Positions 1-64,000 of a stretch of DNA of 64,000 bases are shown here, piece after piece. Within the stretch, counting starts at the first letter, position 1. Each line of letters starts with the position of its first letter. A program made the translations under genes and the position numbers. This DNA is from Bacillus niameyensis (GTDB taxonomy: Bacteria > Bacillota > Bacilli > Bacillales > Bacillaceae_C), in assembly GCF_001375535.1 (NCBI RefSeq), contig NZ_LN831197.1:1968530-2032529 (forward strand). Direction: 5' to 3'. The notes beneath the pieces were generated by a model, which saw nothing but the letters and a program-made list of their open reading frames with translations, did no database searches and was not told the origin of the DNA.

Positions 1-117
1 GCCTGGCAACGTCCTGCTCTCACAAGGGGAAGCCCCTTACTACCATCGGCGCTGAAGAGCTTAACTGCCGTGTTCGAGATGGGAACGGGTGTGACCTCTT
101 CGCTATCGTCACCAGAC
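1..117 (-). rRNA. rrf: 5S ribosomal RNA
   Basis: The reverse complement has the Bacillus 5S ends and core, including the conserved CCGAACACGG loop region, and closes with a terminal stem. It is the last gene of a 16S-23S-5S operon read on the minus strand. The 3' end lies at the window edge, so a base or two may be missing. The 131-bp spacer to the 23S holds no tRNA. Confidence 0.95.
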
Positions 118-248
118 TACTTGCACAGGATGTGCTGACTTCTGCGTTGCTCACAGGACGTGAGCGATCTTAGCAGAAGATCCTTTTAATGAGGTTCATT
201 CCCTCAAAACCAGATAAAAGAGAAGTAGTAATTGAAAAACATTTGTTT

Positions 249-3200
<2,952 letters not shown>

Positions 3201-3404
3201 GTTCGTGCAATGATAAGCTTCGAATCTCTGCGTCAGCTTCATTCATTCGCATCCTCACGTATTATATACGCTCCGGCGCTCACTCATTTGCTTCCTTGAT
3301 CTTCTCGCTTCTCCTTGCTCGACCTTAATAAGGTCTTACTAGTTTTCTTACGGAATTCTCCGTAAGGTGAATGTTTCTCGGTTTATATCTTCTCATTTTA
3401 TCTG

Positions 3405-3418
3405 GTTTTCAAAGAACA
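3405..3418 (-). promoter_or_regulatory. boxA-like antitermination element in the 16S-23S spacer
   Basis: On the minus strand this reads TGTTCTTTGAAAAC, the Bacillus rRNA boxA form that recruits the Nus antitermination complex. A second copy lies in the leader ahead of the 16S gene. Confidence 0.65.
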
Positions 3419-3474
3419 AACTTTTGAGAGTTTGAACTCTCAAAACTGAACGAAACGAAACGTCTTTTTTACGA

Positions 3475-3625
3475 TGTCTAGCTCTGGCGCCTATCGACTA
3501 GCAAATATCTACGCTTCTTCCTACGATAAGTCAACATCGATTCGCCTAATGGCTCATCGTGTTTCCTTTATCTCGTCAGAATCTATGATATTTGTACGTC
3601 GATGGACAGGCGCCTCCGCTTTTCG
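3475..3625. repeat. Interspersed inverted-end repeat inside the 16S-23S spacer
   Basis: The segment starts with TCTAGCTCTGGCGCCTATCG and ends with a near-reverse-complement (GTCGATGGACAGGCGCC). It therefore has inverted ends around GGCGCC and an unrelated centre. Elements with GTCTAGCTCcaGCGCC-type ends are familiar intergenic repeats in Bacillus genomes; that part is from memory. Nothing codes here and there is no tRNA cloverleaf. Confidence 0.4.
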
Positions 3626-3631
3626 TTTATT

Positions 3632-5183
<1,552 letters not shown>

Positions 5184-5258
5184 AAAGTTTGTTTAGCTCA
5201 TATAAAGCTGGCGATGATCAAATGATCATCTATTTATTATTGACGTTCGTTTCGTTCA

Positions 5259-5272
5259 GTTTTCAAAGATCA
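5259..5272 (-). promoter_or_regulatory. boxA-like antitermination element in the rRNA leader
   Basis: On the minus strand this reads TGATCTTTGAAAAC, about 75 nt upstream of the 16S gene and downstream of P2. It matches the copy in the 16S-23S spacer. Confidence 0.65.
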
Positions 5273-5302
5273 AATTCTGCCGCGCTCATTGGCGACTTTA
5301 TT

Positions 5303-5331
5303 AATATATCATGTTTTAAAAACAGTGTCAA
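5303..5331 (-). promoter_or_regulatory. rRNA promoter P2 (sigma-A type)
   Basis: On the minus strand, TTGACA (5331-5326), a 17-nt spacer and TATATT (5308-5303) lie about 120 nt upstream of the 16S 5' end. A perfect -35 and the tandem arrangement with P1 are typical of Bacillus rrn operons. Confidence 0.8.
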
Positions 5332-5381
5332 CACTTAAATGTTATTTTAAAAATAATATTTCCTTCGTTGACGATGAATAT

Positions 5382-5410
5382 ATTCTATCATTATAGCTTG
5401 CATTCGTCAA
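5382..5410 (-). promoter_or_regulatory. rRNA promoter P1 (sigma-A type)
   Basis: On the minus strand, TTGACG (5410-5405), a 17-nt spacer and TAGAAT (5387-5382). It lies 79 bp upstream of P2, consistent with the tandem P1/P2 design of Bacillus rRNA operons. Confidence 0.7.
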
Positions 5411-5446
5411 TGCTCGACTATCTAAATTATATAGAAATTATTATTT

Positions 5447-5477
5447 TAAAAAAATAATAGCTCCCTCTAGAGCTATT
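5447..5477 (-). terminator. Intrinsic terminator upstream of the rRNA promoters
   Basis: On the minus strand AATAGCTC pairs with GAGCTATT across a 6-nt loop and is followed by a T run. It would stop transcription arriving from the HsdR remnant side before the rRNA promoters. Confidence 0.65.
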
Positions 5478-5715
5478 TCAATAGATGGAGCTATTCTAAA
5501 ATATAGTAAAGTTATATTAAACTTCCCCCCCAGAACAATACTAATACAGAATATGCTCAAGGATATTGATAGTTCACTTTTAATTAATACACAACAAAAA
5601 TATCAGCCATATAATTAATGAAGCGTATATGGGAAAAATATCAATCTCGTCTCTCTCTAAAAGAGGAAAATCAGAGTTTTATTTTCTTCCCTTTAAAATA
5701 TTTATTTCATAAATA

Positions 5716-5982
5716 TTACTTCTTTCTTAGCGGCAATATTTCTTTTTCCATTAATGCGTCTAAATCCTGACGAAAGGTTTTCCAATACTGCAATTTACTT
5801 ACTGGATTAGCGTTGGTTTCTTTATATTTACTATAATCACTGGTGTTTTTCAGCTCAGATTCACCATTTTGACGTTTATGATTAGGTTTATAATTGGAAA
5901 CGACAAATTCTAGATTATCTTCATTCACACACCATTTTACAGCTAAATCTTCAACCAGTTCATATCTTGTTGATTGAATCAT
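5716..5982 (-). pseudogene. Remnant of a type I restriction enzyme R subunit (HsdR C-terminus)
   Basis: The last 88 or so residues (FVVSNY, GESELKNTSDYSKYK, then a terminal EILPLRKK) look like the extreme C-terminal tail of type I restriction HsdR subunits, which are normally about 1000 residues. No helicase or nuclease motifs are present, and no hsdM or hsdS lies nearby. The reading frame stays open upstream to 6159, but that part is translated from an interspersed repeat (5998-6090) and does not resemble HsdR. No ribosome binding site precedes the candidate ATG at 5982. I infer a decayed restriction locus; the family call is from memory. Confidence 0.55.
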
Positions 5983-5997
5983 ATTTTTTATAATACC

Positions 5998-6090
5998 GAA
6001 ACATGTTGGGGGATTGGCGTGACAGGTGAGATCCCGCAGAAGTGTAGCGACGAGGAAGCTCACCGCCCCCCGCCTGCAACGGAAATCAGG
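5998..6090 (+). repeat. Truncated copy of a Bacillus interspersed repeat
   Basis: The block carries GGTGAGATCCCGCAG, GAGGAAGCTCACCG, CCCCCGC and CTGCAACGGAAATCAG. The reverse complement of the larger element at 55512-55691 carries the matching blocks GGTGAGACCCC, GAGGCTCACC, CCCCCGCGGAAAGC and TATTTCC. This copy looks shortened and sits exactly at the 5' break of the HsdR remnant. Confidence 0.6.
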
Positions 6091-6236
6091 TATATAAGCT
6101 CTAACGTTGTGTTTACATGCTTTAATACAAATTATATTGAACGGATCGTTTTTTTCCAAAAGGCAATTATGAAATTGATTCGCTTATCAAACTTTTGAAT
6201 TATTGATTGACGAACCATTTCATCCCTCATTCCGCC

Positions 6237-6262
6237 ATCCAGGTCATCTTTAATACCTGGAT
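6237..6262 (-). terminator. Hairpin downstream of the hydrolase gene
   Basis: ATCCAGGT pairs with ACCTGGAT across a 10-nt loop just after the stop of the hydrolase gene. No clear T run follows on the minus strand, so it may be an mRNA-end stabiliser and not a true intrinsic terminator. Confidence 0.35.
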
Positions 6263-6281
6263 GATCCATCATATTTCTTTC

Positions 6282-7241
6282 TTAAGATGTACCTTCTCCA
6301 TGTGTATTAATTAATTCAATTAAATTACTGATCGCTTCGGCTACCTCATCTGAACAGTCAGTATGGATTGTAGTATGTCCAGCACTTTTAAGGATACGAT
6401 GTTCTCCTCGCGGAACGGAATTTGCTAATTTCCTGTAAACGGCATTTTTAATATTGTTGAATGGATCGAGTGTATCGCGAAGAAATGATTTACTCGTGAT
6501 TGGAGTCATGAATGGGTCGATTCCCATCGCTGTATACACGATCAAGGGAATATCTGGCAGGTTTCCTCCTTTACGTATCTCTTCATAGAGTTTGCTGTTT
6601 AAGTTTTTTCTCTCCGCAACCGTTTTCAATAATGTCTTGAGATGATATTCAATTAGTGATTCACGGATTTCGTCTGGCCAAGTTGCAAACATTTGATTAT
6701 ACAAAACACGGAAGGATTTTTTGTAGGTTAAGAGTGACCGAATGATAGTAATAGTCTGCTGAAGGAGGTAACGTTTTTTAAATTTTGGTGTATTGGTGAG
6801 AAAGTCCTCGTGAGGCGGTTCTAACAAAATCATCCCAGCAACCTCTTCTGGAAATCGTTGTGCATACCGATGTGCATAAATTCCACCTAATGAGTGACCG
6901 ACGAATAGATAGGGAGCCGGAACACCAGCAGTATGCAATACATTCCGCAATTCATTAGTGACCTCAAGGGCACTACGAGGAAGTTTAACATGATCGCTCC
7001 AACCTGTTCCCAATCGATCATAAATCACTGACGTTGCACACTTGCTAATTTTAAGATGTAGATTCAGGTAATCAAGTCCAACCATCCCTGCAGCTGGTAA
7101 AAATACTACTGCTGGACTTCCTGATCCTGAACGATCAAGCAACAAACGACTTCCCTCAACGTTGTAGAAACTTCCAATCGGCGACTCACTTTCTAAAGAA
7201 TCAGACATATTAATTTGCAGTTTCTTTTTATGAATTACCAT
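6282..7241 (-). CDS. Alpha/beta-fold hydrolase
   Basis: A 319-residue hydrolase of the alpha/beta fold. The oxyanion-side region VVFLPAAGMVG is followed by YDRLGTGWSD, then the nucleophile elbow GHSLGG (serine near residue 115), and a C-terminal SAGHTTIH with the probable catalytic histidine. An aspartate in the GIDPF region could complete the triad. There is no signal peptide, so it is probably cytoplasmic. The start at 7241 follows GGAGG by 7 nt. An in-frame upstream extension would run into the regulator and has no ribosome binding site. The TetR gene lies 58 bp upstream on the same strand, so the pair is probably co-transcribed and self-regulated. The substrate cannot be told from sequence. 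Confidence 0.85.
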   Translation of the reverse strand: MVIHKKKLQINMSDSLESESPIGSFYNVEGSRLLLDRSGSGSPAVVFLPAAGMVGLDYLNLHLKISKCATSVIYDRLGTGWSDHVKLPRSALEVTNELRNVLHTAGVPAPYLFVGHSLGGIYAHRYAQRFPEEVAGMILLEPPHEDFLTNTPKFKKRYLLQQTITIIRSLLTYKKSFRVLYNQMFATWPDEIRESLIEYHLKTLLKTVAERKNLNSKLYEEIRKGGNLPDIPLIVYTAMGIDPFMTPITSKSFLRDTLDPFNNIKNAVYRKLANSVPRGEHRILKSAGHTTIHTDCSDEVAEAISNLIELINTHGEGTS

Positions 7242-7299
7242 TTGAGACCTCCTATAGTTATTTTTTTCATATGTTTGTAGATTAAAAGAGCAGTTACAT

Positions 7300-7923
7300 T
7301 TATTTATAAAATATTTCCTCGAGTTCAGTAAGATAACCATCTAGATCTGCAAGAATTTTGTCATAATCTAAATCAGTAATTTCTGAGTTACGAATATTTT
7401 CCAGTATCTGATTTGTAAAACCAACATTCGCCCAAAAAATAAGCTGTTTGCATCTTTCAAGATTTAATCCTTCTCTGAATTTTGTTTCATCAACAATTTC
7501 AAACATTTCCTCATGGCATCGTGATAGCTTTTCACTCACTCTTTCTTCTAGCTTTTTATTGATGCCATCGGAATTCGTACTGTCAGTAATCTTAATAAAA
7601 TCAAATATCCAAGGATGCTGTTGTAATAATTCAATCTGGAGTATATATGATTTCCGAAGTCTTTCAAAAATATCTTTTTCATTAAAATTCATCGCATCAA
7701 GATATTCTTTATTGATCTTGTCAGTACAGTAATCATATAGGAATAGAAAAAGATCCATTTTACTATTTATATAGTGGAACATTAGTCCCTTTGAGATCCC
7801 AGCTTCTTTTGCAATAACATTTGTCGAGGCACCATCAAATCCTTTCATGGAAAATTCCTTAAGCGCAGCATTTAAAATAACATCTCTTCTTTTGGGGTCC
7901 ATCTTCATTATCTTTAATTGCAT
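7300..7923 (-). CDS. TetR/AcrR family transcriptional regulator
   Basis: About 207 residues. The N-terminus (residues ~8-55) is a TetR helix-turn-helix: ILNAALKEFSMKGFDGAST, then IAKEAGISKGLMFHYI. The rest is a helical ligand-binding and dimer domain with no recognisable specificity. I chose ATG 7923, which has AGGTGG 5 nt upstream; the in-frame GTG at 7932 lies inside that ribosome binding site. Two palindromes upstream (7950-7968 and 7983-8001) overlap its promoter, so autorepression is likely. It shares a probable operon with the downstream hydrolase. The ligand is unknown. Confidence 0.88.
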   Translation of the reverse strand: MQLKIMKMDPKRRDVILNAALKEFSMKGFDGASTNVIAKEAGISKGLMFHYINSKMDLFLFLYDYCTDKINKEYLDAMNFNEKDIFERLRKSYILQIELLQQHPWIFDFIKITDSTNSDGINKKLEERVSEKLSRCHEEMFEIVDETKFREGLNLERCKQLIFWANVGFTNQILENIRNSEITDLDYDKILADLDGYLTELEEIFYK

Positions 7924-7939
7924 GATAACCACCTTTACA

Positions 7940-7967
7940 TATATATTAAATTTACCTTTTAGGTCAA
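7940..7967 (-). promoter_or_regulatory. Promoter of the tetR-hydrolase operon
   Basis: On the minus strand TTGACC (7967-7962), a 16-nt spacer and TATATA (7945-7940). The -35 box lies inside the first palindromic operator, the usual geometry for autorepression. Confidence 0.55.
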
Positions 7968-7968
7968 T
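7950..7968. promoter_or_regulatory. Operator 1, probable TetR binding site
   Basis: ATTTACCT-TTT-AGGTCAAT is an imperfect 19-bp palindrome overlapping the promoter of the adjacent TetR gene. It is the weaker of two matching sites with centres 33 bp apart. Confidence 0.7.
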
Positions 7969-7982
7969 TCCAGTCTAACATT

Positions 7983-8001
7983 ATTTACCTAAAAGGTAAA
8001 T
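7983..8001. promoter_or_regulatory. Operator 2, probable TetR binding site
   Basis: ATTTACCT-AAA-AGGTAAAT is a perfect 8+3+8 palindrome upstream of the TetR promoter. It shares the ACCT/AGGT half-sites of operator 1. Confidence 0.75.
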
Positions 8002-8288
8002 GGACTTTCGAGTTGTTTTACTGATATAAACTAACCGTTGCTTAGATCTTCTACCAAGATTTATTGTCCTATGCTACATAAATCATTGCTGAATCGTTAC
8101 ACTTCACTTTCGTAAAACGTGATAATGAGCCACTTTTCCCCCTCAAACTCTTTATTCGTCACATATGATTTTCTAGTTTATTCGAAAAACCCTCCTCATC
8201 TAGGTAATAAAAGACTACTTTAGCTCTCTCCCTTCAATTTGTTAATTAAGATTAAAATCATCTAGTAATTCTGTAATTTTTAGACATA
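8002..8288. other. Intergenic stretch with no recognised feature
   Basis: Between the TetR operators and the guaA terminator I see no open frame with a ribosome binding site, no RNA fold and no repeat. The two flanking genes are both on the minus strand. Confidence 0.6.
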
Positions 8289-8334
8289 AAAAAAGACCCT
8301 CCTTTATTCACAGATAATGAATAAAAGAGAGTCT
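8289..8334 (-). terminator. guaA terminator
   Basis: An imperfect hairpin pairs AGACCCTCCTTTATTCA with TGAATAAAAGAGAGTCT across a 7-nt loop. On the minus strand a T run follows. It lies 110 bp past the guaA stop. Confidence 0.75.
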
Positions 8335-8443
8335 CATTTTAAATTACAATTGTTGCAGGTGAATAGCTCCTACTCACACACAAAAAGTTAAAACCATTGA
8401 AACAGTGCGTTTTGGCACTTATAATCATTCGAAAATTGGAATC

Positions 8444-9997
8444 CTATTCCCACTCAATCGTAGCAGGCGGCTTGCTTGTAATATCGTACACCACTCGATT
8501 GACATGATCCACTTCATTTACAATTCGCGTTGATATTTTTTCTAGCACTTCCCACGGAATCCTCGCCCAGTCAGAAGTCATTCCATCAATAGATGTTACG
8601 GCACGAATACCCACTGTATGATCGTAAGTTCGAGCATCTCCCATTACACCAACACTTCGGATACCAGGAAGAACTGTAAAGTATTGCCAAATATCTCTAT
8701 CTAATCCAGCATTTTTAATTTCTTCTCTTAAAATAAAATCTGATTCACGAACGATTTCCAAGCTTTCTTCCGTTACTTCACCAAGAACTCGGATACCTAA
8801 ACCAGGACCAGGGAATGGCTGACGCCAAACGATTTCATCAGGAATTCCTAGTTCCGTACCAAGTTTTCGGACTTCATCTTTAAATAATGTATTAAGTGGT
8901 TCGATTAATGTAAATTGCATATCTTCAGGTAAGCCACCAACGTTATGGTGAGATTTAATCGTTTGAGCTGTAGCTGTTCCACTTTCAATAATATCGGTAT
9001 AAAGTGTCCCTTGAGCTAGAAAGTCGATTCCTTCCAACTTTGTCGCTTCATCATCAAATACATAAATGAACTCATTTCCAATAATTTTACGTTTCTTCTC
9101 AGGATCTGAAACTCCTTTTAACTTACTTAAGAAGCGATCTTTAGCATCTACTTTGATCACGTTCATGTGGAAGCCTTCACTAAAGGTCTTCATGACGCTG
9201 TCAGCTTCGCCTTTACGTAAAAGTCCATGATCAACGAAAATACAAGTTAATTGATCACCAATCGCTTTATGAATAAGAACAGCGACAACAGAGGAATCCA
9301 CTCCGCCACTTAAGGCACATAAAACCTTCTTGTCCCCAACTTCTTGGCGAATTTTCTCCATCTCAATTTCGATGAAGTTTTCCATTGTCCATTCATCTTT
9401 ACATCCACAAACTCCGAATACAAAGTTTTTTAATATATCATTCCCATGGACTGTATGAAGAACTTCTGGGTGAAATTGAACTCCGTAGAATTGTTTTTCA
9501 GCATGACTAATTGCTGCTATCGGACAGGATGGATTCGTTGCATCAACAGTAAATCCTTCTGGAGCTACTTTTACTAGATCCCCGTGGCTCATCCAAACGA
9601 GCTGTTCGTTAGGTAATCCTTGAAAAAGAGCCGAGTCTCCTTTAATCTCCAATGTTGCTTTTCCATACTCTCTTCCTTTTGCCCGTTCAACAACCCCACC
9701 AAAATGAGCTGTCATTAATTGCATACCATAGCAAATTCCCAGCACAGGAATTCCTAAATCAAATATACGATCATCACACCGAAAAGCATTCTCTCCATAA
9801 ACACTATTTGGCCCGCCTGATAAAATAATTCCGCTTGGATTTAGAGCTTTTATTTCCTCAGCTGTAAGTGTATGAGGATGAAGTTCACTATAAACACCAA
9901 ATTCCCGGATTCTTCTTGTGATGAGTTGATTATATTGACTACCAAAGTCAAGGACAACAATCATTTCTTGGTTATGTAATTCTAGTCTATTTGACAT
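8444..9997 (-). CDS. guaA: GMP synthase (glutamine-hydrolysing)
   Basis: Makes GMP from XMP, glutamine and ATP in the last step of guanine nucleotide synthesis. Its 517 residues match the family length. The N-terminal class I glutamine amidotransferase has [10 protein letters not shown], the nucleophile cysteine in GICYGMQLM and the histidine in QFHPEV. The ATP pyrophosphatase domain follows with the P-loop SGGVDSSV. The C-terminal dimerisation domain ends in KPPATIEWE, the standard end. The start at 9997 has GGAGG 7 nt upstream. It follows the yeaC-yeaD-yebA operon on the same strand, as in B. subtilis, with a terminator between. I saw no purine riboswitch in the 215-bp leader. Confidence 0.98.
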
Positions 9998-10082
9998 GTC
10001 TAATCCTCCGTCAGTTTAATCTAATATGCACCGAAATTGCTCACAGTTCCCTAATAATAAGTACTATTAGCTTTTTTGCTTC

Positions 10083-10111
10083 AAAAAACTCCCCCGAAAA
10101 ATCGAAGGAGT
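10083..10111 (-). terminator. Intrinsic terminator between yebA and guaA
   Basis: On the minus strand ACTCCTTCGA and TCGGGGGAGT form a 10-bp stem (with G-U pairs) around TTTT, followed by a T run. It ends the upstream operon, although it could also act as a leader attenuator for guaA. Confidence 0.75.
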
Positions 10112-10212
10112 CATCTACTTAATGATAACAAACTGTAAATAACAAGTGCTTATCAGCTTAAACAAATGATCAACCTTAATTTTCTACATTTTATCCTTGT
10201 TTTTAAACATGG

Positions 10213-12423
10213 TCAACCTGTAGATTTTTTTACTAAATTTTCCCATAACTTTCTCGTGTAACTCCAATCAGATTCTGATAGATCACCCCGATAAATTGCC
10301 CGCTCATAGCGTTCCGTTAAAATACTCATCTCTTGTGTATTAAAATGGTTATCCACATGAAAAGCATAATCCCTCAACGTTTGGCCCTTTCCCCGTTTCA
10401 AGTCAATACGCTCTAATTGTCTTGATAATTTATCATACGCTATGATTAATGTCTCTTTATTATTTTTCTTTTTAAACTTCCAAATTAAATAATAAGGAAT
10501 CCATTTAGCTCGTTTCCAATAAACTAGGCTAGTTATCATGATTATTCCGCCTAAAATGATCAGCAAATAAATCCAGTAATTAAAAGAGAGAGTATTGTTT
10601 TTTGGAGCCGTAGTAGAAGTAGCTTCTTCTTTTTCTTTCGTTTCTTCTTTATCCACCACTTCATTTTTCTCTTCTTTTTCTAATGCTTCAGGCTCATTAT
10701 TATTTTCGTTCGAAGTAACCGGTGCATCGGAACGATCCTCATCATAAAGATAGTGAACAGTGTTACTAAAGCCGATCGTAGGTTCAAATGGCACCCATCC
10801 TTCTGTTGGAAAAAACACTTCCACCCATGAGTGGGCATCATTATTCGTAATTTCATAAAGGCTATGTTGAGCATCTACAACACCGACATAATTACCTGGA
10901 GCATAGCCTTTTGCCCATCTTGCGGGTATTCCTATTGAACGTAACAGCGTGACCATCGAGGTCGAAAAATTATCACAGTAGCCACGCTTCGTCTCAAATA
11001 AAAATTGTTCGACATAATCTTGATTCTTTTCTGGCACTGCTACATCTGTATCATCATAAGTAAATTCGCCGTTTTTGAAATACTTCTCAATCGCCTTTGC
11101 TTGATCAAACCAATTATCATCAACTTCTGCAGTGATTTCCTCAGCCAACATCTTCACTCTTGATGGAAAGTTTTCAGGAAGTTGAGTATATTGTTCCACC
11201 ATATTCATACCATCAAATTGTGAAGTGTTCGGAAGTCTATTTGTATTACGTAATTCATTTAAACTAAATGCTGTTTTATTAAATTGAACCTCATACTCTT
11301 CCAACTCATTTGGAGTTCCGTCTGATTGATAAGATAGTAGTTTAGTCAAAGTTGGATCATATCGGAAAAATCCGTTTTCATTTCCATTCACCGAAAGAAA
11401 TCCATACGGAATGACAATATGAGGATATTGTAGTTTCATTGATAATAAAGCAGATTTTATCGGCTCATCATTATCGGATTGAATATCAAGTGGAATTATA
11501 TCTCCTGATCGAATCTCTCCCTGTGGATCTTCTTTAGTTGAAGTTGTCCATCCTTTTCCAGTATAAACATCCTTCGTTTCCACTCGCCAATACTGCCTTC
11601 CATAGGTTATTGCTTCAAACACGACGGTGTCATCACTTAAAAATGGACCACCAAGCTTAGTATCATCTTGTCCGTAACCTATTTTTGAGACTTTTCCATC
11701 TCTTGGTAAGACATTTTCTGCTTTCGACTGAATAAATGGGACAGGATCTGGCCATATTGGACCAGCTTTTGGAGACATATAACCAACTAATACACTAACT
11801 ATGATCATCGTCGTAAGCGGGATCATCCATTTAAAAAACAGCCGCTTCCGATTTTCTATATCTTCCTTATTTAACAATCGTTGAAAAAATAAGATACCGA
11901 GTAAGATGAAACCAATTGCCACAATTCTCATTATGGCCGTTTCTCCATTATAACTAGTGAATGTATCTAACACGCCAACATATATGATCGTCATTATATA
12001 AAAAATGAAAACCCTCTTATTAATGACAAGCCAATACTGTAGCAAATAAGTCATAATCCAAAGCAATATAAAGAAGAGCAAAGAACGAAATAAATCTGTA
12101 AGCCCATAGATTTGTCCCTTTAGTAACAAAAGGATATTTCCATAAGTATCCTTTATTAGAATCTTTCCCCATAAAAATACAGAACTCTCTTTAGCTCCAA
12201 AAATAGCGAAAAGAAAATAGTACAGCGCTGCACATTTTAGAATGAATCCAACCGAACTGTGTATTTTTAAAAGGTTTAGCAACAGGATGAACGCGATAAA
12301 GAAGACAAAATAGTGAATTTTCCCTATATCCGTAATCTGGTCTAGCGGGCGAAGCCATTCCCATAAAAGTAAGAAACCTAAGCTATAGACGATAAAAGTT
12401 GATATGCTTCCCCTCTTTATCAT
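10213..12423 (-). CDS. yebA: Membrane-anchored transglutaminase-like protein (YebA/TgpA family)
   Basis: A 736-residue protein. A block of hydrophobic segments (residues ~1-220) leads into an extracellular region with a transglutaminase core at ~480-575. The catalytic cysteine is in RGYCDNFS, the histidine in NDAHSWVEVFF and the aspartate-equivalent near EPTIGF. A low-complexity Glu/Lys linker, one more membrane helix (~640-660) and a cytoplasmic DUF4129-type tail complete it. The stop of the upstream DUF58 gene overlaps its ATG in ATGA, so the two are translationally coupled. The MoxR-DUF58-transglutaminase trio is a conserved module whose biochemical role is not established; an envelope or chaperone-linked role is inferred. 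Confidence 0.9.
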   Translation of the reverse strand: MIKRGSISTFIVYSLGFLLLWEWLRPLDQITDIGKIHYFVFFIAFILLLNLLKIHSSVGFILKCAALYYFLFAIFGAKESSVFLWGKILIKDTYGNILLLLKGQIYGLTDLFRSLLFFILLWIMTYLLQYWLVINKRVFIFYIMTIIYVGVLDTFTSYNGETAIMRIVAIGFILLGILFFQRLLNKEDIENRKRLFFKWMIPLTTMIIVSVLVGYMSPKAGPIWPDPVPFIQSKAENVLPRDGKVSKIGYGQDDTKLGGPFLSDDTVVFEAITYGRQYWRVETKDVYTGKGWTTSTKEDPQGEIRSGDIIPLDIQSDNDEPIKSALLSMKLQYPHIVIPYGFLSVNGNENGFFRYDPTLTKLLSYQSDGTPNELEEYEVQFNKTAFSLNELRNTNRLPNTSQFDGMNMVEQYTQLPENFPSRVKMLAEEITAEVDDNWFDQAKAIEKYFKNGEFTYDDTDVAVPEKNQDYVEQFLFETKRGYCDNFSTSMVTLLRSIGIPARWAKGYAPGNYVGVVDAQHSLYEITNNDAHSWVEVFFPTEGWVPFEPTIGFSNTVHYLYDEDRSDAPVTSNENNNEPEALEKEEKNEVVDKEETKEKEEATSTTAPKNNTLSFNYWIYLLIILGGIIMITSLVYWKRAKWIPYYLIWKFKKKNNKETLIIAYDKLSRQLERIDLKRGKGQTLRDYAFHVDNHFNTQEMSILTERYERAIYRGDLSESDWSYTRKLWENLVKKSTG

Positions 12424-13634
12424 GCTTGCTTCACCTCTGAAAGGGCTGTTCTAAATTGATTTTCTTGTAGCGTTTTGACTGTGATTCCCCTTTGATCCGC
12501 CATCAATTTACATTGTAATTCTTCATTAGTGGCAGGTGTGTGATCTTTTTTTACATTAAAGATGATGACACCGCCCTTTCTTTGTAATTCTGCACTAACA
12601 GCTTCGATCAGTTTTCTGTCTAAAAATGAAGTAACAATGATTTTAGTAGCTGGCTGAGCGTAGAGAGTTACATCTTCAACCAGAACCTTTGCTAAATGAA
12701 CTTCACCATCAGCTTTTATTTTTGCAAGGTGGATAAGGATTTTCTGTAGTTGCAATTCTCCTGCTCGAATTGGAATCAAAGTCCTTTCCTTTCCTGCTGA
12801 AAAAAAGCCAACTTGTCCACCATATTGCAAAATCGCTTTTGTCAAAGATGCCGAAAATTTAACAGCTTCTTCAAAATGCTCTGAGTGACTTTGATCGAGC
12901 ACAATGATAAGATCATGAGTTTGCCGAATTTCAAATTCTTTTGCCATCATTTGGTTTGTTCGAGCTGTAGCTTTCCAGTCGATCCAGGAAAATCGATCAC
13001 CAGGCTGATATTGCCTCACGCCCGCAACAAGAGACGTATCCTTTTGAAATTGTAAAGCTTTTGCTGCATTACCATGCTCATACCTGCTTTCAAGCGGCCG
13101 ATAAAGAATATCCTCAAAGCGTGGATAAACAAGTATTGTTTGCCGGACCGGAAGGAAGGCTTCTTTTTCTATAAAACCTAAAATATCTCCCGTTGCAATG
13201 CGAAAACCAGTTAAAACATGTTCTCCCCTCGGCACTTTCATATTGTAGGAAACTTTTATTTTTCTTTTCATTCCGGGAAACAAAAGCTTTTTTTGTTTTC
13301 CTTCCAATGAATCAGGCAAAAGCTCCTCAACTATTAGAAAAATCAAGGGAAAGGGGATTACCCTCTTAATAACAATTGTGACATTAACGTTATCACCATC
13401 ATGGTAGACTTGGGAGCGAATCATTCTTTCGGCTTGAAATGTTTGAATCCGATATCCAAAAAATAATAAGGAGTAGATAGCAAATGGTAAAAAGCTAAAG
13501 AATAGAAACCAACTGACAAATCCCCCCTGAAACATGGCATACGTATAACTCAAACTTAACAAAATAAGTAAGAAAGCCACCATAAGAAAAGGACGTATCC
13601 GCCTATAAAAAGGGCCGTATTTCCCTTTCATCAT
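12420..13634 (-). CDS. yeaD: DUF58 domain protein (YeaD family)
   Basis: About 404 residues. Two hydrophobic segments near the N-terminus (residues ~15-50) are followed by a beta-rich region and the DUF58 signature PGDRFSWIDWKATAR (near 220). A von Willebrand A-like domain follows. I chose ATG 13634, whose ATGA overlaps the stop of the MoxR ATPase gene and which has AAGGGTG upstream. A longer frame to 13682 has no ribosome binding site. It lies between the MoxR ATPase and yebA with overlaps on both sides, indicating a tight operon. DUF58 proteins are thought to work with MoxR ATPases; the client is unknown. Confidence 0.9.
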   Translation of the reverse strand: MMKGKYGPFYRRIRPFLMVAFLLILLSLSYTYAMFQGGFVSWFLFFSFLPFAIYSLLFFGYRIQTFQAERMIRSQVYHDGDNVNVTIVIKRVIPFPLIFLIVEELLPDSLEGKQKKLLFPGMKRKIKVSYNMKVPRGEHVLTGFRIATGDILGFIEKEAFLPVRQTILVYPRFEDILYRPLESRYEHGNAAKALQFQKDTSLVAGVRQYQPGDRFSWIDWKATARTNQMMAKEFEIRQTHDLIIVLDQSHSEHFEEAVKFSASLTKAILQYGGQVGFFSAGKERTLIPIRAGELQLQKILIHLAKIKADGEVHLAKVLVEDVTLYAQPATKIIVTSFLDRKLIEAVSAELQRKGGVIIFNVKKDHTPATNEELQCKLMADQRGITVKTLQENQFRTALSEVKQA

Positions 13635-14575
13635 TTTATAACACCCTTTTTTACGGGGACATGCGTATTTTGAATGATCCAATCTATAATTTGTTCAGGA
13701 GTGATTCCATGATATTTAGATTCAGAATTTAAAATAAGGCGATGAGAAAAAACATACGGCGTAAGGAACTGAACATCATCCGGAATTACAAAATCTCTGC
13801 CTGATATAAAAGCATATGCTTGGGAAGCTTTCATCAAAGCAATAGAGGCGCGTGGACTAGCACCCAAGTACACATTCTCGTTTTCTCTTGTTTGTCTTGC
13901 AAGTTCAACAATATAATATTTTATTGCCTCATCCACATAGACAGTTTTAACTTGATGCTGCATTGCGAGTAAATCCTGCAAGGATATAACAGGTTCCAAC
14001 TCATCGATAGGTGGTAGCATTTGCGATCTAGTTAATACTTCTACTTCTTCCATCTGATTCGGATAACCCATTTTCATTTTTAAAAGGAAACGATCTAACT
14101 GGGCTTCTGGAAGTGAGTATGTCCCCTCATATTCAATCGGATTTTGTGTAGCCATAACGAAGAATGGCTTTTCAAGTTGAAGTGTTACACCATCAACTGT
14201 CACACTTTTTTCTTCCATACCTTCTAACAGGGCTGATTGCGTTTTAGGCGAAGTCCGATTTATTTCATCTGCTAGGATAATATTTCCAACAATTGGTCCT
14301 GGTCTAAAGGTAAATTCCATCTCTTTTTGATTGTAAACAGATACTCCAAGTACATCGGATGGCAGTAAATCAGGTGTAAACTGAATCCGTTTGAACGAAG
14401 CATTGACAGATCTAGCAAGAGCACGAACCATCATCGTTTTCCCGACTCCAGGTACATCTTCAAGCAGAACATGTCCTTCAGCTAAAAGAGCTACTAAGCT
14501 AAGTGTTGCAATATCCGTTTTTCCAATCATGACTTTTTCTATATTTTGAATAATATTTTTAACCTGCTGCATCAT
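13631..14575 (-). CDS. yeaC: MoxR-family AAA ATPase (YeaC)
   Basis: An AAA+ ATPase of about 314 residues. Walker A is EDVPGVGKT, Walker B is ILADEINR, sensor 1 is VMATQNPIEYEGTY and an arginine finger lies in EAQLDRFLLK. MoxR ATPases act as chaperones for von Willebrand A or DUF58 partners, and the partner gene follows directly with an ATGA overlap. The start is uncertain. ATG 14575 and the next ATG at 14572 follow GGATGGGG, a TTG at 14590 has AGGTG 6 nt upstream, and a GTG at 14599 is also in frame. All variants add only a few non-conserved residues. Confidence 0.93.
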   Translation of the reverse strand: MMQQVKNIIQNIEKVMIGKTDIATLSLVALLAEGHVLLEDVPGVGKTMMVRALARSVNASFKRIQFTPDLLPSDVLGVSVYNQKEMEFTFRPGPIVGNIILADEINRTSPKTQSALLEGMEEKSVTVDGVTLQLEKPFFVMATQNPIEYEGTYSLPEAQLDRFLLKMKMGYPNQMEEVEVLTRSQMLPPIDELEPVISLQDLLAMQHQVKTVYVDEAIKYYIVELARQTRENENVYLGASPRASIALMKASQAYAFISGRDFVIPDDVQFLTPYVFSHRLILNSESKYHGITPEQIIDWIIQNTHVPVKKGVIK

Positions 14576-14690
14576 ATCCCCATCCGCCAATGAAAGCACC
14601 TACTATCTATTTTTTTAACAGAGATGTTTTCTATTCATATACATGATAACCTCTGTTTTGATTTTTTCGTTTATTTTAATTATAACAAAA

Positions 14691-14735
14691 AATACAGGTA
14701 AAAAGTCACTTTTGTGAGTGCTTTTCACCTGTATT
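14691..14735 (-). terminator. Terminator after the NAD salvage operon
   Basis: AATACAGGT and the facing CTTTTCACCTGTATT form a long stem with an inner TCAC/GTGA pairing. On the minus strand a T run follows. It lies 17 bp past the nadE stop and separates it from the MoxR operon. Confidence 0.85.
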
Positions 14736-14751
14736 TTCTTTTGCTAGTATT

Positions 14752-15579
14752 TTAGCGCCAAAAATCATCAAATAAGTTAATCGGCATATGCCGTTTATGG
14801 GCTGATTTTTGATAGAGAGCTTCAATTGTATTCTTTGCTGTTTCCGAAACTTGTTTACCTTCCAAGTAATCGTCAATGTCGTTATAGGAGACACCGAGGG
14901 CCACTTCATCAGGAAGCATGGGACGATTGTCTTCTAAGTCAGCAGTTGGTACTTTAAAATACAGATGTTCAGGACACCCTAACTCCTTTAACAATTCTCG
15001 CCCTTGTCTTTTATTTAAACGATAGATCGGAACCAAATCTGTTCCTCCGTCACCGTACTTCGTGTAAAAACCTGTTACTGCTTCAGCGGCATGATCAGTC
15101 CCGAGTACAACACAATTGTGGAATGCTGCAATACTATACCAAACCTTCATCCGCTCACGTGCTTTTTCGTTTCCTTTTGCAAAATCAGAAATCGGCACTC
15201 CTGCGTCTAGCAACGCTTTTACACTCGCATCGACAGCGTCTTTTATTTTCACTTCATATGTGATTGAAGGATCAATAAACTTAGTAGCATCTACCATATC
15301 ACTTACATCTTTAGGAATGCCATATGGCGTTTGCACTCCAATGAATTTATATTTGTCTGTATTATTCTCTTTGTTTAGTTCATCTATAGCTAATTGAGCC
15401 AACTTCCCTACAAGAGTAGAATCCTGCCCACCGGAAATTCCAAGAACGTACCCATTGAAAAACTCATACTTTTGTAAGTATTCTTTCATAAAATCGATAC
15501 TCTTTCGAATTTCTTCTTTTACATCAATTTGCGGTTTCACTTTTAGCTCTTCAATAATTTTCTTCTGAAGTCCGGCCAT
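14752..15579 (-). CDS. nadE: NH3-dependent NAD+ synthetase
   Basis: Amidates nicotinate adenine dinucleotide to NAD+ using ammonia and ATP. Its 275 residues match the short ammonia-dependent bacterial form with no glutaminase domain. The ATP pyrophosphatase P-loop is SGGQDST (near residue 50), and the conserved [13 protein letters not shown] and [12 protein letters not shown] motifs are present. The start at 15579 follows AGGTGG by 5 nt. It lies 15 bp after pncB, third in a pncA-pncB-nadE operon that salvages nicotinamide through nicotinate to NAD. Only the NadD step is missing locally. Confidence 0.97.
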
Positions 15580-15594
15580 TTAAACCACCTCTTT

Positions 15595-17058
15595 TCACTT
15601 TCTTAAACGGTTCACCTTTTCCTTAATATCCTCAATATTTTTCATTTTATTATCCCAACATTTTTGACTAAGATCGACAGGGTATTCCTCCGGATTAAGT
15701 GAACGTTTGTATTCATCCCACAACAAGTTTAAATTAGCTTTCGCATATTGCTGAATTTCGGTCAGCTCAGGAAGTTCATAAACAAGTTTCCCGTCCTCGT
15801 AGATCGTTTCATGCAGATTGATAGCATCAAAATCCGTTACAAATTTGCTGACAAATGTATGAACAGGGTGGAACATTTTAATCCGGCTTTCTTCTTCCGG
15901 CTTTTCATCCCAAAGCGTAATATAATCCCCTTCGGATTTATGATTTAAGCGATTAATAATTCGATAAACTTTTTTCTTCCCAGGTGTAGAAACCTTTTCA
16001 GCATTGCTTGAAATTTTTATCGTATCGACTAGTTCACCATCTTCATTTTCAATCGCAACTAATTTATAAACTGCTCCTAAAGCAGGCTGGTCATAGGCGG
16101 TAATGAGCTTAGTTCCAACACCCCAAGAATTGATCTTTGCCCCTTCTGCTTTTAAGTGGTGGATCGTATATTCATCCAAGTCACTTGAAGCAAAAATTTT
16201 CGCTTCTGTAAATCCTGCATCGTCAAGCAGTTTTCGCGCCTTTTTCGATAGAAAAGCCATGTCTCCACTGTCTAAACGGATTCCTTTGAAATTGATTCGA
16301 TCCCCAAATTCTTTTGCTACTTTAATGGCCGCTGGAACGCCTGATCTTAGCGTATCATATGTATCGACTAGGAAAATGCAGTCCTTATGGGCCTCGGCGT
16401 ATTTTACAAAAGCTGTGTAGTCATCGCGATACGCTTGAACCATCGAATGTGCATGTGTACCAGCAACAGGCATTCCGAATAATTTTCCAGCCCTCACATT
16501 ACTTGTACCGTCAAAACCGCCGATAAATGCGGCTCTTGTCCCCCATACTGCTGCATCCATTTCTTGTGCTCGTCTCGTTCCAAACTCGAGAGCTACTTCG
16601 TCCCCAACTACTTGCTTGATTCGGGAAGCCTTCGTTGCAATTAATGTTTGGTAATTCACAATGTTAAGCATCGCTGTTTCAATAAGTTGTGCCTCTATGA
16701 TTGGTGCTTCTACTTGGATAATCGGTTCGTTGTTAAAAACAACTTCCCCTTCCTTCATTGAACGAATAGTCCCTGTAAAACGCAAATCCCGCAGAAAGGC
16801 AATAAAATCGGGTTCATATTCAAGATCTTGTAAATAGGCAATGTCTGTTTCACTAAATCGGAAATCATTAATAAAGCGAATGACTTTTTCTAGACCGGCA
16901 AAAATGGCATAGCCGTTTGCGAATGGCAGTCTGCGGAAGTATAGATCAAACACAGCCTTCCGATTGTGAATTCCATCGCGCCAATATGCTTCTGCCATAT
17001 TTATTTGATATAAATCTGTATGTAACGTTAAACTGTCATCCCTATAGTGGTTATTCAT
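15595..17058 (-). CDS. pncB: Nicotinate phosphoribosyltransferase
   Basis: Converts nicotinate and PRPP to nicotinate mononucleotide with ATP hydrolysis. Its 487 residues fit the Bacillus YueK-type enzyme. Conserved parts include LHTDLYQINMAEAYW at the N-terminus, GTHAHSMVQAY with the histidine that is phosphorylated in the family, KGIRLDSGDMAFLSKKAR, and SWGVGTKLITAYDQPALG in the phosphate-binding region. It lies 13 bp after pncA and 15 bp before nadE, in one minus-strand operon. Confidence 0.96.
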   Translation of the reverse strand: MNNHYRDDSLTLHTDLYQINMAEAYWRDGIHNRKAVFDLYFRRLPFANGYAIFAGLEKVIRFINDFRFSETDIAYLQDLEYEPDFIAFLRDLRFTGTIRSMKEGEVVFNNEPIIQVEAPIIEAQLIETAMLNIVNYQTLIATKASRIKQVVGDEVALEFGTRRAQEMDAAVWGTRAAFIGGFDGTSNVRAGKLFGMPVAGTHAHSMVQAYRDDYTAFVKYAEAHKDCIFLVDTYDTLRSGVPAAIKVAKEFGDRINFKGIRLDSGDMAFLSKKARKLLDDAGFTEAKIFASSDLDEYTIHHLKAEGAKINSWGVGTKLITAYDQPALGAVYKLVAIENEDGELVDTIKISSNAEKVSTPGKKKVYRIINRLNHKSEGDYITLWDEKPEEESRIKMFHPVHTFVSKFVTDFDAINLHETIYEDGKLVYELPELTEIQQYAKANLNLLWDEYKRSLNPEEYPVDLSQKCWDNKMKNIEDIKEKVNRLRK

Positions 17059-17071
17059 ATCACTAACTCCC

Positions 17072-17635
17072 TTATTCAGATACTACGGTTACCTTTGCAC
17101 CTAGTGTATTTGTAAAATGGCCAAGTGCCCATTCATGGCCCGCTTGATTAAAACTTGCCACTGCATCTTTGTAAATCGCAATTTTGAAACCTTTATTATA
17201 AGCTTCAATAGCCGTATGCAAGACACATATATCCGTACACACTCCAACGATATGAAGCTCATCAATTTCACGCTCACGCAACTTTATTTCCAGATCTGTT
17301 CCAGCAAATGCACTATACCTCGTTTTATCCATATAATAAACATTTTCAGCTTGTTTATTCTGTTCGTATAGTTGTTGCAGTGAGCCATACAAATTTCGAC
17401 CAGAGGTTCCTTCAACATTATGAACAGGAAAAAGGTTAGCCTCTGGATGATAAAGGTCATTTTCTTTATGTTTATCAATGGCAAAGACAACAAAATCATT
17501 TGCACTGATAAACTTGCGTGTAATGTTTACAATCGCCTGTTCAATTTGTTGACCTGGTAATCCACATGTCAATTTTCCATTGTCCGCCACAAAATCAACG
17601 GTATAATCTACATTTAACAATGCTTTTTTCGACAT
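17072..17635 (-). CDS. pncA: Nicotinamidase (isochorismatase-like cysteine hydrolase)
   Basis: Deamidates nicotinamide to nicotinate, the entry step to NAD salvage. The 187-residue protein has the family triad: aspartate in NVDYTVDF (near residue 9), lysine in DKTRYSAF, and cysteine in GVCTDICVLHTA. The start at 17635 has GGAGG about 8 nt upstream. It is the first gene of the pncA-pncB-nadE operon, and its promoter region directly abuts the 20-bp satellite array. Confidence 0.95.
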   Translation of the reverse strand: MSKKALLNVDYTVDFVADNGKLTCGLPGQQIEQAIVNITRKFISANDFVVFAIDKHKENDLYHPEANLFPVHNVEGTSGRNLYGSLQQLYEQNKQAENVYYMDKTRYSAFAGTDLEIKLREREIDELHIVGVCTDICVLHTAIEAYNKGFKIAIYKDAVASFNQAGHEWALGHFTNTLGAKVTVVSE

Positions 17636-17680
17636 CTTCCTACCTCCATTCTATAGGCATAGACTGTTAATTTATTTACT

Positions 17681-17686
17681 ATTATA
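17681..17686 (-). promoter_or_regulatory. Possible -10 box of the pncA operon
   Basis: On the minus strand a perfect TATAAT lies 46 nt upstream of the pncA start in an A/T-rich stretch. No good -35 sits 17 nt away; the nearest is TTCAAC with a 20-nt spacer. The repeat array begins about 55 bp further upstream. Confidence 0.4.
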
Positions 17687-17740
17687 CTTTAAAAAAATAT
17701 TTTTGCGTTGAAATTTGGATTTTTAAAAAGAAACGATATC

Positions 17741-19617
17741 AAGATTTACTGCTGAGTTTCGGATTTTATGAGCGAGATTCGGATTTTATGAGCGAGATTC
17801 GGATTTTATGAGCGAGATTCGGATTTTATGAGCGAGATTCGGATTTTATGAGCGAGATTCGGATTTTATGAGCGAGATTCGGATTTTATGAGCGAGATTC
17901 GGATTTTATGAGCGAGATTCGGATTTTATGAGCGAGATTCGGATTTTATGAGCGAGATTCGGATTTTATGAGCGAGATTCGGATTTTATGAGCGAGATTC
18001 GGATTTTATGAGCGAGATTCGGATTTTATGAGCGAGATTCGGATTTTATGAGCGAGATTCGGATTTTATGAGCGAGATTCGGATTTTATGAGCGAGATTC
18101 GGATTTTATGAGCGAGATTCGGATTTTATGAGCGAGATTCGGATTTTATGAGCGAGATTCGGATTTTATGAGCGAGATTCGGATTTTATGAGCGAGATTC
18201 GGATTTTATGAGCGAGATTCGGATTTTATGAGCGAGATTCGGATTTTATGAGCGAGATTCGGATTTTATGAGCGAGATTCGGATTTTATGAGCGAGATTC
18301 GGATTTTATGAGCGAGATTCGGATTTTATGAGCGAGATTCGGATTTTATGAGCGAGATTCGGATTTTATGAGCGAGATTCGGATTTTATGAGCGAGATTC
18401 GGATTTTATGAGCGAGATTCGGATTTTATGAGCGAGATTCGGATTTTATGAGCGAGATTCGGATTTTATGAGCGAGATTCGGATTTTATGAGCGAGATTC
18501 GGATTTTATGAGCGAGATTCGGATTTTATGAGCGAGATTCGGATTTTATGAGCGAGATTCGGATTTTATGAGCGAGATTCGGATTTTATGAGCGAGATTC
18601 GGATTTTATGAGCGAGATTCGGATTTTATGAGCGAGATTCGGATTTTATGAGCGAGATTCGGATTTTATGAGCGAGATTCGGATTTTATGAGCGAGATTC
18701 GGATTTTATGAGCGAGATTCGGATTTTATGAGCGAGATTCGGATTTTATGAGCGAGATTCGGATTTTATGAGCGAGATTCGGATTTTATGAGCGAGATTC
18801 GGATTTTATGAGCGAGATTCGGATTTTATGAGCGAGATTCGGATTTTATGAGCGAGATTCGGATTTTATGAGCGAGATTCGGATTTTATGAGCGAGATTC
18901 GGATTTTATGAGCGAGATTCGGATTTTATGAGCGAGATTCGGATTTTATGAGCGAGATTCGGATTTTATGAGCGAGATTCGGATTTTATGAGCGAGATTC
19001 GGATTTTATGAGCGAGATTCGGATTTTATGAGCGAGATTCGGATTTTATGAGCGAGATTCGGATTTTATGAGCGAGATTCGGATTTTATGAGCGAGATTC
19101 GGATTTTATGAGCGAGATTCGGATTTTATGAGCGAGATTCGGATTTTATGAGCGAGATTCGGATTTTATGAGCGAGATTCGGATTTTATGAGCGAGATTC
19201 GGATTTTATGAGCGAGATTCGGATTTTATGAGCGAGATTCGGATTTTATGAGCGAGATTCGGATTTTATGAGCGAGATTCGGATTTTATGAGCGAGATTC
19301 GGATTTTATGAGCGAGATTCGGATTTTATGAGCGAGATTCGGATTTTATGAGCGAGATTCGGATTTTATGAGCGAGATTCGGATTTTATGAGCGAGATTC
19401 GGATTTTATGAGCGAGATTCGGATTTTATGAGCGAGATTCGGATTTTATGAGCGAGATTCGGATTTTATGAGCGAGATTCGGATTTTATGAGCGAGATTC
19501 GGATTTTATGAGCGAGATTCGGATTTTATGAGCGAGATTCGGATTTTATGAGCGAGATTCGGATTTTATGAGCGAGATTCGGATTTTATGAGCGAGATTC
19601 GGATTTTATGAGCGAGA
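17741..19617. repeat. 20-bp satellite array, about 92 identical tandem copies
   Basis: From 17761 to 19600 the 20-mer ggattttatgagcgagattc repeats exactly 92 times with no substitution or indel. A partial copy follows (19601-19617), and one decayed copy precedes it (about 17743-17760, GATTTACTGCTGAGTTTC). There are no spacers, so it is not a CRISPR array. The period is not a multiple of three and every frame on both strands has a stop within 60 bp, so it does not encode a repeat protein. It lies between the pncA promoter and the lacZ terminator. Perfect homogeneity implies very recent expansion, active homogenisation or an assembly effect. Function unknown. Confidence 0.98.
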
Positions 19618-19651
19618 AAACGCCGTTCACCAAGTGAACGGCGTTTTCTCG
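19613..19651 (-). terminator. lacZ terminator hairpin bounding the satellite array
   Basis: CGAGAAAACGCCGTTCAC pairs perfectly over 18 bp with GTGAACGGCGTTTTCTCG across a 3-nt loop. It starts 3 bp past the lacZ stop. The outer bases of its left arm (CGAGA) are the end of the last partial satellite copy. The A/T bases within the stem supply the T run in both directions. Confidence 0.85.
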
Positions 19652-19653
19652 TT

Positions 19654-22812
<3,159 letters not shown>

Positions 22813-22889
22813 CTACTTATTTTTATTTTACACAACTTTCACTAATGTCTAAAGTAAATTAATTAACAAACTTTAAATTATTCCCTCCC

Positions 22890-23621
22890 CTAATTTAATT
22901 CCTTCAATAACCAAGCAAATACTTGCTTATCTGCAGCTAAGTGAAAGGATGGTTTATTAAAATAACTTTGATTAAGCAATTTGGTCGCCATTGTATTTTT
23001 GATGAAATCAGCTTCAGCGTGACCCACCCTCCAACGATCATGGTGAATGTCACCTCGATATACCCGATTCCTTTTCGTGACAAAAAAGCAGTACCTTTCA
23101 AATAACCAAAATTCTAGACTACCTTGTTTTGGAATAAACAGGGGAGATGTTGGACGATATTGAATCTGTAATTTCTCTTCTTCTCCCCTGTTGCTATGAA
23201 ATTGAGTTATATCACCATCCTGATCTATTTTCATTTGGGCATATCGATACGGTAAAAGTGCACCGATTTTCGCTCCTAAAACAGCCATCCATTTATTAGC
23301 ATCCATAGACAGAAAATAAATACCAGGTGTCCCTTTATATTTTACATACGTCCGAATATTCAGTTCTAAATACTTACCTATATATGGGAATGAGGGCTGA
23401 CAGCGAAATCTCATTCCAGTAACGCGAAAAGGAATAATACCTAACCATGCCTGTCCATTAAATAAATCTAATTCAAATTGGGGAGGAACCTCTGCACGTA
23501 ATATTCCTTCCGGTACAATCCAATGGCAAAAAAGTAATTGATGCCATTTCTGTGTCATGATCCAAGGTGTTTGAGGCACTGGAAACGGCCTCTGAGTTAT
23601 TTCTAAAAATTCCTTATGCAA
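22890..23621 (-). CDS. DUF2071 (YqjF-like) protein
   Basis: A 243-residue protein with the DUF2071/YqjF pattern. It begins with a short region ending MTQKWHQLLFCHWIVP, then VPPQFELDLFNGQAWLGIIPF, and later GIYFLSMDANKW. The fold is related to acetoacetate decarboxylase-like proteins, but no enzymatic activity has been assigned to the family as far as I know. The start is a TTG at 23621 with AGGAGG 8 nt upstream; no closer ATG exists. It lies 107 bp ahead of lacZ on the same strand and could be co-transcribed with it. No membrane or export signals. Confidence 0.85.
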   Translation of the reverse strand: MHKEFLEITQRPFPVPQTPWIMTQKWHQLLFCHWIVPEGILRAEVPPQFELDLFNGQAWLGIIPFRVTGMRFRCQPSFPYIGKYLELNIRTYVKYKGTPGIYFLSMDANKWMAVLGAKIGALLPYRYAQMKIDQDGDITQFHSNRGEEEKLQIQYRPTSPLFIPKQGSLEFWLFERYCFFVTKRNRVYRGDIHHDRWRVGHAEADFIKNTMATKLLNQSYFNKPSFHLAADKQVFAWLLKELN

Positions 23622-23689
23622 TGTAAGAACCTCCTGACTGGATTATCCTTAGCTTTCCCTATCTAAAAAAGACAATCCGCCACTATAAC

Positions 23690-23715
23690 AAAAAAAGGAC
23701 TAGCATAACCAGTCC
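23690..23715 (-). terminator. Terminator of the DUF1906 gene
   Basis: On the minus strand GGACTGG-loop-AGTCC is followed by seven T residues. The stem begins 4 bp past the stop codon at 23719. Confidence 0.8.
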
Positions 23716-23718
23716 CAA

Positions 23719-24603
23719 TTACCACAAATAATTAAGCAGTTCTCCTTTAAAAAGATTTGTGTCAATATTACAAGTTTCTGCATCAATTCCATATTGCCAG
23801 CCCAATACGAAGCTGCCTTCTGGAGCCACCGGTTTGTACTCAGGTGCTTTTTCCTTAGATGTTATTCCTTCTTGAGGGTAAGCTGTCCATAAAATTGTCT
23901 TGTTTTTTAAGTCTTTATTTTCTTCAGCGGCTGCACCGAATACGGAAAAAAGTTTTTGTTCTTCTGAAAAGACACCATAGATTCCTGGCTCATATTTAGA
24001 CTTCGAAACTTCATCAAACCAACCTTTTATAAATTCAGCATCGACTTGAAAATCCGGTTCAATGTCAGCAAAAATAGCCTTTCCTTCAGGCACACCCAAT
24101 TGTTCAGCCATTTTAATAGCCTCATTTGCATGATCTTTACCATGATCATAGCCTCTTGCGTCGGTTATTAAGTTGTAAATGACTAATATTTTAATATCTT
24201 TTGAGTGTAAAAACTTTATTTCATCTTTAGTTAGAGCTGTTGATACATTTTCAATATCTCCTAAATATCTCCCCCACACTGCTGGTTTATCAAAATGATC
24301 AACAACACACGAATAAAACTTATCATCCGTTAAATTTGCCGAATCGACTCCCCAATATATTTTTTCTTTATCTTTGTCCTTTTCTTTATCTTTATTTTTA
24401 TCTTTATCTTCTTCCTTATTATTATCTTTGTCCTTTTCTTTTTCCTTCTCTTTGTCTTTTTCTTCACTGTCGACCTGTTCTTGATTATTATTATCATGCT
24501 CACTAATTGAATTCCGTTCTAAGATGCTGAGCATATAGAAAAATAGTGGGACTATGAATATAGCTATAGCAATTTTTAAATATAACTTGCCCTTTTGGCT
24601 CAC
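23719..24603 (-). CDS. Membrane-anchored DUF1906 (Rv2525c-like) glycoside hydrolase-like protein
   Basis: A 294-residue protein. One hydrophobic anchor (residues ~9-27) is followed by a strongly charged linker of alternating Lys, Asp and Glu (~43-82). The DUF1906 domain runs to the end and carries YWGVDSANL, WGRYLGD, IKILVIYN, AIFADIEPDF and FVLGWQYG. DUF1906 is a TIM-barrel domain related to glycoside hydrolases acting at the cell wall. The aspartate and glutamate of FADIEPD are candidate catalytic residues. The GTG start at 24603 has GGAGGG 7 nt upstream. I infer an outward-facing domain held from the membrane by an extended linker. Substrate unknown. Confidence 0.8.
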   Translation of the reverse strand: MSQKGKLYLKIAIAIFIVPLFFYMLSILERNSISEHDNNNQEQVDSEEKDKEKEKEKDKDNNKEEDKDKNKDKEKDKDKEKIYWGVDSANLTDDKFYSCVVDHFDKPAVWGRYLGDIENVSTALTKDEIKFLHSKDIKILVIYNLITDARGYDHGKDHANEAIKMAEQLGVPEGKAIFADIEPDFQVDAEFIKGWFDEVSKSKYEPGIYGVFSEEQKLFSVFGAAAEENKDLKNKTILWTAYPQEGITSKEKAPEYKPVAPEGSFVLGWQYGIDAETCNIDTNLFKGELLNYLW

Positions 24604-24664
24604 TAAGTTTCCCTCCCTCTAATACCTTCATATGCTTTGAAGGAGTAGAGGGAGACGGCTAATA

Positions 24665-24700
24665 GGAAAAAGCCAATCGTAAATTACAAACAATTGGCTT
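24665..24700 (-). terminator. katE terminator
   Basis: AAGCCAAT pairs with ATTGGCTT across a 15-nt loop and is followed on the minus strand by a T-rich tract. It lies about 160 bp past the katE stop. Confidence 0.7.
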
Positions 24701-24862
24701 AATTGGCAAGATTATTTTTTGCAAGCTCCTCATTTATGTTTTCACTACAATATCACCAAACAAGTTTTGAGGGAGTCCCACTTCTTTTAAATCGATCATT
24801 TTTCATAATTTCTTACGGCTTAATTACTCAAAATCATTATTGAATTTCTTGTACCAACTGTA

Positions 24863-26923
24863 CTATTTCCGATCCCAAAAACGTTGCTGAGCGATCGCAG
24901 ATACGAAATCCTCTCCAAAGTTTGGATTATTATTAGAAAAAACAACACCAGCCAAATTATTATTTTCTGATGGTTGAATAAAGGGCTGACCTGTCGAAGC
25001 AACACCAATTGGTTTAAAATGTTTATATGCTTCATTTACGTATTCGGTAACATCAGACCTGAATTTCATTTCGTTTCTAGAATTTCCACCAACGACATAC
25101 AAGGCATCAACTAGATAAGGGCTAGTTGTAATAAACGTCTCATCAATTTTAAGTTTTGTTCCATCGGAAGCTGTGACAGAACCAAGCGTTTCACTTATGA
25201 TGACTACAAAAACTCCAGATTGTTGTAATACATTTAGTACATTTGTTACCTCATTACCATTAAAACCATTGCCAATAAGAACTCCTACTTTTTGTGTATA
25301 GGCAGAACGAGGGGTACTGTACTGGCTAAGTGAAGGATAGCTTGCTGATACAGGTACATGGGTTCCACTTGGCCGAGCTACTCCAATATTATCAGCAACG
25401 ATATATGCCAATTCTTGATCGACATTAACTAATAAATCGACGTTTTGCTGGCGAACAGACTCGCTTTTTACTTTTCCGAGTTGATAGCTAAACCCTTCAA
25501 TGGTGTGTTGCTTTTCAACAGGTGTCAAACTATTCCAAAATATCCTCGGTTGCGAAAAATAATCTTTGAAAGAATCGCTTCTAGCACGTATTACGTGACC
25601 CTCAACTTTTTTCGGATAAGATTCGTAGCCGCCTTCTTCAGGAGGTGTCGTGTAAGGCGTGTTATTTGCTAGTGAATTGTTATGATAGTTAACCTTATCT
25701 ACATCTATTCGCTGTCTCATGTAACCGCGTCTCTGATTATTATGAAATGGGCAGAGAGGACGATTAATTGGTAATTCAACGTAATTAGAACTGCCAAGTC
25801 GATGTTGCTGGGTATCTCTATACGCCATTAATCTTCCCTGCAGCACAGGGTCATTGGAAAAGTCAATTCCTGGAACGACATTTGCAGGGTTAAAAGCAAC
25901 TTGTTCAGATTCCGTAAAATAATTATCAATGTTTCGATTCAATGTCAGCTTACCAATTATTTGAACAGGGATAAGCTCTTCCGGCCAAAATTTAGAAGGG
26001 TCGAGAACATCAAAATCATACTTGAATTCATCTTCCATTGGAATGAGCTGGACACCTAACTCATATTCAGGGTAGGCACCGCGGTCAATTGCCTCTCTAA
26101 GATCTCTTCTGTGAAAATCGGGGTCAAGTCCGCCAATTTTTAATGCCTCATCTTGAAGTAGAGAATGAACACCAAGGACTGGCTTCCAGACATACCTAAC
26201 AAAGGTTGCTACTCCTTGTTCATTTACAAATAGGTACGTATTAATAGACCAGGATTCCATCATTCGGTAACTTCGTAAAATGCCTCGATCGGACATAATC
26301 CATTGCACCATATGTAGCGCTTCTGGATTATTAGCTACATAATCCCAAAACCTATCGTGCGCACCGCTAGCTGTTGGTATATCATCATCCTGTTTCGATT
26401 GGTACGCATGCATTGCATCCGGAAATTTCATAGCATCTTGATTAATCAAGACAGGCATAGCAATTGTTGTCAAATCGAGATTTCCTTCTTCTGTATACAA
26501 TTTCACTCCTTTACAACGTAAATCCCTCGCAGTATCATACGATCCTTTTGCTCCTTGTACAGTAGAAAAACGAACAGTTAATGGCGTCTTTTTTCCCGGT
26601 TCCTGTAAAAAACCCGCTTTTGTTACATGTTTCATGGACTGATAACATTCAAACTCCCCATGTGCACTATAACCTCTTGCATGGACCACTCTTTCTGGTA
26701 TCTCTTCATGCACAAAATGCGACATTTTTTCAAAAAACTCATAGTCCTGACGTAATGATGGCCCTCGTATTCCGGCTTTTAATTGATCCTGATCTTGTGA
26801 CTTTTTCTTCCCTTCCTGTGTTGTCATTGGCTTACCTGTATTGTTTACACGAAACTCATCCAATTGTTCCTGTTTAGTATTTGTGTTAATAGGCTTTTTG
26901 TTTCTTGATGACTTTTCATCCAT
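24863..26923 (-). CDS. katE: Large-subunit (clade 2) catalase with C-terminal DJ-1/PfpI-like domain
   Basis: Breaks down hydrogen peroxide. Its 686 residues match B. subtilis KatE. The distal histidine lies in [12 protein letters not shown] (~residue 85) and the proximal heme tyrosine in [14 protein letters not shown]. Also present are [12 protein letters not shown] and [14 protein letters not shown]. From ~residue 535 a flavodoxin-like DJ-1/PfpI domain follows ([12 protein letters not shown]), as in HPII-type catalases. ATG 26923 follows GGATGGGTG by 5 nt; the in-frame ATG at 26935 has no spaced ribosome binding site. In B. subtilis katE belongs to the sigma-B stress regulon, but I could not identify a clear sigma-B promoter here. 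Confidence 0.96.
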
Positions 26924-27070
26924 GTTATCACCCATCCTTACTTTTAAACTAGATCAACTACATATATACATATGAATTTTCTGAAAGTTTATTATAAATC
27001 TTTCCTTTACAATGACTTAAAAAGAAAGGGTCTTTTAAAGTGGGTAAAGCCTCTGCCAAAAGTTTTAACA

Positions 27071-27235
27071 TTATTGGCACTTATTGTTTTTGTGAATATT
27101 ATTGCTAATGTTGTCCATTTCGTTATCTTGGCCAAACTCTACATTAACATTTTCTAAATCTAGCTCTTGGTTATGGTTATGATCATCTTTACGTTTTCGA
27201 TTATGAAGTTCATTCTTTTTATTATCCCTAGCCAT
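27071..27235 (-). CDS. Small hydrophilic protein, 54 residues, unknown
   Basis: ATG 27235 has AAGGAGAG with about 8 nt spacing. The frame encodes 54 residues rich in Asn, Asp, Lys and Glu, starting MARDNKKNELHNRKRK and containing LDLENVNVEFGQDNE. No hydrophobic segment is present and the single cysteine is near the C-terminus (NKCQ). Its size and composition resemble small spore or sporulation-associated proteins of Bacillus, but I do not recognise the family. It sits upstream of katE on the same strand, close to other spore-type small genes. Confidence 0.65.
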   Translation of the reverse strand: MARDNKKNELHNRKRKDDHNHNQELDLENVNVEFGQDNEMDNISNNIHKNNKCQ

Positions 27236-27421
27236 AGTCAATCTCTCCTTAAATTTACATTTTAATAACTTTACTATTCCTAAACGTATTGTGCCGTTTC
27301 TTCCACAAAGTATTCTTTAAAGTATTTTCATATCTATTTTAAAAATATAGGCGTTTATCCTTCCGTTTTTCTTTCAGTAACATAAAGTATTACGGAATGA
27401 TTCTTAGGAGGTGGGTTTTGT

Positions 27422-27529
27422 ATGAGCGCAGGCGGAGTTGGTTTTGGCGGAGGATTTGCGCTAATTGTTGTTTTATTTATCCTCCTGATTATTGTAGGTG
27501 CCGGTGGATTTATCGGAGGCGTTTACTAA
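27422..27529 (+). CDS. YjcZ-family sporulation small membrane protein
   Basis: A 35-residue peptide. A glycine-rich head (MSAGGVGFGGG) is followed by FALIVVLFILLIIVG, a single membrane helix, and a short GGFIGGVY tail. This matches the YjcZ-type small proteins of Bacillus spores. ATG 27422 follows AGGAGGTG by 8 nt. A strong terminator lies 21 bp after the stop. It is too short for many automatic gene finders. Confidence 0.88.
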   Translation: MSAGGVGFGGGFALIVVLFILLIIVGAGGFIGGVY

Positions 27530-27550
27530 TCAAATGTTGATATAAATGAA

Positions 27551-27600
27551 GCACCAAAAACCCGAAAATACGATTTAACCGGGTTTTTGGTGCTTTTTTT
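27551..27600 (+). terminator. Strong bidirectional intrinsic terminator
   Basis: GCACCAAAAACCCG pairs perfectly over 14 bp with CGGGTTTTTGGTGC and is followed by seven T residues on the plus strand. It ends the YjcZ-type gene and abuts the end of the convergent small gene at 27599. Confidence 0.92.
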
Positions 27601-27781
27601 ATTGCATACTGGAGCTTCCCGAAGCTTGATTATTTTGGGATCCCCCTGTTTGCCCTCCCATATTAGATAACTGCGGAATCATATTTTGAAGTTGGCCAGC
27701 ACGCCCCGTCATCATACTATAGGCAGCAGCACCGATACCGATCGATGCGATAATAGGCAATACTTGAATATTGTTTTTCAT
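27599..27781 (-). CDS. Small protein with N-terminal hydrophobic segment (YrzQ/DUF3918-like)
   Basis: About 60 residues. The N-terminal helix contains PIIASIGIGAAAYSMM, followed by a Gln/Asn/Gly/Ser-rich tail ending SGSSSMQ. The helix resembles the conserved segment of B. subtilis YrzQ-type DUF3918 proteins. ATG 27781 follows AAAGGGG by 8 nt; the frame is open further upstream but without a ribosome binding site. Probably a single-pass membrane peptide of unknown function. Confidence 0.7.
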   Translation of the reverse strand: MKNNIQVLPIIASIGIGAAAYSMMTGRAGQLQNMIPQLSNMGGQTGGSQNNQASGSSSMQ

Positions 27782-28033
27782 TATTATGTCCCCTTTCATT
27801 TGCTTTTGGAACAACTTTAGTATTTGTCTTATTTCTTGAACTTTACCAAGCAGAAATATCCAAAAAGGTAATAAAACACTAGTGTCCTTCGTAATGAAAA
27901 CGCATGAATTTTTTAGAATTGAGAAAACTATCACTGCTCAGTGAGGGAAATTATCATCACTGATTATTACTCTATTGACGCCAACATACAGCTAAGCATT
28001 GTGTAATAAATAATTAGGAAGGGGTTTTCCCTT

Positions 28034-28879
28034 TTGGATAAAGAAATTACCTATGGAAATGATTATAAATACATCCCTGCAACTTCGGTAGATCATCTAA
28101 TTGGTCATGAAGTTTTACCAGACTTGTTCGCTTATACGATTCAAATTGTCAATATTGCTTTTGTTGGTCATCCAGATAGTCAAAAGTTTGTATTGGTTGA
28201 CGCGGGAATGCCACACTCGGCTAGCCAAATCATGGCTATCACAGAGAAACGTTTTGGAGAAAACAAACGACCTGAAGCAATTATTTTAACCCACGGTCAT
28301 TTTGATCATGTTGGTGGGATTGTAGAATTAGTTGAGCATTGGAATATACCAGTATTTGCGCATGAATTAGAACTCCCCTTTTTAACAGGGCAAAAAAGCT
28401 ATCCCGAGCCTGATTCTACGGTTGAGGGCGGACTAGTTGCAAAAATGTCACGTATGTTTCCAATTGAACCGGTAAATCTCGGAAATCATATCAAAAAGTT
28501 ACCTGACGATGGAAGTGTCCCATTTATGCCAGGCTTCCGCTGGATTCATACACCCGGACACTCTCCAGGCCATGTCTCGTTTTTTAGAGATGAGGACAGG
28601 GCCTTAATTGCTGGGGATGCTTTTATTACAGTAAAACAGGATACTTTATATAAAGTCTTTACCCAAAAACAAGAAATTAATGGGCCACCCCGATATCTAA
28701 CACCTGACTGGAATGCCGCATGGGATTCAGTCAAAAAATTGGCAACTCTCAAACCATCTATAGCTGTAACAGGCCACGGTTTGCCGATGGAGGGTGACAT
28801 TTTAACAAATAGTTTAGAAAAACTTGTAAATGAATTCGATAAAATTGCCATTCCGGATTACGGTAAATTTGTTAATTAA
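28034..28879 (+). CDS. Metallo-beta-lactamase-fold hydrolase
   Basis: A 281-residue metallohydrolase. The zinc-binding signature is HGHFDHVGG (near residue 95), with further ligands in HTPGHSPGH (near 182), GDAF (near 200) and TGHG near the C-terminus. This is the layout of glyoxalase II and lactonase-type MBL proteins such as B. subtilis YtnP. A role in lactone or thioester hydrolysis is possible but not shown. The start is TTG 28034, with GGAAGGGG 9 nt upstream; the first ATG in frame would remove conserved residues. It stands alone, with no operon partner. Confidence 0.85.
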   Translation: MDKEITYGNDYKYIPATSVDHLIGHEVLPDLFAYTIQIVNIAFVGHPDSQKFVLVDAGMPHSASQIMAITEKRFGENKRPEAIILTHGHFDHVGGIVELVEHWNIPVFAHELELPFLTGQKSYPEPDSTVEGGLVAKMSRMFPIEPVNLGNHIKKLPDDGSVPFMPGFRWIHTPGHSPGHVSFFRDEDRALIAGDAFITVKQDTLYKVFTQKQEINGPPRYLTPDWNAAWDSVKKLATLKPSIAVTGHGLPMEGDILTNSLEKLVNEFDKIAIPDYGKFVN

Positions 28880-28925
28880 TTTTATTCAGTAAGAAACAAA
28901 CACAAACTGCAACAACCCCGAAATT

Positions 28926-29006
28926 GTCAGTTGAATTTTGCTCTTACTAGTCGTAATCCCTCGCTATTTTTTCTAGTGGGGATTACGACTAGTTAATGCG
29001 GTATAA
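28926..29006 (+). repeat. Structured intergenic element, copy A
   Basis: A conserved head (GTCAGTTGAA, then CTCTTACTAG) leads into a perfect 15-bp hairpin (28946-28960 with 28979-28993), followed by the tail TTAATGCGGTATAA. No T run follows, so it is not a simple terminator. The same head and tail flank a different hairpin at 42347-42436. It ends 19 bp before the ATG of the aconitase fragment. Confidence 0.65.
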
Positions 29007-29025
29007 AAATAGAAGGAGAAAGGAT

Positions 29026-29431
29026 ATGGCACAAAATATTACACAAAGACTCATCCAATCACACATTGTTTCTGGAGAAATGACAGTAGGTAATGAAATT
29101 GGCTTGAAAATCGACCAAACACTTATGCAAGATGCGACAGGAACAATGGTTATGCTTGAACTAGAGGCAGTGGGAATTGATCAAGCAAAAACAGAGGCTT
29201 CAGCACAATATGTCGACCACAACATTATTCAAGTAGATAATAAAAATGCAGATGAACATCTTTTCTTAGAAAGTGCTGTGCAAAGCGTGCGAAGGAACAG
29301 GCATGTTAGCTGATGATGAAGGTTGGCAATATGGTTGTAGCGTTTGTCATGGGGATGGTAACTTACATCCAAATAATGAACAGTCACCGAAGATTATGTC
29401 TGTTGACGAAAACAATCGATTGTTGGACTAA
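29026..29431 (+). pseudogene. Aconitase N-terminal fragment joined out of frame to a CxxC zinc-ribbon-like tail
   Basis: ATG 29026 follows GGAGAAAGG. The first ~80 residues (ITQRLIQSHIVSGEM, EIGLKIDQTLMQDATGTM, YVDHNIIQVDNKNADEH) match the start of an aconitate hydratase or homoaconitase of the ~640-residue type. Homology stops near LESA at about 29280; none of the iron-sulfur cysteines or active-site residues follow. In another frame the next ~50 codons read CKACEGTG, GCSVCHGDGNLHPN and end at TAA 29431, like the CxxC...CxxC part of a small zinc-binding protein. A stop lies just upstream in that frame. I infer a deletion that fused two unrelated genes; neither is likely functional. Confidence 0.7.
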
Positions 29432-29443
29432 AAAAAAACAAAT

Positions 29444-29483
29444 AGTGCCTTTAAAATGTAGACGTTACACTTTCAAAGGCACT
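29444..29483 (-). terminator. Bidirectional terminator
   Basis: AGTGCCTTT pairs with AAAGGCACT, extended by TGT/ACA, with A-rich and T-rich flanks on the two sides. It serves the convergent aconitase fragment and the histidine kinase ending at 29491. Confidence 0.8.
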
Positions 29484-29490
29484 TTTCCAT

Positions 29491-31008
29491 TTAGCTGGCA
29501 TCTTCATACGGAAGCAGAATTTGAACACAAGTCCCCTCCCCCTCTTCACTATTAAAGCGGATTGTTCCTTTATGGTCTTCAATAATTTTATAACTGACCA
29601 TGAGTCCAAGTCCTGTTCCCTTTTCTTTGTTCGTATAAAAAGGCTCCCTAAGACGTTTCAACCCTTCTTTTGAAATTCCTTTTCCTTCATCTTGAATTTC
29701 AATAATGACAAATCCATCTTCTCCAATGAATGTACGAATTTTAATCTTCCCACCCATTGGCATCGATTCGATTCCGTTTTTTACTAAGTTAATAATAACC
29801 TGCTTAATTTGTTTAGATTCACAATAAACATAAGGCACCTTTTGAAATTCAAAAAAGAACTTTACATTGTTCATTACAGCTTCCGGATTCATGAAGGATA
29901 TAACTTTATGAAGAATATGATTAATATTTTCCTTTTTAAATATGATTTCTTTTTGTGGCTTAGCAAGGTATAGAAATTCACCCATTATTGATTCAATTCG
30001 TTCAAGTTCAGATAAAATAATGTCACTATAAGAGCTACTTGATTCTTCAGATAATAATTGTACAAAGCCTTTGACAGCTGTTAACGGATTTTTTATTTCA
30101 TGGGCAATTCCTGCTGCTAATTGGCCAACTACACCTAACTGGTCTAATTGTTTAATTTGGTCATTTTTTTCCTTTAATTCTGTAATATCCTTCAAGATAC
30201 TTATATGTCTTTTAACTTTACCGTTTGCTTCAACTATTGGTGTTATATCTAAAATATACCAGCTGTAGGAATCGCTTTCATTTTCTTTAACCTTAAGTTC
30301 CATCGACCTTGGACTTGTTCCACCATTATCAAAAAAGGATAATACTTTATCACTATCCGCAATTTGAAAATGTTCTAAGATTAATCGAGGATTTCCATAA
30401 TAAGACTCAACTGAAACTCCTAGTCTTTTTCCAATAGTAGGACTAATATATATAAATTTGTGATTTTCTAGATCGTAAAGAGCAATCATTTCATTAATAT
30501 GTTTTGTTATGTCTAATAATAGATTTTCTTCTAATTCTTGTGTTTCGTTTTGCATTTTAATAAGCATCTTGTACTCCATGATTTCCGTTAAATCTTTTAT
30601 AACAGTCATGAACGCCATAATCTCTTCATTTTCATCATAAACGGGTGTTACAGTTATTTTTGCTGGAAACATGTCACCATTTGCTTTCACCATTCGTCGA
30701 AAAGTTGCTTTTTCCCCATTCAAAATATACTGCATCGTTCTGTAAAATTCACATTTCTCATTTTTGGACTGTAGGGAAATAAACTGTCCCTCTATTTCTG
30801 TTAATGAACGACCAAAAAGCAATTCAAATGCTGGATTAACTATAAGGATTTGACCCGTTAAATCCATAATTGCGGCTGCTTCTTCATACTGATCAAAGAA
30901 AGTAGAACGCCAAGATATATTGAAATTATTGATCATATATGTTGATTGCTCCACGGAATGTCCCACAGCCTGCATCCAACTTTGGGATTTCTTCAACACC
31001 TGCTCCAA
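29491..31008 (-). CDS. PAS-domain sensor histidine kinase, sporulation-kinase-like
   Basis: A 505-residue soluble kinase with no membrane segment. Two PAS domains lie at ~40-145 (AAAIMDLTGQILIVNPAF) and ~165-285. HisKA follows with the phosphorylated histidine in GIAHEIKNPLTAVKGF (~305), then HATPase_c with QVIINLVKNGIESMP, DEGKGI and GTGLGL. This layout is shared with B. subtilis sporulation kinases such as KinA and KinE, which feed Spo0F. No response regulator is adjacent, which fits an orphan phosphorelay kinase. The TTG start at 31008 has AAAGGGGG 8-9 nt upstream. The input signal is unknown. Confidence 0.9.
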   Translation of the reverse strand: MEQVLKKSQSWMQAVGHSVEQSTYMINNFNISWRSTFFDQYEEAAAIMDLTGQILIVNPAFELLFGRSLTEIEGQFISLQSKNEKCEFYRTMQYILNGEKATFRRMVKANGDMFPAKITVTPVYDENEEIMAFMTVIKDLTEIMEYKMLIKMQNETQELEENLLLDITKHINEMIALYDLENHKFIYISPTIGKRLGVSVESYYGNPRLILEHFQIADSDKVLSFFDNGGTSPRSMELKVKENESDSYSWYILDITPIVEANGKVKRHISILKDITELKEKNDQIKQLDQLGVVGQLAAGIAHEIKNPLTAVKGFVQLLSEESSSSYSDIILSELERIESIMGEFLYLAKPQKEIIFKKENINHILHKVISFMNPEAVMNNVKFFFEFQKVPYVYCESKQIKQVIINLVKNGIESMPMGGKIKIRTFIGEDGFVIIEIQDEGKGISKEGLKRLREPFYTNKEKGTGLGLMVSYKIIEDHKGTIRFNSEEGEGTCVQILLPYEDAS

Positions 31009-31152
31009 ACAATCAGTCCCCCTTTGCCGCTTCCTTTCTTATTCCATGGAAATTGCAAAATCTCAACAATACTATTCTACCAGAAAATTGCAAAAAAATA
31101 ACTAAAAAATAGAAAAAATATAAATTTTTCGTCAAGCATCTAGTTATTTAGT

Positions 31153-32082
31153 TTAGTTGATCTGCTTAATTAGCCAATGATGGACAAAATCATACACTTC
31201 TTCTCTATTTAGTTCATTTAACATTTCGTGTCTAGCATTCTCAAAAAAGTACGTTTCAAGATTTAAAAGACCATTTTGTTTATACTGGCTTATTACTTTC
31301 TTAACACCTGATAAATTATCTCCAACTGGGTCTTTTTCACCACTGAAAATTAAAATAGGTAAGTTTTTTCTAATCTTATTTATTTTCTCGGAATCATGAA
31401 TCTTTTCCAATCCGGAAAATAAATCAAGAAAAAACCCCGAGCTACAGATGAAACCGCAAAGCGGGTCTTGAATATAGTCATCCACAACTATATTATTACG
31501 GGTAAGCCAATCAAATTCTGTTCTTGGTAAATCGATCCCTTTATTAAAGGCCCCAAAAGAAAGCCGATTTAGTAAGGGACTCGGAGCTTTAGCTCCCTTT
31601 GTACGTACTTCTATTTTTGCTATTAATTTACCTATTTTTCCCGCTAAACCAGGATTTCCTCTCGTTCCTGATAAAATAACCCCTTGAACAGTTTCTGAAT
31701 AGCATTGTATATATCTTCTCACCAAAAAAGAACCAAGACTATGGCCCAGAAGGAAAATCGGAATAGCTGGATTCTCAGCCTGGATGACTCGATTAATGGA
31801 GTACAAATCGTTAACTACCCGATCAAACCCATTTTCGTCTGCAAAAAAACCTAGAGTTCCTGTTCTTTCTCCTGTCAGTCCATGTCCGCGATGATCGTTC
31901 CCATAAACTACAAATCCTTTTCCGACTAGGAATTTAGCAAAATGGTCGTATCTTTCAATGTGTTCAGCCATTCCGTGTACGAGATGTAAAACAGCTTTTG
32001 GAGCGCGGTCCTCGCCCTTCCATGACTTTAAATGTATATCGACTCCATCATCCATTGCGAGCCACTCCGATAGAACTGCCAT
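31153..32082 (-). CDS. Lysophospholipase/monoacylglycerol lipase-like alpha/beta hydrolase
   Basis: A 309-residue serine hydrolase of the Hydrolase_4 family. HLVHGMAEHIERY and the NDHRGHG motif are followed by the nucleophile elbow GHSLGS (serine ~118). The acid is probably the aspartate of SGEKDPVGD and the histidine lies in ARHEML. This pattern matches YtpA/PldB-type lysophospholipases and monoglyceride lipases; the substrate is inferred from family only. ATG 32082 follows GAGGAG by 7 nt. It lies 50 bp downstream of the HisJ-like gene on the same strand. Confidence 0.88.
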   Translation of the reverse strand: MAVLSEWLAMDDGVDIHLKSWKGEDRAPKAVLHLVHGMAEHIERYDHFAKFLVGKGFVVYGNDHRGHGLTGERTGTLGFFADENGFDRVVNDLYSINRVIQAENPAIPIFLLGHSLGSFLVRRYIQCYSETVQGVILSGTRGNPGLAGKIGKLIAKIEVRTKGAKAPSPLLNRLSFGAFNKGIDLPRTEFDWLTRNNIVVDDYIQDPLCGFICSSGFFLDLFSGLEKIHDSEKINKIRKNLPILIFSGEKDPVGDNLSGVKKVISQYKQNGLLNLETYFFENARHEMLNELNREEVYDFVHHWLIKQIN

Positions 32083-32132
32083 TGCTCATCTCCTCTATTA
32101 TTTAGTTGCACTTACAGGTGATCCCCATCATT

Positions 32133-32951
32133 TCATAGCGGAGTTAGAAACATATCCTTTTGTGAAAAATAAGCCCATTCTTTAAATCCAATTTCTTTCA
32201 GGCGCTTGCGAACGTTCTCGAAATCATCGCCAACCCTTTCCGGATCATGAGCATCCGATCCAAACGTCACGTTTACACCATAATGGTGAGCCATTGCTAG
32301 AATTTCATCGGAAGGATACCAACCACCGCAGTCCTTTGTTTTTCCGGACGTATTAATTTCAATTGCTACATTATTTTCAGCAATCACCCGTAAAGTTCTT
32401 TCTAATGCGACTGTTTCGATCGATGAAAAAGAAGGATAATATCCTTTCATCGCATCTATATGACCTAAAATTTGAAATAAGCCGCTTTTAGCAGATTGTT
32501 CAATAAGCCCATAATATTCTTCTTTCGTTTGAACCTTTTCTTTTTCAGTTAGTCGATTCCAACGATTTTTATTAAAAATAGACACTCCACCAACATGATG
32601 AACAGATCCAATAATATAATCAAACGGATATTGTTTAAACTGCTCTCGATAAAGGTCAATATGTTTTGGAAAGAAGTCCGATTCTACTCCCAATAACACT
32701 TCAATCTTTCCCTTATATTCCTCTTTTAATTGAAGAACTTCTATTACATACTCTGCAAAACTACTCTTCGCCATCGCTATACCAGGATGAAGGTGATCTT
32801 GCTCACTAGCAAAATAGGGAGAGTGGTCAGAAATCCCAATAATATTGAAACCACGATCGATCGCCGCTTCAATGTAATCGCGAATTTTGCCTCGAGCATG
32901 TCCACAACGATCATGATGCGTATGAAAATCAAATTTTAAATCAGATTGCAT
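32133..32951 (-). CDS. hisJ: PHP-family histidinol-phosphatase
   Basis: A 272-residue PHP-domain phosphatase. Metal ligands are visible in DFHTHHDRCGHA at the N-terminus, in ISDHSPYF, in the glutamate of LLGVESDFFP, in IGSVHHVGG and in FGSDAHDPERVG near the C-terminus. This pattern and length match HisJ/HisK, which makes histidinol from histidinol phosphate. No other his genes are nearby. ATG 32951 follows AAAGGGTGG by 5 nt; a GTG at 32960 lies within that site. Other PHP phosphoesterases cannot be excluded. Confidence 0.88.
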   Translation of the reverse strand: MQSDLKFDFHTHHDRCGHARGKIRDYIEAAIDRGFNIIGISDHSPYFASEQDHLHPGIAMAKSSFAEYVIEVLQLKEEYKGKIEVLLGVESDFFPKHIDLYREQFKQYPFDYIIGSVHHVGGVSIFNKNRWNRLTEKEKVQTKEEYYGLIEQSAKSGLFQILGHIDAMKGYYPSFSSIETVALERTLRVIAENNVAIEINTSGKTKDCGGWYPSDEILAMAHHYGVNVTFGSDAHDPERVGDDFENVRKRLKEIGFKEWAYFSQKDMFLTPL

Positions 32952-33043
32952 TGAATCCACCCTTTTTTGTTTTATATTGTATTAATACTCCATATAGAGC
33001 AATATACCTCCTTTTATTCCAAAATCATCTAAAACTAATATGA

Positions 33044-33074
33044 AAAACCAGAGATAAATATTACCCCTGGTTTT
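33044..33074 (-). terminator. Terminator of the peptide importer operon
   Basis: On the minus strand AAAACCAG and CTGGTTTT form an 8-bp stem that ends in its own T run. It starts 6 bp past the stop of the binding-protein gene. Confidence 0.8.
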
Positions 33075-33079
33075 CTTAA

Positions 33080-34897
33080 TTATTTACTTTCCCTATATTT
33101 ATTTAAGTATTCCTTTACTTTTTCAGGATCAGCCTTCAACTCATTACCTGTGTTTACAAGTGGACTAACAGTTGAAACAGCTTTAATTTTATTTCCTTGA
33201 TAGAAATCTAAAATTTCATCCTGATTAATAGAGTAAAGAACTGCTTTTCTTAAATCCTCGCTCTTTGCTACTTCACGATTTTCCGTGTTAAAGAGTAAGT
33301 AAGTCGCCGAGTTACTAGGGATTGATTGTAATTGTAATTTCGCATCGTTTTCCACAATATCATATTTTGTTTCAGGTACACCATAGTACACGTAAATTTC
33401 ACCATTTCTTAAAGCAGATAAAGTGCTATCAGCATCTGCGATAAAGCGAAGTTTAACTGTACTAATTTTCGCTTCACTTTCCGTACCTTTCATATAACCA
33501 GGGTTTTTATAAAGGATTGCTTCATAATCATTTTTATAAGCTAAAATATATGGACCACTTGCATAAAGGTGATTATCGTATTTATCGCCTTCTGTAACAG
33601 TACTTTGGTCACCATAAGCAATATCTTTATTCGGATCATAAGAAGCAACATCATAAGTGTTAATACTTTCAACTTGATCTTTAGAAACAATACCTGCTGA
33701 TTGGTGTGCCAAATAATTTAATACTTGCGGGAAAGGTTCAGTTGTCGTTAATTTAACAACTTGGTATTTTCCATCTTTATTGTTAACTTTTGATTTATCT
33801 GTCACAAGTTCACTAATTTTTGCATCTAGACCATTCTCAAGTGCTTCCTTTATTGTACCTTCACCATTGGATTGCTGTTTATCTAATTCAGCTAGATCTG
33901 TTACAGCTTCTACATCTTTAATATGTTCATGCAGGCTATATGTGCGGTGATCAGGAACAGAGTCTTTATCCTTCGCACGATTTAATGAGAAAATAACATC
34001 TTCCGCACCTACAAGCTCACCGGTATCTTCAACCTTTTTATCAGTGATTTTAGCAAAATTAATATCATCGCGTAATACGAAATAGTATTCTGAATTTCCT
34101 TCAGCAATGCTATGGTTATAGGACAATGAGCCATCAGAAGTAACCTGATCATCATCCGTTAAGTTTACAAGACGAACATACATATTTGTATTGATCATAT
34201 TAATGGAACCATCATTCCCTTTTATTGGGTCAAGAGATGTCAATGTAGATGATGCCTGTGACATAATAAACGGTTCTGTATCTCGTTTAGATTCATCATT
34301 AAAGTCTACCGTTTCCCAAGCAAAGGAACGAGACTTAGACAGTCTAACAGATTCAGGTTTTAACACATCTTTATTAAGTGCTTGTGTTTTGTAAGAGCTA
34401 TAAAGCGGAGCAATATATGCTTTATCAAAAACGAGACGTTGCTCAAGTTGCTTATATGTTTCAACATATTCTTCTGGCGTTTCTGTACTTGCCTTATCAA
34501 TCAATTTATCAATTTCTTCATCTGAAATAATACTATAATCCCCTCCGGAGATGAAGAGTGAGCGGACAGCATAATCCGGATTACCTGTTACAGTTGTCCA
34601 ACCTGATAGAGAAACATCGAAATTCCCAGCATCTTCTTGCGCCTTAAAGCTACCGTAATCTGGTTGGATATTCAGTTTTACTTTAAATCCATTTTTCACA
34701 AGTTGATCTCGAACAATATTTAAATCATCTTCTCCACTGCTCATTCCAAGAATTTCTATTTCAACCGGTGTTTGATCCCCTTCTGTAGCAGTATTGCTAC
34801 TAGGATTTTTTTCTTTTTCAACATTCGACTTTGTATTGACGCAACCAGCTGCTACTAATACAAATGCCAACAAAATGGCAAACAGACCTTTTTTCAT
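33080..34897 (-). CDS. Peptide ABC transporter binding lipoprotein with apparently permuted SBP_bac_5 domain
   Basis: A 605-residue lipoprotein with signal peptide and lipobox VAAGC (Cys19). The domain order is unusual. Residues ~45-200 (IVRDQLVKNGFKVKLNI, GNFDVSLSGW, NPDYAVRSLF, YKQLEQRLVFDKAYIAPLY) look like the normal C-terminal part of an oligopeptide-binding protein. Residues ~207-605 then start with the normal N-terminal part (SSTLTSLDPIKG, IAEGNSEYYFVLRDDINFA) and finish with DLRKAVLYSINQDEI and ADPEKVKEYL, which normally lead into the segment found here at the N-terminus. It is last in a permease-permease-binding protein operon, 23 bp after the second permease. Substrate unknown. Confidence 0.85.
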   Translation of the reverse strand: MKKGLFAILLAFVLVAAGCVNTKSNVEKEKNPSSNTATEGDQTPVEIEILGMSSGEDDLNIVRDQLVKNGFKVKLNIQPDYGSFKAQEDAGNFDVSLSGWTTVTGNPDYAVRSLFISGGDYSIISDEEIDKLIDKASTETPEEYVETYKQLEQRLVFDKAYIAPLYSSYKTQALNKDVLKPESVRLSKSRSFAWETVDFNDESKRDTEPFIMSQASSTLTSLDPIKGNDGSINMINTNMYVRLVNLTDDDQVTSDGSLSYNHSIAEGNSEYYFVLRDDINFAKITDKKVEDTGELVGAEDVIFSLNRAKDKDSVPDHRTYSLHEHIKDVEAVTDLAELDKQQSNGEGTIKEALENGLDAKISELVTDKSKVNNKDGKYQVVKLTTTEPFPQVLNYLAHQSAGIVSKDQVESINTYDVASYDPNKDIAYGDQSTVTEGDKYDNHLYASGPYILAYKNDYEAILYKNPGYMKGTESEAKISTVKLRFIADADSTLSALRNGEIYVYYGVPETKYDIVENDAKLQLQSIPSNSATYLLFNTENREVAKSEDLRKAVLYSINQDEILDFYQGNKIKAVSTVSPLVNTGNELKADPEKVKEYLNKYRESK

Positions 34898-34919
34898 TTT
34901 CGTTTCCTCCTTGAAGTAT

Positions 34920-36434
34920 TTAATCTAATTTAGGATCTAGCGCATCTCTAAGTGCATCACCTAAAAAGTTGAAAGATAGTACAAGTAAAATAATCGCTAG
35001 TCCTGGATAAATCGCCAAATAAGAATTTGTTTCTAAATACGTACTTCCTAGTTTTAAAATATTTCCCCACTCCGGAATATGCGGTTCTACACCTAAACCT
35101 AAATAACTCAAACTGCTCGTTGCAATCACTGCTCCACCGATAGTTAGAGTTGCCTTAACAATCATTGGTGCTAACGAATTAGGAACAATATGTTTAAAAA
35201 TAATCGAAAAATCACTGGATCCAAGTGCACGTGCAGAATCAACATATTCAAAATTCGAAACCATCAAAACATTCGCTCGCATAGTCCGTGCATATGTCGG
35301 GATCGAACCAACACTGAGCGCCAATATTAAGTTAACTGTATTAGCTCCAAATGCAGCAATGATTGCGATCGCTAATAAAATACCAGGTACAGCATATAAA
35401 ACATCAAGTAAGCGCATGATGATATTATCTGTCCTCGGACCATAATAGCCGGCTAATGCACCTAAAATACCACCTAATAGTGCAGGGATTAACGTGGAAA
35501 CAACACCAACAATTAGAGAGATTCTCGCTCCAAAAATAATTCTTGAAAATAGATCTCTTCCAAAATTATCGGTGCCTAACGGATATTCAAGACTAGGCGT
35601 TTGTAAAATCGCACCATAATTATTTTCAACCGCCATTTCATAATCAAAGGTAAATGGGCTACAAATCGAGATTGAAAAGATCAATACGATAAAGAAAAAG
35701 CCAAGCATCGCTGTGTTATTGCGTGTAATTTTTGCCCATACTCCATTCCATTTCCCGATGGTAGATTGATCGTTTCTTATTTTAACCAATAAGTTTAAAC
35801 CTAGTAATAACGCAAATAGATTTCCCGTAAGTGTTGTAAGTAATAACGGAATCGCTATATATAGCATCCATCTTGGAGCTTCATTTCCCCGGACATATTT
35901 AGCTACTAGCAGTAAAACAACAAGATCAAAAATAACTAGTCCGATAAAAAGAAGCATAGCTAATGGAAAAGTATCTGTAACATAAGGTTTGAATATATTT
36001 AATGCAGAAATCGCAATAATAAAAATTTGATTAAGCAGCATATAAACTGAAAAAGTATACTCTGTCTCCCTATTCTCCTTAACCAAGTTAAAAGCAAAGG
36101 ACACTACAAATATATTTCCAGTAAAAACGCTAAGCAAAAGAAGATATCCCCATTTTCTTGTAGACTGCTTAATATACCCATATTTTCCGAGATTTTGTTT
36201 AATAATCAAGGTTACGACCATTTGCAGCAATGTAAAAATCGCGTACAGACAAAATATAACAAATATGATTGGTTTTACGGTGCTTGTTGCAAAGTCAAAA
36301 CTAGTCAATAACAAAACAACCGTAAGTATTAGTGACAAAATCCAAGAAAAATTGGCTTGCGTATATTCTGATGATAATTTCAGGGCATGTTCTTTTTTAA
36401 AACTTGTAAGTTCATTCATGTTTTTCGCCATCAT
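34920..36434 (-). CDS. Peptide ABC transporter permease (OppC/DppC-like) with N-terminal membrane extension
   Basis: The C-terminal ~260 residues are a standard OppC/DppC permease: LEYPLGTDNFGRDLFSRI, then the EAA loop EYVDSARALGSSDFSIIF and the terminal GDALRDALDPKLD. Ahead of it are ~235 extra residues with about six predicted membrane helices, so the protein is 504 residues long against ~300 for typical family members. The start at 36434 has AGGTG 5 nt upstream. It lies 13 bp after the OppB-like gene and 22 bp before the binding-protein gene. The role of the extension is unknown. Confidence 0.87.
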   Translation of the reverse strand: MMAKNMNELTSFKKEHALKLSSEYTQANFSWILSLILTVVLLLTSFDFATSTVKPIIFVIFCLYAIFTLLQMVVTLIIKQNLGKYGYIKQSTRKWGYLLLLSVFTGNIFVVSFAFNLVKENRETEYTFSVYMLLNQIFIIAISALNIFKPYVTDTFPLAMLLFIGLVIFDLVVLLLVAKYVRGNEAPRWMLYIAIPLLLTTLTGNLFALLLGLNLLVKIRNDQSTIGKWNGVWAKITRNNTAMLGFFFIVLIFSISICSPFTFDYEMAVENNYGAILQTPSLEYPLGTDNFGRDLFSRIIFGARISLIVGVVSTLIPALLGGILGALAGYYGPRTDNIIMRLLDVLYAVPGILLAIAIIAAFGANTVNLILALSVGSIPTYARTMRANVLMVSNFEYVDSARALGSSDFSIIFKHIVPNSLAPMIVKATLTIGGAVIATSSLSYLGLGVEPHIPEWGNILKLGSTYLETNSYLAIYPGLAIILLVLSFNFLGDALRDALDPKLD

Positions 36435-36447
36435 TTCTACACCTGCT

Positions 36448-37887
36448 TTAATACTGTCTCATTTTCGAGCGAATGCGTGGATCAAAAAACGCATACGAGA
36501 TGTCAATAATTAAATTTACTAATGAAATCGTTATAGCTACGTAAACAACCCCACCCATAATGCTCGGAATATCTGGGATAAATTGTTTATCAACGATATA
36601 ACTTCCAATCCCACTAATATTGAAGACTTTCTCTGTTACTGCTGCTCCTCCAAGCATGCCGCCAAAAAGCAAGCCGATAACGGTAATAACCGGGATAATG
36701 GCATTTCCAATCGCATGTTTCCATAGAACTTGGTTATAACCTAATCCCTTTGATTTTGCCGTCAAAATATAATCTTCATTGATAACCTCTAGCATAGAAG
36801 ATCTAGTCATTCTGGCTACTGAAGCCGTCAAGGCTGTACCAAGAACAACAACAGGCATGATCATCGATAAACTATTTCCCGGACTATATGTAGCAGGTAA
36901 CCATTGTAATTTAATAGAAAAGTTTAAAATAAAGATTAATCCTTGCCAAAAATTAGGTATCGATAAACCAATTAACGCTAAAAACATAAATGAATAGTCA
37001 AGGAACGAGTTTGGTTTTGTTGCTGATATAATTCCAATTGGAATAGCAATAACAATTGCCATAACAAGCGAAATCATTGTTAAAGTAAATGTAATCGGAA
37101 ATTTATTAGCTATACTTGCTGCTACATCCTCATTTCCTGTGAATGAATTTCCCAAATCAAATGTTAAGATCCCTTTTACAGCTTCCCAAAGTTGAACGAG
37201 GTAAGGCTGATCCAATCCATATATTTGGTTAAATGAGGCAATCTGTTCTTTTGTCGCCGTTTCACCTAATATATTAGCAGCTGGATTAAATGGTGATATA
37301 TATAAAATAGTAAAGACAAATATAGCTACTCCAACTATGACAAATAAACTCATAATTAATCTTTCAAATATATACTTTAAATAAGAATTACTATATAAAA
37401 AGATCAATAAGTACATTGGCAAACCTGGAATCAATGTTAAAACAAAAAAAAGCGGAGTTGACAGCAAAGCTTGAAAGCAACTCGTAAATGTTAGTTTTTG
37501 TACTTTTTGAACGTCTAATTGTTCGTCAACTTGTTCTTGCAATGTCTTAGCAAACTTTATATCCGTCCATTTTTTTATCTGTCGATCCATTTCCTTTTGA
37601 TTAATCTTTTTACCGAAGAACGTTTGCTTCCGAATGTACTCATCTTTAAATTCAGAGGCTAACTGTTCTTTGTAGCCAGATTCTAATAATTTTGCACGTG
37701 TTTCCCTTAATATAGACAAGTACATATCTTGTTTTTGTTTATATAAGTAGTAAAAAAACACCACAACATGAACAGGCAAACCCAAAAGGATAACCCAAAA
37801 TTTATAGGAAGAATGACTCATGATCTTACCATAAACATAACTGAGATTACTTAATAATTTGGGTTGATTTGGAGCTCTTCCATCCAT
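36448..37887 (-). CDS. Peptide ABC transporter permease (OppB/DppB-like) with N-terminal extension
   Basis: A 479-residue permease. The C-terminal ~310 residues are OppB/DppB-like: IFERLIMSLFVIVGVAIFVF, GLDQPYLVQLWEAVKG, FDLGNSF, the EAA loop DYILTAKSKGLGYNQVLWKH and the end DISYAFFDPRIR. The first ~165 residues are extra. They hold two hydrophobic segments flanking a charged, partly coiled segment of about 90 residues rich in Lys, Glu and Gln. ATG 37887 follows GGGAGGGGG by 7 nt; a frame start at 37917 has none. First gene of the minus-strand importer operon, divergent from the ATPase gene. Confidence 0.87.
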   Translation of the reverse strand: MDGRAPNQPKLLSNLSYVYGKIMSHSSYKFWVILLGLPVHVVVFFYYLYKQKQDMYLSILRETRAKLLESGYKEQLASEFKDEYIRKQTFFGKKINQKEMDRQIKKWTDIKFAKTLQEQVDEQLDVQKVQKLTFTSCFQALLSTPLFFVLTLIPGLPMYLLIFLYSNSYLKYIFERLIMSLFVIVGVAIFVFTILYISPFNPAANILGETATKEQIASFNQIYGLDQPYLVQLWEAVKGILTFDLGNSFTGNEDVAASIANKFPITFTLTMISLVMAIVIAIPIGIISATKPNSFLDYSFMFLALIGLSIPNFWQGLIFILNFSIKLQWLPATYSPGNSLSMIMPVVVLGTALTASVARMTRSSMLEVINEDYILTAKSKGLGYNQVLWKHAIGNAIIPVITVIGLLFGGMLGGAAVTEKVFNISGIGSYIVDKQFIPDIPSIMGGVVYVAITISLVNLIIDISYAFFDPRIRSKMRQY

Positions 37888-37932
37888 AAAGTCGCCCCCT
37901 CCCTTTTTAAATTGCATAATTCCGATGAGTGT

Positions 37933-37961
37933 AGTATACTTTGCTCTGGTAAACTTGTAAA
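37933..37961 (-). promoter_or_regulatory. Promoter of the permease-permease-binding protein operon
   Basis: On the minus strand TTTACA (37961-37956), a 17-nt spacer and TATACT (37938-37933) lie about 46 nt upstream of the first permease start. It sits in the divergent region shared with the fused ATPase gene. Confidence 0.65.
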
Positions 37962-38025
37962 GTTTAATTTGATTCTATCATGATATTTCATATTTTCAAA
38001 TAATTGCGATTGGTAGGTGGGAAGA

Positions 38026-39762
38026 TTGGAGCCAATTTTAAAAGTAAATGATCTCCATGTCTCCTTTATTTCCAAGGATGAGGAATTCGCAGCAGTCCGC
38101 GGAGTTAGTTTTGATGTACATAAAGGGGAAACAATAGGAATTGTTGGTGAATCGGGAAGTGGAAAAAGTGTCACTGCGAGATCCATAATGCGGCTTCTCC
38201 CTTCCCCGCCATCTTATATGAAGCAAGGTGAAATTTCCTTTTTAGGAGAAAACCTCGCAAGTAAAAGTGAAAAAGAAATGGAAGCAATTCGCGGTCGTGA
38301 TATTGGCATAATTTTCCAGGACCCGATGACTTCCCTTAACCCAACTATTAAAATAGGAAAACAAATATCCGAAAGTATAATGAAACATCAAAAATTAAGT
38401 AAAAAAGCTGCCAAAGAGCAAGCAATTGAAATGTTGAAACTTGTGGGAATTAAGGACAGTGAAATGCGTTATAACCAATATCCACATGAATTTTCTGGCG
38501 GGATGAGACAACGCGTCATGATTGCCATTGCCTTAGCATGCAGGCCCACTTTACTTATAGCTGATGAACCAACGACTGCTCTAGATGTAACTGTCCAAGC
38601 ACAAATATTGAATTTAATGAAAGATATTCAAAATCGCTTTGGAACTTCTATTATTCTGATCACACATGATCTCGGAGTTGTAGCTGGTATGTGTGATCGA
38701 GTAGTTGTTATGAAAGAAGGCGAGGTTGTTGAAACTGGAACAACCGAAGATATTTTCGCCCAACCAAAACACCCATATACTAAAAAGCTTCTAAATGCAT
38801 TACCACGATTAGATGAGAAGAAGAAACCAAAGCCGGCACCACTATTGAGTTCTGGCAGTCACTCAACTCCTTTGTTAGATGTTCGTTCGCTAAAACAATA
38901 TTTTGATATCGGCAAAGGGAATACATTAAAAGCTGTTGATAACATTAGCTTTCAAATTAATCCTGGGGAAACGCTTGGGCTAGTCGGTGAGTCTGGATCT
39001 GGGAAATCAACAACAGGCAGAACTATCTTACGTCTTTATGAACCGACTGATGGAGATGTTATTTACCAAGGGATGGCACTTAATCGCATGTCCAAAGCAG
39101 AAATGAAGACGATGCGCCGTCATATGCAAATGATTTTTCAGGATCCATACTCATCATTGAATCCGCGTTTTAAAGTAATGGACATTATTGGGGAAGCATT
39201 AGATATTCACCAAATAACTTCCAGTAAAGCTGAACGCAAGCGGAAGGTCGAAGAGTTGCTTGATATGGTAGGCTTAGAACCAGCCCATGCTCAACGCTAC
39301 CCACATGAATTCTCTGGGGGACAACGTCAACGAATCGGGATCGCTCGCGCACTTGCAGTTAATCCAAAGTTTATCGTTTGTGATGAACCATTATCCGCAT
39401 TGGATGTTTCAATTCAATCACAAGTCGTTAAACTATTGGAAGACCTTCAGCAGCGCCTGGGACTAACTTATTTATTTATTGCCCACGATTTATCGATGGT
39501 GAAACATATTAGTGATCGTGTTGCTGTTATGTATTCTGGAAAAATTGTTGAACTGGCAGGAAGCGAAGAATTATATGCAAACCCTCAGCATGAATATACA
39601 AAATCACTGCTTGCTGCAATTCCGATTCCTGATCCAAAAGTGGAGGCAAAGAAAAAGAGAGTTTTAATGTCCGAACAAACAAGTGCTGATAAGTATAATT
39701 TGCGGAATTCTGAACTTGTTGAAGTATCAAAAGGTCATTGGGTGGCCATACCAAGAAGTTAA
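38026..39762 (+). CDS. Fused double ATP-binding subunit of the peptide ABC importer (DppD-DppF/GsiA type)
   Basis: Two complete ABC ATPases in one ~578-residue chain. The first has Walker [10 protein letters not shown], signature FSGGMRQR and Walker [12 protein letters not shown]. The second, from ~residue 280, has [17 protein letters not shown] and [11 protein letters not shown]. Both end in the oligopeptide-type C-terminal extension ([12 protein letters not shown] and [12 protein letters not shown]). It powers the importer encoded divergently. I prefer TTG 38026, with AGGTGGG upstream; a GTG at 38017 lies inside that site. Fusion resembles E. coli GsiA, but the genetic layout differs. Confidence 0.9.
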
Positions 39763-39769
39763 CTGTAGA

Positions 39770-39799
39770 AACAGAACCCATCTCAATCTGGGTTCTGTT
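39770..39799 (+). terminator. Bidirectional terminator after the fused ATPase gene
   Basis: AACAGAACCCA pairs perfectly over 11 bp with TGGGTTCTGTT and is followed by TTTCTTCG. It overlaps the end of the convergent small gene at 39783. Confidence 0.85.
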
Positions 39800-40010
39800 T
39801 TTCTTCGTTTACAGAATCTCCTTGCATAATCTGCTGAAATTCTTTCATCTCTTCATTTTTTAAATTAGTGACATGAAAAACATTTTCTTTTTTGAGGCTA
39901 TCCGTTCTTACTCCCATCATTTTTCCTTCAGGGTCATTAATGACTCCCTCGCGCTTTCCATCTAAATGAGGTGTAGTTTGATTGTGGACATTTCTCTCAT
40001 CCCTAGTCAT
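39783..40010 (-). CDS. Small hydrophilic protein, 75 residues, unknown
   Basis: ATG 40010 has AGGAG about 10 nt upstream. The 75 residues are highly charged, beginning MTRDERNVHNQTTPHLDGKR and ending NEEKQNPD, with no hydrophobic segment or cysteine. I do not recognise the family; composition is like other small hydrophilic proteins of spore formers. It is convergent with the ATPase gene and shares its terminator. Confidence 0.6.
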   Translation of the reverse strand: MTRDERNVHNQTTPHLDGKREGVINDPEGKMMGVRTDSLKKENVFHVTNLKNEEMKEFQQIMQGDSVNEEKQNPD

Positions 40011-40166
40011 TACTTATCATCTCCTAGGGATTAGGATGATACAAATAAAATCGTTTATGCGCTATTAAGTTCCTTTTAATTTATTTTTGCAAAAAAATAA
40101 AAAATAATCAAAGACACCTTCATTTCCATATGGAAGTTCCTTCTTCTATTCCTTCCTCCATAAAAC

Positions 40167-40196
40167 AACCTCCTGTTTATACACAAGCAGGAGGTT
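40167..40196. other. Intergenic hairpin
   Basis: AACCTCCTG pairs perfectly over 9 bp with CAGGAGGTT across a 12-nt loop, with a short T run on the plus strand. It lies between divergent genes, so it terminates neither of them. An antisense or leader role is possible. Confidence 0.4.
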
Positions 40197-40320
40197 TTCT
40201 CATAATATATATCAAATCCGACAATTCCGATACTATTAATTAATAAATAAACATGTTATGATGAGCATAACTAATTTTTACAGGCTTAATGTACATTTGT
40301 CTTGGAAGGTGCGTTTAGTT

Positions 40321-40815
40321 ATGGAAAATAATATTTCATTATTCAGAAAAGTAATGGGTAATTATCCGAGTGGAGTAACAGTTGTAACGACAATAAACGA
40401 AAATAATGTTCCTCTCGGACTTACAGTTAATTCTTTTTCATCTGTATCATTAGAACCTTTACTTATTTTATGGTCTATTGATAAAAAAGTTTCGTCGTAT
40501 GATGTTTTTATGAAAACTGGCAAATTCGCTATTAATATTTTATCTAGTAAACAGGCAGATATTTGTGCTCTATTTGCTAGAAAAGGAAATGACAGATTTC
40601 AAAATTGCCAATGGGAGTCTTCTTCCCTCAATTTACCGATTATTTCAGGAGCAGCAAGTGTATTACAATGTCGCACATATAAAACGGTTGAGGCAGGTGA
40701 CCATACAATTTTTATTGGGGAAGTCATCGATATTCATCACGAAAATATAGCGCCCCTTCTTTATCATAAGCGCGAAATGGGGGAGATTCCCAAAAGCTTT
40801 TATTCTAGTAAATAA
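40321..40815 (+). CDS. Flavin reductase-like domain protein
   Basis: A 164-residue protein of the FMN-binding split-barrel flavin reductase family (HpaC/NtaB-like). Visible features are FRKVMGNYPSGVTVVTT, the FMN-binding GLTVNSFSSVSLEPLL, and a late GDHTIFIGEVID with the family histidine. Such enzymes reduce FMN or FAD with NAD(P)H for partner monooxygenases. No partner is adjacent, though a luciferase-like monooxygenase lies 5 kb away. ATG 40321 has GGAAGGTG 9 nt upstream; the longer frame from 40258 has none. Confidence 0.87.
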   Translation: MENNISLFRKVMGNYPSGVTVVTTINENNVPLGLTVNSFSSVSLEPLLILWSIDKKVSSYDVFMKTGKFAINILSSKQADICALFARKGNDRFQNCQWESSSLNLPIISGAASVLQCRTYKTVEAGDHTIFIGEVIDIHHENIAPLLYHKREMGEIPKSFYSSK

Positions 40816-40896
40816 GTGAGTTCAATAAATATTGTTCTTTATGTTGTAAGCTAATTAAATATCTTGATAGTGGTACGAAACGAACTACCACAAACA

Positions 40897-40934
40897 AAAA
40901 ATGAGCTTGGGGGGAATCCGCTAAGCTCATTTTT
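40897..40934 (+). terminator. Bidirectional terminator
   Basis: AAAAATGAGCTT pairs with AAGCTCATTTTT across a 14-nt G-rich loop. It is shared by the flavin reductase gene and the convergent YneR-like gene. Confidence 0.82.
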
Positions 40935-40942
40935 AAGCAAGT

Positions 40943-41236
40943 TTATTTAATTTTGTTGAATATATATTTCACTTCGCTGGTGTCTCCAACTACTTCCATC
41001 TCATACTCTTCTAAGAACCAGGCATCTTGGCTAGTGAAATAAAAAGTCACGCCATTTACTTCATCCTGAATAAGGATGTCCTTTTCTTTACCTACCGAAA
41101 TTCCTAAGAAATAGTTGGGGTGTGCAGTTGGAATACCCCCATATATTTTTACGAAAAATTGAACATAATCTCCTTGTTCCAAGTCCATTTCATCTATAAA
41201 CCATTGAGCAGCTTCTTTACTGACAGTAAATTTCAT
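40943..41236 (-). CDS. yneR: HesB/YneR-like protein
   Basis: A 97-residue protein with the HesB/IscA-related fold as in B. subtilis YneR: MKFTVSKEAAQWF, GDYVQFFVKIYGG and a late GVTFYFTSQDAWFLEEY. It has no cysteine at all, so it cannot hold an iron-sulfur cluster like IscA. The family function is unknown. ATG 41236 has AGAGGTG about 6 nt upstream. Confidence 0.8.
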   Translation of the reverse strand: MKFTVSKEAAQWFIDEMDLEQGDYVQFFVKIYGGIPTAHPNYFLGISVGKEKDILIQDEVNGVTFYFTSQDAWFLEEYEMEVVGDTSEVKYIFNKIK

Positions 41237-41418
41237 GTCTTCACCTCTTCTGCTTTTCAGTTACACATTCTATATTATCGTAGTTTGATCTCTTTTTGAA
41301 ACGAATAACAATAATATACAAAGAGGCGGAATTGCGTAATTATTTGAAATTCCAGGATTTTACCAAATCTAATTAAACCCTTATCGGCGTTTTGACTAAG
41401 AAGCTAAAAATTATTAAA

Positions 41419-41446
41419 AAGCTGACTGGTGTTTTCCAATCAGCTT
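41419..41446 (-). terminator. wrbA terminator
   Basis: On the minus strand AAGCTGATTGG pairs with CCAGTCAGCTT (one mismatch) and is followed by TTTAATAATT. The stem begins 8 bp past the stop. Confidence 0.75.
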
Positions 41447-41453
41447 AGTTTTG

Positions 41454-42059
41454 TTAACTATTTTTCAGACGGCCAGCTATATCAATCATCCGTTTCGCTT
41501 GAATTTCAACAGCCGGTTTAACATCATTTATCATCTTACCTTCCCCATTTACTGTAGCACTTGCCCCATATGGGTTTCCTCCTGTTCCGAATAGAGCAGG
41601 GTCTGTATATCCAGGTGGAACAAGAATCGCTCCCCAATGCATGAGTGATGTGTATAACGAAAGAATACTTGCTTCTTGTCCACCATGATCATTTTGAGCT
41701 GAAGACATCGCGCTTACTACTTTATTAACCAAAGCACCCTTTGCCCATAGACCGCCTTGCATGTCGATAAATTGCTTTAATTGGGAAGCCATGCCACCGA
41801 ACCTTGTAGCCGTACTAAAAAGAATCGCATCTGCCCATTCAAGATCTTCTGAAGTTGCTTCTTGTACATCTTTTGCGGCTTCATAATGAGACTGCCAAGC
41901 AGGATTAGAAGCAATAGCCGCTTCCGGGGCCAATTCCGCAACCTTCCTCAGTCTTACTTCCGCACCTGCCGTTTTTGCAGCTTCCTCTGCCCACTTCGCT
42001 AATTGATAATTCGTACCAGTTGAACTGTAGTAGATGATAGATATCTTAACGTTTCCCAT
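41454..42059 (-). CDS. wrbA: NAD(P)H:quinone oxidoreductase, WrbA family
   Basis: A 201-residue flavodoxin-fold enzyme that reduces quinones by two electrons using FMN. The FMN phosphate loop is YYSSTGTNYQLA, followed by ADAILFSTATRFGGMASQLKQFID and the family-specific GTGGNPYGAS. Length and motifs fit WrbA. ATG 42059 has GGAGG about 6 nt upstream. It stands alone. Quinone detoxification fits the nearby DUF24-type regulator, but no direct control site was seen. Confidence 0.92.
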   Translation of the reverse strand: MGNVKISIIYYSSTGTNYQLAKWAEEAAKTAGAEVRLRKVAELAPEAAIASNPAWQSHYEAAKDVQEATSEDLEWADAILFSTATRFGGMASQLKQFIDMQGGLWAKGALVNKVVSAMSSAQNDHGGQEASILSLYTSLMHWGAILVPPGYTDPALFGTGGNPYGASATVNGEGKMINDVKPAVEIQAKRMIDIAGRLKNS

Positions 42060-42320
42060 TTTTTCCTCCTTCTTTACAGTTGTTTTATGGATTGCATTTC
42101 ATATTTTGAGCAATTATGAGGAAGATTAACCACCATTCTTTAGGACGCTTCTAAAGAATATTTTGTAGGCAAGTATTTAATTTGTTGTGCGAAACAACAT
42201 CAACTCTCATATAAAAGGAAATTTTTAAAAACTTATCGAAAAGACTGTGAATCTTTTATGGAAAAACTGTCATAGAAGTTTAGTTATGATACACTAATTT
42301 TGAGTGATAAAGCGAAACTT

Positions 42321-42436
42321 CATTCAGTGGTTTTTCCCAACTGAATGTTAGTTGAACGAATCGGGCTTTTACTGGCTGTTGCCCCCCTTCTCGTATTCCT
42401 GAAGTATGGGTCTTACAGCCAGATAATGCGGGATAA
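42321..42436 (+). repeat. Structured intergenic element, copy B
   Basis: A first hairpin pairs CATTCAGT with ACTGAATG (42321-42347). The shared head GTTAGTTGAA and CTTTTACTGG follow. A second hairpin pairs CTGGCTGT with ACAGCCAG (42372-42422), and the tail ATAATGCGGGATAA ends 25 bp before the yozB start. Head and tail match copy A near 28.9 kb, while the hairpin arms differ but still pair. Confidence 0.65.
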
Positions 42437-42461
42437 CATCAAATATTGGAGTGTATAAGGT

Positions 42462-43013
42462 ATGAGTGAATTTCCAAAAGAAACTATTGGCCATGTGAAA
42501 CGCAATTATAAACCTGCTATCATTACGATTTCGATTATTTTAATAGGAGCTATCGGTATTCTTTCGGGAATGAGAGGTGTAGAGGATTTCGACGCCTTTG
42601 ATGTCACCATTCTCCCTTTAATGAATGCGATTTTTAATAGCTTTACTTTTTTGTTTTTATTATGTGCTTTATTTGCTATTTTAAAGAAAAACGTAAAGGT
42701 ACACCGTCGTTTTATTTACGCCGCATTCGTCACAACGTTTCTATTTCTGATCACATATGTCACCTTTCACTATATAGCCCCTTCCACTTCGTATGGTGGT
42801 GAAGGGTTTATGGCTGCATTGTATTATTTCTTATTAATTACACATATTATCCTTGCTGCTGTCATAGTTCCACTTGCTCTCACTAGTGTTGCGCGTGCAT
42901 GGAATCTCGAGCATTCGCGTCATAAGAAAATAGCGCGTTGGACGATGCCAATTTGGTTATATGTTAGTTTGTCTGGTGTTTTAGTTTATATTATGATTTC
43001 TCCGTATTATTAA
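42462..43013 (+). CDS. yozB: DUF420 (YozB-type) membrane protein
   Basis: A 183-residue membrane protein with about five helices. Conserved DUF420 pieces include LPLMNAIFNSFTFLFLL, KKNVKVHRRFIYAAF with a histidine, TYVTFHY, LITHIILAAVIVPL and HKKIARWTMPIWLYVSLSG. The histidines within helices suggest heme or metal contact, and the family is often linked to cytochrome oxidase genes, but none lie here. ATG 42462 has only a weak site, with GGAG farther upstream. The leader contains structured element copy B. Confidence 0.88.
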   Translation: MSEFPKETIGHVKRNYKPAIITISIILIGAIGILSGMRGVEDFDAFDVTILPLMNAIFNSFTFLFLLCALFAILKKNVKVHRRFIYAAFVTTFLFLITYVTFHYIAPSTSYGGEGFMAALYYFLLITHIILAAVIVPLALTSVARAWNLEHSRHKKIARWTMPIWLYVSLSGVLVYIMISPYY

Positions 43014-43014
43014 T

Positions 43015-43051
43015 AAAACAAGGCTATCCTAAAGGGGGATAGCCTTGTTTT
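43015..43051 (+). terminator. yozB terminator
   Basis: AAAACAAGGCTATCC pairs perfectly over 15 bp with GGATAGCCTTGTTTT, and its T-rich end gives the release tract. Confidence 0.9.
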
Positions 43052-43201
43052 ATTAAGAAAAGGTAGTTTAATAGTTTAGAGACATTGCCCATCACACCAT
43101 TGAAGATGGAGACTTCTGTCGGAAGTCCGTTAAAACGGAAAAATAATAACTATTTCAGATTCACCATAAAACCGAACAGAGTATTTTATAAATTACAACT
43201 C

Positions 43202-43230
43202 TTGACACTGTTCCGTTATCAAGATAGAAT
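43202..43230 (+). promoter_or_regulatory. Sigma-A promoter of the SAM-riboswitch operon
   Basis: TTGACA (43202-43207), a 17-nt spacer and TAGAAT (43225-43230). It would start transcription about 15 nt before the riboswitch P1 stem. Confidence 0.85.
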
Positions 43231-43252
43231 TGCAACAATTACATACCTATTT

Positions 43253-43404
43253 CTTATCAAGAGAGGCAGAGGGACTGGCCCAATGATGCCTCAGCAGCAG
43301 ACAAGTTGTACTGTGCTAATTCCAGAAGCGGAAAGCTTGTAGATAAGAGGAGTAGCTTTTCATGTATGGCCAACCTCTTCTTATGTTATGAAGAGGTTAT
43401 TTTG
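43253..43404 (+). promoter_or_regulatory. SAM-I (S-box) riboswitch with terminator
   Basis: The P1 stem pairs CTTATC (43253) with GATAAG (43342-43347). Between them are the canonical AAGAGAGGCAGAGGGACTGG core, GCCTCAGCAGC and GCTAATTCC with the conserved A-rich joins. A terminator hairpin (AACCTCTTC with GAAGAGGTT, 43372-43398) and a T-rich tract follow. High SAM is expected to favour termination ahead of the methionine synthase gene. Confidence 0.93.
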
Positions 43405-43427
43405 ATTTTAAAGGAGATTTGAAAGAA

Positions 43428-44555
43428 ATGACGAAAACAGCAACGAAAGCACCGTTTCGCGCAGATGTTGTAGGAAGTTATCTACGCCCGCAAGTGTTAA
43501 AAGAAGCGAGGGAACGCTATCAGAAAGGTGAAATTTCAAAGGAGGATCTGCGTTTAATCGAAGATACTGAAATTGCGAAACTAGTAGAAAAACAAAAAGA
43601 TACAGGTCTTCAAGTAGTAACGGATGGAGAATTTCGCAGAAAATATTGGCATGCCGATTTTATTAGTGCCATTGATGGCATTCACAGCTTTGAAGTTGAA
43701 GTTCCTGGTTTCTTTCAGGGAGAAATGAAAACTTTAACATCCTACACTGTTGGATCTGCATTAAAGTTTCCAGAAAATCATCCATTTTTAGATCACTTTC
43801 GCTATTTGAATAGTATAGCAGGGGACCATACAGCGAAGATCACGATTCCTGGACCTAATATGATTTTTCATTCCGGTGTTGTTAGTAGTCAGCCGTATTT
43901 AGATAATCCTGCTTATCCATCTTTTGAAGCTGTTGCAAAAGATATCGCTAAAGTTTATCAAGATGCTATTCAAGCATTTTACGATGCGGGTTGTCGATAT
44001 TTACAATTCGATGATACGAGTTGGGGTGCTTTTCTCAGTGAAAAATTCCGTGCAAAAATTGAAGCAAACGGATGGAACATTCATGAATTAATGAAATTGT
44101 TTGCAGATATAACAATTGAGGCACTCACTAACAAACCAGATGATATGGTGATTACACTTCATGTATGCCGTGGCAACTTCAAATCTTCATGGTTATATGA
44201 AGGAGATTACGAAGCTATTTCAAAAGAATTATTTTCCCGTGTTCCAGTAGATGCTTTCTTTTTGGAATTTGATGACGAACGTTCTGGTGACTTTACACCA
44301 CTCCGATATATTAAAGATCAACAGGTAGTTTTAGGCTTAATCACTTCTAAAACAGCTGAACTAGAAGATCCGGAAGATGTTAAGATAAGAGTGGCTCAAG
44401 CGGCAGAATACGTTGATCTTGAACAGCTTTGTCTAAGCCCGCAATGTGGTTTTGCTTCTACTGAAGAGGGAAACCTTATTACCGAGGAGGAGCAATGGGC
44501 GAAAGTTCGTCATGTTGTGGAAATTGCACATGATATTTGGGATGAGCAAGACTAA
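43428..44555 (+). CDS. yxjG: Methionine synthase II-like (MetE C-terminal domain) protein, YxjG/YxjH family
   Basis: A 375-residue protein covering only the catalytic half of cobalamin-independent methionine synthase. Zinc ligands are expected in LHVCRGNF (His, Cys) and LSPQCGF (Cys), with a glutamate in LEFDDERSG. B. subtilis YxjG and YxjH have the same size and are S-box controlled, as here. The methyl donor is not established for these short forms. ATG 43428 lies 11 nt after AAGGAG; an in-frame TTG at 43419 is too close to that site. Confidence 0.92.
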   Translation: MTKTATKAPFRADVVGSYLRPQVLKEARERYQKGEISKEDLRLIEDTEIAKLVEKQKDTGLQVVTDGEFRRKYWHADFISAIDGIHSFEVEVPGFFQGEMKTLTSYTVGSALKFPENHPFLDHFRYLNSIAGDHTAKITIPGPNMIFHSGVVSSQPYLDNPAYPSFEAVAKDIAKVYQDAIQAFYDAGCRYLQFDDTSWGAFLSEKFRAKIEANGWNIHELMKLFADITIEALTNKPDDMVITLHVCRGNFKSSWLYEGDYEAISKELFSRVPVDAFFLEFDDERSGDFTPLRYIKDQQVVLGLITSKTAELEDPEDVKIRVAQAAEYVDLEQLCLSPQCGFASTEEGNLITEEEQWAKVRHVVEIAHDIWDEQD

Positions 44556-44580
44556 ACTTGATATAAGATTTGTCTAGGAT

Positions 44581-44610
44581 AAAGGCTGTCTTATTTGGAG
44601 ACAGCCTTTT
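44581..44610 (+). terminator. yxjG terminator
   Basis: AAAGGCTGTC pairs with GACAGCCTTT across a short loop and is followed by T-rich sequence, 26 bp past the stop. Confidence 0.87.
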
Positions 44611-44703
44611 AATTATTGTCCGGATTCGTCATGATCATAAGCCGTTGTTGAGATTTGAACATTACGATTGAAAACTCGCAAGGAAACTGGGATCGATTAT
44701 TAA

Positions 44704-45270
44704 TCAAAAACCGTATTTTGCCTCTTCCTCCTCACGAATCTTCGTATAAGTCTCTGTTAACACTACAGTATCTTCAACTAAACGGTCGATACGAAACAAG
44801 ACATCATCATTCATAATTTCTTTACGGTAAAAATCTTTTTCCTCAATAAAAACGTAAGTCTGAACAATTTGTGCTTTCATATAAGACAAAATGGGTTTTA
44901 GTTGTTGTTCAACAATTAGATAATGTTTTGCTGATCCTGCTGTAACGAGGATACTAGCAACTTTATCGCGGAACGCCTTTTCTGGAAGCAAATCAAATAT
45001 ATTTTTCAATGTAGCTGGTATCGAAGCTTGGAATATCGGGGTGGCAATAATAATCGCATCAGCTTCCATGATCGTTTGCACCACATATCCTGTGTCTCCT
45101 TCATACTCCAAATAGTTCCTTCCATCACTAAACTGAATATCAAAATCAGCTAAATCCAGTAAAATCGTTTCTACATGTGGATATTGTTCATGAAGAGCCT
45201 TCATCGTGTAATCCATTGCTGTTCTCGTTTTCGATCCAACTTTTGATCCAGATAATCCAACAATCTTCAT
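44704..45270 (-). CDS. NADPH-dependent FMN reductase (SsuE-like)
   Basis: A 188-residue flavodoxin-fold reductase. It begins MKIVGLSGSKVGSKTR, the FMN phosphate loop, and has ADAIIIATPIFQASIPATLK and an active-site loop with LLPEKAFRDK. Such enzymes supply reduced FMN to two-component monooxygenases. It lies 14 bp downstream of a luciferase-like monooxygenase on the same strand, so the two probably form a functional pair. ATG 45270 has GGGGGAAG upstream. The final substrate of the pair is unknown. Confidence 0.87.
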   Translation of the reverse strand: MKIVGLSGSKVGSKTRTAMDYTMKALHEQYPHVETILLDLADFDIQFSDGRNYLEYEGDTGYVVQTIMEADAIIIATPIFQASIPATLKNIFDLLPEKAFRDKVASILVTAGSAKHYLIVEQQLKPILSYMKAQIVQTYVFIEEKDFYRKEIMNDDVLFRIDRLVEDTVVLTETYTKIREEEEAKYGF

Positions 45271-45284
45271 CTCTCATCTTCCCC

Positions 45285-46343
45285 CTATTTCTTTGCTGTA
45301 TATTTTTTGATTGCTGGCAATATTTCTGTCCCAATAAGTTCAATATTTTTCTTTACTTGCTCAAACGGAACACCACCAAAATCCATTTGTGCTATATAGC
45401 GCTGATGGCCAAATACCTCATGTTGATAAAGAATTTTTTCAATTATTTGCTGTGGACTTCCGACATTCATAATATTATGCGGGTCCGCTCCTTGGGCAAA
45501 AAGTTGCTTAGAGAAACCTTGTCCGTTCGTTCGCTTCATTCCTTCATTGATATGTGGATAATATTCTTTCAATGCTTGTTGAGACGTTTCAGCAGCGTAG
45601 AAAAATCCAGCTGTTGCAACAGGTAACTCAGCTGGGTCAAATCCGCTTTGCCGTGCCGCTTCACGATAGGCGTCCACAGTTTGCTTAAAAGCAACAGCTG
45701 GTCCACCTAGGTGAGCCATGAACATTGGAACACCCGCATACCCTGCTCGAATGGCGCTAGCAGGTGAACCGCCAACTGCACGCCAAATTGGAAGCTTGCC
45801 GCCTTTTGGTCGCGGAAGCACCTTCGCATTCTTTAACGAAGCGCGGAATTCACCATTCCAATTAACAACTTCCTCTTCATTAATTTTTAACAACAACTCA
45901 AATTTTTCTTCAAATAACTCTTCATAATTACGAAGATTATATCCCAATAGATCAAAGAGTCCGACCCTAGAGGCGCGGCCAGCAATAATCTCAGCACGAC
46001 CCTTCGAAATTAAATCAATCGTTGCAAAATCCTCATATACACGGACGGGATCTGATGTACTAATTATTGTTGATGAGCTAGCTATTTTTATTTTCTCTGT
46101 TGCTTGAGCAATAGCTGCTAAGACAACAGTGTGCGCCTGTGTTGTAAAATATTCCTGATGACTTTCACCAACACTAAAAAAGTCAATCCCTGCTTCCTCA
46201 GCTAATTTGGCGTATTCGATAATCTCTTGGATACGTTCTTCGGCAGATATACGTTCTCCTGTAAAAGGGTTCGGTAAATGGTCCCCCAATGTATAAATTC
46301 CAAACTCAAGTCCCTGACTAAGATTCATTCGATGTGTTTCCAT
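45285..46343 (-). CDS. Luciferase-like flavin-dependent monooxygenase (LLM class)
   Basis: About 352 residues with the bacterial-luciferase TIM barrel: GLEFGIYTLGDHLPNP, FFSVGESHQEYFTTQA, the SSSTIISTSDPVRVYEDFA segment, GRAEIIAGRASR and a late FGGVPFEQV. It uses reduced FMN and oxygen, probably supplied by the SsuE-like reductase encoded 14 bp downstream. It is divergent from a DUF24/HxlR regulator, whose operator-like palindromes lie between the starts. ATG 46343 is preceded by GATTGGTG; a GTG at 46358 lies inside that site. Substrate unknown; sulfur or aromatic compounds are possible. Confidence 0.87.
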   Translation of the reverse strand: METHRMNLSQGLEFGIYTLGDHLPNPFTGERISAEERIQEIIEYAKLAEEAGIDFFSVGESHQEYFTTQAHTVVLAAIAQATEKIKIASSSTIISTSDPVRVYEDFATIDLISKGRAEIIAGRASRVGLFDLLGYNLRNYEELFEEKFELLLKINEEEVVNWNGEFRASLKNAKVLPRPKGGKLPIWRAVGGSPASAIRAGYAGVPMFMAHLGGPAVAFKQTVDAYREAARQSGFDPAELPVATAGFFYAAETSQQALKEYYPHINEGMKRTNGQGFSKQLFAQGADPHNIMNVGSPQQIIEKILYQHEVFGHQRYIAQMDFGGVPFEQVKKNIELIGTEILPAIKKYTAKK

Positions 46344-46423
46344 ATATTTTATCACCAATCTTTCAATGCTTTTTATAATTTGTAATGTTATTATAGAATA
46401 TAATATCCCTTTCTATAAGTACG

Positions 46424-46459
46424 CACTTAAAAGTGGCATAGTATACAAATAGATACTAT
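46424..46459. promoter_or_regulatory. Candidate DUF24/HxlR operator region
   Basis: Two palindromes lie in the 129-bp divergent gap: CACTT-aa-AAGTG (46424-46435) and ATAGTAT-acaaatag-ATACTAT (46438-46459). The second resembles the TACTATTTG-type sites of the B. subtilis YodB/HypR group (from memory). Confidence 0.6.
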
Positions 46460-46472
46460 TGGAGTGGATTTA

Positions 46473-46820
46473 ATGAAAAAAGTACCAGAAGAGTGTCGTG
46501 TAGAGGATGCATTAGGTATTCTCGTTGGTAAATGGAAGCCGATTATTTTACTACAGTTATTGCAGGAAGGTACAAAGCGCTTTAGTGAACTTAAACGTAG
46601 TTTGCCTGGTATCACGCAAAAGATGTTAACAAAACAATTGCGAGAATTGGAAGAAGAGGATATTGTTGCTCGAGTAGTTTATCCTCAAGTTCCGCCAAAA
46701 GTAGAGTATTCAATTACTGAATATGGCAAGAGTTTGGAACCAATCCTAGAAGCTATGCACGAATGGGGCACCCGGCATGCGCTCCACAAATTGCAAAAAA
46801 GTACTGAAAAGAGCTCTTAA
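46473..46820 (+). CDS. HxlR/DUF24-family (MarR-type) transcriptional regulator
   Basis: A 115-residue winged helix protein: [39 protein letters not shown] (recognition region), [20 protein letters not shown] (wing) and [11 protein letters not shown] single cysteine near the N-terminus (KKVPEEC, Cys8) matches the redox-sensing cysteine of YodB, CatR and HypR. Electrophile or quinone sensing is therefore plausible. ATG 46473 follows GGAGTGG by 5 nt. It is divergent from the monooxygenase-reductase operon, its likely target. Confidence 0.92.
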
Positions 46821-46828
46821 ATAATAAT

Positions 46829-46851
46829 AGGACCGGATTTTAACCGGTCCT
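46829..46851 (+). terminator. Bidirectional terminator
   Basis: AGGACCGG pairs perfectly with CCGGTCCT across a 7-nt loop, with T-rich flanks. It is shared by the HxlR gene and the convergent ykuS-like gene. Confidence 0.8.
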
Positions 46852-46856
46852 CTCCT

Positions 46857-47090
46857 TTATCGGCTTAATCTTTGTTCAACATCATTCACAACGTCTTGTA
46901 CTGACATTCCTTCCATGCTTACAATCGGAAAATCGTATTGTTCTGTGTTCATTTCAGTCATGGCACGGACAATACCCACATCGCACCCTTTCATATCGTC
47001 GTTAACAGTAAACATCGATACTTGATGTCCTTTTTCTTCCAAAGCCTGCTTTACTTCATCTAGTGGATTTTCTACTGCAATTTTTGCCAA
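46857..47090 (-). CDS. ykuS: UPF0180 (YkuS-like) small protein
   Basis: A 77-residue protein matching B. subtilis YkuS: start MAKIAVENPLDEVKQALEEK, then GHQVSM and a C-terminal helix VQDVVNDVEQRL. Function unknown. The start is TTG 47090, with GGAAGGTG 6 nt upstream and the family's usual MAKKIAVE-like beginning. A GTG at 47099 lies in the ribosome binding site. Confidence 0.85.
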   Translation of the reverse strand: MAKIAVENPLDEVKQALEEKGHQVSMFTVNDDMKGCDVGIVRAMTEMNTEQYDFPIVSMEGMSVQDVVNDVEQRLSR

Positions 47091-47325
47091 AATAAACACC
47101 TTCCCTTTTTATTTCATAATCTTTCAGAATGTATTTTTCCCGTAAAGTATATAATTAAACGATCTATTTTGTTAGAAGGAATTTGTTTACAAATTTCAAA
47201 TAAAGGACTATTGACCTATTTTTTTACATTCTTTAATTCTTGATAAAGATCTCAAAATAATCATCATTTCAAATAGGTAAAACGTGCTATAATTAATGTG
47301 GATATTTTGAATTATTGGGGGTTGG

Positions 47326-49065
47326 ATGTATTTGTCATTTCAATACGGATCAGATTCACCAGATATAAAAAACCCGTTTAAACAAGAGGGATTGTTATAT
47401 CTTATTGGTGGAGCAGTCGTTTTAGTAATTAGTTTGTTTGCCATCTTGTCAGTTCGTTCCAATATTATTGAAAACGGGTTGGCCTTTGGTTGGAAAAGCT
47501 TAGTCGTAGGACTTATTCTCGTGACAGCAGGGGTTAACTTTCTTGCAAAAGGCTTGTTTAAGATTTCTCGTTTCTATGTAGGTAGAGGTGTGCCATCAAG
47601 TCTTTCGAAAAATATGGCTCGCAGTGAAAAGCATACAGATGAGCCTAATGTTTACTATAACTCAAATGAGATTGAACAAATGATCATGGGAAGAAAAAAC
47701 CTAACTTTTCATGAACCAGTTACACTCTTTGAACGATTAGTGTATGGAGTTTTTCCTAAATTTATTTTCCTGCCTATTTCGATGAGGAATTATCTACATA
47801 TCTTAATACGAAATACCGGATCAACCATTATAGTACTGTTCATTTATTTATTAGCTCTACTTTCAGGTGGAGTAGGACTTACGAAATTAACCGAATCTTC
47901 ATTTTCCCATTTTTTAGGTATTGGAGTTTGTATTTATTTATTACTTATGTGGTTAAGAACACCTTTGTCGGTTAAAAAGGTTACTCATCGTAAACTATTT
48001 TTCGGATCAAACTCGCAAATCGTATGGGTCAGTATTATCGCTATTTTGGCACCTGCCATTGCCGAAGTGTTATTGCGACAAGGAGTAAAATTCCCAGCGG
48101 CTCCATTTAATCCTACATTAGCACTTATCACTATTTTACTTTTAAGTATTGTCATTTGTACTGTAGGATTTATGCTTGCTAAATTAAGAGCGAATATTAC
48201 GGAACCTATTACAGAAGTATCTGAGGATAGAAATCATTGGAGTGAAAATGTTCATCCAAAAGATTTCTTCCGTGCACTAGATATGGAAATGGCCGAATTT
48301 CGTTATAAAGAAATTCCCAATAGAGTTTATCGCGAATTAAATCCGACTTTAAATATGGAAGGCAGTATGGACAAAGGCAGTTTTCAAGGAGATATGATCC
48401 AAGAAACGCAACCTATTTTTCAGGAAAAATATTATCCGCCATTACTAGAAAGATTACGCTTCGGCATTGCTGTTGTCGGACATAGCTTTGTTATATTATC
48501 AGCACTTTTACTATTTATTTTTAGCCAAGGAATGAATGATGGATTCAGTATCCATGCTATTTTCAATCTTATCTTCTTCCCAGGAATTCTAAGTATTATT
48601 GGGATTTCACTGCTGACTTTAGCGCATCTATATTGGGGAGAAATGCTTTTTAAGAGCTACCTAATCCAATTTCAAGGAGAAGGAACTTATTCAGAGTCCA
48701 AGCTGTCAGTTGGTATGGCAATTACAGACTCGGTTCGTAGTGAAAATACAGTTGTCAGAACGTCATATAGTAGCTGGTTTTTAGTAACTGAACTATTAAC
48801 AAGCACGCAAGCGCGATCTGGAACAAACACTCTTAGCAGTGCTCGTTATATTTTAAGCATGTATAAGTCTGATGAAATGCTAAATCAATTGGTCGAACAA
48901 ATAAAAGGATTCCTTGATAATCGCGAATTAATTGCTGTTTCTGGGTCTGAGCAAGACGGTGAATCCATAAAATCTCTCTATGCGATCAATGCAGCAAAAC
49001 CAGATAATACGCAGAAACTAGCTGGAATTAAACAGAAAGTACTACCTAATAGTGATCAAGAATAA
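47326..49065 (+). CDS. Polytopic membrane protein, unrecognised
   Basis: A 579-residue protein that I cannot assign to a family. About nine or ten hydrophobic segments are visible: two at residues ~23-80, four at ~165-290 and two at ~385-445. Long soluble loops lie at ~85-150 and ~300-375, and a soluble C-terminal ~130 residues ends in a charged tail. The soluble tail contains TSYSSWFLVTELLTSTQARS and SARYILSMYKSDEML. The start at 47326 follows GGGGG by 4 nt. It is a single gene with its own terminator. No catalytic motif stands out. Confidence 0.8.
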   Translation: MYLSFQYGSDSPDIKNPFKQEGLLYLIGGAVVLVISLFAILSVRSNIIENGLAFGWKSLVVGLILVTAGVNFLAKGLFKISRFYVGRGVPSSLSKNMARSEKHTDEPNVYYNSNEIEQMIMGRKNLTFHEPVTLFERLVYGVFPKFIFLPISMRNYLHILIRNTGSTIIVLFIYLLALLSGGVGLTKLTESSFSHFLGIGVCIYLLLMWLRTPLSVKKVTHRKLFFGSNSQIVWVSIIAILAPAIAEVLLRQGVKFPAAPFNPTLALITILLLSIVICTVGFMLAKLRANITEPITEVSEDRNHWSENVHPKDFFRALDMEMAEFRYKEIPNRVYRELNPTLNMEGSMDKGSFQGDMIQETQPIFQEKYYPPLLERLRFGIAVVGHSFVILSALLLFIFSQGMNDGFSIHAIFNLIFFPGILSIIGISLLTLAHLYWGEMLFKSYLIQFQGEGTYSESKLSVGMAITDSVRSENTVVRTSYSSWFLVTELLTSTQARSGTNTLSSARYILSMYKSDEMLNQLVEQIKGFLDNRELIAVSGSEQDGESIKSLYAINAAKPDNTQKLAGIKQKVLPNSDQE

Positions 49066-49073
49066 TATTGTAT

Positions 49074-49110
49074 ACAAAAAGTCGCCATTTCATTGAAGGC
49101 GACTTTTTGT
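49074..49110 (+). terminator. Bidirectional terminator
   Basis: ACAAAAAGTCGCC pairs perfectly over 13 bp with GGCGACTTTTTGT. It separates the membrane-protein gene from the convergent GGDEF-EAL gene. Confidence 0.92.
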
Positions 49111-49123
49111 CTTTTTAGCAAAT

Positions 49124-51121
49124 TTACGTAAATACAGCTTCATCATCAATAATCCCATTTAACCAACTTTTCACTTCTTTTACCTTCATTGGTTTTCCAT
49201 AATAGTAGCCTTGAATAACTCGACAACCAAGTTGATAGAGAAAATCGACCTGTTCTTTATTTTCAATTCCTTCCGCAACAACTTCTAAATTAAGCTCTTC
49301 AGCCATTAAAATAATGGCATTGATAATTGCACGTTTACTTGAAGTATCTAAATCATTAGTAAACAGCCTGTCTAATTTCAATGTATCAATCGGAATACGG
49401 TCAAGTAAACCGATTGAAGAATAACCAGAACCAAAATCATCTAAAGATACTTTCACACCTAACGCGCGAATACTTTTAAGTTGATTAAATACCTGATTCA
49501 AATCAGTAAAAAGCATCGACTCGGTTATTTCCAACTCCAATAACTGTGCATCTAATTTTTCTTGATCTAATATGGAGCGCACCTTCTCAGCCAAATTATC
49601 TATTTGAAATAGTCGGATTGAGATATTAACAGAAATTGGTTGAACTAAACCTTCTTGCTGCCATAGTTTAGATTGTCGGCAAACTTCTTCCATAACCCAC
49701 TTTGTAATAGGAACGATAATACCTGTTTCTTCCGCAATCGGAATAAATTCGCCTGGAGGTATATATCCTAAACGCGGGTGTTCCCACCTAATCAATGCCT
49801 CAAACCCATGCAAGCTATTTTTACCGACATTCCATTTCGGTTGATAAACGAGGTAAAATTGCTGATTATCTAAGGCAAATTGTAAGTCCCTTTCTATTTC
49901 CATTCGTCGCAGTTCTGTTTGACCAATCTGTTCATCATAAACAAAAAATTGATTCTTCCCTAAACTTTTTGCCTTATACATCGCTGTATCAGCTTTCTTT
50001 AGAAGGTGCGACCGCTCGGACCGTAAACATCCTATACTAATTCCGATGCTTGCGGTGACAAACAATTCATTTCCATGAATATAAAAGATTTCAGTCAGTT
50101 GCTGTAAAACTTCTTTCGCTAATTGCTTAGCCCTTTTCTCGTCACATTGTTTTACAATAAGTAGGAATTCATCGCCTCCTATTCGAAAAACTTGTTGATC
50201 CTTCTGAATAAATCGTCTAAGACGAATTCCTACTTTATGAACGAGTAAGTCTCCCATATCATGGCCTAACGTATCATTGACAATTTTAAAATGATCTAAA
50301 TCTATGTACATAACCCCAATCTGCTCATCCCCAAGGTAGTTATCGAAAAAACGATTCATCGCATTTCGGTTAGGCAGCCTCGTTATAGAATCTTGAAAAG
50401 CCATATTTTCAAGTAAATGACGTTCCAAAAACATTACAAACCATGAGATAAATAAAATAAAACAAATGGTAACGGTGACTCCGTAAAGAAGAAAATGATT
50501 GGAAGCCTTAGAGTGATTTACAATGTCCATACTATGGAATGTAGCTGCCTCCATTCCCGTATAATGCATCCCACAAATAGCAAAGCCCATTATGATCGCT
50601 GATAACCACTTTAACCAACTAGACGATTGTTGCATTCTAAAGCGAATAAACAATAGTAAAGCTGCGTAGGAAGCAAAATAGGCAATTGCTACTGAAAGAA
50701 GAAAGAAGCCCCAAGAATAAGATATATCTACAGTCGTCATGGCATCCATTCCGATATAGTGCATGAGAAGAATGCCACTGCCTAGAACAAATCCTCCAAC
50801 AGCCACTTTATATGGTTTTATTATATTTTGCATTGTTAAGTAAAAAGCAATAAAGGACGAAACAACGCTCACTAACATAGAAACGATAGTAAGAAGGACA
50901 TCGTACTTCATTTGTATATGACTATGGATTGCTAGCATCCCAATAAAATGCATCGACCAAACGCCACTCCCCATAACAAGTGAACCTGATAAAAGCCAAA
51001 AGAATTTAACTTTCCTTCTTGCATAAGAAATCTTTGCAGCAATATTCAATGCGGAATAAGAGGAAAGAATAGCAATTAAGACAGAGAGTAACACAATATA
51101 AATATTATAAGTTCCTACCAT
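49124..51121 (-). CDS. MHYT-GGDEF-EAL cyclic di-GMP protein
   Basis: A 665-residue integral membrane protein. The N-terminal MHYT sensor (~1-220) has seven helices and three signature repeats, MHFIGM, MHYIGM and MHYTGM, which are proposed to bind copper and sense a gas or oxygen. A GGDEF domain follows with an intact RIGGDEF, and then a complete EAL domain with EALIRW, ELEITESM, DDFGSGYSS and VVAEGIEN. Both synthesis and breakdown of cyclic di-GMP are therefore possible from sequence; which one dominates cannot be told. ATG 51121 has GGAGCGAG about 9 nt upstream. It is a lone gene. Confidence 0.95.
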   Translation of the reverse strand: MVGTYNIYIVLLSVLIAILSSYSALNIAAKISYARRKVKFFWLLSGSLVMGSGVWSMHFIGMLAIHSHIQMKYDVLLTIVSMLVSVVSSFIAFYLTMQNIIKPYKVAVGGFVLGSGILLMHYIGMDAMTTVDISYSWGFFLLSVAIAYFASYAALLLFIRFRMQQSSSWLKWLSAIIMGFAICGMHYTGMEAATFHSMDIVNHSKASNHFLLYGVTVTICFILFISWFVMFLERHLLENMAFQDSITRLPNRNAMNRFFDNYLGDEQIGVMYIDLDHFKIVNDTLGHDMGDLLVHKVGIRLRRFIQKDQQVFRIGGDEFLLIVKQCDEKRAKQLAKEVLQQLTEIFYIHGNELFVTASIGISIGCLRSERSHLLKKADTAMYKAKSLGKNQFFVYDEQIGQTELRRMEIERDLQFALDNQQFYLVYQPKWNVGKNSLHGFEALIRWEHPRLGYIPPGEFIPIAEETGIIVPITKWVMEEVCRQSKLWQQEGLVQPISVNISIRLFQIDNLAEKVRSILDQEKLDAQLLELEITESMLFTDLNQVFNQLKSIRALGVKVSLDDFGSGYSSIGLLDRIPIDTLKLDRLFTNDLDTSSKRAIINAIILMAEELNLEVVAEGIENKEQVDFLYQLGCRVIQGYYYGKPMKVKEVKSWLNGIIDDEAVFT

Positions 51122-51255
51122 ATATTTAATCTCGCTCCGATGTGTTTATCATGGTGTAACGATTTTATTATACTATTCTTCGAGATCAAGGTATATGTAA
51201 TTTTCTCATGTATATGACCGATATCAGAGAATGTTTCCAAGTTATGACCAATATT

Positions 51256-51292
51256 CAAAATAGCCTTGACTATTGTAGTCAAGGCTATTTTG
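51256..51292 (-). terminator. Terminator of the GNAT gene
   Basis: CAAAATAGCCTTGACTA pairs perfectly over 17 bp with TAGTCAAGGCTATTTTG across TTG. The stem ends in a T run on the minus strand and lies 17 bp past the GNAT stop. Confidence 0.88.
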
Positions 51293-51308
51293 AACAAATA
51301 AAATATTA

Positions 51309-51764
51309 TTAAAGCATTCCTTTATATATACCTGGCTTGGATCCGGGAATTTCAATCGCACCAATTGTTTTTTCATAAAATTCTTTAGGACCAGCCCCGC
51401 CAATTATTGCATAGGCATAACCTTCTGCATACATGGCCTCCATACATTCTAGTAGCAATTCGGTACCTACTCCCTTTCCACGGGCCAATTCGTCTACTCC
51501 AGTTGGTCCAAAGAAATTGCGGCAAGTGGATTCATAACAAGCAAATCCAATCATTTTCCCTTCTTCAATAGCGATAAAGCAGGATACAGGTTGACGAGAA
51601 AAAGCAACCTCACATTCATCGGCCCAGCGCTGATTGAATTTTTCTTTTACCCAATCAATCACAACTTGTTTCTCTGGAGCAAGTGCTCTCCGAATGGTAA
51701 CGCTATCATTATTGTATGGGGAGCGTGCTGGCAAATTATAAAGTGGGACAAGCATGTCACTCAT
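51309..51764 (-). CDS. GNAT-family acetyltransferase
   Basis: A 151-residue protein with the GNAT fold. VTIRRALAPEKQVVIDWV begins the domain. The acetyl-CoA loop is ELARGKGVGTELLLECMEAM (Q/RxxGxG/A form), followed by YAIIGGAGPKEFYEK. The substrate is not predictable. ATG 51764 has GAGGAG 8 nt upstream; an in-frame ATG 6 bp earlier is too close to it. Confidence 0.87.
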   Translation of the reverse strand: MSDMLVPLYNLPARSPYNNDSVTIRRALAPEKQVVIDWVKEKFNQRWADECEVAFSRQPVSCFIAIEEGKMIGFACYESTCRNFFGPTGVDELARGKGVGTELLLECMEAMYAEGYAYAIIGGAGPKEFYEKTIGAIEIPGSKPGIYKGML

Positions 51765-51930
51765 GGTCATTTCTCCTCTTTTATATTTGTATTCCCTATT
51801 ATCATAATCTTCTTAATAGCCTTCTGCAAGATTGATAGATTTTTTAAATAAAATAAGTTCGAAAGGCCGCGAGTAGTTTTCATCTTTTTGGTCATAATAC
51901 CTTTTGAAATCTACTGTGAGGTGAAATGAA

Positions 51931-52092
51931 ATGAGTAGGCAAAAAAGAAATCCACGTGCTAAAACAGATTCATCGAATAGAGGGCAACAAGCTCCAAGTG
52001 TCAATCCTCAAGGATACGCCGATACAGAATTTGCTGCCGAGCAACCTAAAACAAAATTAGAAAACGCAGCTAAAAAGAAAAATACAAAGTAG
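51931..52092 (+). CDS. Small acid-soluble spore protein, SspL-like
   Basis: A 53-residue basic protein. Its C-terminal half, APSVNPQGYADTEFAAEQP then KTKLENAAKKKNTK, matches the minor SASP SspL pattern as I remember it. Such proteins are made in the forespore. ATG 51931 has GAGGTG 7 nt upstream. It is a single gene, too short for many gene finders, with a terminator just after it. Confidence 0.75.
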   Translation: MSRQKRNPRAKTDSSNRGQQAPSVNPQGYADTEFAAEQPKTKLENAAKKKNTK

Positions 52093-52117
52093 TTAGCACT
52101 TGGATTTATTAATTTTG

Positions 52118-52159
52118 GAAATAGAAATTGTGGGGATTTGTATGGATCCCTGCTATTTC
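52118..52159 (+). terminator. Terminator of the SspL-like gene
   Basis: GAAATAG pairs with CTATTTC, with an inner GGGGAT/ATCCC stem, and is followed by TTTTAG. It lies 26 bp past the stop. Confidence 0.7.
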
Positions 52160-52293
52160 TTTTAGATGAATGAATCGATGACTACTAGTTCAAGTAAAAG
52201 TCATTCACTCCCTCAGATTTTCCATTTAGGCTCTTACAATTTACATACCAAATGAGTATGATAAACCTAAAGAATACTCAAGGGATTGATTGT

Positions 52294-55200
52294 ATGTTGA
52301 ATACGAATAAGATACTTTCGAAAAAGAGAATTTTTCTTATTATTACCCTGTTTACAATTTTATTAACTAGTTTTCGGATTGGATGGATTCTCTATTATCA
52401 ACTTCCCGAACACCCTATAGCAAAGGACGGTATTCTCAATTTAAGCACTTGGGAATTTGATGATAAAATGACTATCCCGCTTGATGGGGAATGGGAGTTT
52501 TACCCAAATACTTTTCTATTAGAAGATAATAGAAAAGTAGACAGTATAGAGAAAGTCTATACTGATATTCCTGGAAATTGGAAGGGAATATTGGAACCAG
52601 ATAATCAAAAACAGGCATTAGGATACGGTACCTATCGTTTAAAAATTATCCTTCCTGAAAACGATAGATCTCTTTATGGATTTCGTATTCAGGAAATCGC
52701 AACTGCAGCCAATATTTTTATAAACGGAAAACTTATTGCCGAGTCTGGCCAAGCTGTTGAAGATTCTAGTGGTACAGAAGCAAAACAGAGACCGATAGCG
52801 GTCTTATTTCATCCAGACAGCCATGAGGTCGAGCTGTCAATTCATGTATCAAATCATGAAACTCCTCATGAGGGCGGTATCGTAAAATCTATTAAGATTG
52901 GGACAGAACATGCCATTAATAAAGAAGCTCATCAGTCCTTAACATTGCAAACGGTTATTTTCGTTATCTACCTATTCCATGGTATATACGCCTTTGGTTT
53001 GTTTTGGTTTGGTAAAGGCAGATATCGAAAAGAACTCTTTTATTACGGTTTAATGCTAGTTTTAGCTGCTTTTACTAATTTAATAGATGATGATATGATC
53101 GTAGCTTTGCCCATTAGTTATGAATGGTACCATAGATTATTGTCATTGATTTTCATCAGTACCTTATTTGCTCTCATGCAATTTATAAAAGCCTATTTCC
53201 AAGCTAAAACTAAGTCTTTTTCAGTATTTCTCATTCTTTATACGAGTTTATCTATTGCCTATCTGGTTGTTCCTTATCAATATTATTACTTTTTAGCCTT
53301 CGGGATGATGATAGTATATTTCAGTGCATTTTACTTCTTATTTACACAAACGTTTAAGGCTGTTCGAAAAGGACATTCTGGAGCCATTTTTATATTATTA
53401 TTTATCACAAGTTATACGCTAAACATGTTATGGGGAACGGCGGGGAACGCCAACTTAACAAATATCCCCTATTATCCTTTTGATTTTATTATTTCCATTA
53501 TGATGATCGCCTTGCTCTTGTTAAATCGCCATATGGAAATTGTTCAGCAAAATGAAGAGCAAACGAAGAAACTGCAAAAAGCAGATCAAAAGAAAAATGA
53601 ATTTTTGGCTAATACTTCTCATGAATTACGGAATCCGTTACAAGGAATGATTGGTATTGCTCAAACATTGCTACTCGAAAATCGTCAATTGTTAACCGCA
53701 AAAAATAAAGATGATCTACAGTTGCTCGTGCGGATCGGACAGCAAATGAACTTTATATTAAATGATCTTCTTGATATTACTAAATTACAAGAAAACTATA
53801 TTCAGCTAAACAGAAAGGGACTAAAACTTCCTAGTATCCTATTTGGTGTTCATGATATGCTCTCCGTAATGCAGGACAAAAATAATGTACAATTTCAGGT
53901 CGATATTCCAACTTCCTTTCCACTGGTTTATGCAGATCAAAATCGCCTTATTCAAATTGTGTACAATTTGCTCCATAATGCGATCAAGTTTACACATGCA
54001 GGATCTATTGCTATTAGTGCTGAACAAAAAAATGGCGAGGCTATTATTTCTATAAAAGATACTGGAATTGGTATGAGCGAGAAAATGTTGAAAAGAATTT
54101 TCCTTCCATACGAGCAAGAAGATTCTGGGATAACCTCTGTTGGGACCGGAATTGGTTTAGGTCTCTCGATTTGCAAACAACTTGTGGAGTTACACGGAGG
54201 GGAAATTTCAGTGGAATCGAAACTTGGCGAAGGCTCCACATTTTCCTTCACTCTACCTTTAGCAAGCGAACCTAAAGGTGAAAATGAAGCAGCTGCTACA
54301 GCGGAAAGGAATGACAGCTCTCTCTTTGAAATGAAGCCTGTCTTAACGGATCAAGAAACGGTAAATTCTCATATTCAACGGTCCAAAATTTTAATTGTAG
54401 ATGATGACCCTGTCAACCGTAAAATCCTAAGTCAAATATTAAGGAATGCTCATGAAATTGCGACTGCCTCTAGCGCGAAAGAAGCCCTTGCCTCTATTCA
54501 AACTGGTGATTGGGATTTAGTCATTTCTGACGTCATGATGCCTAACATGTCAGGGTATGAACTAGCGGTGAAGATTCGTCAGCAATTTACATTGTCTGAG
54601 CTACCAATTTTGCTGTTGACAGCAAGAAATCAATTAGAGGATATTTATACCGGTTTTCAATCAGGTGCCAATGACTACGTGTCCAAACCAGTCGATGCCC
54701 TTGAGTTACAAGCTCGCGTAAAAGCATTAACTGATTTAAAACAAGCAGTGAAAGACCAACTAGGGATGGAAGCAGCGTGGCTTCAAGCACAAATTAAACC
54801 GCACTTTCTCTTTAATACATTAAATATGATCGCATCTCTTAGTGAAATAGATCCAGAACAGATGTCTAAGTTACTGGAGGAATTTGGACATTATTTACGA
54901 AGAAGTTTTGATATCCAAAATGTTCAAACACTCGTCCCTTTTGATCACGAACTTAAACTAGTACAATCTTATTTATATATTGAGAAAGTTCGATTTGCTG
55001 ATAGGTTAAAAGTGAAATGGGATATTCCGGAACAAATAAACATCCAAATTCCTCCATTATCTATCCAAACTCTTGTAGAAAATGCGATTAACCATGGAGT
55101 ACTTCAAAAGGTAGGAGGAGGAACAATCTGCATTCGGATTGTGGAAGATGTTACGCATTATGAAATAGCGATTATCGATGATGGGGTGGGGATGGAAGAA

Positions 55201-55353
55201 AGTCAAATTAATCAAATCTTAAGTAATTCTTACGCTAGTCAAGTTGGAATTCGAAATACTCACAGGCGGTTAAAACAACTCTTTGGGACTGAATTAATTA
55301 TCAACAGTCAACTTGATCAAGGAACGACTGTAAGTTTTAGGATTCCAAAATAA
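52294..55353 (+). CDS. Hybrid sensor kinase with two different kinase modules (7TMR-DISM type sensor)
   Basis: About 1019 residues. A membrane helix (~15-35) is followed by an external jelly-roll-like domain (~50-210, [34 protein letters not shown]), then seven helices (~220-420). A HisKA domain has [18 protein letters not shown] and its HATPase has [13 protein letters not shown] and [11 protein letters not shown] receiver domain follows, with [12 protein letters not shown], the phosphoacceptor in [13 protein letters not shown] and a late [10 protein letters not shown] LytS-type second kinase module closes it, with [12 protein letters not shown] and [12 protein letters not shown]. No response regulator is adjacent. 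ATG 52294 has AAGGG upstream. Confidence 0.93.
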
Positions 55354-55511
55354 GGCAGAAATTACTAAAAGCGGATTTTACTAGCCTTCTTGTAACATGC
55401 TCGGAAGTCACAAGAGCATGAAAGATTCTAATAAAAATGGAGAATAGCAGATTGGGACAAAAGTTTTTCACCCACGATAAATCCGAACAATATTGTAGAG
55501 TGTGGATTTAC

Positions 55512-55691
55512 CCGCTCCGGAAATATACTTCGCTTTCCGCGGGGGAGTGGTGAGCCTCCTTGGGCTAACGCCCTGTGGGGTCTCACCGATCTCCCACTTC
55601 CCGCAGGACCCAGATTAAGCTTCTTCGAATCCACATCTCACGAAGGAAATGCGATAGCATTTTCGAGGAGTCTGCGTATATTTCCTCCGCT
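55512..55691. repeat. MITE-like interspersed repeat with inverted ends
   Basis: The left end CCGCTCCGGAAATATAC is mirrored by the right end GTATATTTCCTCCGCT. Internal parts include CTTCGCTTTCCGCGGG, GGTGAGCCTCCTTGGGCTAA and GTCTCACCGA, which can fold. Similar GC-rich blocks are common between genes in Bacillus species (from memory), and a shorter relative lies at 5998-6090. No transposase gene is present. The open frame across it on the minus strand is an artefact. Confidence 0.75.
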
Positions 55692-55867
55692 ATATTAGTG
55701 TAATGTTCGCGTATAAAGAAGTAATTTTAGTTATGTTACAGACTCATTTTAGTTTCTATAAATTTTACTTAATAGCCCTTAGCCCGAATATCCTTTTTCA
55801 TTCCTCAAGCTACTTTGCGTCTATATTAGTTTTTAAGGTTCTATCACCTTAACTTAAAAATCCTTGT
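55692..55867. other. A/T-rich gap after the repeat, little recognised
   Basis: Between the repeat and the end of the anti-sigma gene I see only a weak hairpin, TTAAGGT with ACCTTAA near 55834-55853, without a T run on the minus strand. Confidence 0.4.
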
Positions 55868-57190
55868 CTATTTAATTTTAATTTTTTCAGAGCCTACTAT
55901 CCATGAAGGGTAAAAGGAAAGTTCAAAGGAGATCGGGCCTTTCACTGAATGAAGATTTTGAATATTAATCCGCTGTTCATATGTTGGATTATCCTCATCT
56001 CCTATATTGCTAGTAGAAAAAGCATATGAATCCAAATCATTGCCCTCACGATCTTTCGGTGTATTGAACATAAAGTATGAAAACTCTTCTTTTGTTCTCA
56101 TCGAAAAAATCAAGTCATTTCCGGAAACCGACACTTGAGGATTGATGGAGTTTCCTTTTGGCTGTTTAATAATTCTTTCCCTCTCTATATCAACGACCAA
56201 CTCGGCCTCATCCTTATCGATGGCTTGGATTTTGTTAAATTCTAAATAAAGTTCCTTAGGTTCGTTAAAATAATTGCTTTGTAAATAAACGATTTCCTCA
56301 TCATCAGAAATACGTGAACCCGATATTCCATTGCTAATTTTACTCCATATTTCGCCATTCTCATCAACTAGGCGTAAATCATCAAAATTTAGTATTTTCT
56401 TTGTGTTATTTGGATCCCTCTTGATATGGAGTGCTGTTCTCAGCGGATAGATTTCAGCTCGGATAAAAGTGACTTTTTGGCCTTCCATCGTTACATCCTT
56501 GTTAATAGGAAGCTGCTTTGCTGCCTTTATATTTTCTTTCAGACTAAAAGGCATACTAAGCTCCTGAGAGTAACCGTCTGCTTCTAAAGTTAAATCAAGC
56601 TGAAAATCTTGCGCGTCATAAGGCTCCTTAAAGAAATATTCAATCATCCCATTGTAAGTCGAGCTATTTTCGGGAATAAAAGGGGGACCATAACTCAAAG
56701 AGGCTTGATTTAATTCCTCTCCATCCAAATTTTTTAAATTAACTTTATCGATCCCCATCCATTCATATTTTTTTTCTGGTTTTAAAGAATAAAACAAAAC
56801 AATCCCATTTTCGTCCGCAATCGCTCCATCTATTGTGAGCTGAACGCCATTCTTTTTTTCTGAAACGCCAACTTCTTGATAATACTCATTTGAAATGGCA
56901 GCGAGCTTTCCTTTATCATGACTAATTAACTCAACGATTCCTTCCATCCCCGGAATAGATGCAATGTAAGATGCAAATGCGGGCGAAATTCGTATCGTTG
57001 TAAAAAAGGCACCAAAAAAAATAAAAGTCGCTACACAGGCATAGCCCCATTTTTTAAAACGAGTCTTTTTTGTATGCTTTGCCTTTTTGAACCCATTCAT
57101 AATCGCCAAATCTAATGCTTCCACTGGAATCGATACATCTTCATATTTTTTTCGAAAATCAGTTAGTTTCTTCTCTTCCTTTTCAAACAC
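55868..57190 (-). CDS. DUF4179 anti-sigma factor-like membrane protein
   Basis: About 440 residues. The N-terminal cytoplasmic part (~1-45) would hold the sigma factor. One membrane helix (~50-70, YACVATFIFFGAFFTTI) and a large outward region with DUF4179 and a second beta-rich domain (DUF5643-like) follow. No zinc-binding HxxxCxxC anti-sigma motif is visible. It overlaps the sigma gene: GTG 57190 starts before the sigma stop at 57183 and has AGGAG 9 nt upstream, so translation is coupled. A longer ATG frame from 57211 has no ribosome binding site. It probably anchors and inhibits the sigma factor until an envelope signal arrives. Confidence 0.83.
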   Translation of the reverse strand: MFEKEEKKLTDFRKKYEDVSIPVEALDLAIMNGFKKAKHTKKTRFKKWGYACVATFIFFGAFFTTIRISPAFASYIASIPGMEGIVELISHDKGKLAAISNEYYQEVGVSEKKNGVQLTIDGAIADENGIVLFYSLKPEKKYEWMGIDKVNLKNLDGEELNQASLSYGPPFIPENSSTYNGMIEYFFKEPYDAQDFQLDLTLEADGYSQELSMPFSLKENIKAAKQLPINKDVTMEGQKVTFIRAEIYPLRTALHIKRDPNNTKKILNFDDLRLVDENGEIWSKISNGISGSRISDDEEIVYLQSNYFNEPKELYLEFNKIQAIDKDEAELVVDIERERIIKQPKGNSINPQVSVSGNDLIFSMRTKEEFSYFMFNTPKDREGNDLDSYAFSTSNIGDEDNPTYEQRINIQNLHSVKGPISFELSFYPSWIVGSEKIKIK

Positions 57191-57704
57191 GTGAATCCGC
57201 TCCTTCCTCATCCAATATGACTCTTAATTGCTTCAGTGCTTTATGCAACCATGTTTTTATCGAACCTTCTGGGCATTGCATTGCTTCGGCAATTTCTTTT
57301 ATCTTCATATCGTTAAAGTATTTCAGCGTTAATAATTCACGAGATCGTTCATCTAGTTTTAACATCGCATCCTTTATTTCAAGCTCATCGTAGTATTCTG
57401 AAAAAGCAATATTTTCGATTTCGTCTTCAGCGAACACATGAAGTTTCTTTATTTTAAGTTGATCATTGCAATAATTAATCATAATTCGAAACAACCACGT
57501 TTTAATATATTGAGCATTTCTTAATTTGCGGATATTTTTATAGGCGCGAAATGTCACTTCTTGAATAGCTTCTAGTGCGTCACCCTCATTTTTTAAAAAA
57601 GCGAGGGCTGTTTTAAATAAATCCACTTTGTATTCATTCATAATTATTAAAAAGGCTTCGTCATTCCCCTTTATTGCCTTTTTGATAAGTTGTTCAGCTA
57701 TCAC
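57183..57704 (-). CDS. ECF-type RNA polymerase sigma factor
   Basis: A 173-residue sigma-70 family protein with only regions 2 and 4. Region 2 spans EAFLIIMNEYKVDLFKTALAF through AIQEVTFRAYKNIRKLRN and TWLFRIMINYCND. Region 4 has LDERSRELLTLKYFNDMK and the helix-turn-helix IKEIAEAMQCPEGSIKTWLH. The GTG start at 57704 follows GGGGG by 7 nt. It is encoded just before an overlapping membrane anti-sigma gene, and an ECF-like promoter precedes it, suggesting autoregulation. Closest in type to the B. subtilis SigV/SigW/SigX group; the exact subgroup is not determined. Confidence 0.93.
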   Translation of the reverse strand: MIAEQLIKKAIKGNDEAFLIIMNEYKVDLFKTALAFLKNEGDALEAIQEVTFRAYKNIRKLRNAQYIKTWLFRIMINYCNDQLKIKKLHVFAEDEIENIAFSEYYDELEIKDAMLKLDERSRELLTLKYFNDMKIKEIAEAMQCPEGSIKTWLHKALKQLRVILDEEGADSRV

Positions 57705-57729
57705 CCAAAATCCCCCTTTCTATATATTA

Positions 57730-57755
57730 GACCTTAAAAAACGAGAAAGGTTTTA
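57730..57755 (-). promoter_or_regulatory. Candidate autoregulated ECF promoter
   Basis: On the minus strand TAAAAC, a 16-nt spacer with a T-rich centre and GGTC lie 26 nt upstream of the sigma gene. This is one change in each box from the TGAAAC-N16-CGTC consensus of Bacillus ECF factors. Confidence 0.5.
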
Positions 57756-57800
57756 TTAAATTAAAATATTATCACTACTTTAACTCATTCATCCAAATAA

Positions 57801-57840
57801 AAAAGCTTTCACAAACGTAATTACGTCTGTGAAAGCTTTT
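57801..57840 (-). terminator. Terminator of the CnaB surface protein gene
   Basis: AAAAGCTTTCACA pairs perfectly with TGTGAAAGCTTTT, and the loop contains the self-complementary ACGTAATTACGT. The T-rich end follows on the minus strand. It lies 18 bp past the stop at 57858. Confidence 0.88.
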
Positions 57841-57857
57841 TCTCTGCAATTAGACCT

Positions 57858-60800
57858 TTATTCCGCTCTTCTTCTACGATAGAAAAGGAACAGAGATAAA
57901 CCAATGATCAACAATCCTACTCCAAGCAACATCTTATTATAGTAATTTGTAGCTGTATTTGGTAATTCGTGATTTGGATCTTTTGGTGTTGTACTTGGAT
58001 CTTTACCGTTACCAATAGTTGATCCCGGTTTATTTGATTCTGGTTTATTTGGTTCTGGTCTATTTGGTTCTGGCTTGTTAGGTTCTGGTCTTTCAGGCTT
58101 TGGTGACTCAGGTGTTTTATGATTAACAGCTTTGACCTTTGTTACTTCGGCTTGCCCCTTCTCAATTGTAAAGAGGATAGGTGTCTGATCCAATTCATAA
58201 CCTGAAGGTGCTTTTACTTCTACAAACTGATAATCACCTGGTTTCAAGTTAGAGACAATAAGTTTTCCTGCTTGATCTGTTGTTAATCCTGTTTGAAGGA
58301 TGTTTCCAGCATGATCTTGCAACTCGAATACTGCCCCTTCTAAAACTTCACCGTTCTCGTTATACTTTGTCAATTCAACGGTACCGAAGATTAGTTTATT
58401 TGTAATGTCATAACCATCTATAGTCATTTCATACCCAGTAACTGCCTGCTCATTAATCGTGTAGGTGTACTCTTTACCATTTTCATCAAACTTTTCCAGA
58501 TTGCTAAAATGATAGGTCCACTCGTCGCTAGCAGTCACTTCTTTCGTCACAATGACTTTGCCGTTTTGCAAAAGCTCTACGACGATAAAGTCTGGTCGAT
58601 CTTGAGGCTCATCATCTTTCCATGTCTTAGATCCAGAAACTTCTGTTTGACCAACTCGCACGTTCGTAATGTCAAAGCCGTCTATCGTTGTTTCATAACC
58701 GACTACTTCCATTTCCTGAACCGCGTATTTGTATTCCACGCCATTTTCATCGTATTTCGCTAATTCTGTAAAACTATACTGCCAGTTACTCTCTGCCGTG
58801 ACTTCTGTGGAATCTACTACTTTTCCGTTCTGAAGTAAGTTGACAGTGATAGATGCTGGGCGATCTGATGACTCATCATCTTTCCAGATCTTGCTGCCAG
58901 TGACTTCTGTTTTACCGATACGAAGGTTAGTGATATCGTAACCGTCTACCTTTGTTTTATAACCTGCTACTGCCTCTTCTTCAACAGTATAGGTATAAGC
59001 TCTGCCATTCTCATCATATGCATCAAGATCGGTAAATTCATGTTTCCAATCATTTTCTGCCTTCATTACGACTGTTTGAATGACTTCACCATTTTGAAGC
59101 AAATGAACTTGGATAGATGCTGGACGATCTTCCGCATTATCATCTAACCATCCTTTAGTTACTTCAACAGACGTTTTGTCTGTACGGGTATTCGTAATAT
59201 CAAATCCATGAATTTCTGATTTATATCCTGGGACACCGTGCTCCTTCACTGTGTACTGGTACGCAACACCATTTTCATCGTATTTCGCTAAATCTTTGAA
59301 ACTGTATTTCCAGTCATCCTTCGTCGTTACTTCAACAGTATCGATCACGACTCCGTTTTGAAGCAAGTTCACTTTGATAGATTCTGGACGATCGTTAGAA
59401 TGATCATCTTTCCATGTTTTCGTTCCTTCTACAGAAGTTTTGCCTACTCGTACGTTCGTAATGTCGTAGCCATCTACTGTAGATTCGTAACCTTTAATCG
59501 GCTCTTCTTTTACAGTATATTTGTAAGCTACACCATTTTTATCGTATTTCGCTAAACCTGAAAAACTGTACTTCCAGTCTGTTGCTGCTGTTACTTCTTC
59601 CGTTTCGATAACCTCACCGTTTTGGAGAAGGTGTACTTTAATCACTTCTGGACGATCTTGAGAGTTATCGTCTTTCCATGTTTTCGTTCCTTCTACAGCT
59701 GTTTGACCAACACGAAGGTTTGTGATGTCATAACCATCTACTGTCGATTCATAGCCTTTGATTGGCTCTTCCTTGACAGTATATTTGTAAGCAACACCGT
59801 TCTCATCGTACTGATCTAATCCAGCAAAACGATATTGCCAGTCAGTTGCCGATGTTACTTCTTGTGTTTTAAAAATAGCACCGTTTTGAAGAAGGTGTAC
59901 TTTAATTACTTCTGGACGATTTTGGGAATTATCGTCTTTCCACGTCTTTGTCCCCTCTACAGTTGTCTTTCCAACACGAACGTTTGTGATGTCATAACCA
60001 TCAATAGTGGATTCATATCCATTAATCGCCTTTTCTTTTACAGTATAAGTGTAAGCAACACCGTTTTCATCGTACTTTTCCAATTCAGCAAAGCTATATT
60101 TCCAATCATCCTTGGCCGTAACTTTTTTAGAATCTACCACTATTCCATTTTGCAGTAATTCGACTGTTATGGATGTTGGACGATCTTCGGAGTTATCATC
60201 TTTCCAGATTTTCTTTCCAAGAACTTCAGTTTTGCCAACACGGATGTTGGTGATATTAAAGCCGTCAATGACTGTTTTATAGCCATCTACATGCTCTTCC
60301 TTAACAGAATAAACATATGCTTTTCCGTTTTCATCATAAGCATCCAGGTCAGCAAAAATATATTTCCAATCATTTTCCGCCTTCACTTCAGCAGTTTTCA
60401 CGGCTTTACCATTTTGAACCAAGTGAACTTGGATAGAGTGCGGACGATCTTCTGCGTTATCATCTAACCAGCCCTTAGTTACTTCAACAGATGTCTTTTC
60501 GGAGCGAGTATTCGTAATATCAAATCCTTGGACTTCCGATTTATATCCTGGGACACCGTGTTCTTTTACTGTGTAATGATATGCGACCCCATTTTCATCA
60601 TACTTTTCTAAGTCTATGAAACTGTATTTCCAGTCATCCTTCGCTGTCACTTCAACAGTATCAATTACAACATCATTTTGAAGCAAGTTGACTTTGATGG
60701 ATTCTGGACGATCGTTGGAGTTATCATCTTTCCATGTTTTCGTTCCTTCTACGGAAGTTTTGCCAATACGAAGATTCGTGATGTTGAATCCTTCTACTAA

Positions 60801-63800
60801 GGATTCATATCCTTTAACTGCTTCTTCATTCACAGTATATTCGTAAGCCACACCATTTTCATCGTATTTTTCTAAATCTTTGAAGCTGTATTTCCAGTCT
60901 GACTCAGCTGTCACTTCTCGCGTATTAATCACTTCACCATTTTGAAGGAGATTCACTTTAATCACTTCAGGACGATCTTTGGAGTTATCGTCTTTCCATG
61001 TTTTTGTTCCTTCTACGGAAGTTTTGCCTACTCGAACGTTTGTGATGTCAAAGCCATTAATACTAGTGTTATAGCCTTTAACTGCCTTTTCTTGAACTTC
61101 ATACGTGTAAGCTTTTCCATCAGGGTCAAAAGCCGGTATATCGACAACTTCAAATACCCAACCATCTGCTTTAGAAATTCTAATTGTATCAACCAGTTCT
61201 TTCTTGTCATCAGCAATCGATCTGAATAACTCTACTTCAATTGAGTCTGGACGATTTGCTGCATTATCATCAAGCCATGTTTTTGATATTTCAATCGACT
61301 TTAGGTTAGTACGTGTATTTGTAATCTTAAAACCATTGACTTTTGATACATAACCTGGCACATCATGTTCTTTAACAGTGTATTCATAAGCTTTACCAGT
61401 TTCATCATACTTCGGCAGATCCGTGATGATTAATTTCCAATCATTTTCTTTTGTTATTTCGTATTCTTTATAAAAAGCACCGTTTTGCAGTAAATTAACT
61501 GTAATTGTGTCTGGACGATCTATTTCATTTTCATCTTTCCACAATTTGATGACTTCAACTTCGGTTTTACCGACTCGTAAGTTAGTAATATCGTAGCCTG
61601 CTATAGATTTTTCGTAGCCATTAACAGCTTCTTCATCAACGGTATATGCAATTTCTTTTCCTTGCTCATCATACTTCTCAAGGTTTGTGAATGCATACTT
61701 CCAATCTGAATCGGCAGTCACTTCAACCGTCTTTCCAGTTTTCTCACCATTTGCCAGTAAATGAACAATGATGGATTCCGGACGATCTATTGAACCATCA
61801 TCTAGCCATGTTTTTGTTCCTTCTACTGAAGTTTTACCAACACGGAGGTTAGTAATGTCGAAACCGTTTATCGATGTTTCATAGCCTTCTACTGCTTTTT
61901 CCTTCACTTCATACGTATAAGCTTTCCCGTCTTCATTAAATGCTGGAAGGTTTTTTACTTCTAATGACCAATTTGCATCTCCTGTAAGTGTGTATGAAGC
62001 AACTAATTCCTTTTCTTCATCAGTAACGGATCTAAACAATTCGACTTCAATTGAATCTGGGCGGTCGGCTGAATCATTATCAAGCCATGTCTTCTTCAGT
62101 TCAATCGATTTCACATCTGCGCGGGTATTGATGATATCAAAGCCATCAATTCTAGTTTGGTATCCTGGAACTGGTAATTCATTGATCGTGTACTCAATTT
62201 CATTACCATCTAAATCATATTTTGCTAAATCTGTGAATGTATACTTCCAGTCTCCATTATCATTCGCGGTTACTTCTTGTTCTTTTACGACTGTTTTACC
62301 ATTCATTACCCTCACAGTAATTGAATTCGGACGGTCTATCGTGGCATTGTTATTATCTTTCCACGTCTTTACTCCTGATATATCGATTGTTTCCTGTGTG
62401 TTTGTTATGTTAAAGCCGTTAATTTCTGATTGATAACCTGTGACTTTTTCTTCCTCAACCGTATACTTAATTTCTTTTCCTTCCGAATCAAACTGAGCTA
62501 GTTCTGTGAAACTATATTTCCAGTTTGTTTTAGCTGAGACTTCCACTTTATCAATCTCGATTCCATTTGCAAGTAAATTTACCGTAATGGATTCTGGACG
62601 ATATTGTTCATCTACTTCAACCCACGTTTTTTCACCAGTGACCTTTGTAGTTCCTGTTCTTACGTTTGTAATGTCATAGCCATTAATTATTGTTTCATAA
62701 CCATCTATTTGTAGTTCAGCTACTGTATATTTAATTGCTATTCCATTATCATCATAAGCCTCTAAATTAGTGAACTTATACATCCAATTTGTTTCAGCTG
62801 TTACTGGAGCTCTGTCAACTTCTTTGCCGTTCGACAATAGTTGAACAGTAATTTCAGTTGGACGATCTTCCGACCCAGTATCTTTCCAAGTCTTCTTTCC
62901 TGCAACATTAATTTTATCTGTTCTAATGTTGGTAATGTCGAAGTCGTCAATTTTAGTTTTGTATCCCGGAACTGGCAGTTCATTAATTGTGTACTCAATT
63001 TCATTACCATCTGAGTCATACTTTACTAAATCTGTGAATGTATATTCCCAGTCACCATTGGCGTCCGCGATTACTTCCTGTTCTTTTATAACTGTTTCAC
63101 CATTCATTACCTGAACGGTAATTGATTCAGGACGACCCCCGCCATTATCTTTCCACGTTTTAGTTCCAGAAATCTCGATTGTTTCTTGTCTGTTTGTAAT
63201 GTTATAACCGTCTACTTCAGACAGATAACCTACCACCTTATCTTCCTTAACCGTGTACTTGATTTCTTTTCCTTCTTCATCAAACTGATCAAGACCCGTG
63301 AATACATATTTCCAGTCATCTTTTTCTGTTACTTCTATGTTCTTCCCAGTTGGCTCACCATTGGCAAGTAAGTTAACTGTAATTGAATCCGGGCGATACT
63401 GTTCATCCACTTCAACCCATGTTTTCTCACCAATTACATCAATAGTGTCCGTTCGCAGATTTGTAATCTTATAGCCATTTTCTGTTGGTTCATTACTGCT
63501 AGTATAACCTTTGACTGCTTTTTCTTTTACTTTATACGTATATGCTTTTCCTTCTGAATCAAATTCAGCCAAATTTTTGAAGGTATATTTCCATTTACCT
63601 TTCTCATCCGCTTTAATTATTGTATCCAGATCAGTTAAGTGGTTACCGTTTCGATAGAGTTCAACAGTTATTTCACCTGGACGGTCACCTGTTTCATTCC
63701 CATTATCTTTCCACTCTTTTTCTACTGTTACTGCTGTTTCACCTGTACGAACATTTGTAATCTTATAACCTTTGTCTGTTTTTTCAATGTCCTTTAGCGT

Positions 63801-64000
63801 ATAACCAGCAACTTGTTGTTCTTGAACTGTATACGTATATGCTTTTCCATCCTCGTCAAATGCTGCTAGATTTTCAAAGGTGTGCTTCCAATCAGAATCT
63901 GCTTTAATTGTTTCTGTCTTTAGAGGTTTATCAGCATCATTATTACGATATAGTTCTACAACTATACCTGCTTCAGGGCGTGAAGCTTCGCCTTCGTCTA
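57858..64000 (-). CDS. Giant CnaB-repeat cell-wall-anchored surface protein (5' end outside window)
   Basis: The frame is open to the window edge: at least 2047 residues, with the N-terminus missing. About 21 CnaB-type repeats of ~88 residues follow one another, each with a KTW-like lysine, a YTVKE-like glutamate and a terminal DITN asparagine. These are the residues that form intramolecular isopeptide bonds in CnaB domains. A different SpaA/prealbumin-like domain (GTVELTKYNENGEVLEGAVF) comes after the last repeat. A Pro/Glu/Lys-rich wall-spanning region, the sorting motif LPNTA, a membrane helix and an RRRR tail finish it. LPNTA is the motif reported for B. anthracis sortase C. No sortase gene is in the window. 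Likely a long, stiff adhesin or stalk. Confidence 0.93.
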   Translation of the reverse strand, partial: DEGEASRPEAGIVVELYRNNDADKPLKTETIKADSDWKHTFENLAAFDEDGKAYTYTVQEQQVAGYTLKDIEKTDKGYKITNVRTGETAVTVEKEWKDNGNETGDRPGEITVELYRNGNHLTDLDTIIKADEKGKWKYTFKNLAEFDSEGKAYTYKVKEKAVKGYTSSNEPTENGYKITNLRTDTIDVIGEKTWVEVDEQYRPDSITVNLLANGEPTGKNIEVTEKDDWKYVFTGLDQFDEEGKEIKYTVKEDKVVGYLSEVDGYNITNRQETIEISGTKTWKDNGGGRPESITVQVMNGETVIKEQEVIADANGDWEYTFTDLVKYDSDGNEIEYTINELPVPGYKTKIDDFDITNIRTDKINVAGKKTWKDTGSEDRPTEITVQLLSNGKEVDRAPVTAETNWMYKFTNLEAYDDNGIAIKYTVAELQIDGYETIINGYDITNVRTGTTKVTGEKTWVEVDEQYRPESITVNLLANGIEIDKVEVSAKTNWKYSFTELAQFDSEGKEIKYTVEEEKVTGYQSEINGFNITNTQETIDISGVKTWKDNNNATIDRPNSITVRVMNGKTVVKEQEVTANDNGDWKYTFTDLAKYDLDGNEIEYTINELPVPGYQTRIDGFDIINTRADVKSIELKKTWLDNDSADRPDSIEVELFRSVTDEEKELVASYTLTGDANWSLEVKNLPAFNEDGKAYTYEVKEKAVEGYETSINGFDITNLRVGKTSVEGTKTWLDDGSIDRPESIIVHLLANGEKTGKTVEVTADSDWKYAFTNLEKYDEQGKEIAYTVDEEAVNGYEKSIAGYDITNLRVGKTEVEVIKLWKDENEIDRPDTITVNLLQNGAFYKEYEITKENDWKLIITDLPKYDETGKAYEYTVKEHDVPGYVSKVNGFKITNTRTNLKSIEISKTWLDDNAANRPDSIEVELFRSIADDKKELVDTIRISKADGWVFEVVDIPAFDPDGKAYTYEVQEKAVKGYNTSINGFDITNVRVGKTSVEGTKTWKDDNSKDRPEVIKVNLLQNGEVINTREVTAESDWKYSFKDLEKYDENGVAYEYTVNEEAVKGYESLVEGFNITNLRIGKTSVEGTKTWKDDNSNDRPESIKVNLLQNDVVIDTVEVTAKDDWKYSFIDLEKYDENGVAYHYTVKEHGVPGYKSEVQGFDITNTRSEKTSVEVTKGWLDDNAEDRPHSIQVHLVQNGKAVKTAEVKAENDWKYIFADLDAYDENGKAYVYSVKEEHVDGYKTVIDGFNITNIRVGKTEVLGKKIWKDDNSEDRPTSITVELLQNGIVVDSKKVTAKDDWKYSFAELEKYDENGVAYTYTVKEKAINGYESTIDGYDITNVRVGKTTVEGTKTWKDDNSQNRPEVIKVHLLQNGAIFKTQEVTSATDWQYRFAGLDQYDENGVAYKYTVKEEPIKGYESTVDGYDITNLRVGQTAVEGTKTWKDDNSQDRPEVIKVHLLQNGEVIETEEVTAATDWKYSFSGLAKYDKNGVAYKYTVKEEPIKGYESTVDGYDITNVRVGKTSVEGTKTWKDDHSNDRPESIKVNLLQNGVVIDTVEVTTKDDWKYSFKDLAKYDENGVAYQYTVKEHGVPGYKSEIHGFDITNTRTDKTSVEVTKGWLDDNAEDRPASIQVHLLQNGEVIQTVVMKAENDWKHEFTDLDAYDENGRAYTYTVEEEAVAGYKTKVDGYDITNLRIGKTEVTGSKIWKDDESSDRPASITVNLLQNGKVVDSTEVTAESNWQYSFTELAKYDENGVEYKYAVQEMEVVGYETTIDGFDITNVRVGQTEVSGSKTWKDDEPQDRPDFIVVELLQNGKVIVTKEVTASDEWTYHFSNLEKFDENGKEYTYTINEQAVTGYEMTIDGYDITNKLIFGTVELTKYNENGEVLEGAVFELQDHAGNILQTGLTTDQAGKLIVSNLKPGDYQFVEVKAPSGYELDQTPILFTIEKGQAEVTKVKAVNHKTPESPKPERPEPNKPEPNRPEPNKPESNKPGSTIGNGKDPSTTPKDPNHELPNTATNYYNKMLLGVGLLIIGLSLFLFYRRRRAE

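What the first reader, a model, noticed from the sequence alone, without database searches (positions are those of the whole stretch)
17741..19617. Perfectly homogeneous 20-bp satellite with about 92 copies beside the NAD salvage operon
The sequence shows 92 exact tandem copies of one 20-mer plus one partial and one decayed copy, with no variation across 1.84 kb. Bacterial tandem arrays of this length are rare outside coding genes, and this one cannot encode a repeat protein. The 20-bp period with one T-tract per unit places the tracts almost every two helical turns, so a curved or protein-coated region is possible. Candidate roles, all inferred: a decoy or nucleation array for a DNA-binding protein, a chromosome-organising site, or a tunable spacer next to the pncA promoter. 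An assembly expansion is the main alternative.
Basis: partly seen in the sequence, partly recalled or inferred. Interest (0 to 1): 0.8.

Follow-up and report, generated by a model that had tools for sequence, protein, structure and literature searches.

The report
Long non-coding 20-bp tandem-repeat array
A stretch of DNA behind a bacterial gene repeats the same 20 letters 93 times without coding for protein; it belongs to a known but unexplained group of repeats in Bacillus-like bacteria, and its 8-letter core turns up in similar arrays of related genera, which gives a defined bait for finding whatever binds it.

Summary
The array is real: window 17758-19617 holds 93 identical 20-bp units, non-coding, between the terminator-like hairpin of a lacZ-type gene and pncA. 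It is not alone. The same genome has a second array of 90 identical units, one base different from the first, beside an identical hairpin, and two older, heterogeneous arrays. It fits the published class of 20-21-nt Bacillus tandem repeats (PMC8161180, text parts 1-4 of 5 read): known kind, unknown function. Added here: the core TATGAGCG is shared across genera (pairs in 30 of 397 genomes of the order; controls 4, 0 and 9 of 397). Single-step core spacing is 20 or 21 bp in 698 of 717 cases, on one strand. Arrays favour gaps between convergent genes (30 of 63; background 30 of 249), ignore transcription direction (14 same, 14 opposite), and persist at orthologous sites between species. Best reading: a recently homogenised member of an old array family whose core is a recognition site for an unidentified DNA-binding protein. 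A neutral satellite is a close rival. A pncA-specific role is unsupported. No reads were available to confirm copy number.

The parts
17758..19617 (+). Array 1: 93 identical 20-bp units (TTCGGATTTTATGAGCGAGA), core TATGAGCG on the + strand
17741..17757 (+). Decayed edge copy; with the first array bases it reads GAGTTTCGG, the base variant that is fixed in array 2 of the same genome
   Evidence: sequence; the reading is mine
19613..19651 (.). 39-nt inverted repeat (terminator-like hairpin behind the lacZ-type gene); its 5' arm overlaps the last array unit; the identical 39 nt border array 2
   Evidence: not scored as a terminator by the simple scan, probably because the T run lies inside the stem
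19654..22803 (-). GH2 beta-galactosidase gene; 36 bp between its stop and the array
17636..17757 (-). 122-bp 5' region of pncA between array and start codon (TATAAT-like hexamer about 17681-17686 read by eye; the scan lists no minus-strand promoter pair there)
17072..17635 (-). pncA-type gene (isochorismatase domain)
14752..17058 (-). pncB- and nadE-type genes, adjacent and on the same strand

Best explanation
The array is a non-coding intergenic minisatellite of the known 20-21-nt Bacillus class. SHOWN: it is one of four arrays found in this genome with related units; it and array 2 are uniform within themselves but differ from each other; arrays with the same core TATGAGCG occur in many Bacillales genera at 20/21-bp spacing, on one strand, often behind genes and between convergent genes, and several persist at the same site in different species. 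INFERRED: each unit carries a recognition site for a sequence-specific double-strand DNA-binding protein, repeated on the same face of the helix so that the protein can line up along the array. Arrays settle behind terminators, where they disturb no promoter, and may act there as a bound block (nucleoid anchoring, or insulation between converging transcription units). Unit number changes fast by slippage or unequal exchange, and arrays 1 and 2 were homogenised recently. Class membership I hold at about 0.93; the confidence below refers to the protein-binding mechanism.
For: Core shared beyond chance: TATGAGCG pairs at period 19-22 in 30 of 397 genomes (910 matches, 198 of them in this genome; sums by hand), reversed core 4 of 397 (14 matches), permuted core 0 of 397, its reverse 9 of 397 (12 matches). 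Spacing: of 838 neighbouring cores within 70 bp in 91 Bacillales loci, 356 are at 20 bp, 342 at 21 bp, 19 at 18, 19 or 24 bp, and 121 at 39-42 or 59-63 bp; in 0 of 91 loci do cores of both strands lie within 150 bp (the scan that fetched the loci allowed periods 13-24). Core kept better than spacer: in walks guided by spacer likeness alone, 595 of 958 further units (62%) have the exact core against 15% expected from the best spacer columns; 633 of 1190 (53%) against 9% and 435 of 609 (71%) against 24% at two other thresholds. Core-guided walks: 0.93-1.00 per core column against 0.46-0.82 in 71 arrays. Placement: 30 of 63 arrays in convergent gaps against 30 of 249 other gaps, 5 of 63 in divergent gaps against 68 of 249; co-directional arrays 14 same and 14 opposite strand, 23 of 28 nearer the upstream stop. 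Hairpins within 110 bp of 37 of 85 arrays against 11 of 85 random stretch pairs. Persistence: arrays flanked on both sides by aligned DNA at 6 sites in 5 locus pairs of different species, flank identity 73-91%, same orientation (orientations worked out by hand). Recent homogenisation: lacZ-tail copies beside arrays 1 and 2 differ at 7 of 51 bases while neither array has an internal difference.
Against: No binding protein was identified, and I ran no search for one. In this genome's older arrays 3 and 4 the core is only a little better conserved than the rest (0.90 against 0.81; 0.93 against 0.84; exact core in 18 of 33 and 15 of 26 units). Single TATGAGCG copies outside arrays are not enriched (11 seen, 16.4 expected). 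Distribution is patchy: 30 of 397 genomes of the order, and with a threefold pattern 2 of 16 genomes of the genus. This genome and congeners near the same genes carry arrays of unrelated 20-21-bp and 50-52-bp units, so this core is not required. The loci were found by requiring three exact cores, which biases the core upward.
Confidence: 0.45

Rival explanations
1. A neutral satellite: arrays arise by replication slippage near terminator hairpins, grow and homogenise by unequal exchange, and survive only where they disturb nothing; the shared core reflects common descent of old arrays and copying between loci.
For: Uniform arrays 1 and 2 with a difference between them; arrays 1-3 end in or at a hairpin; unrelated unit families near the same genes in congeners and elsewhere in this genome; patchy distribution; avoidance of divergent gaps is also what purging from promoters would give; single cores not enriched; weak core preference in arrays 3 and 4.
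Against: Core survives better than spacer in spacer-guided walks, spacing is held to 20/21 bp, and arrays with the core persist at sites whose flanks have diverged by 9 to 27%.
Confidence: 0.38
2. The array acts as RNA (a small RNA or 3' extension that sponges RNA or Hfq), one of the suggestions in PMC8161180.
For: That paper and PMC8625621 (part 1 of 3 read) say that 52-nt repeats of B. coagulans are transcribed according to RNA-seq. The + strand of array 1 folds somewhat better than shuffles (z -2.35).
Against: Array strand is independent of the direction of the flanking genes (14 same, 14 opposite); the minus strand, which would be read with the lacZ-type gene, folds worse than shuffles (z +1.62); no Rfam match at gathering threshold in window 14000-24000.
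Confidence: 0.08
3. Assembly artefact: a short array inflated or smoothed by the assembler.
For: No reads available; perfect uniformity over 1.8 kb is what a smoothed consensus would look like.
Against: Arrays 1 and 2 keep a consistent one-base difference in every unit, and arrays 3 and 4 of the same assembly keep variation. All four lie in one contig of 4.67 Mb.
Confidence: 0.05
4. A tunable regulatory spacer of the pncA operon.
For: The array lies 122 bp before the pncA start.
Against: None of the 15 congeners has the unit pair; in 14 of 14 congeners looked at an open frame abuts pncA; arrays elsewhere lie behind unrelated genes.
Confidence: 0.04

Closest known systems
20-21-nt tandem repeats of Bacillus (Subirana and Messeguer 2021, PMC8161180; text parts 1-4 of 5 and found passages read)
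   Same: Constant 20-21-nt unit, non-coding, several related arrays per genome, a short conserved signal in the units, patchy across species; the authors too suggest a protein polymerising on the DNA, or a small RNA, and note that 20-21 nt is two helical turns.
   Different: They report species-specific families (except B. simplex and B. muralis, which share some) and no sequence conservation; the one 21-nt signal they print is TCGCGG in B. weihaiensis. Here one 8-mer core is shared by records under 12 genus names. The words terminator, convergent, orientation and orthologous do not occur in their main text. 93 and 90 identical units are long against the 4-10 repeats they give as usual for the 52-nt class.
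51-53-nt tandem repeats of Bacillus (same paper)
   Same: Same kind of place: congeners carry 51-52-bp arrays behind lacZ or upstream of pncA, and this genome has 50-52-bp arrays elsewhere.
   Different: Unit length and sequence unrelated.
Plasmid iterons (recalled)
   Same: Direct repeats of about 20 bp on the same helical face, bound by a replication initiator.
   Different: No replication gene among the flanking genes scanned, and arrays scattered over a chromosome.
Intergenic satellites of Leptospira interrogans (PMC6749651, abstract and passages)
   Same: Dispersed families of non-coding satellites in a bacterium.
   Different: Described there as families with long repeats; sequences not compared.

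Membership tests
20-21-nt Bacillus tandem repeats | Repeat size 20-21 nt, at least four repeats, most of equal length | tested here: met
   93.0 units of exactly 20 bp
20-21-nt Bacillus tandem repeats | Not part of a protein-coding gene | tested here: met
   Longest open run 19 codons in six frames
20-21-nt Bacillus tandem repeats | Several related arrays in one genome | tested here: met
   Four arrays found: 93, 90, about 34 and 26 units
20-21-nt Bacillus tandem repeats | Short signal conserved in the units of a genome | tested here: met
   The bases GAG of the core are invariant in arrays 3 and 4 (pairwise identity 1.00) and in the uniform arrays 1 and 2; exact TATGAGCG in only 18 of 33 and 15 of 26 units of arrays 3 and 4
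20-21-nt Bacillus tandem repeats | Sequence specific to the species | tested here: inconclusive
   Full unit pair (up to 3 mismatches) in this genome only, of 60; but the core is shared across genera
CRISPR array | Repeats separated by unique spacers, with cas genes | tested here: not met
   No spacers; no cas domain among the seven flanking window genes scanned
REP/BIME-type repeat | Palindromic unit folding as a hairpin | tested here: not met
   Minus strand of the array folds worse than shuffles; plus strand only by pairing between units
Plasmid iterons | Next to a replication-initiator gene on a plasmid | tested here: not met
   Flanking genes scanned are metabolic and other non-replication genes, on a 4.67-Mb contig
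VNTR locus | Copy number varies between strains of the species | not testable with these tools
   One genome per species held

The most novel reading that the evidence does not exclude
TATGAGCG arrays are an ancient, order-wide platform: a conserved but unidentified Bacillales protein coats them two helical turns at a time in the gaps between converging genes, acting as a chromosomal insulator or anchor, and the other 20-21-bp and 51-52-bp families (two and five helical turns) are alternative sites for the same or sister proteins.
Probability: 0.2. Interest if true: 0.85.

Novelty: new member of a known kind. Interest (0 to 1): 0.5.

Why it matters
The function of constant-size tandem repeats in Bacillus-like bacteria is an open question. 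A core shared across genera, two-turn spacing and a bias to convergent gaps turn that question into a direct test: one defined bait, with a core-scrambled control, in several array-bearing genera. If a protein binds it, a class of bacterial satellites gains a function; if none does, neutrality becomes the better reading.

Tried and rejected
Coding repeat protein: rejected. Chains of coupled short reading frames (each ATG overlapping the next TGA in 20-bp arrays): in-frame stops in the spacers of 253 distinct 20-bp units are not specially avoided (18 of 759 codons in the ATG frame; 26 of 1012 and 45 of 759 in the other two). Known RNA family: none in window 14000-24000 at gathering threshold. 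Phage-borne: two stretches in viral contigs, one with an 11-bp unit and one with three units, so no sign of this kind of array there. Fixed orientation to replication: dnaA at C6:3024257, minus; if forks run both ways from there, arrays 1 and 2 point one way and 3 and 4 the other (my reading). Enrichment of single cores: none. The array of the one other TATGAGCG-bearing congener (G011) as an orthologue of arrays 1-4: only the repeats align. Chi-like role: considered, not pursued. Curvature: one TTTT run per 20 bp, not modelled. Literature: full-text searches for TTATGAGCG and for TTTATGAGCG or CGCTCATAAA gave 94 and 38 papers; of the 20 and 15 listed, no title is about a repeat (listings only). 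The 2020 J Bacteriol paper on the class is not held (one search asked with a wrong DOI). Supplementary tables of PMC8161180, which might list TATGAGCG units, could not be read, so I do not claim that the core is unprinted.

Rows dropped: 26 of the 117 stretches were set aside as non-Bacillales by record title (in only 25; L126 stayed in by oversight, as one divergent array and none). In one search arrays at locus edges were not counted; gene calls there are longest-ORF calls of at least 100 aa, and ORFs lying 30% or more in an array were dropped. The walks can run past array ends, and one array may be walked more than once. The stem threshold was chosen by me.

Full report
OBSERVATION. The array is in the sequence as described. 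Perfect 20-bp periodicity covers window 17758-19617, 93.0 units without a mismatch (TRF 17754-19617). It is preceded by one decayed copy. It cannot code: no frame is open for more than 19 codons. It lies 36 bp from the stop of a GH2 beta-galactosidase gene and 122 bp from the start of pncA; both genes are on the minus strand.

SAME GENOME. Exact GATTTTATGAGCGA occurs 93 times on the plus strand and 90 times on the minus strand. The 90 form array 2 (L021 5749-7555 = C6:3077748-3079554), 90 units identical among themselves and different from array 1 at one base (GAGTTTCG instead of GAGATTCG). Array 2 lies between convergent genes. Both arrays run into the same 39-nt hairpin, followed by a stretch of lacZ 3' end that differs at 7 of 51 bases. 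So the two places share an old duplicated segment, or array 2 sits behind a lost lacZ copy, while each array has been made uniform since. The edge copy of array 1 still shows the array-2 base (sequence). Two further arrays are heterogeneous: array 3 (C6:2460718-2461392, 33.8 units, 84% matches) and array 4 (C6:4271830-4272349, 26 units, 87%). Array 3 ends against a hairpin whose arm resembles its unit (likeness by eye). My patterns could miss arrays with other cores: a sample of 18 stretches of 20 kb from this genome holds several arrays of other 20-21-bp and 50-52-bp units.

RELATIVES. The unit pair with up to 3 mismatches is in this genome only, of 60 searched. A looser threefold TTATGAGCG pattern is in 2 of 34 family genomes: this one and one congener (G011) with a different 20-bp unit, at a place that does not align with arrays 1-4 outside the repeats. 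At pncA, a same-strand open frame of 196-240 codons ends within 22 nt of the pncA start in 14 of 14 congeners looked at (the fifteenth, G005, has only a 44%-identical match). In three congeners (G004, G009, G013) a lacZ-type gene lies about 4 to 5 kb upstream of pncA; behind that gene G009 and G013 carry 51-bp arrays, and G003 has a 52-bp array upstream of pncA. The interval between these genes thus hosts different satellites in different species.

THE WIDER FAMILY. Their titles carry 12 genus names: Sporosarcina, Fictibacillus, Pontibacillus, Oceanobacillus, Lysinibacillus, Metabacillus, Bhargavaea, Rossellomorea, Pallidibacillus, Tenuibacillus, Scopulibacillus and Bacillus. In 397 genomes of the order, TATGAGCG pairs occur in 30 (910 matches, hand sum) against 4 (14) for the reversed core, 0 for a permuted core and 9 (12) for its reverse. 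Several of the 30 have only one or two matches and could be chance. Single-step spacings are 20 bp (356), 21 bp (342) or others (19); two- and three-step spacings are 39-42 and 59-63 (121); in 0 of 91 loci do cores of both strands lie within 150 bp. The rest of the unit varies between and within arrays. In one complete chromosome record (behind L092) the 70 pairs lie at five places spread around the chromosome. Because the loci were chosen by core, I repeated the unit walk guided by spacer alone: 595 of 958 further units kept the exact core, against 15% expected from the best spacer columns (at other thresholds 633 of 1190 against 9% and 435 of 609 against 24%). Against this, arrays 3 and 4 of the present genome show only a small excess, and single cores outside arrays are not enriched.

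PLACE AND STRAND. Of 63 arrays with both neighbours in view, 30 lie between convergent genes, 28 between co-directional and 5 between divergent genes; other gaps of 60 bp or more in the same loci are 30, 151 and 68 (binomial P about 2e-11 for convergent and 2e-4 for divergent, length-weighted). Between co-directional genes the array strand agrees with the genes in 14 and opposes them in 14, and 23 of 28 lie nearer the upstream stop. A strong stem lies within 110 bp of 37 of 85 arrays, against 11 of 85 random stretch pairs from the same loci (stems listed). Independence of transcription direction speaks for a double-strand DNA role over an RNA role. Arrays flanked on both sides by aligned DNA occur at six sites in five locus pairs, with flank identities of 73, 76, 91, 87 and 82% (L114/L127 at two sites, L038/L091, L041/L049, L046/L133, L075/L115), all in the same orientation by my working-out; further pairs align on one side only. 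Array 1 of this window lies between co-directional genes and has no orthologue among the congeners. Replication orientation shows no rule in this genome.

WHAT IT IS. The class was described by Subirana and Messeguer (PMC8161180, text parts 1-4 of 5 and passages): constant 20-21-nt (781 of 4029) or 51-53-nt (1886 of 4029) repeats, non-coding, mostly species-specific, with short conserved signals and unknown function; they suggest a protein polymerising on DNA, nucleoid stabilisation, or small RNA, and note that 20-21 nt is two helical turns. The array of this window meets the class features tested. It goes beyond the description in length and uniformity and in sharing a core across genera. I cannot say that the core is unprinted: the supplementary tables and the 2020 paper were not readable here.

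HOW IT MOST LIKELY WORKS. Shown: family, spacing, placement, persistence at some sites, recent homogenisation. Inferred: each core is a site for a sequence-specific DNA-binding protein that lines up along the array, in places where it disturbs no promoter; slippage and unequal exchange change and homogenise unit number. If the seven lacZ-tail differences accumulated neutrally (about 0.07 per site and lineage), zero differences in 1860 and about 1800 array positions put the last homogenisation at a few percent of that age or less; this is a rough estimate of mine. The neutral-satellite rival explains nearly as much and fails mainly on core survival and the shared core. A special role for pncA is not supported.

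Noticed in passing
L186 9460-9827, L181 504-1113, L178 4206-5239: Congeners carry unrelated 51-52-bp tandem arrays behind lacZ or upstream of pncA, so the same interval hosts different satellites in different species.
   Followed up: partly
L198 4600-4877, L200 1936-2167, L201 2308-2473, L205 1415-1566 and 10841-10968, L206 6274-6444 and 9396-9571: Other 50-52-bp and 20-21-bp (often 41-42-bp double) arrays with other cores in a 360-kb sample of this genome.
   Followed up: no
L021 5663-5752 (beside array 2): A 51-bp remnant of a lacZ 3' end with the same 39-nt hairpin as in the window; no lacZ gene was seen in this locus.
   Followed up: partly
window 57858-63572: 1904-aa repeat protein with an LPNTA-like C-terminal end (a sortase-anchored surface protein by recall); the 264-bp tandem repeats at 59259-61057 lie inside it.
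   Followed up: no
window 23719-24603: Rv2525c-like glycoside-hydrolase-domain protein with a low-complexity Lys/Glu/Asp linker.
   Followed up: no
L176 5788-6452 minus strand, and loci such as L048 and L141: Some arrays (array 4, and 21-bp arrays) are open over about 195-303 codons, probably by chance of the unit sequence; such ORFs could be annotated as repeat proteins.
   Followed up: no
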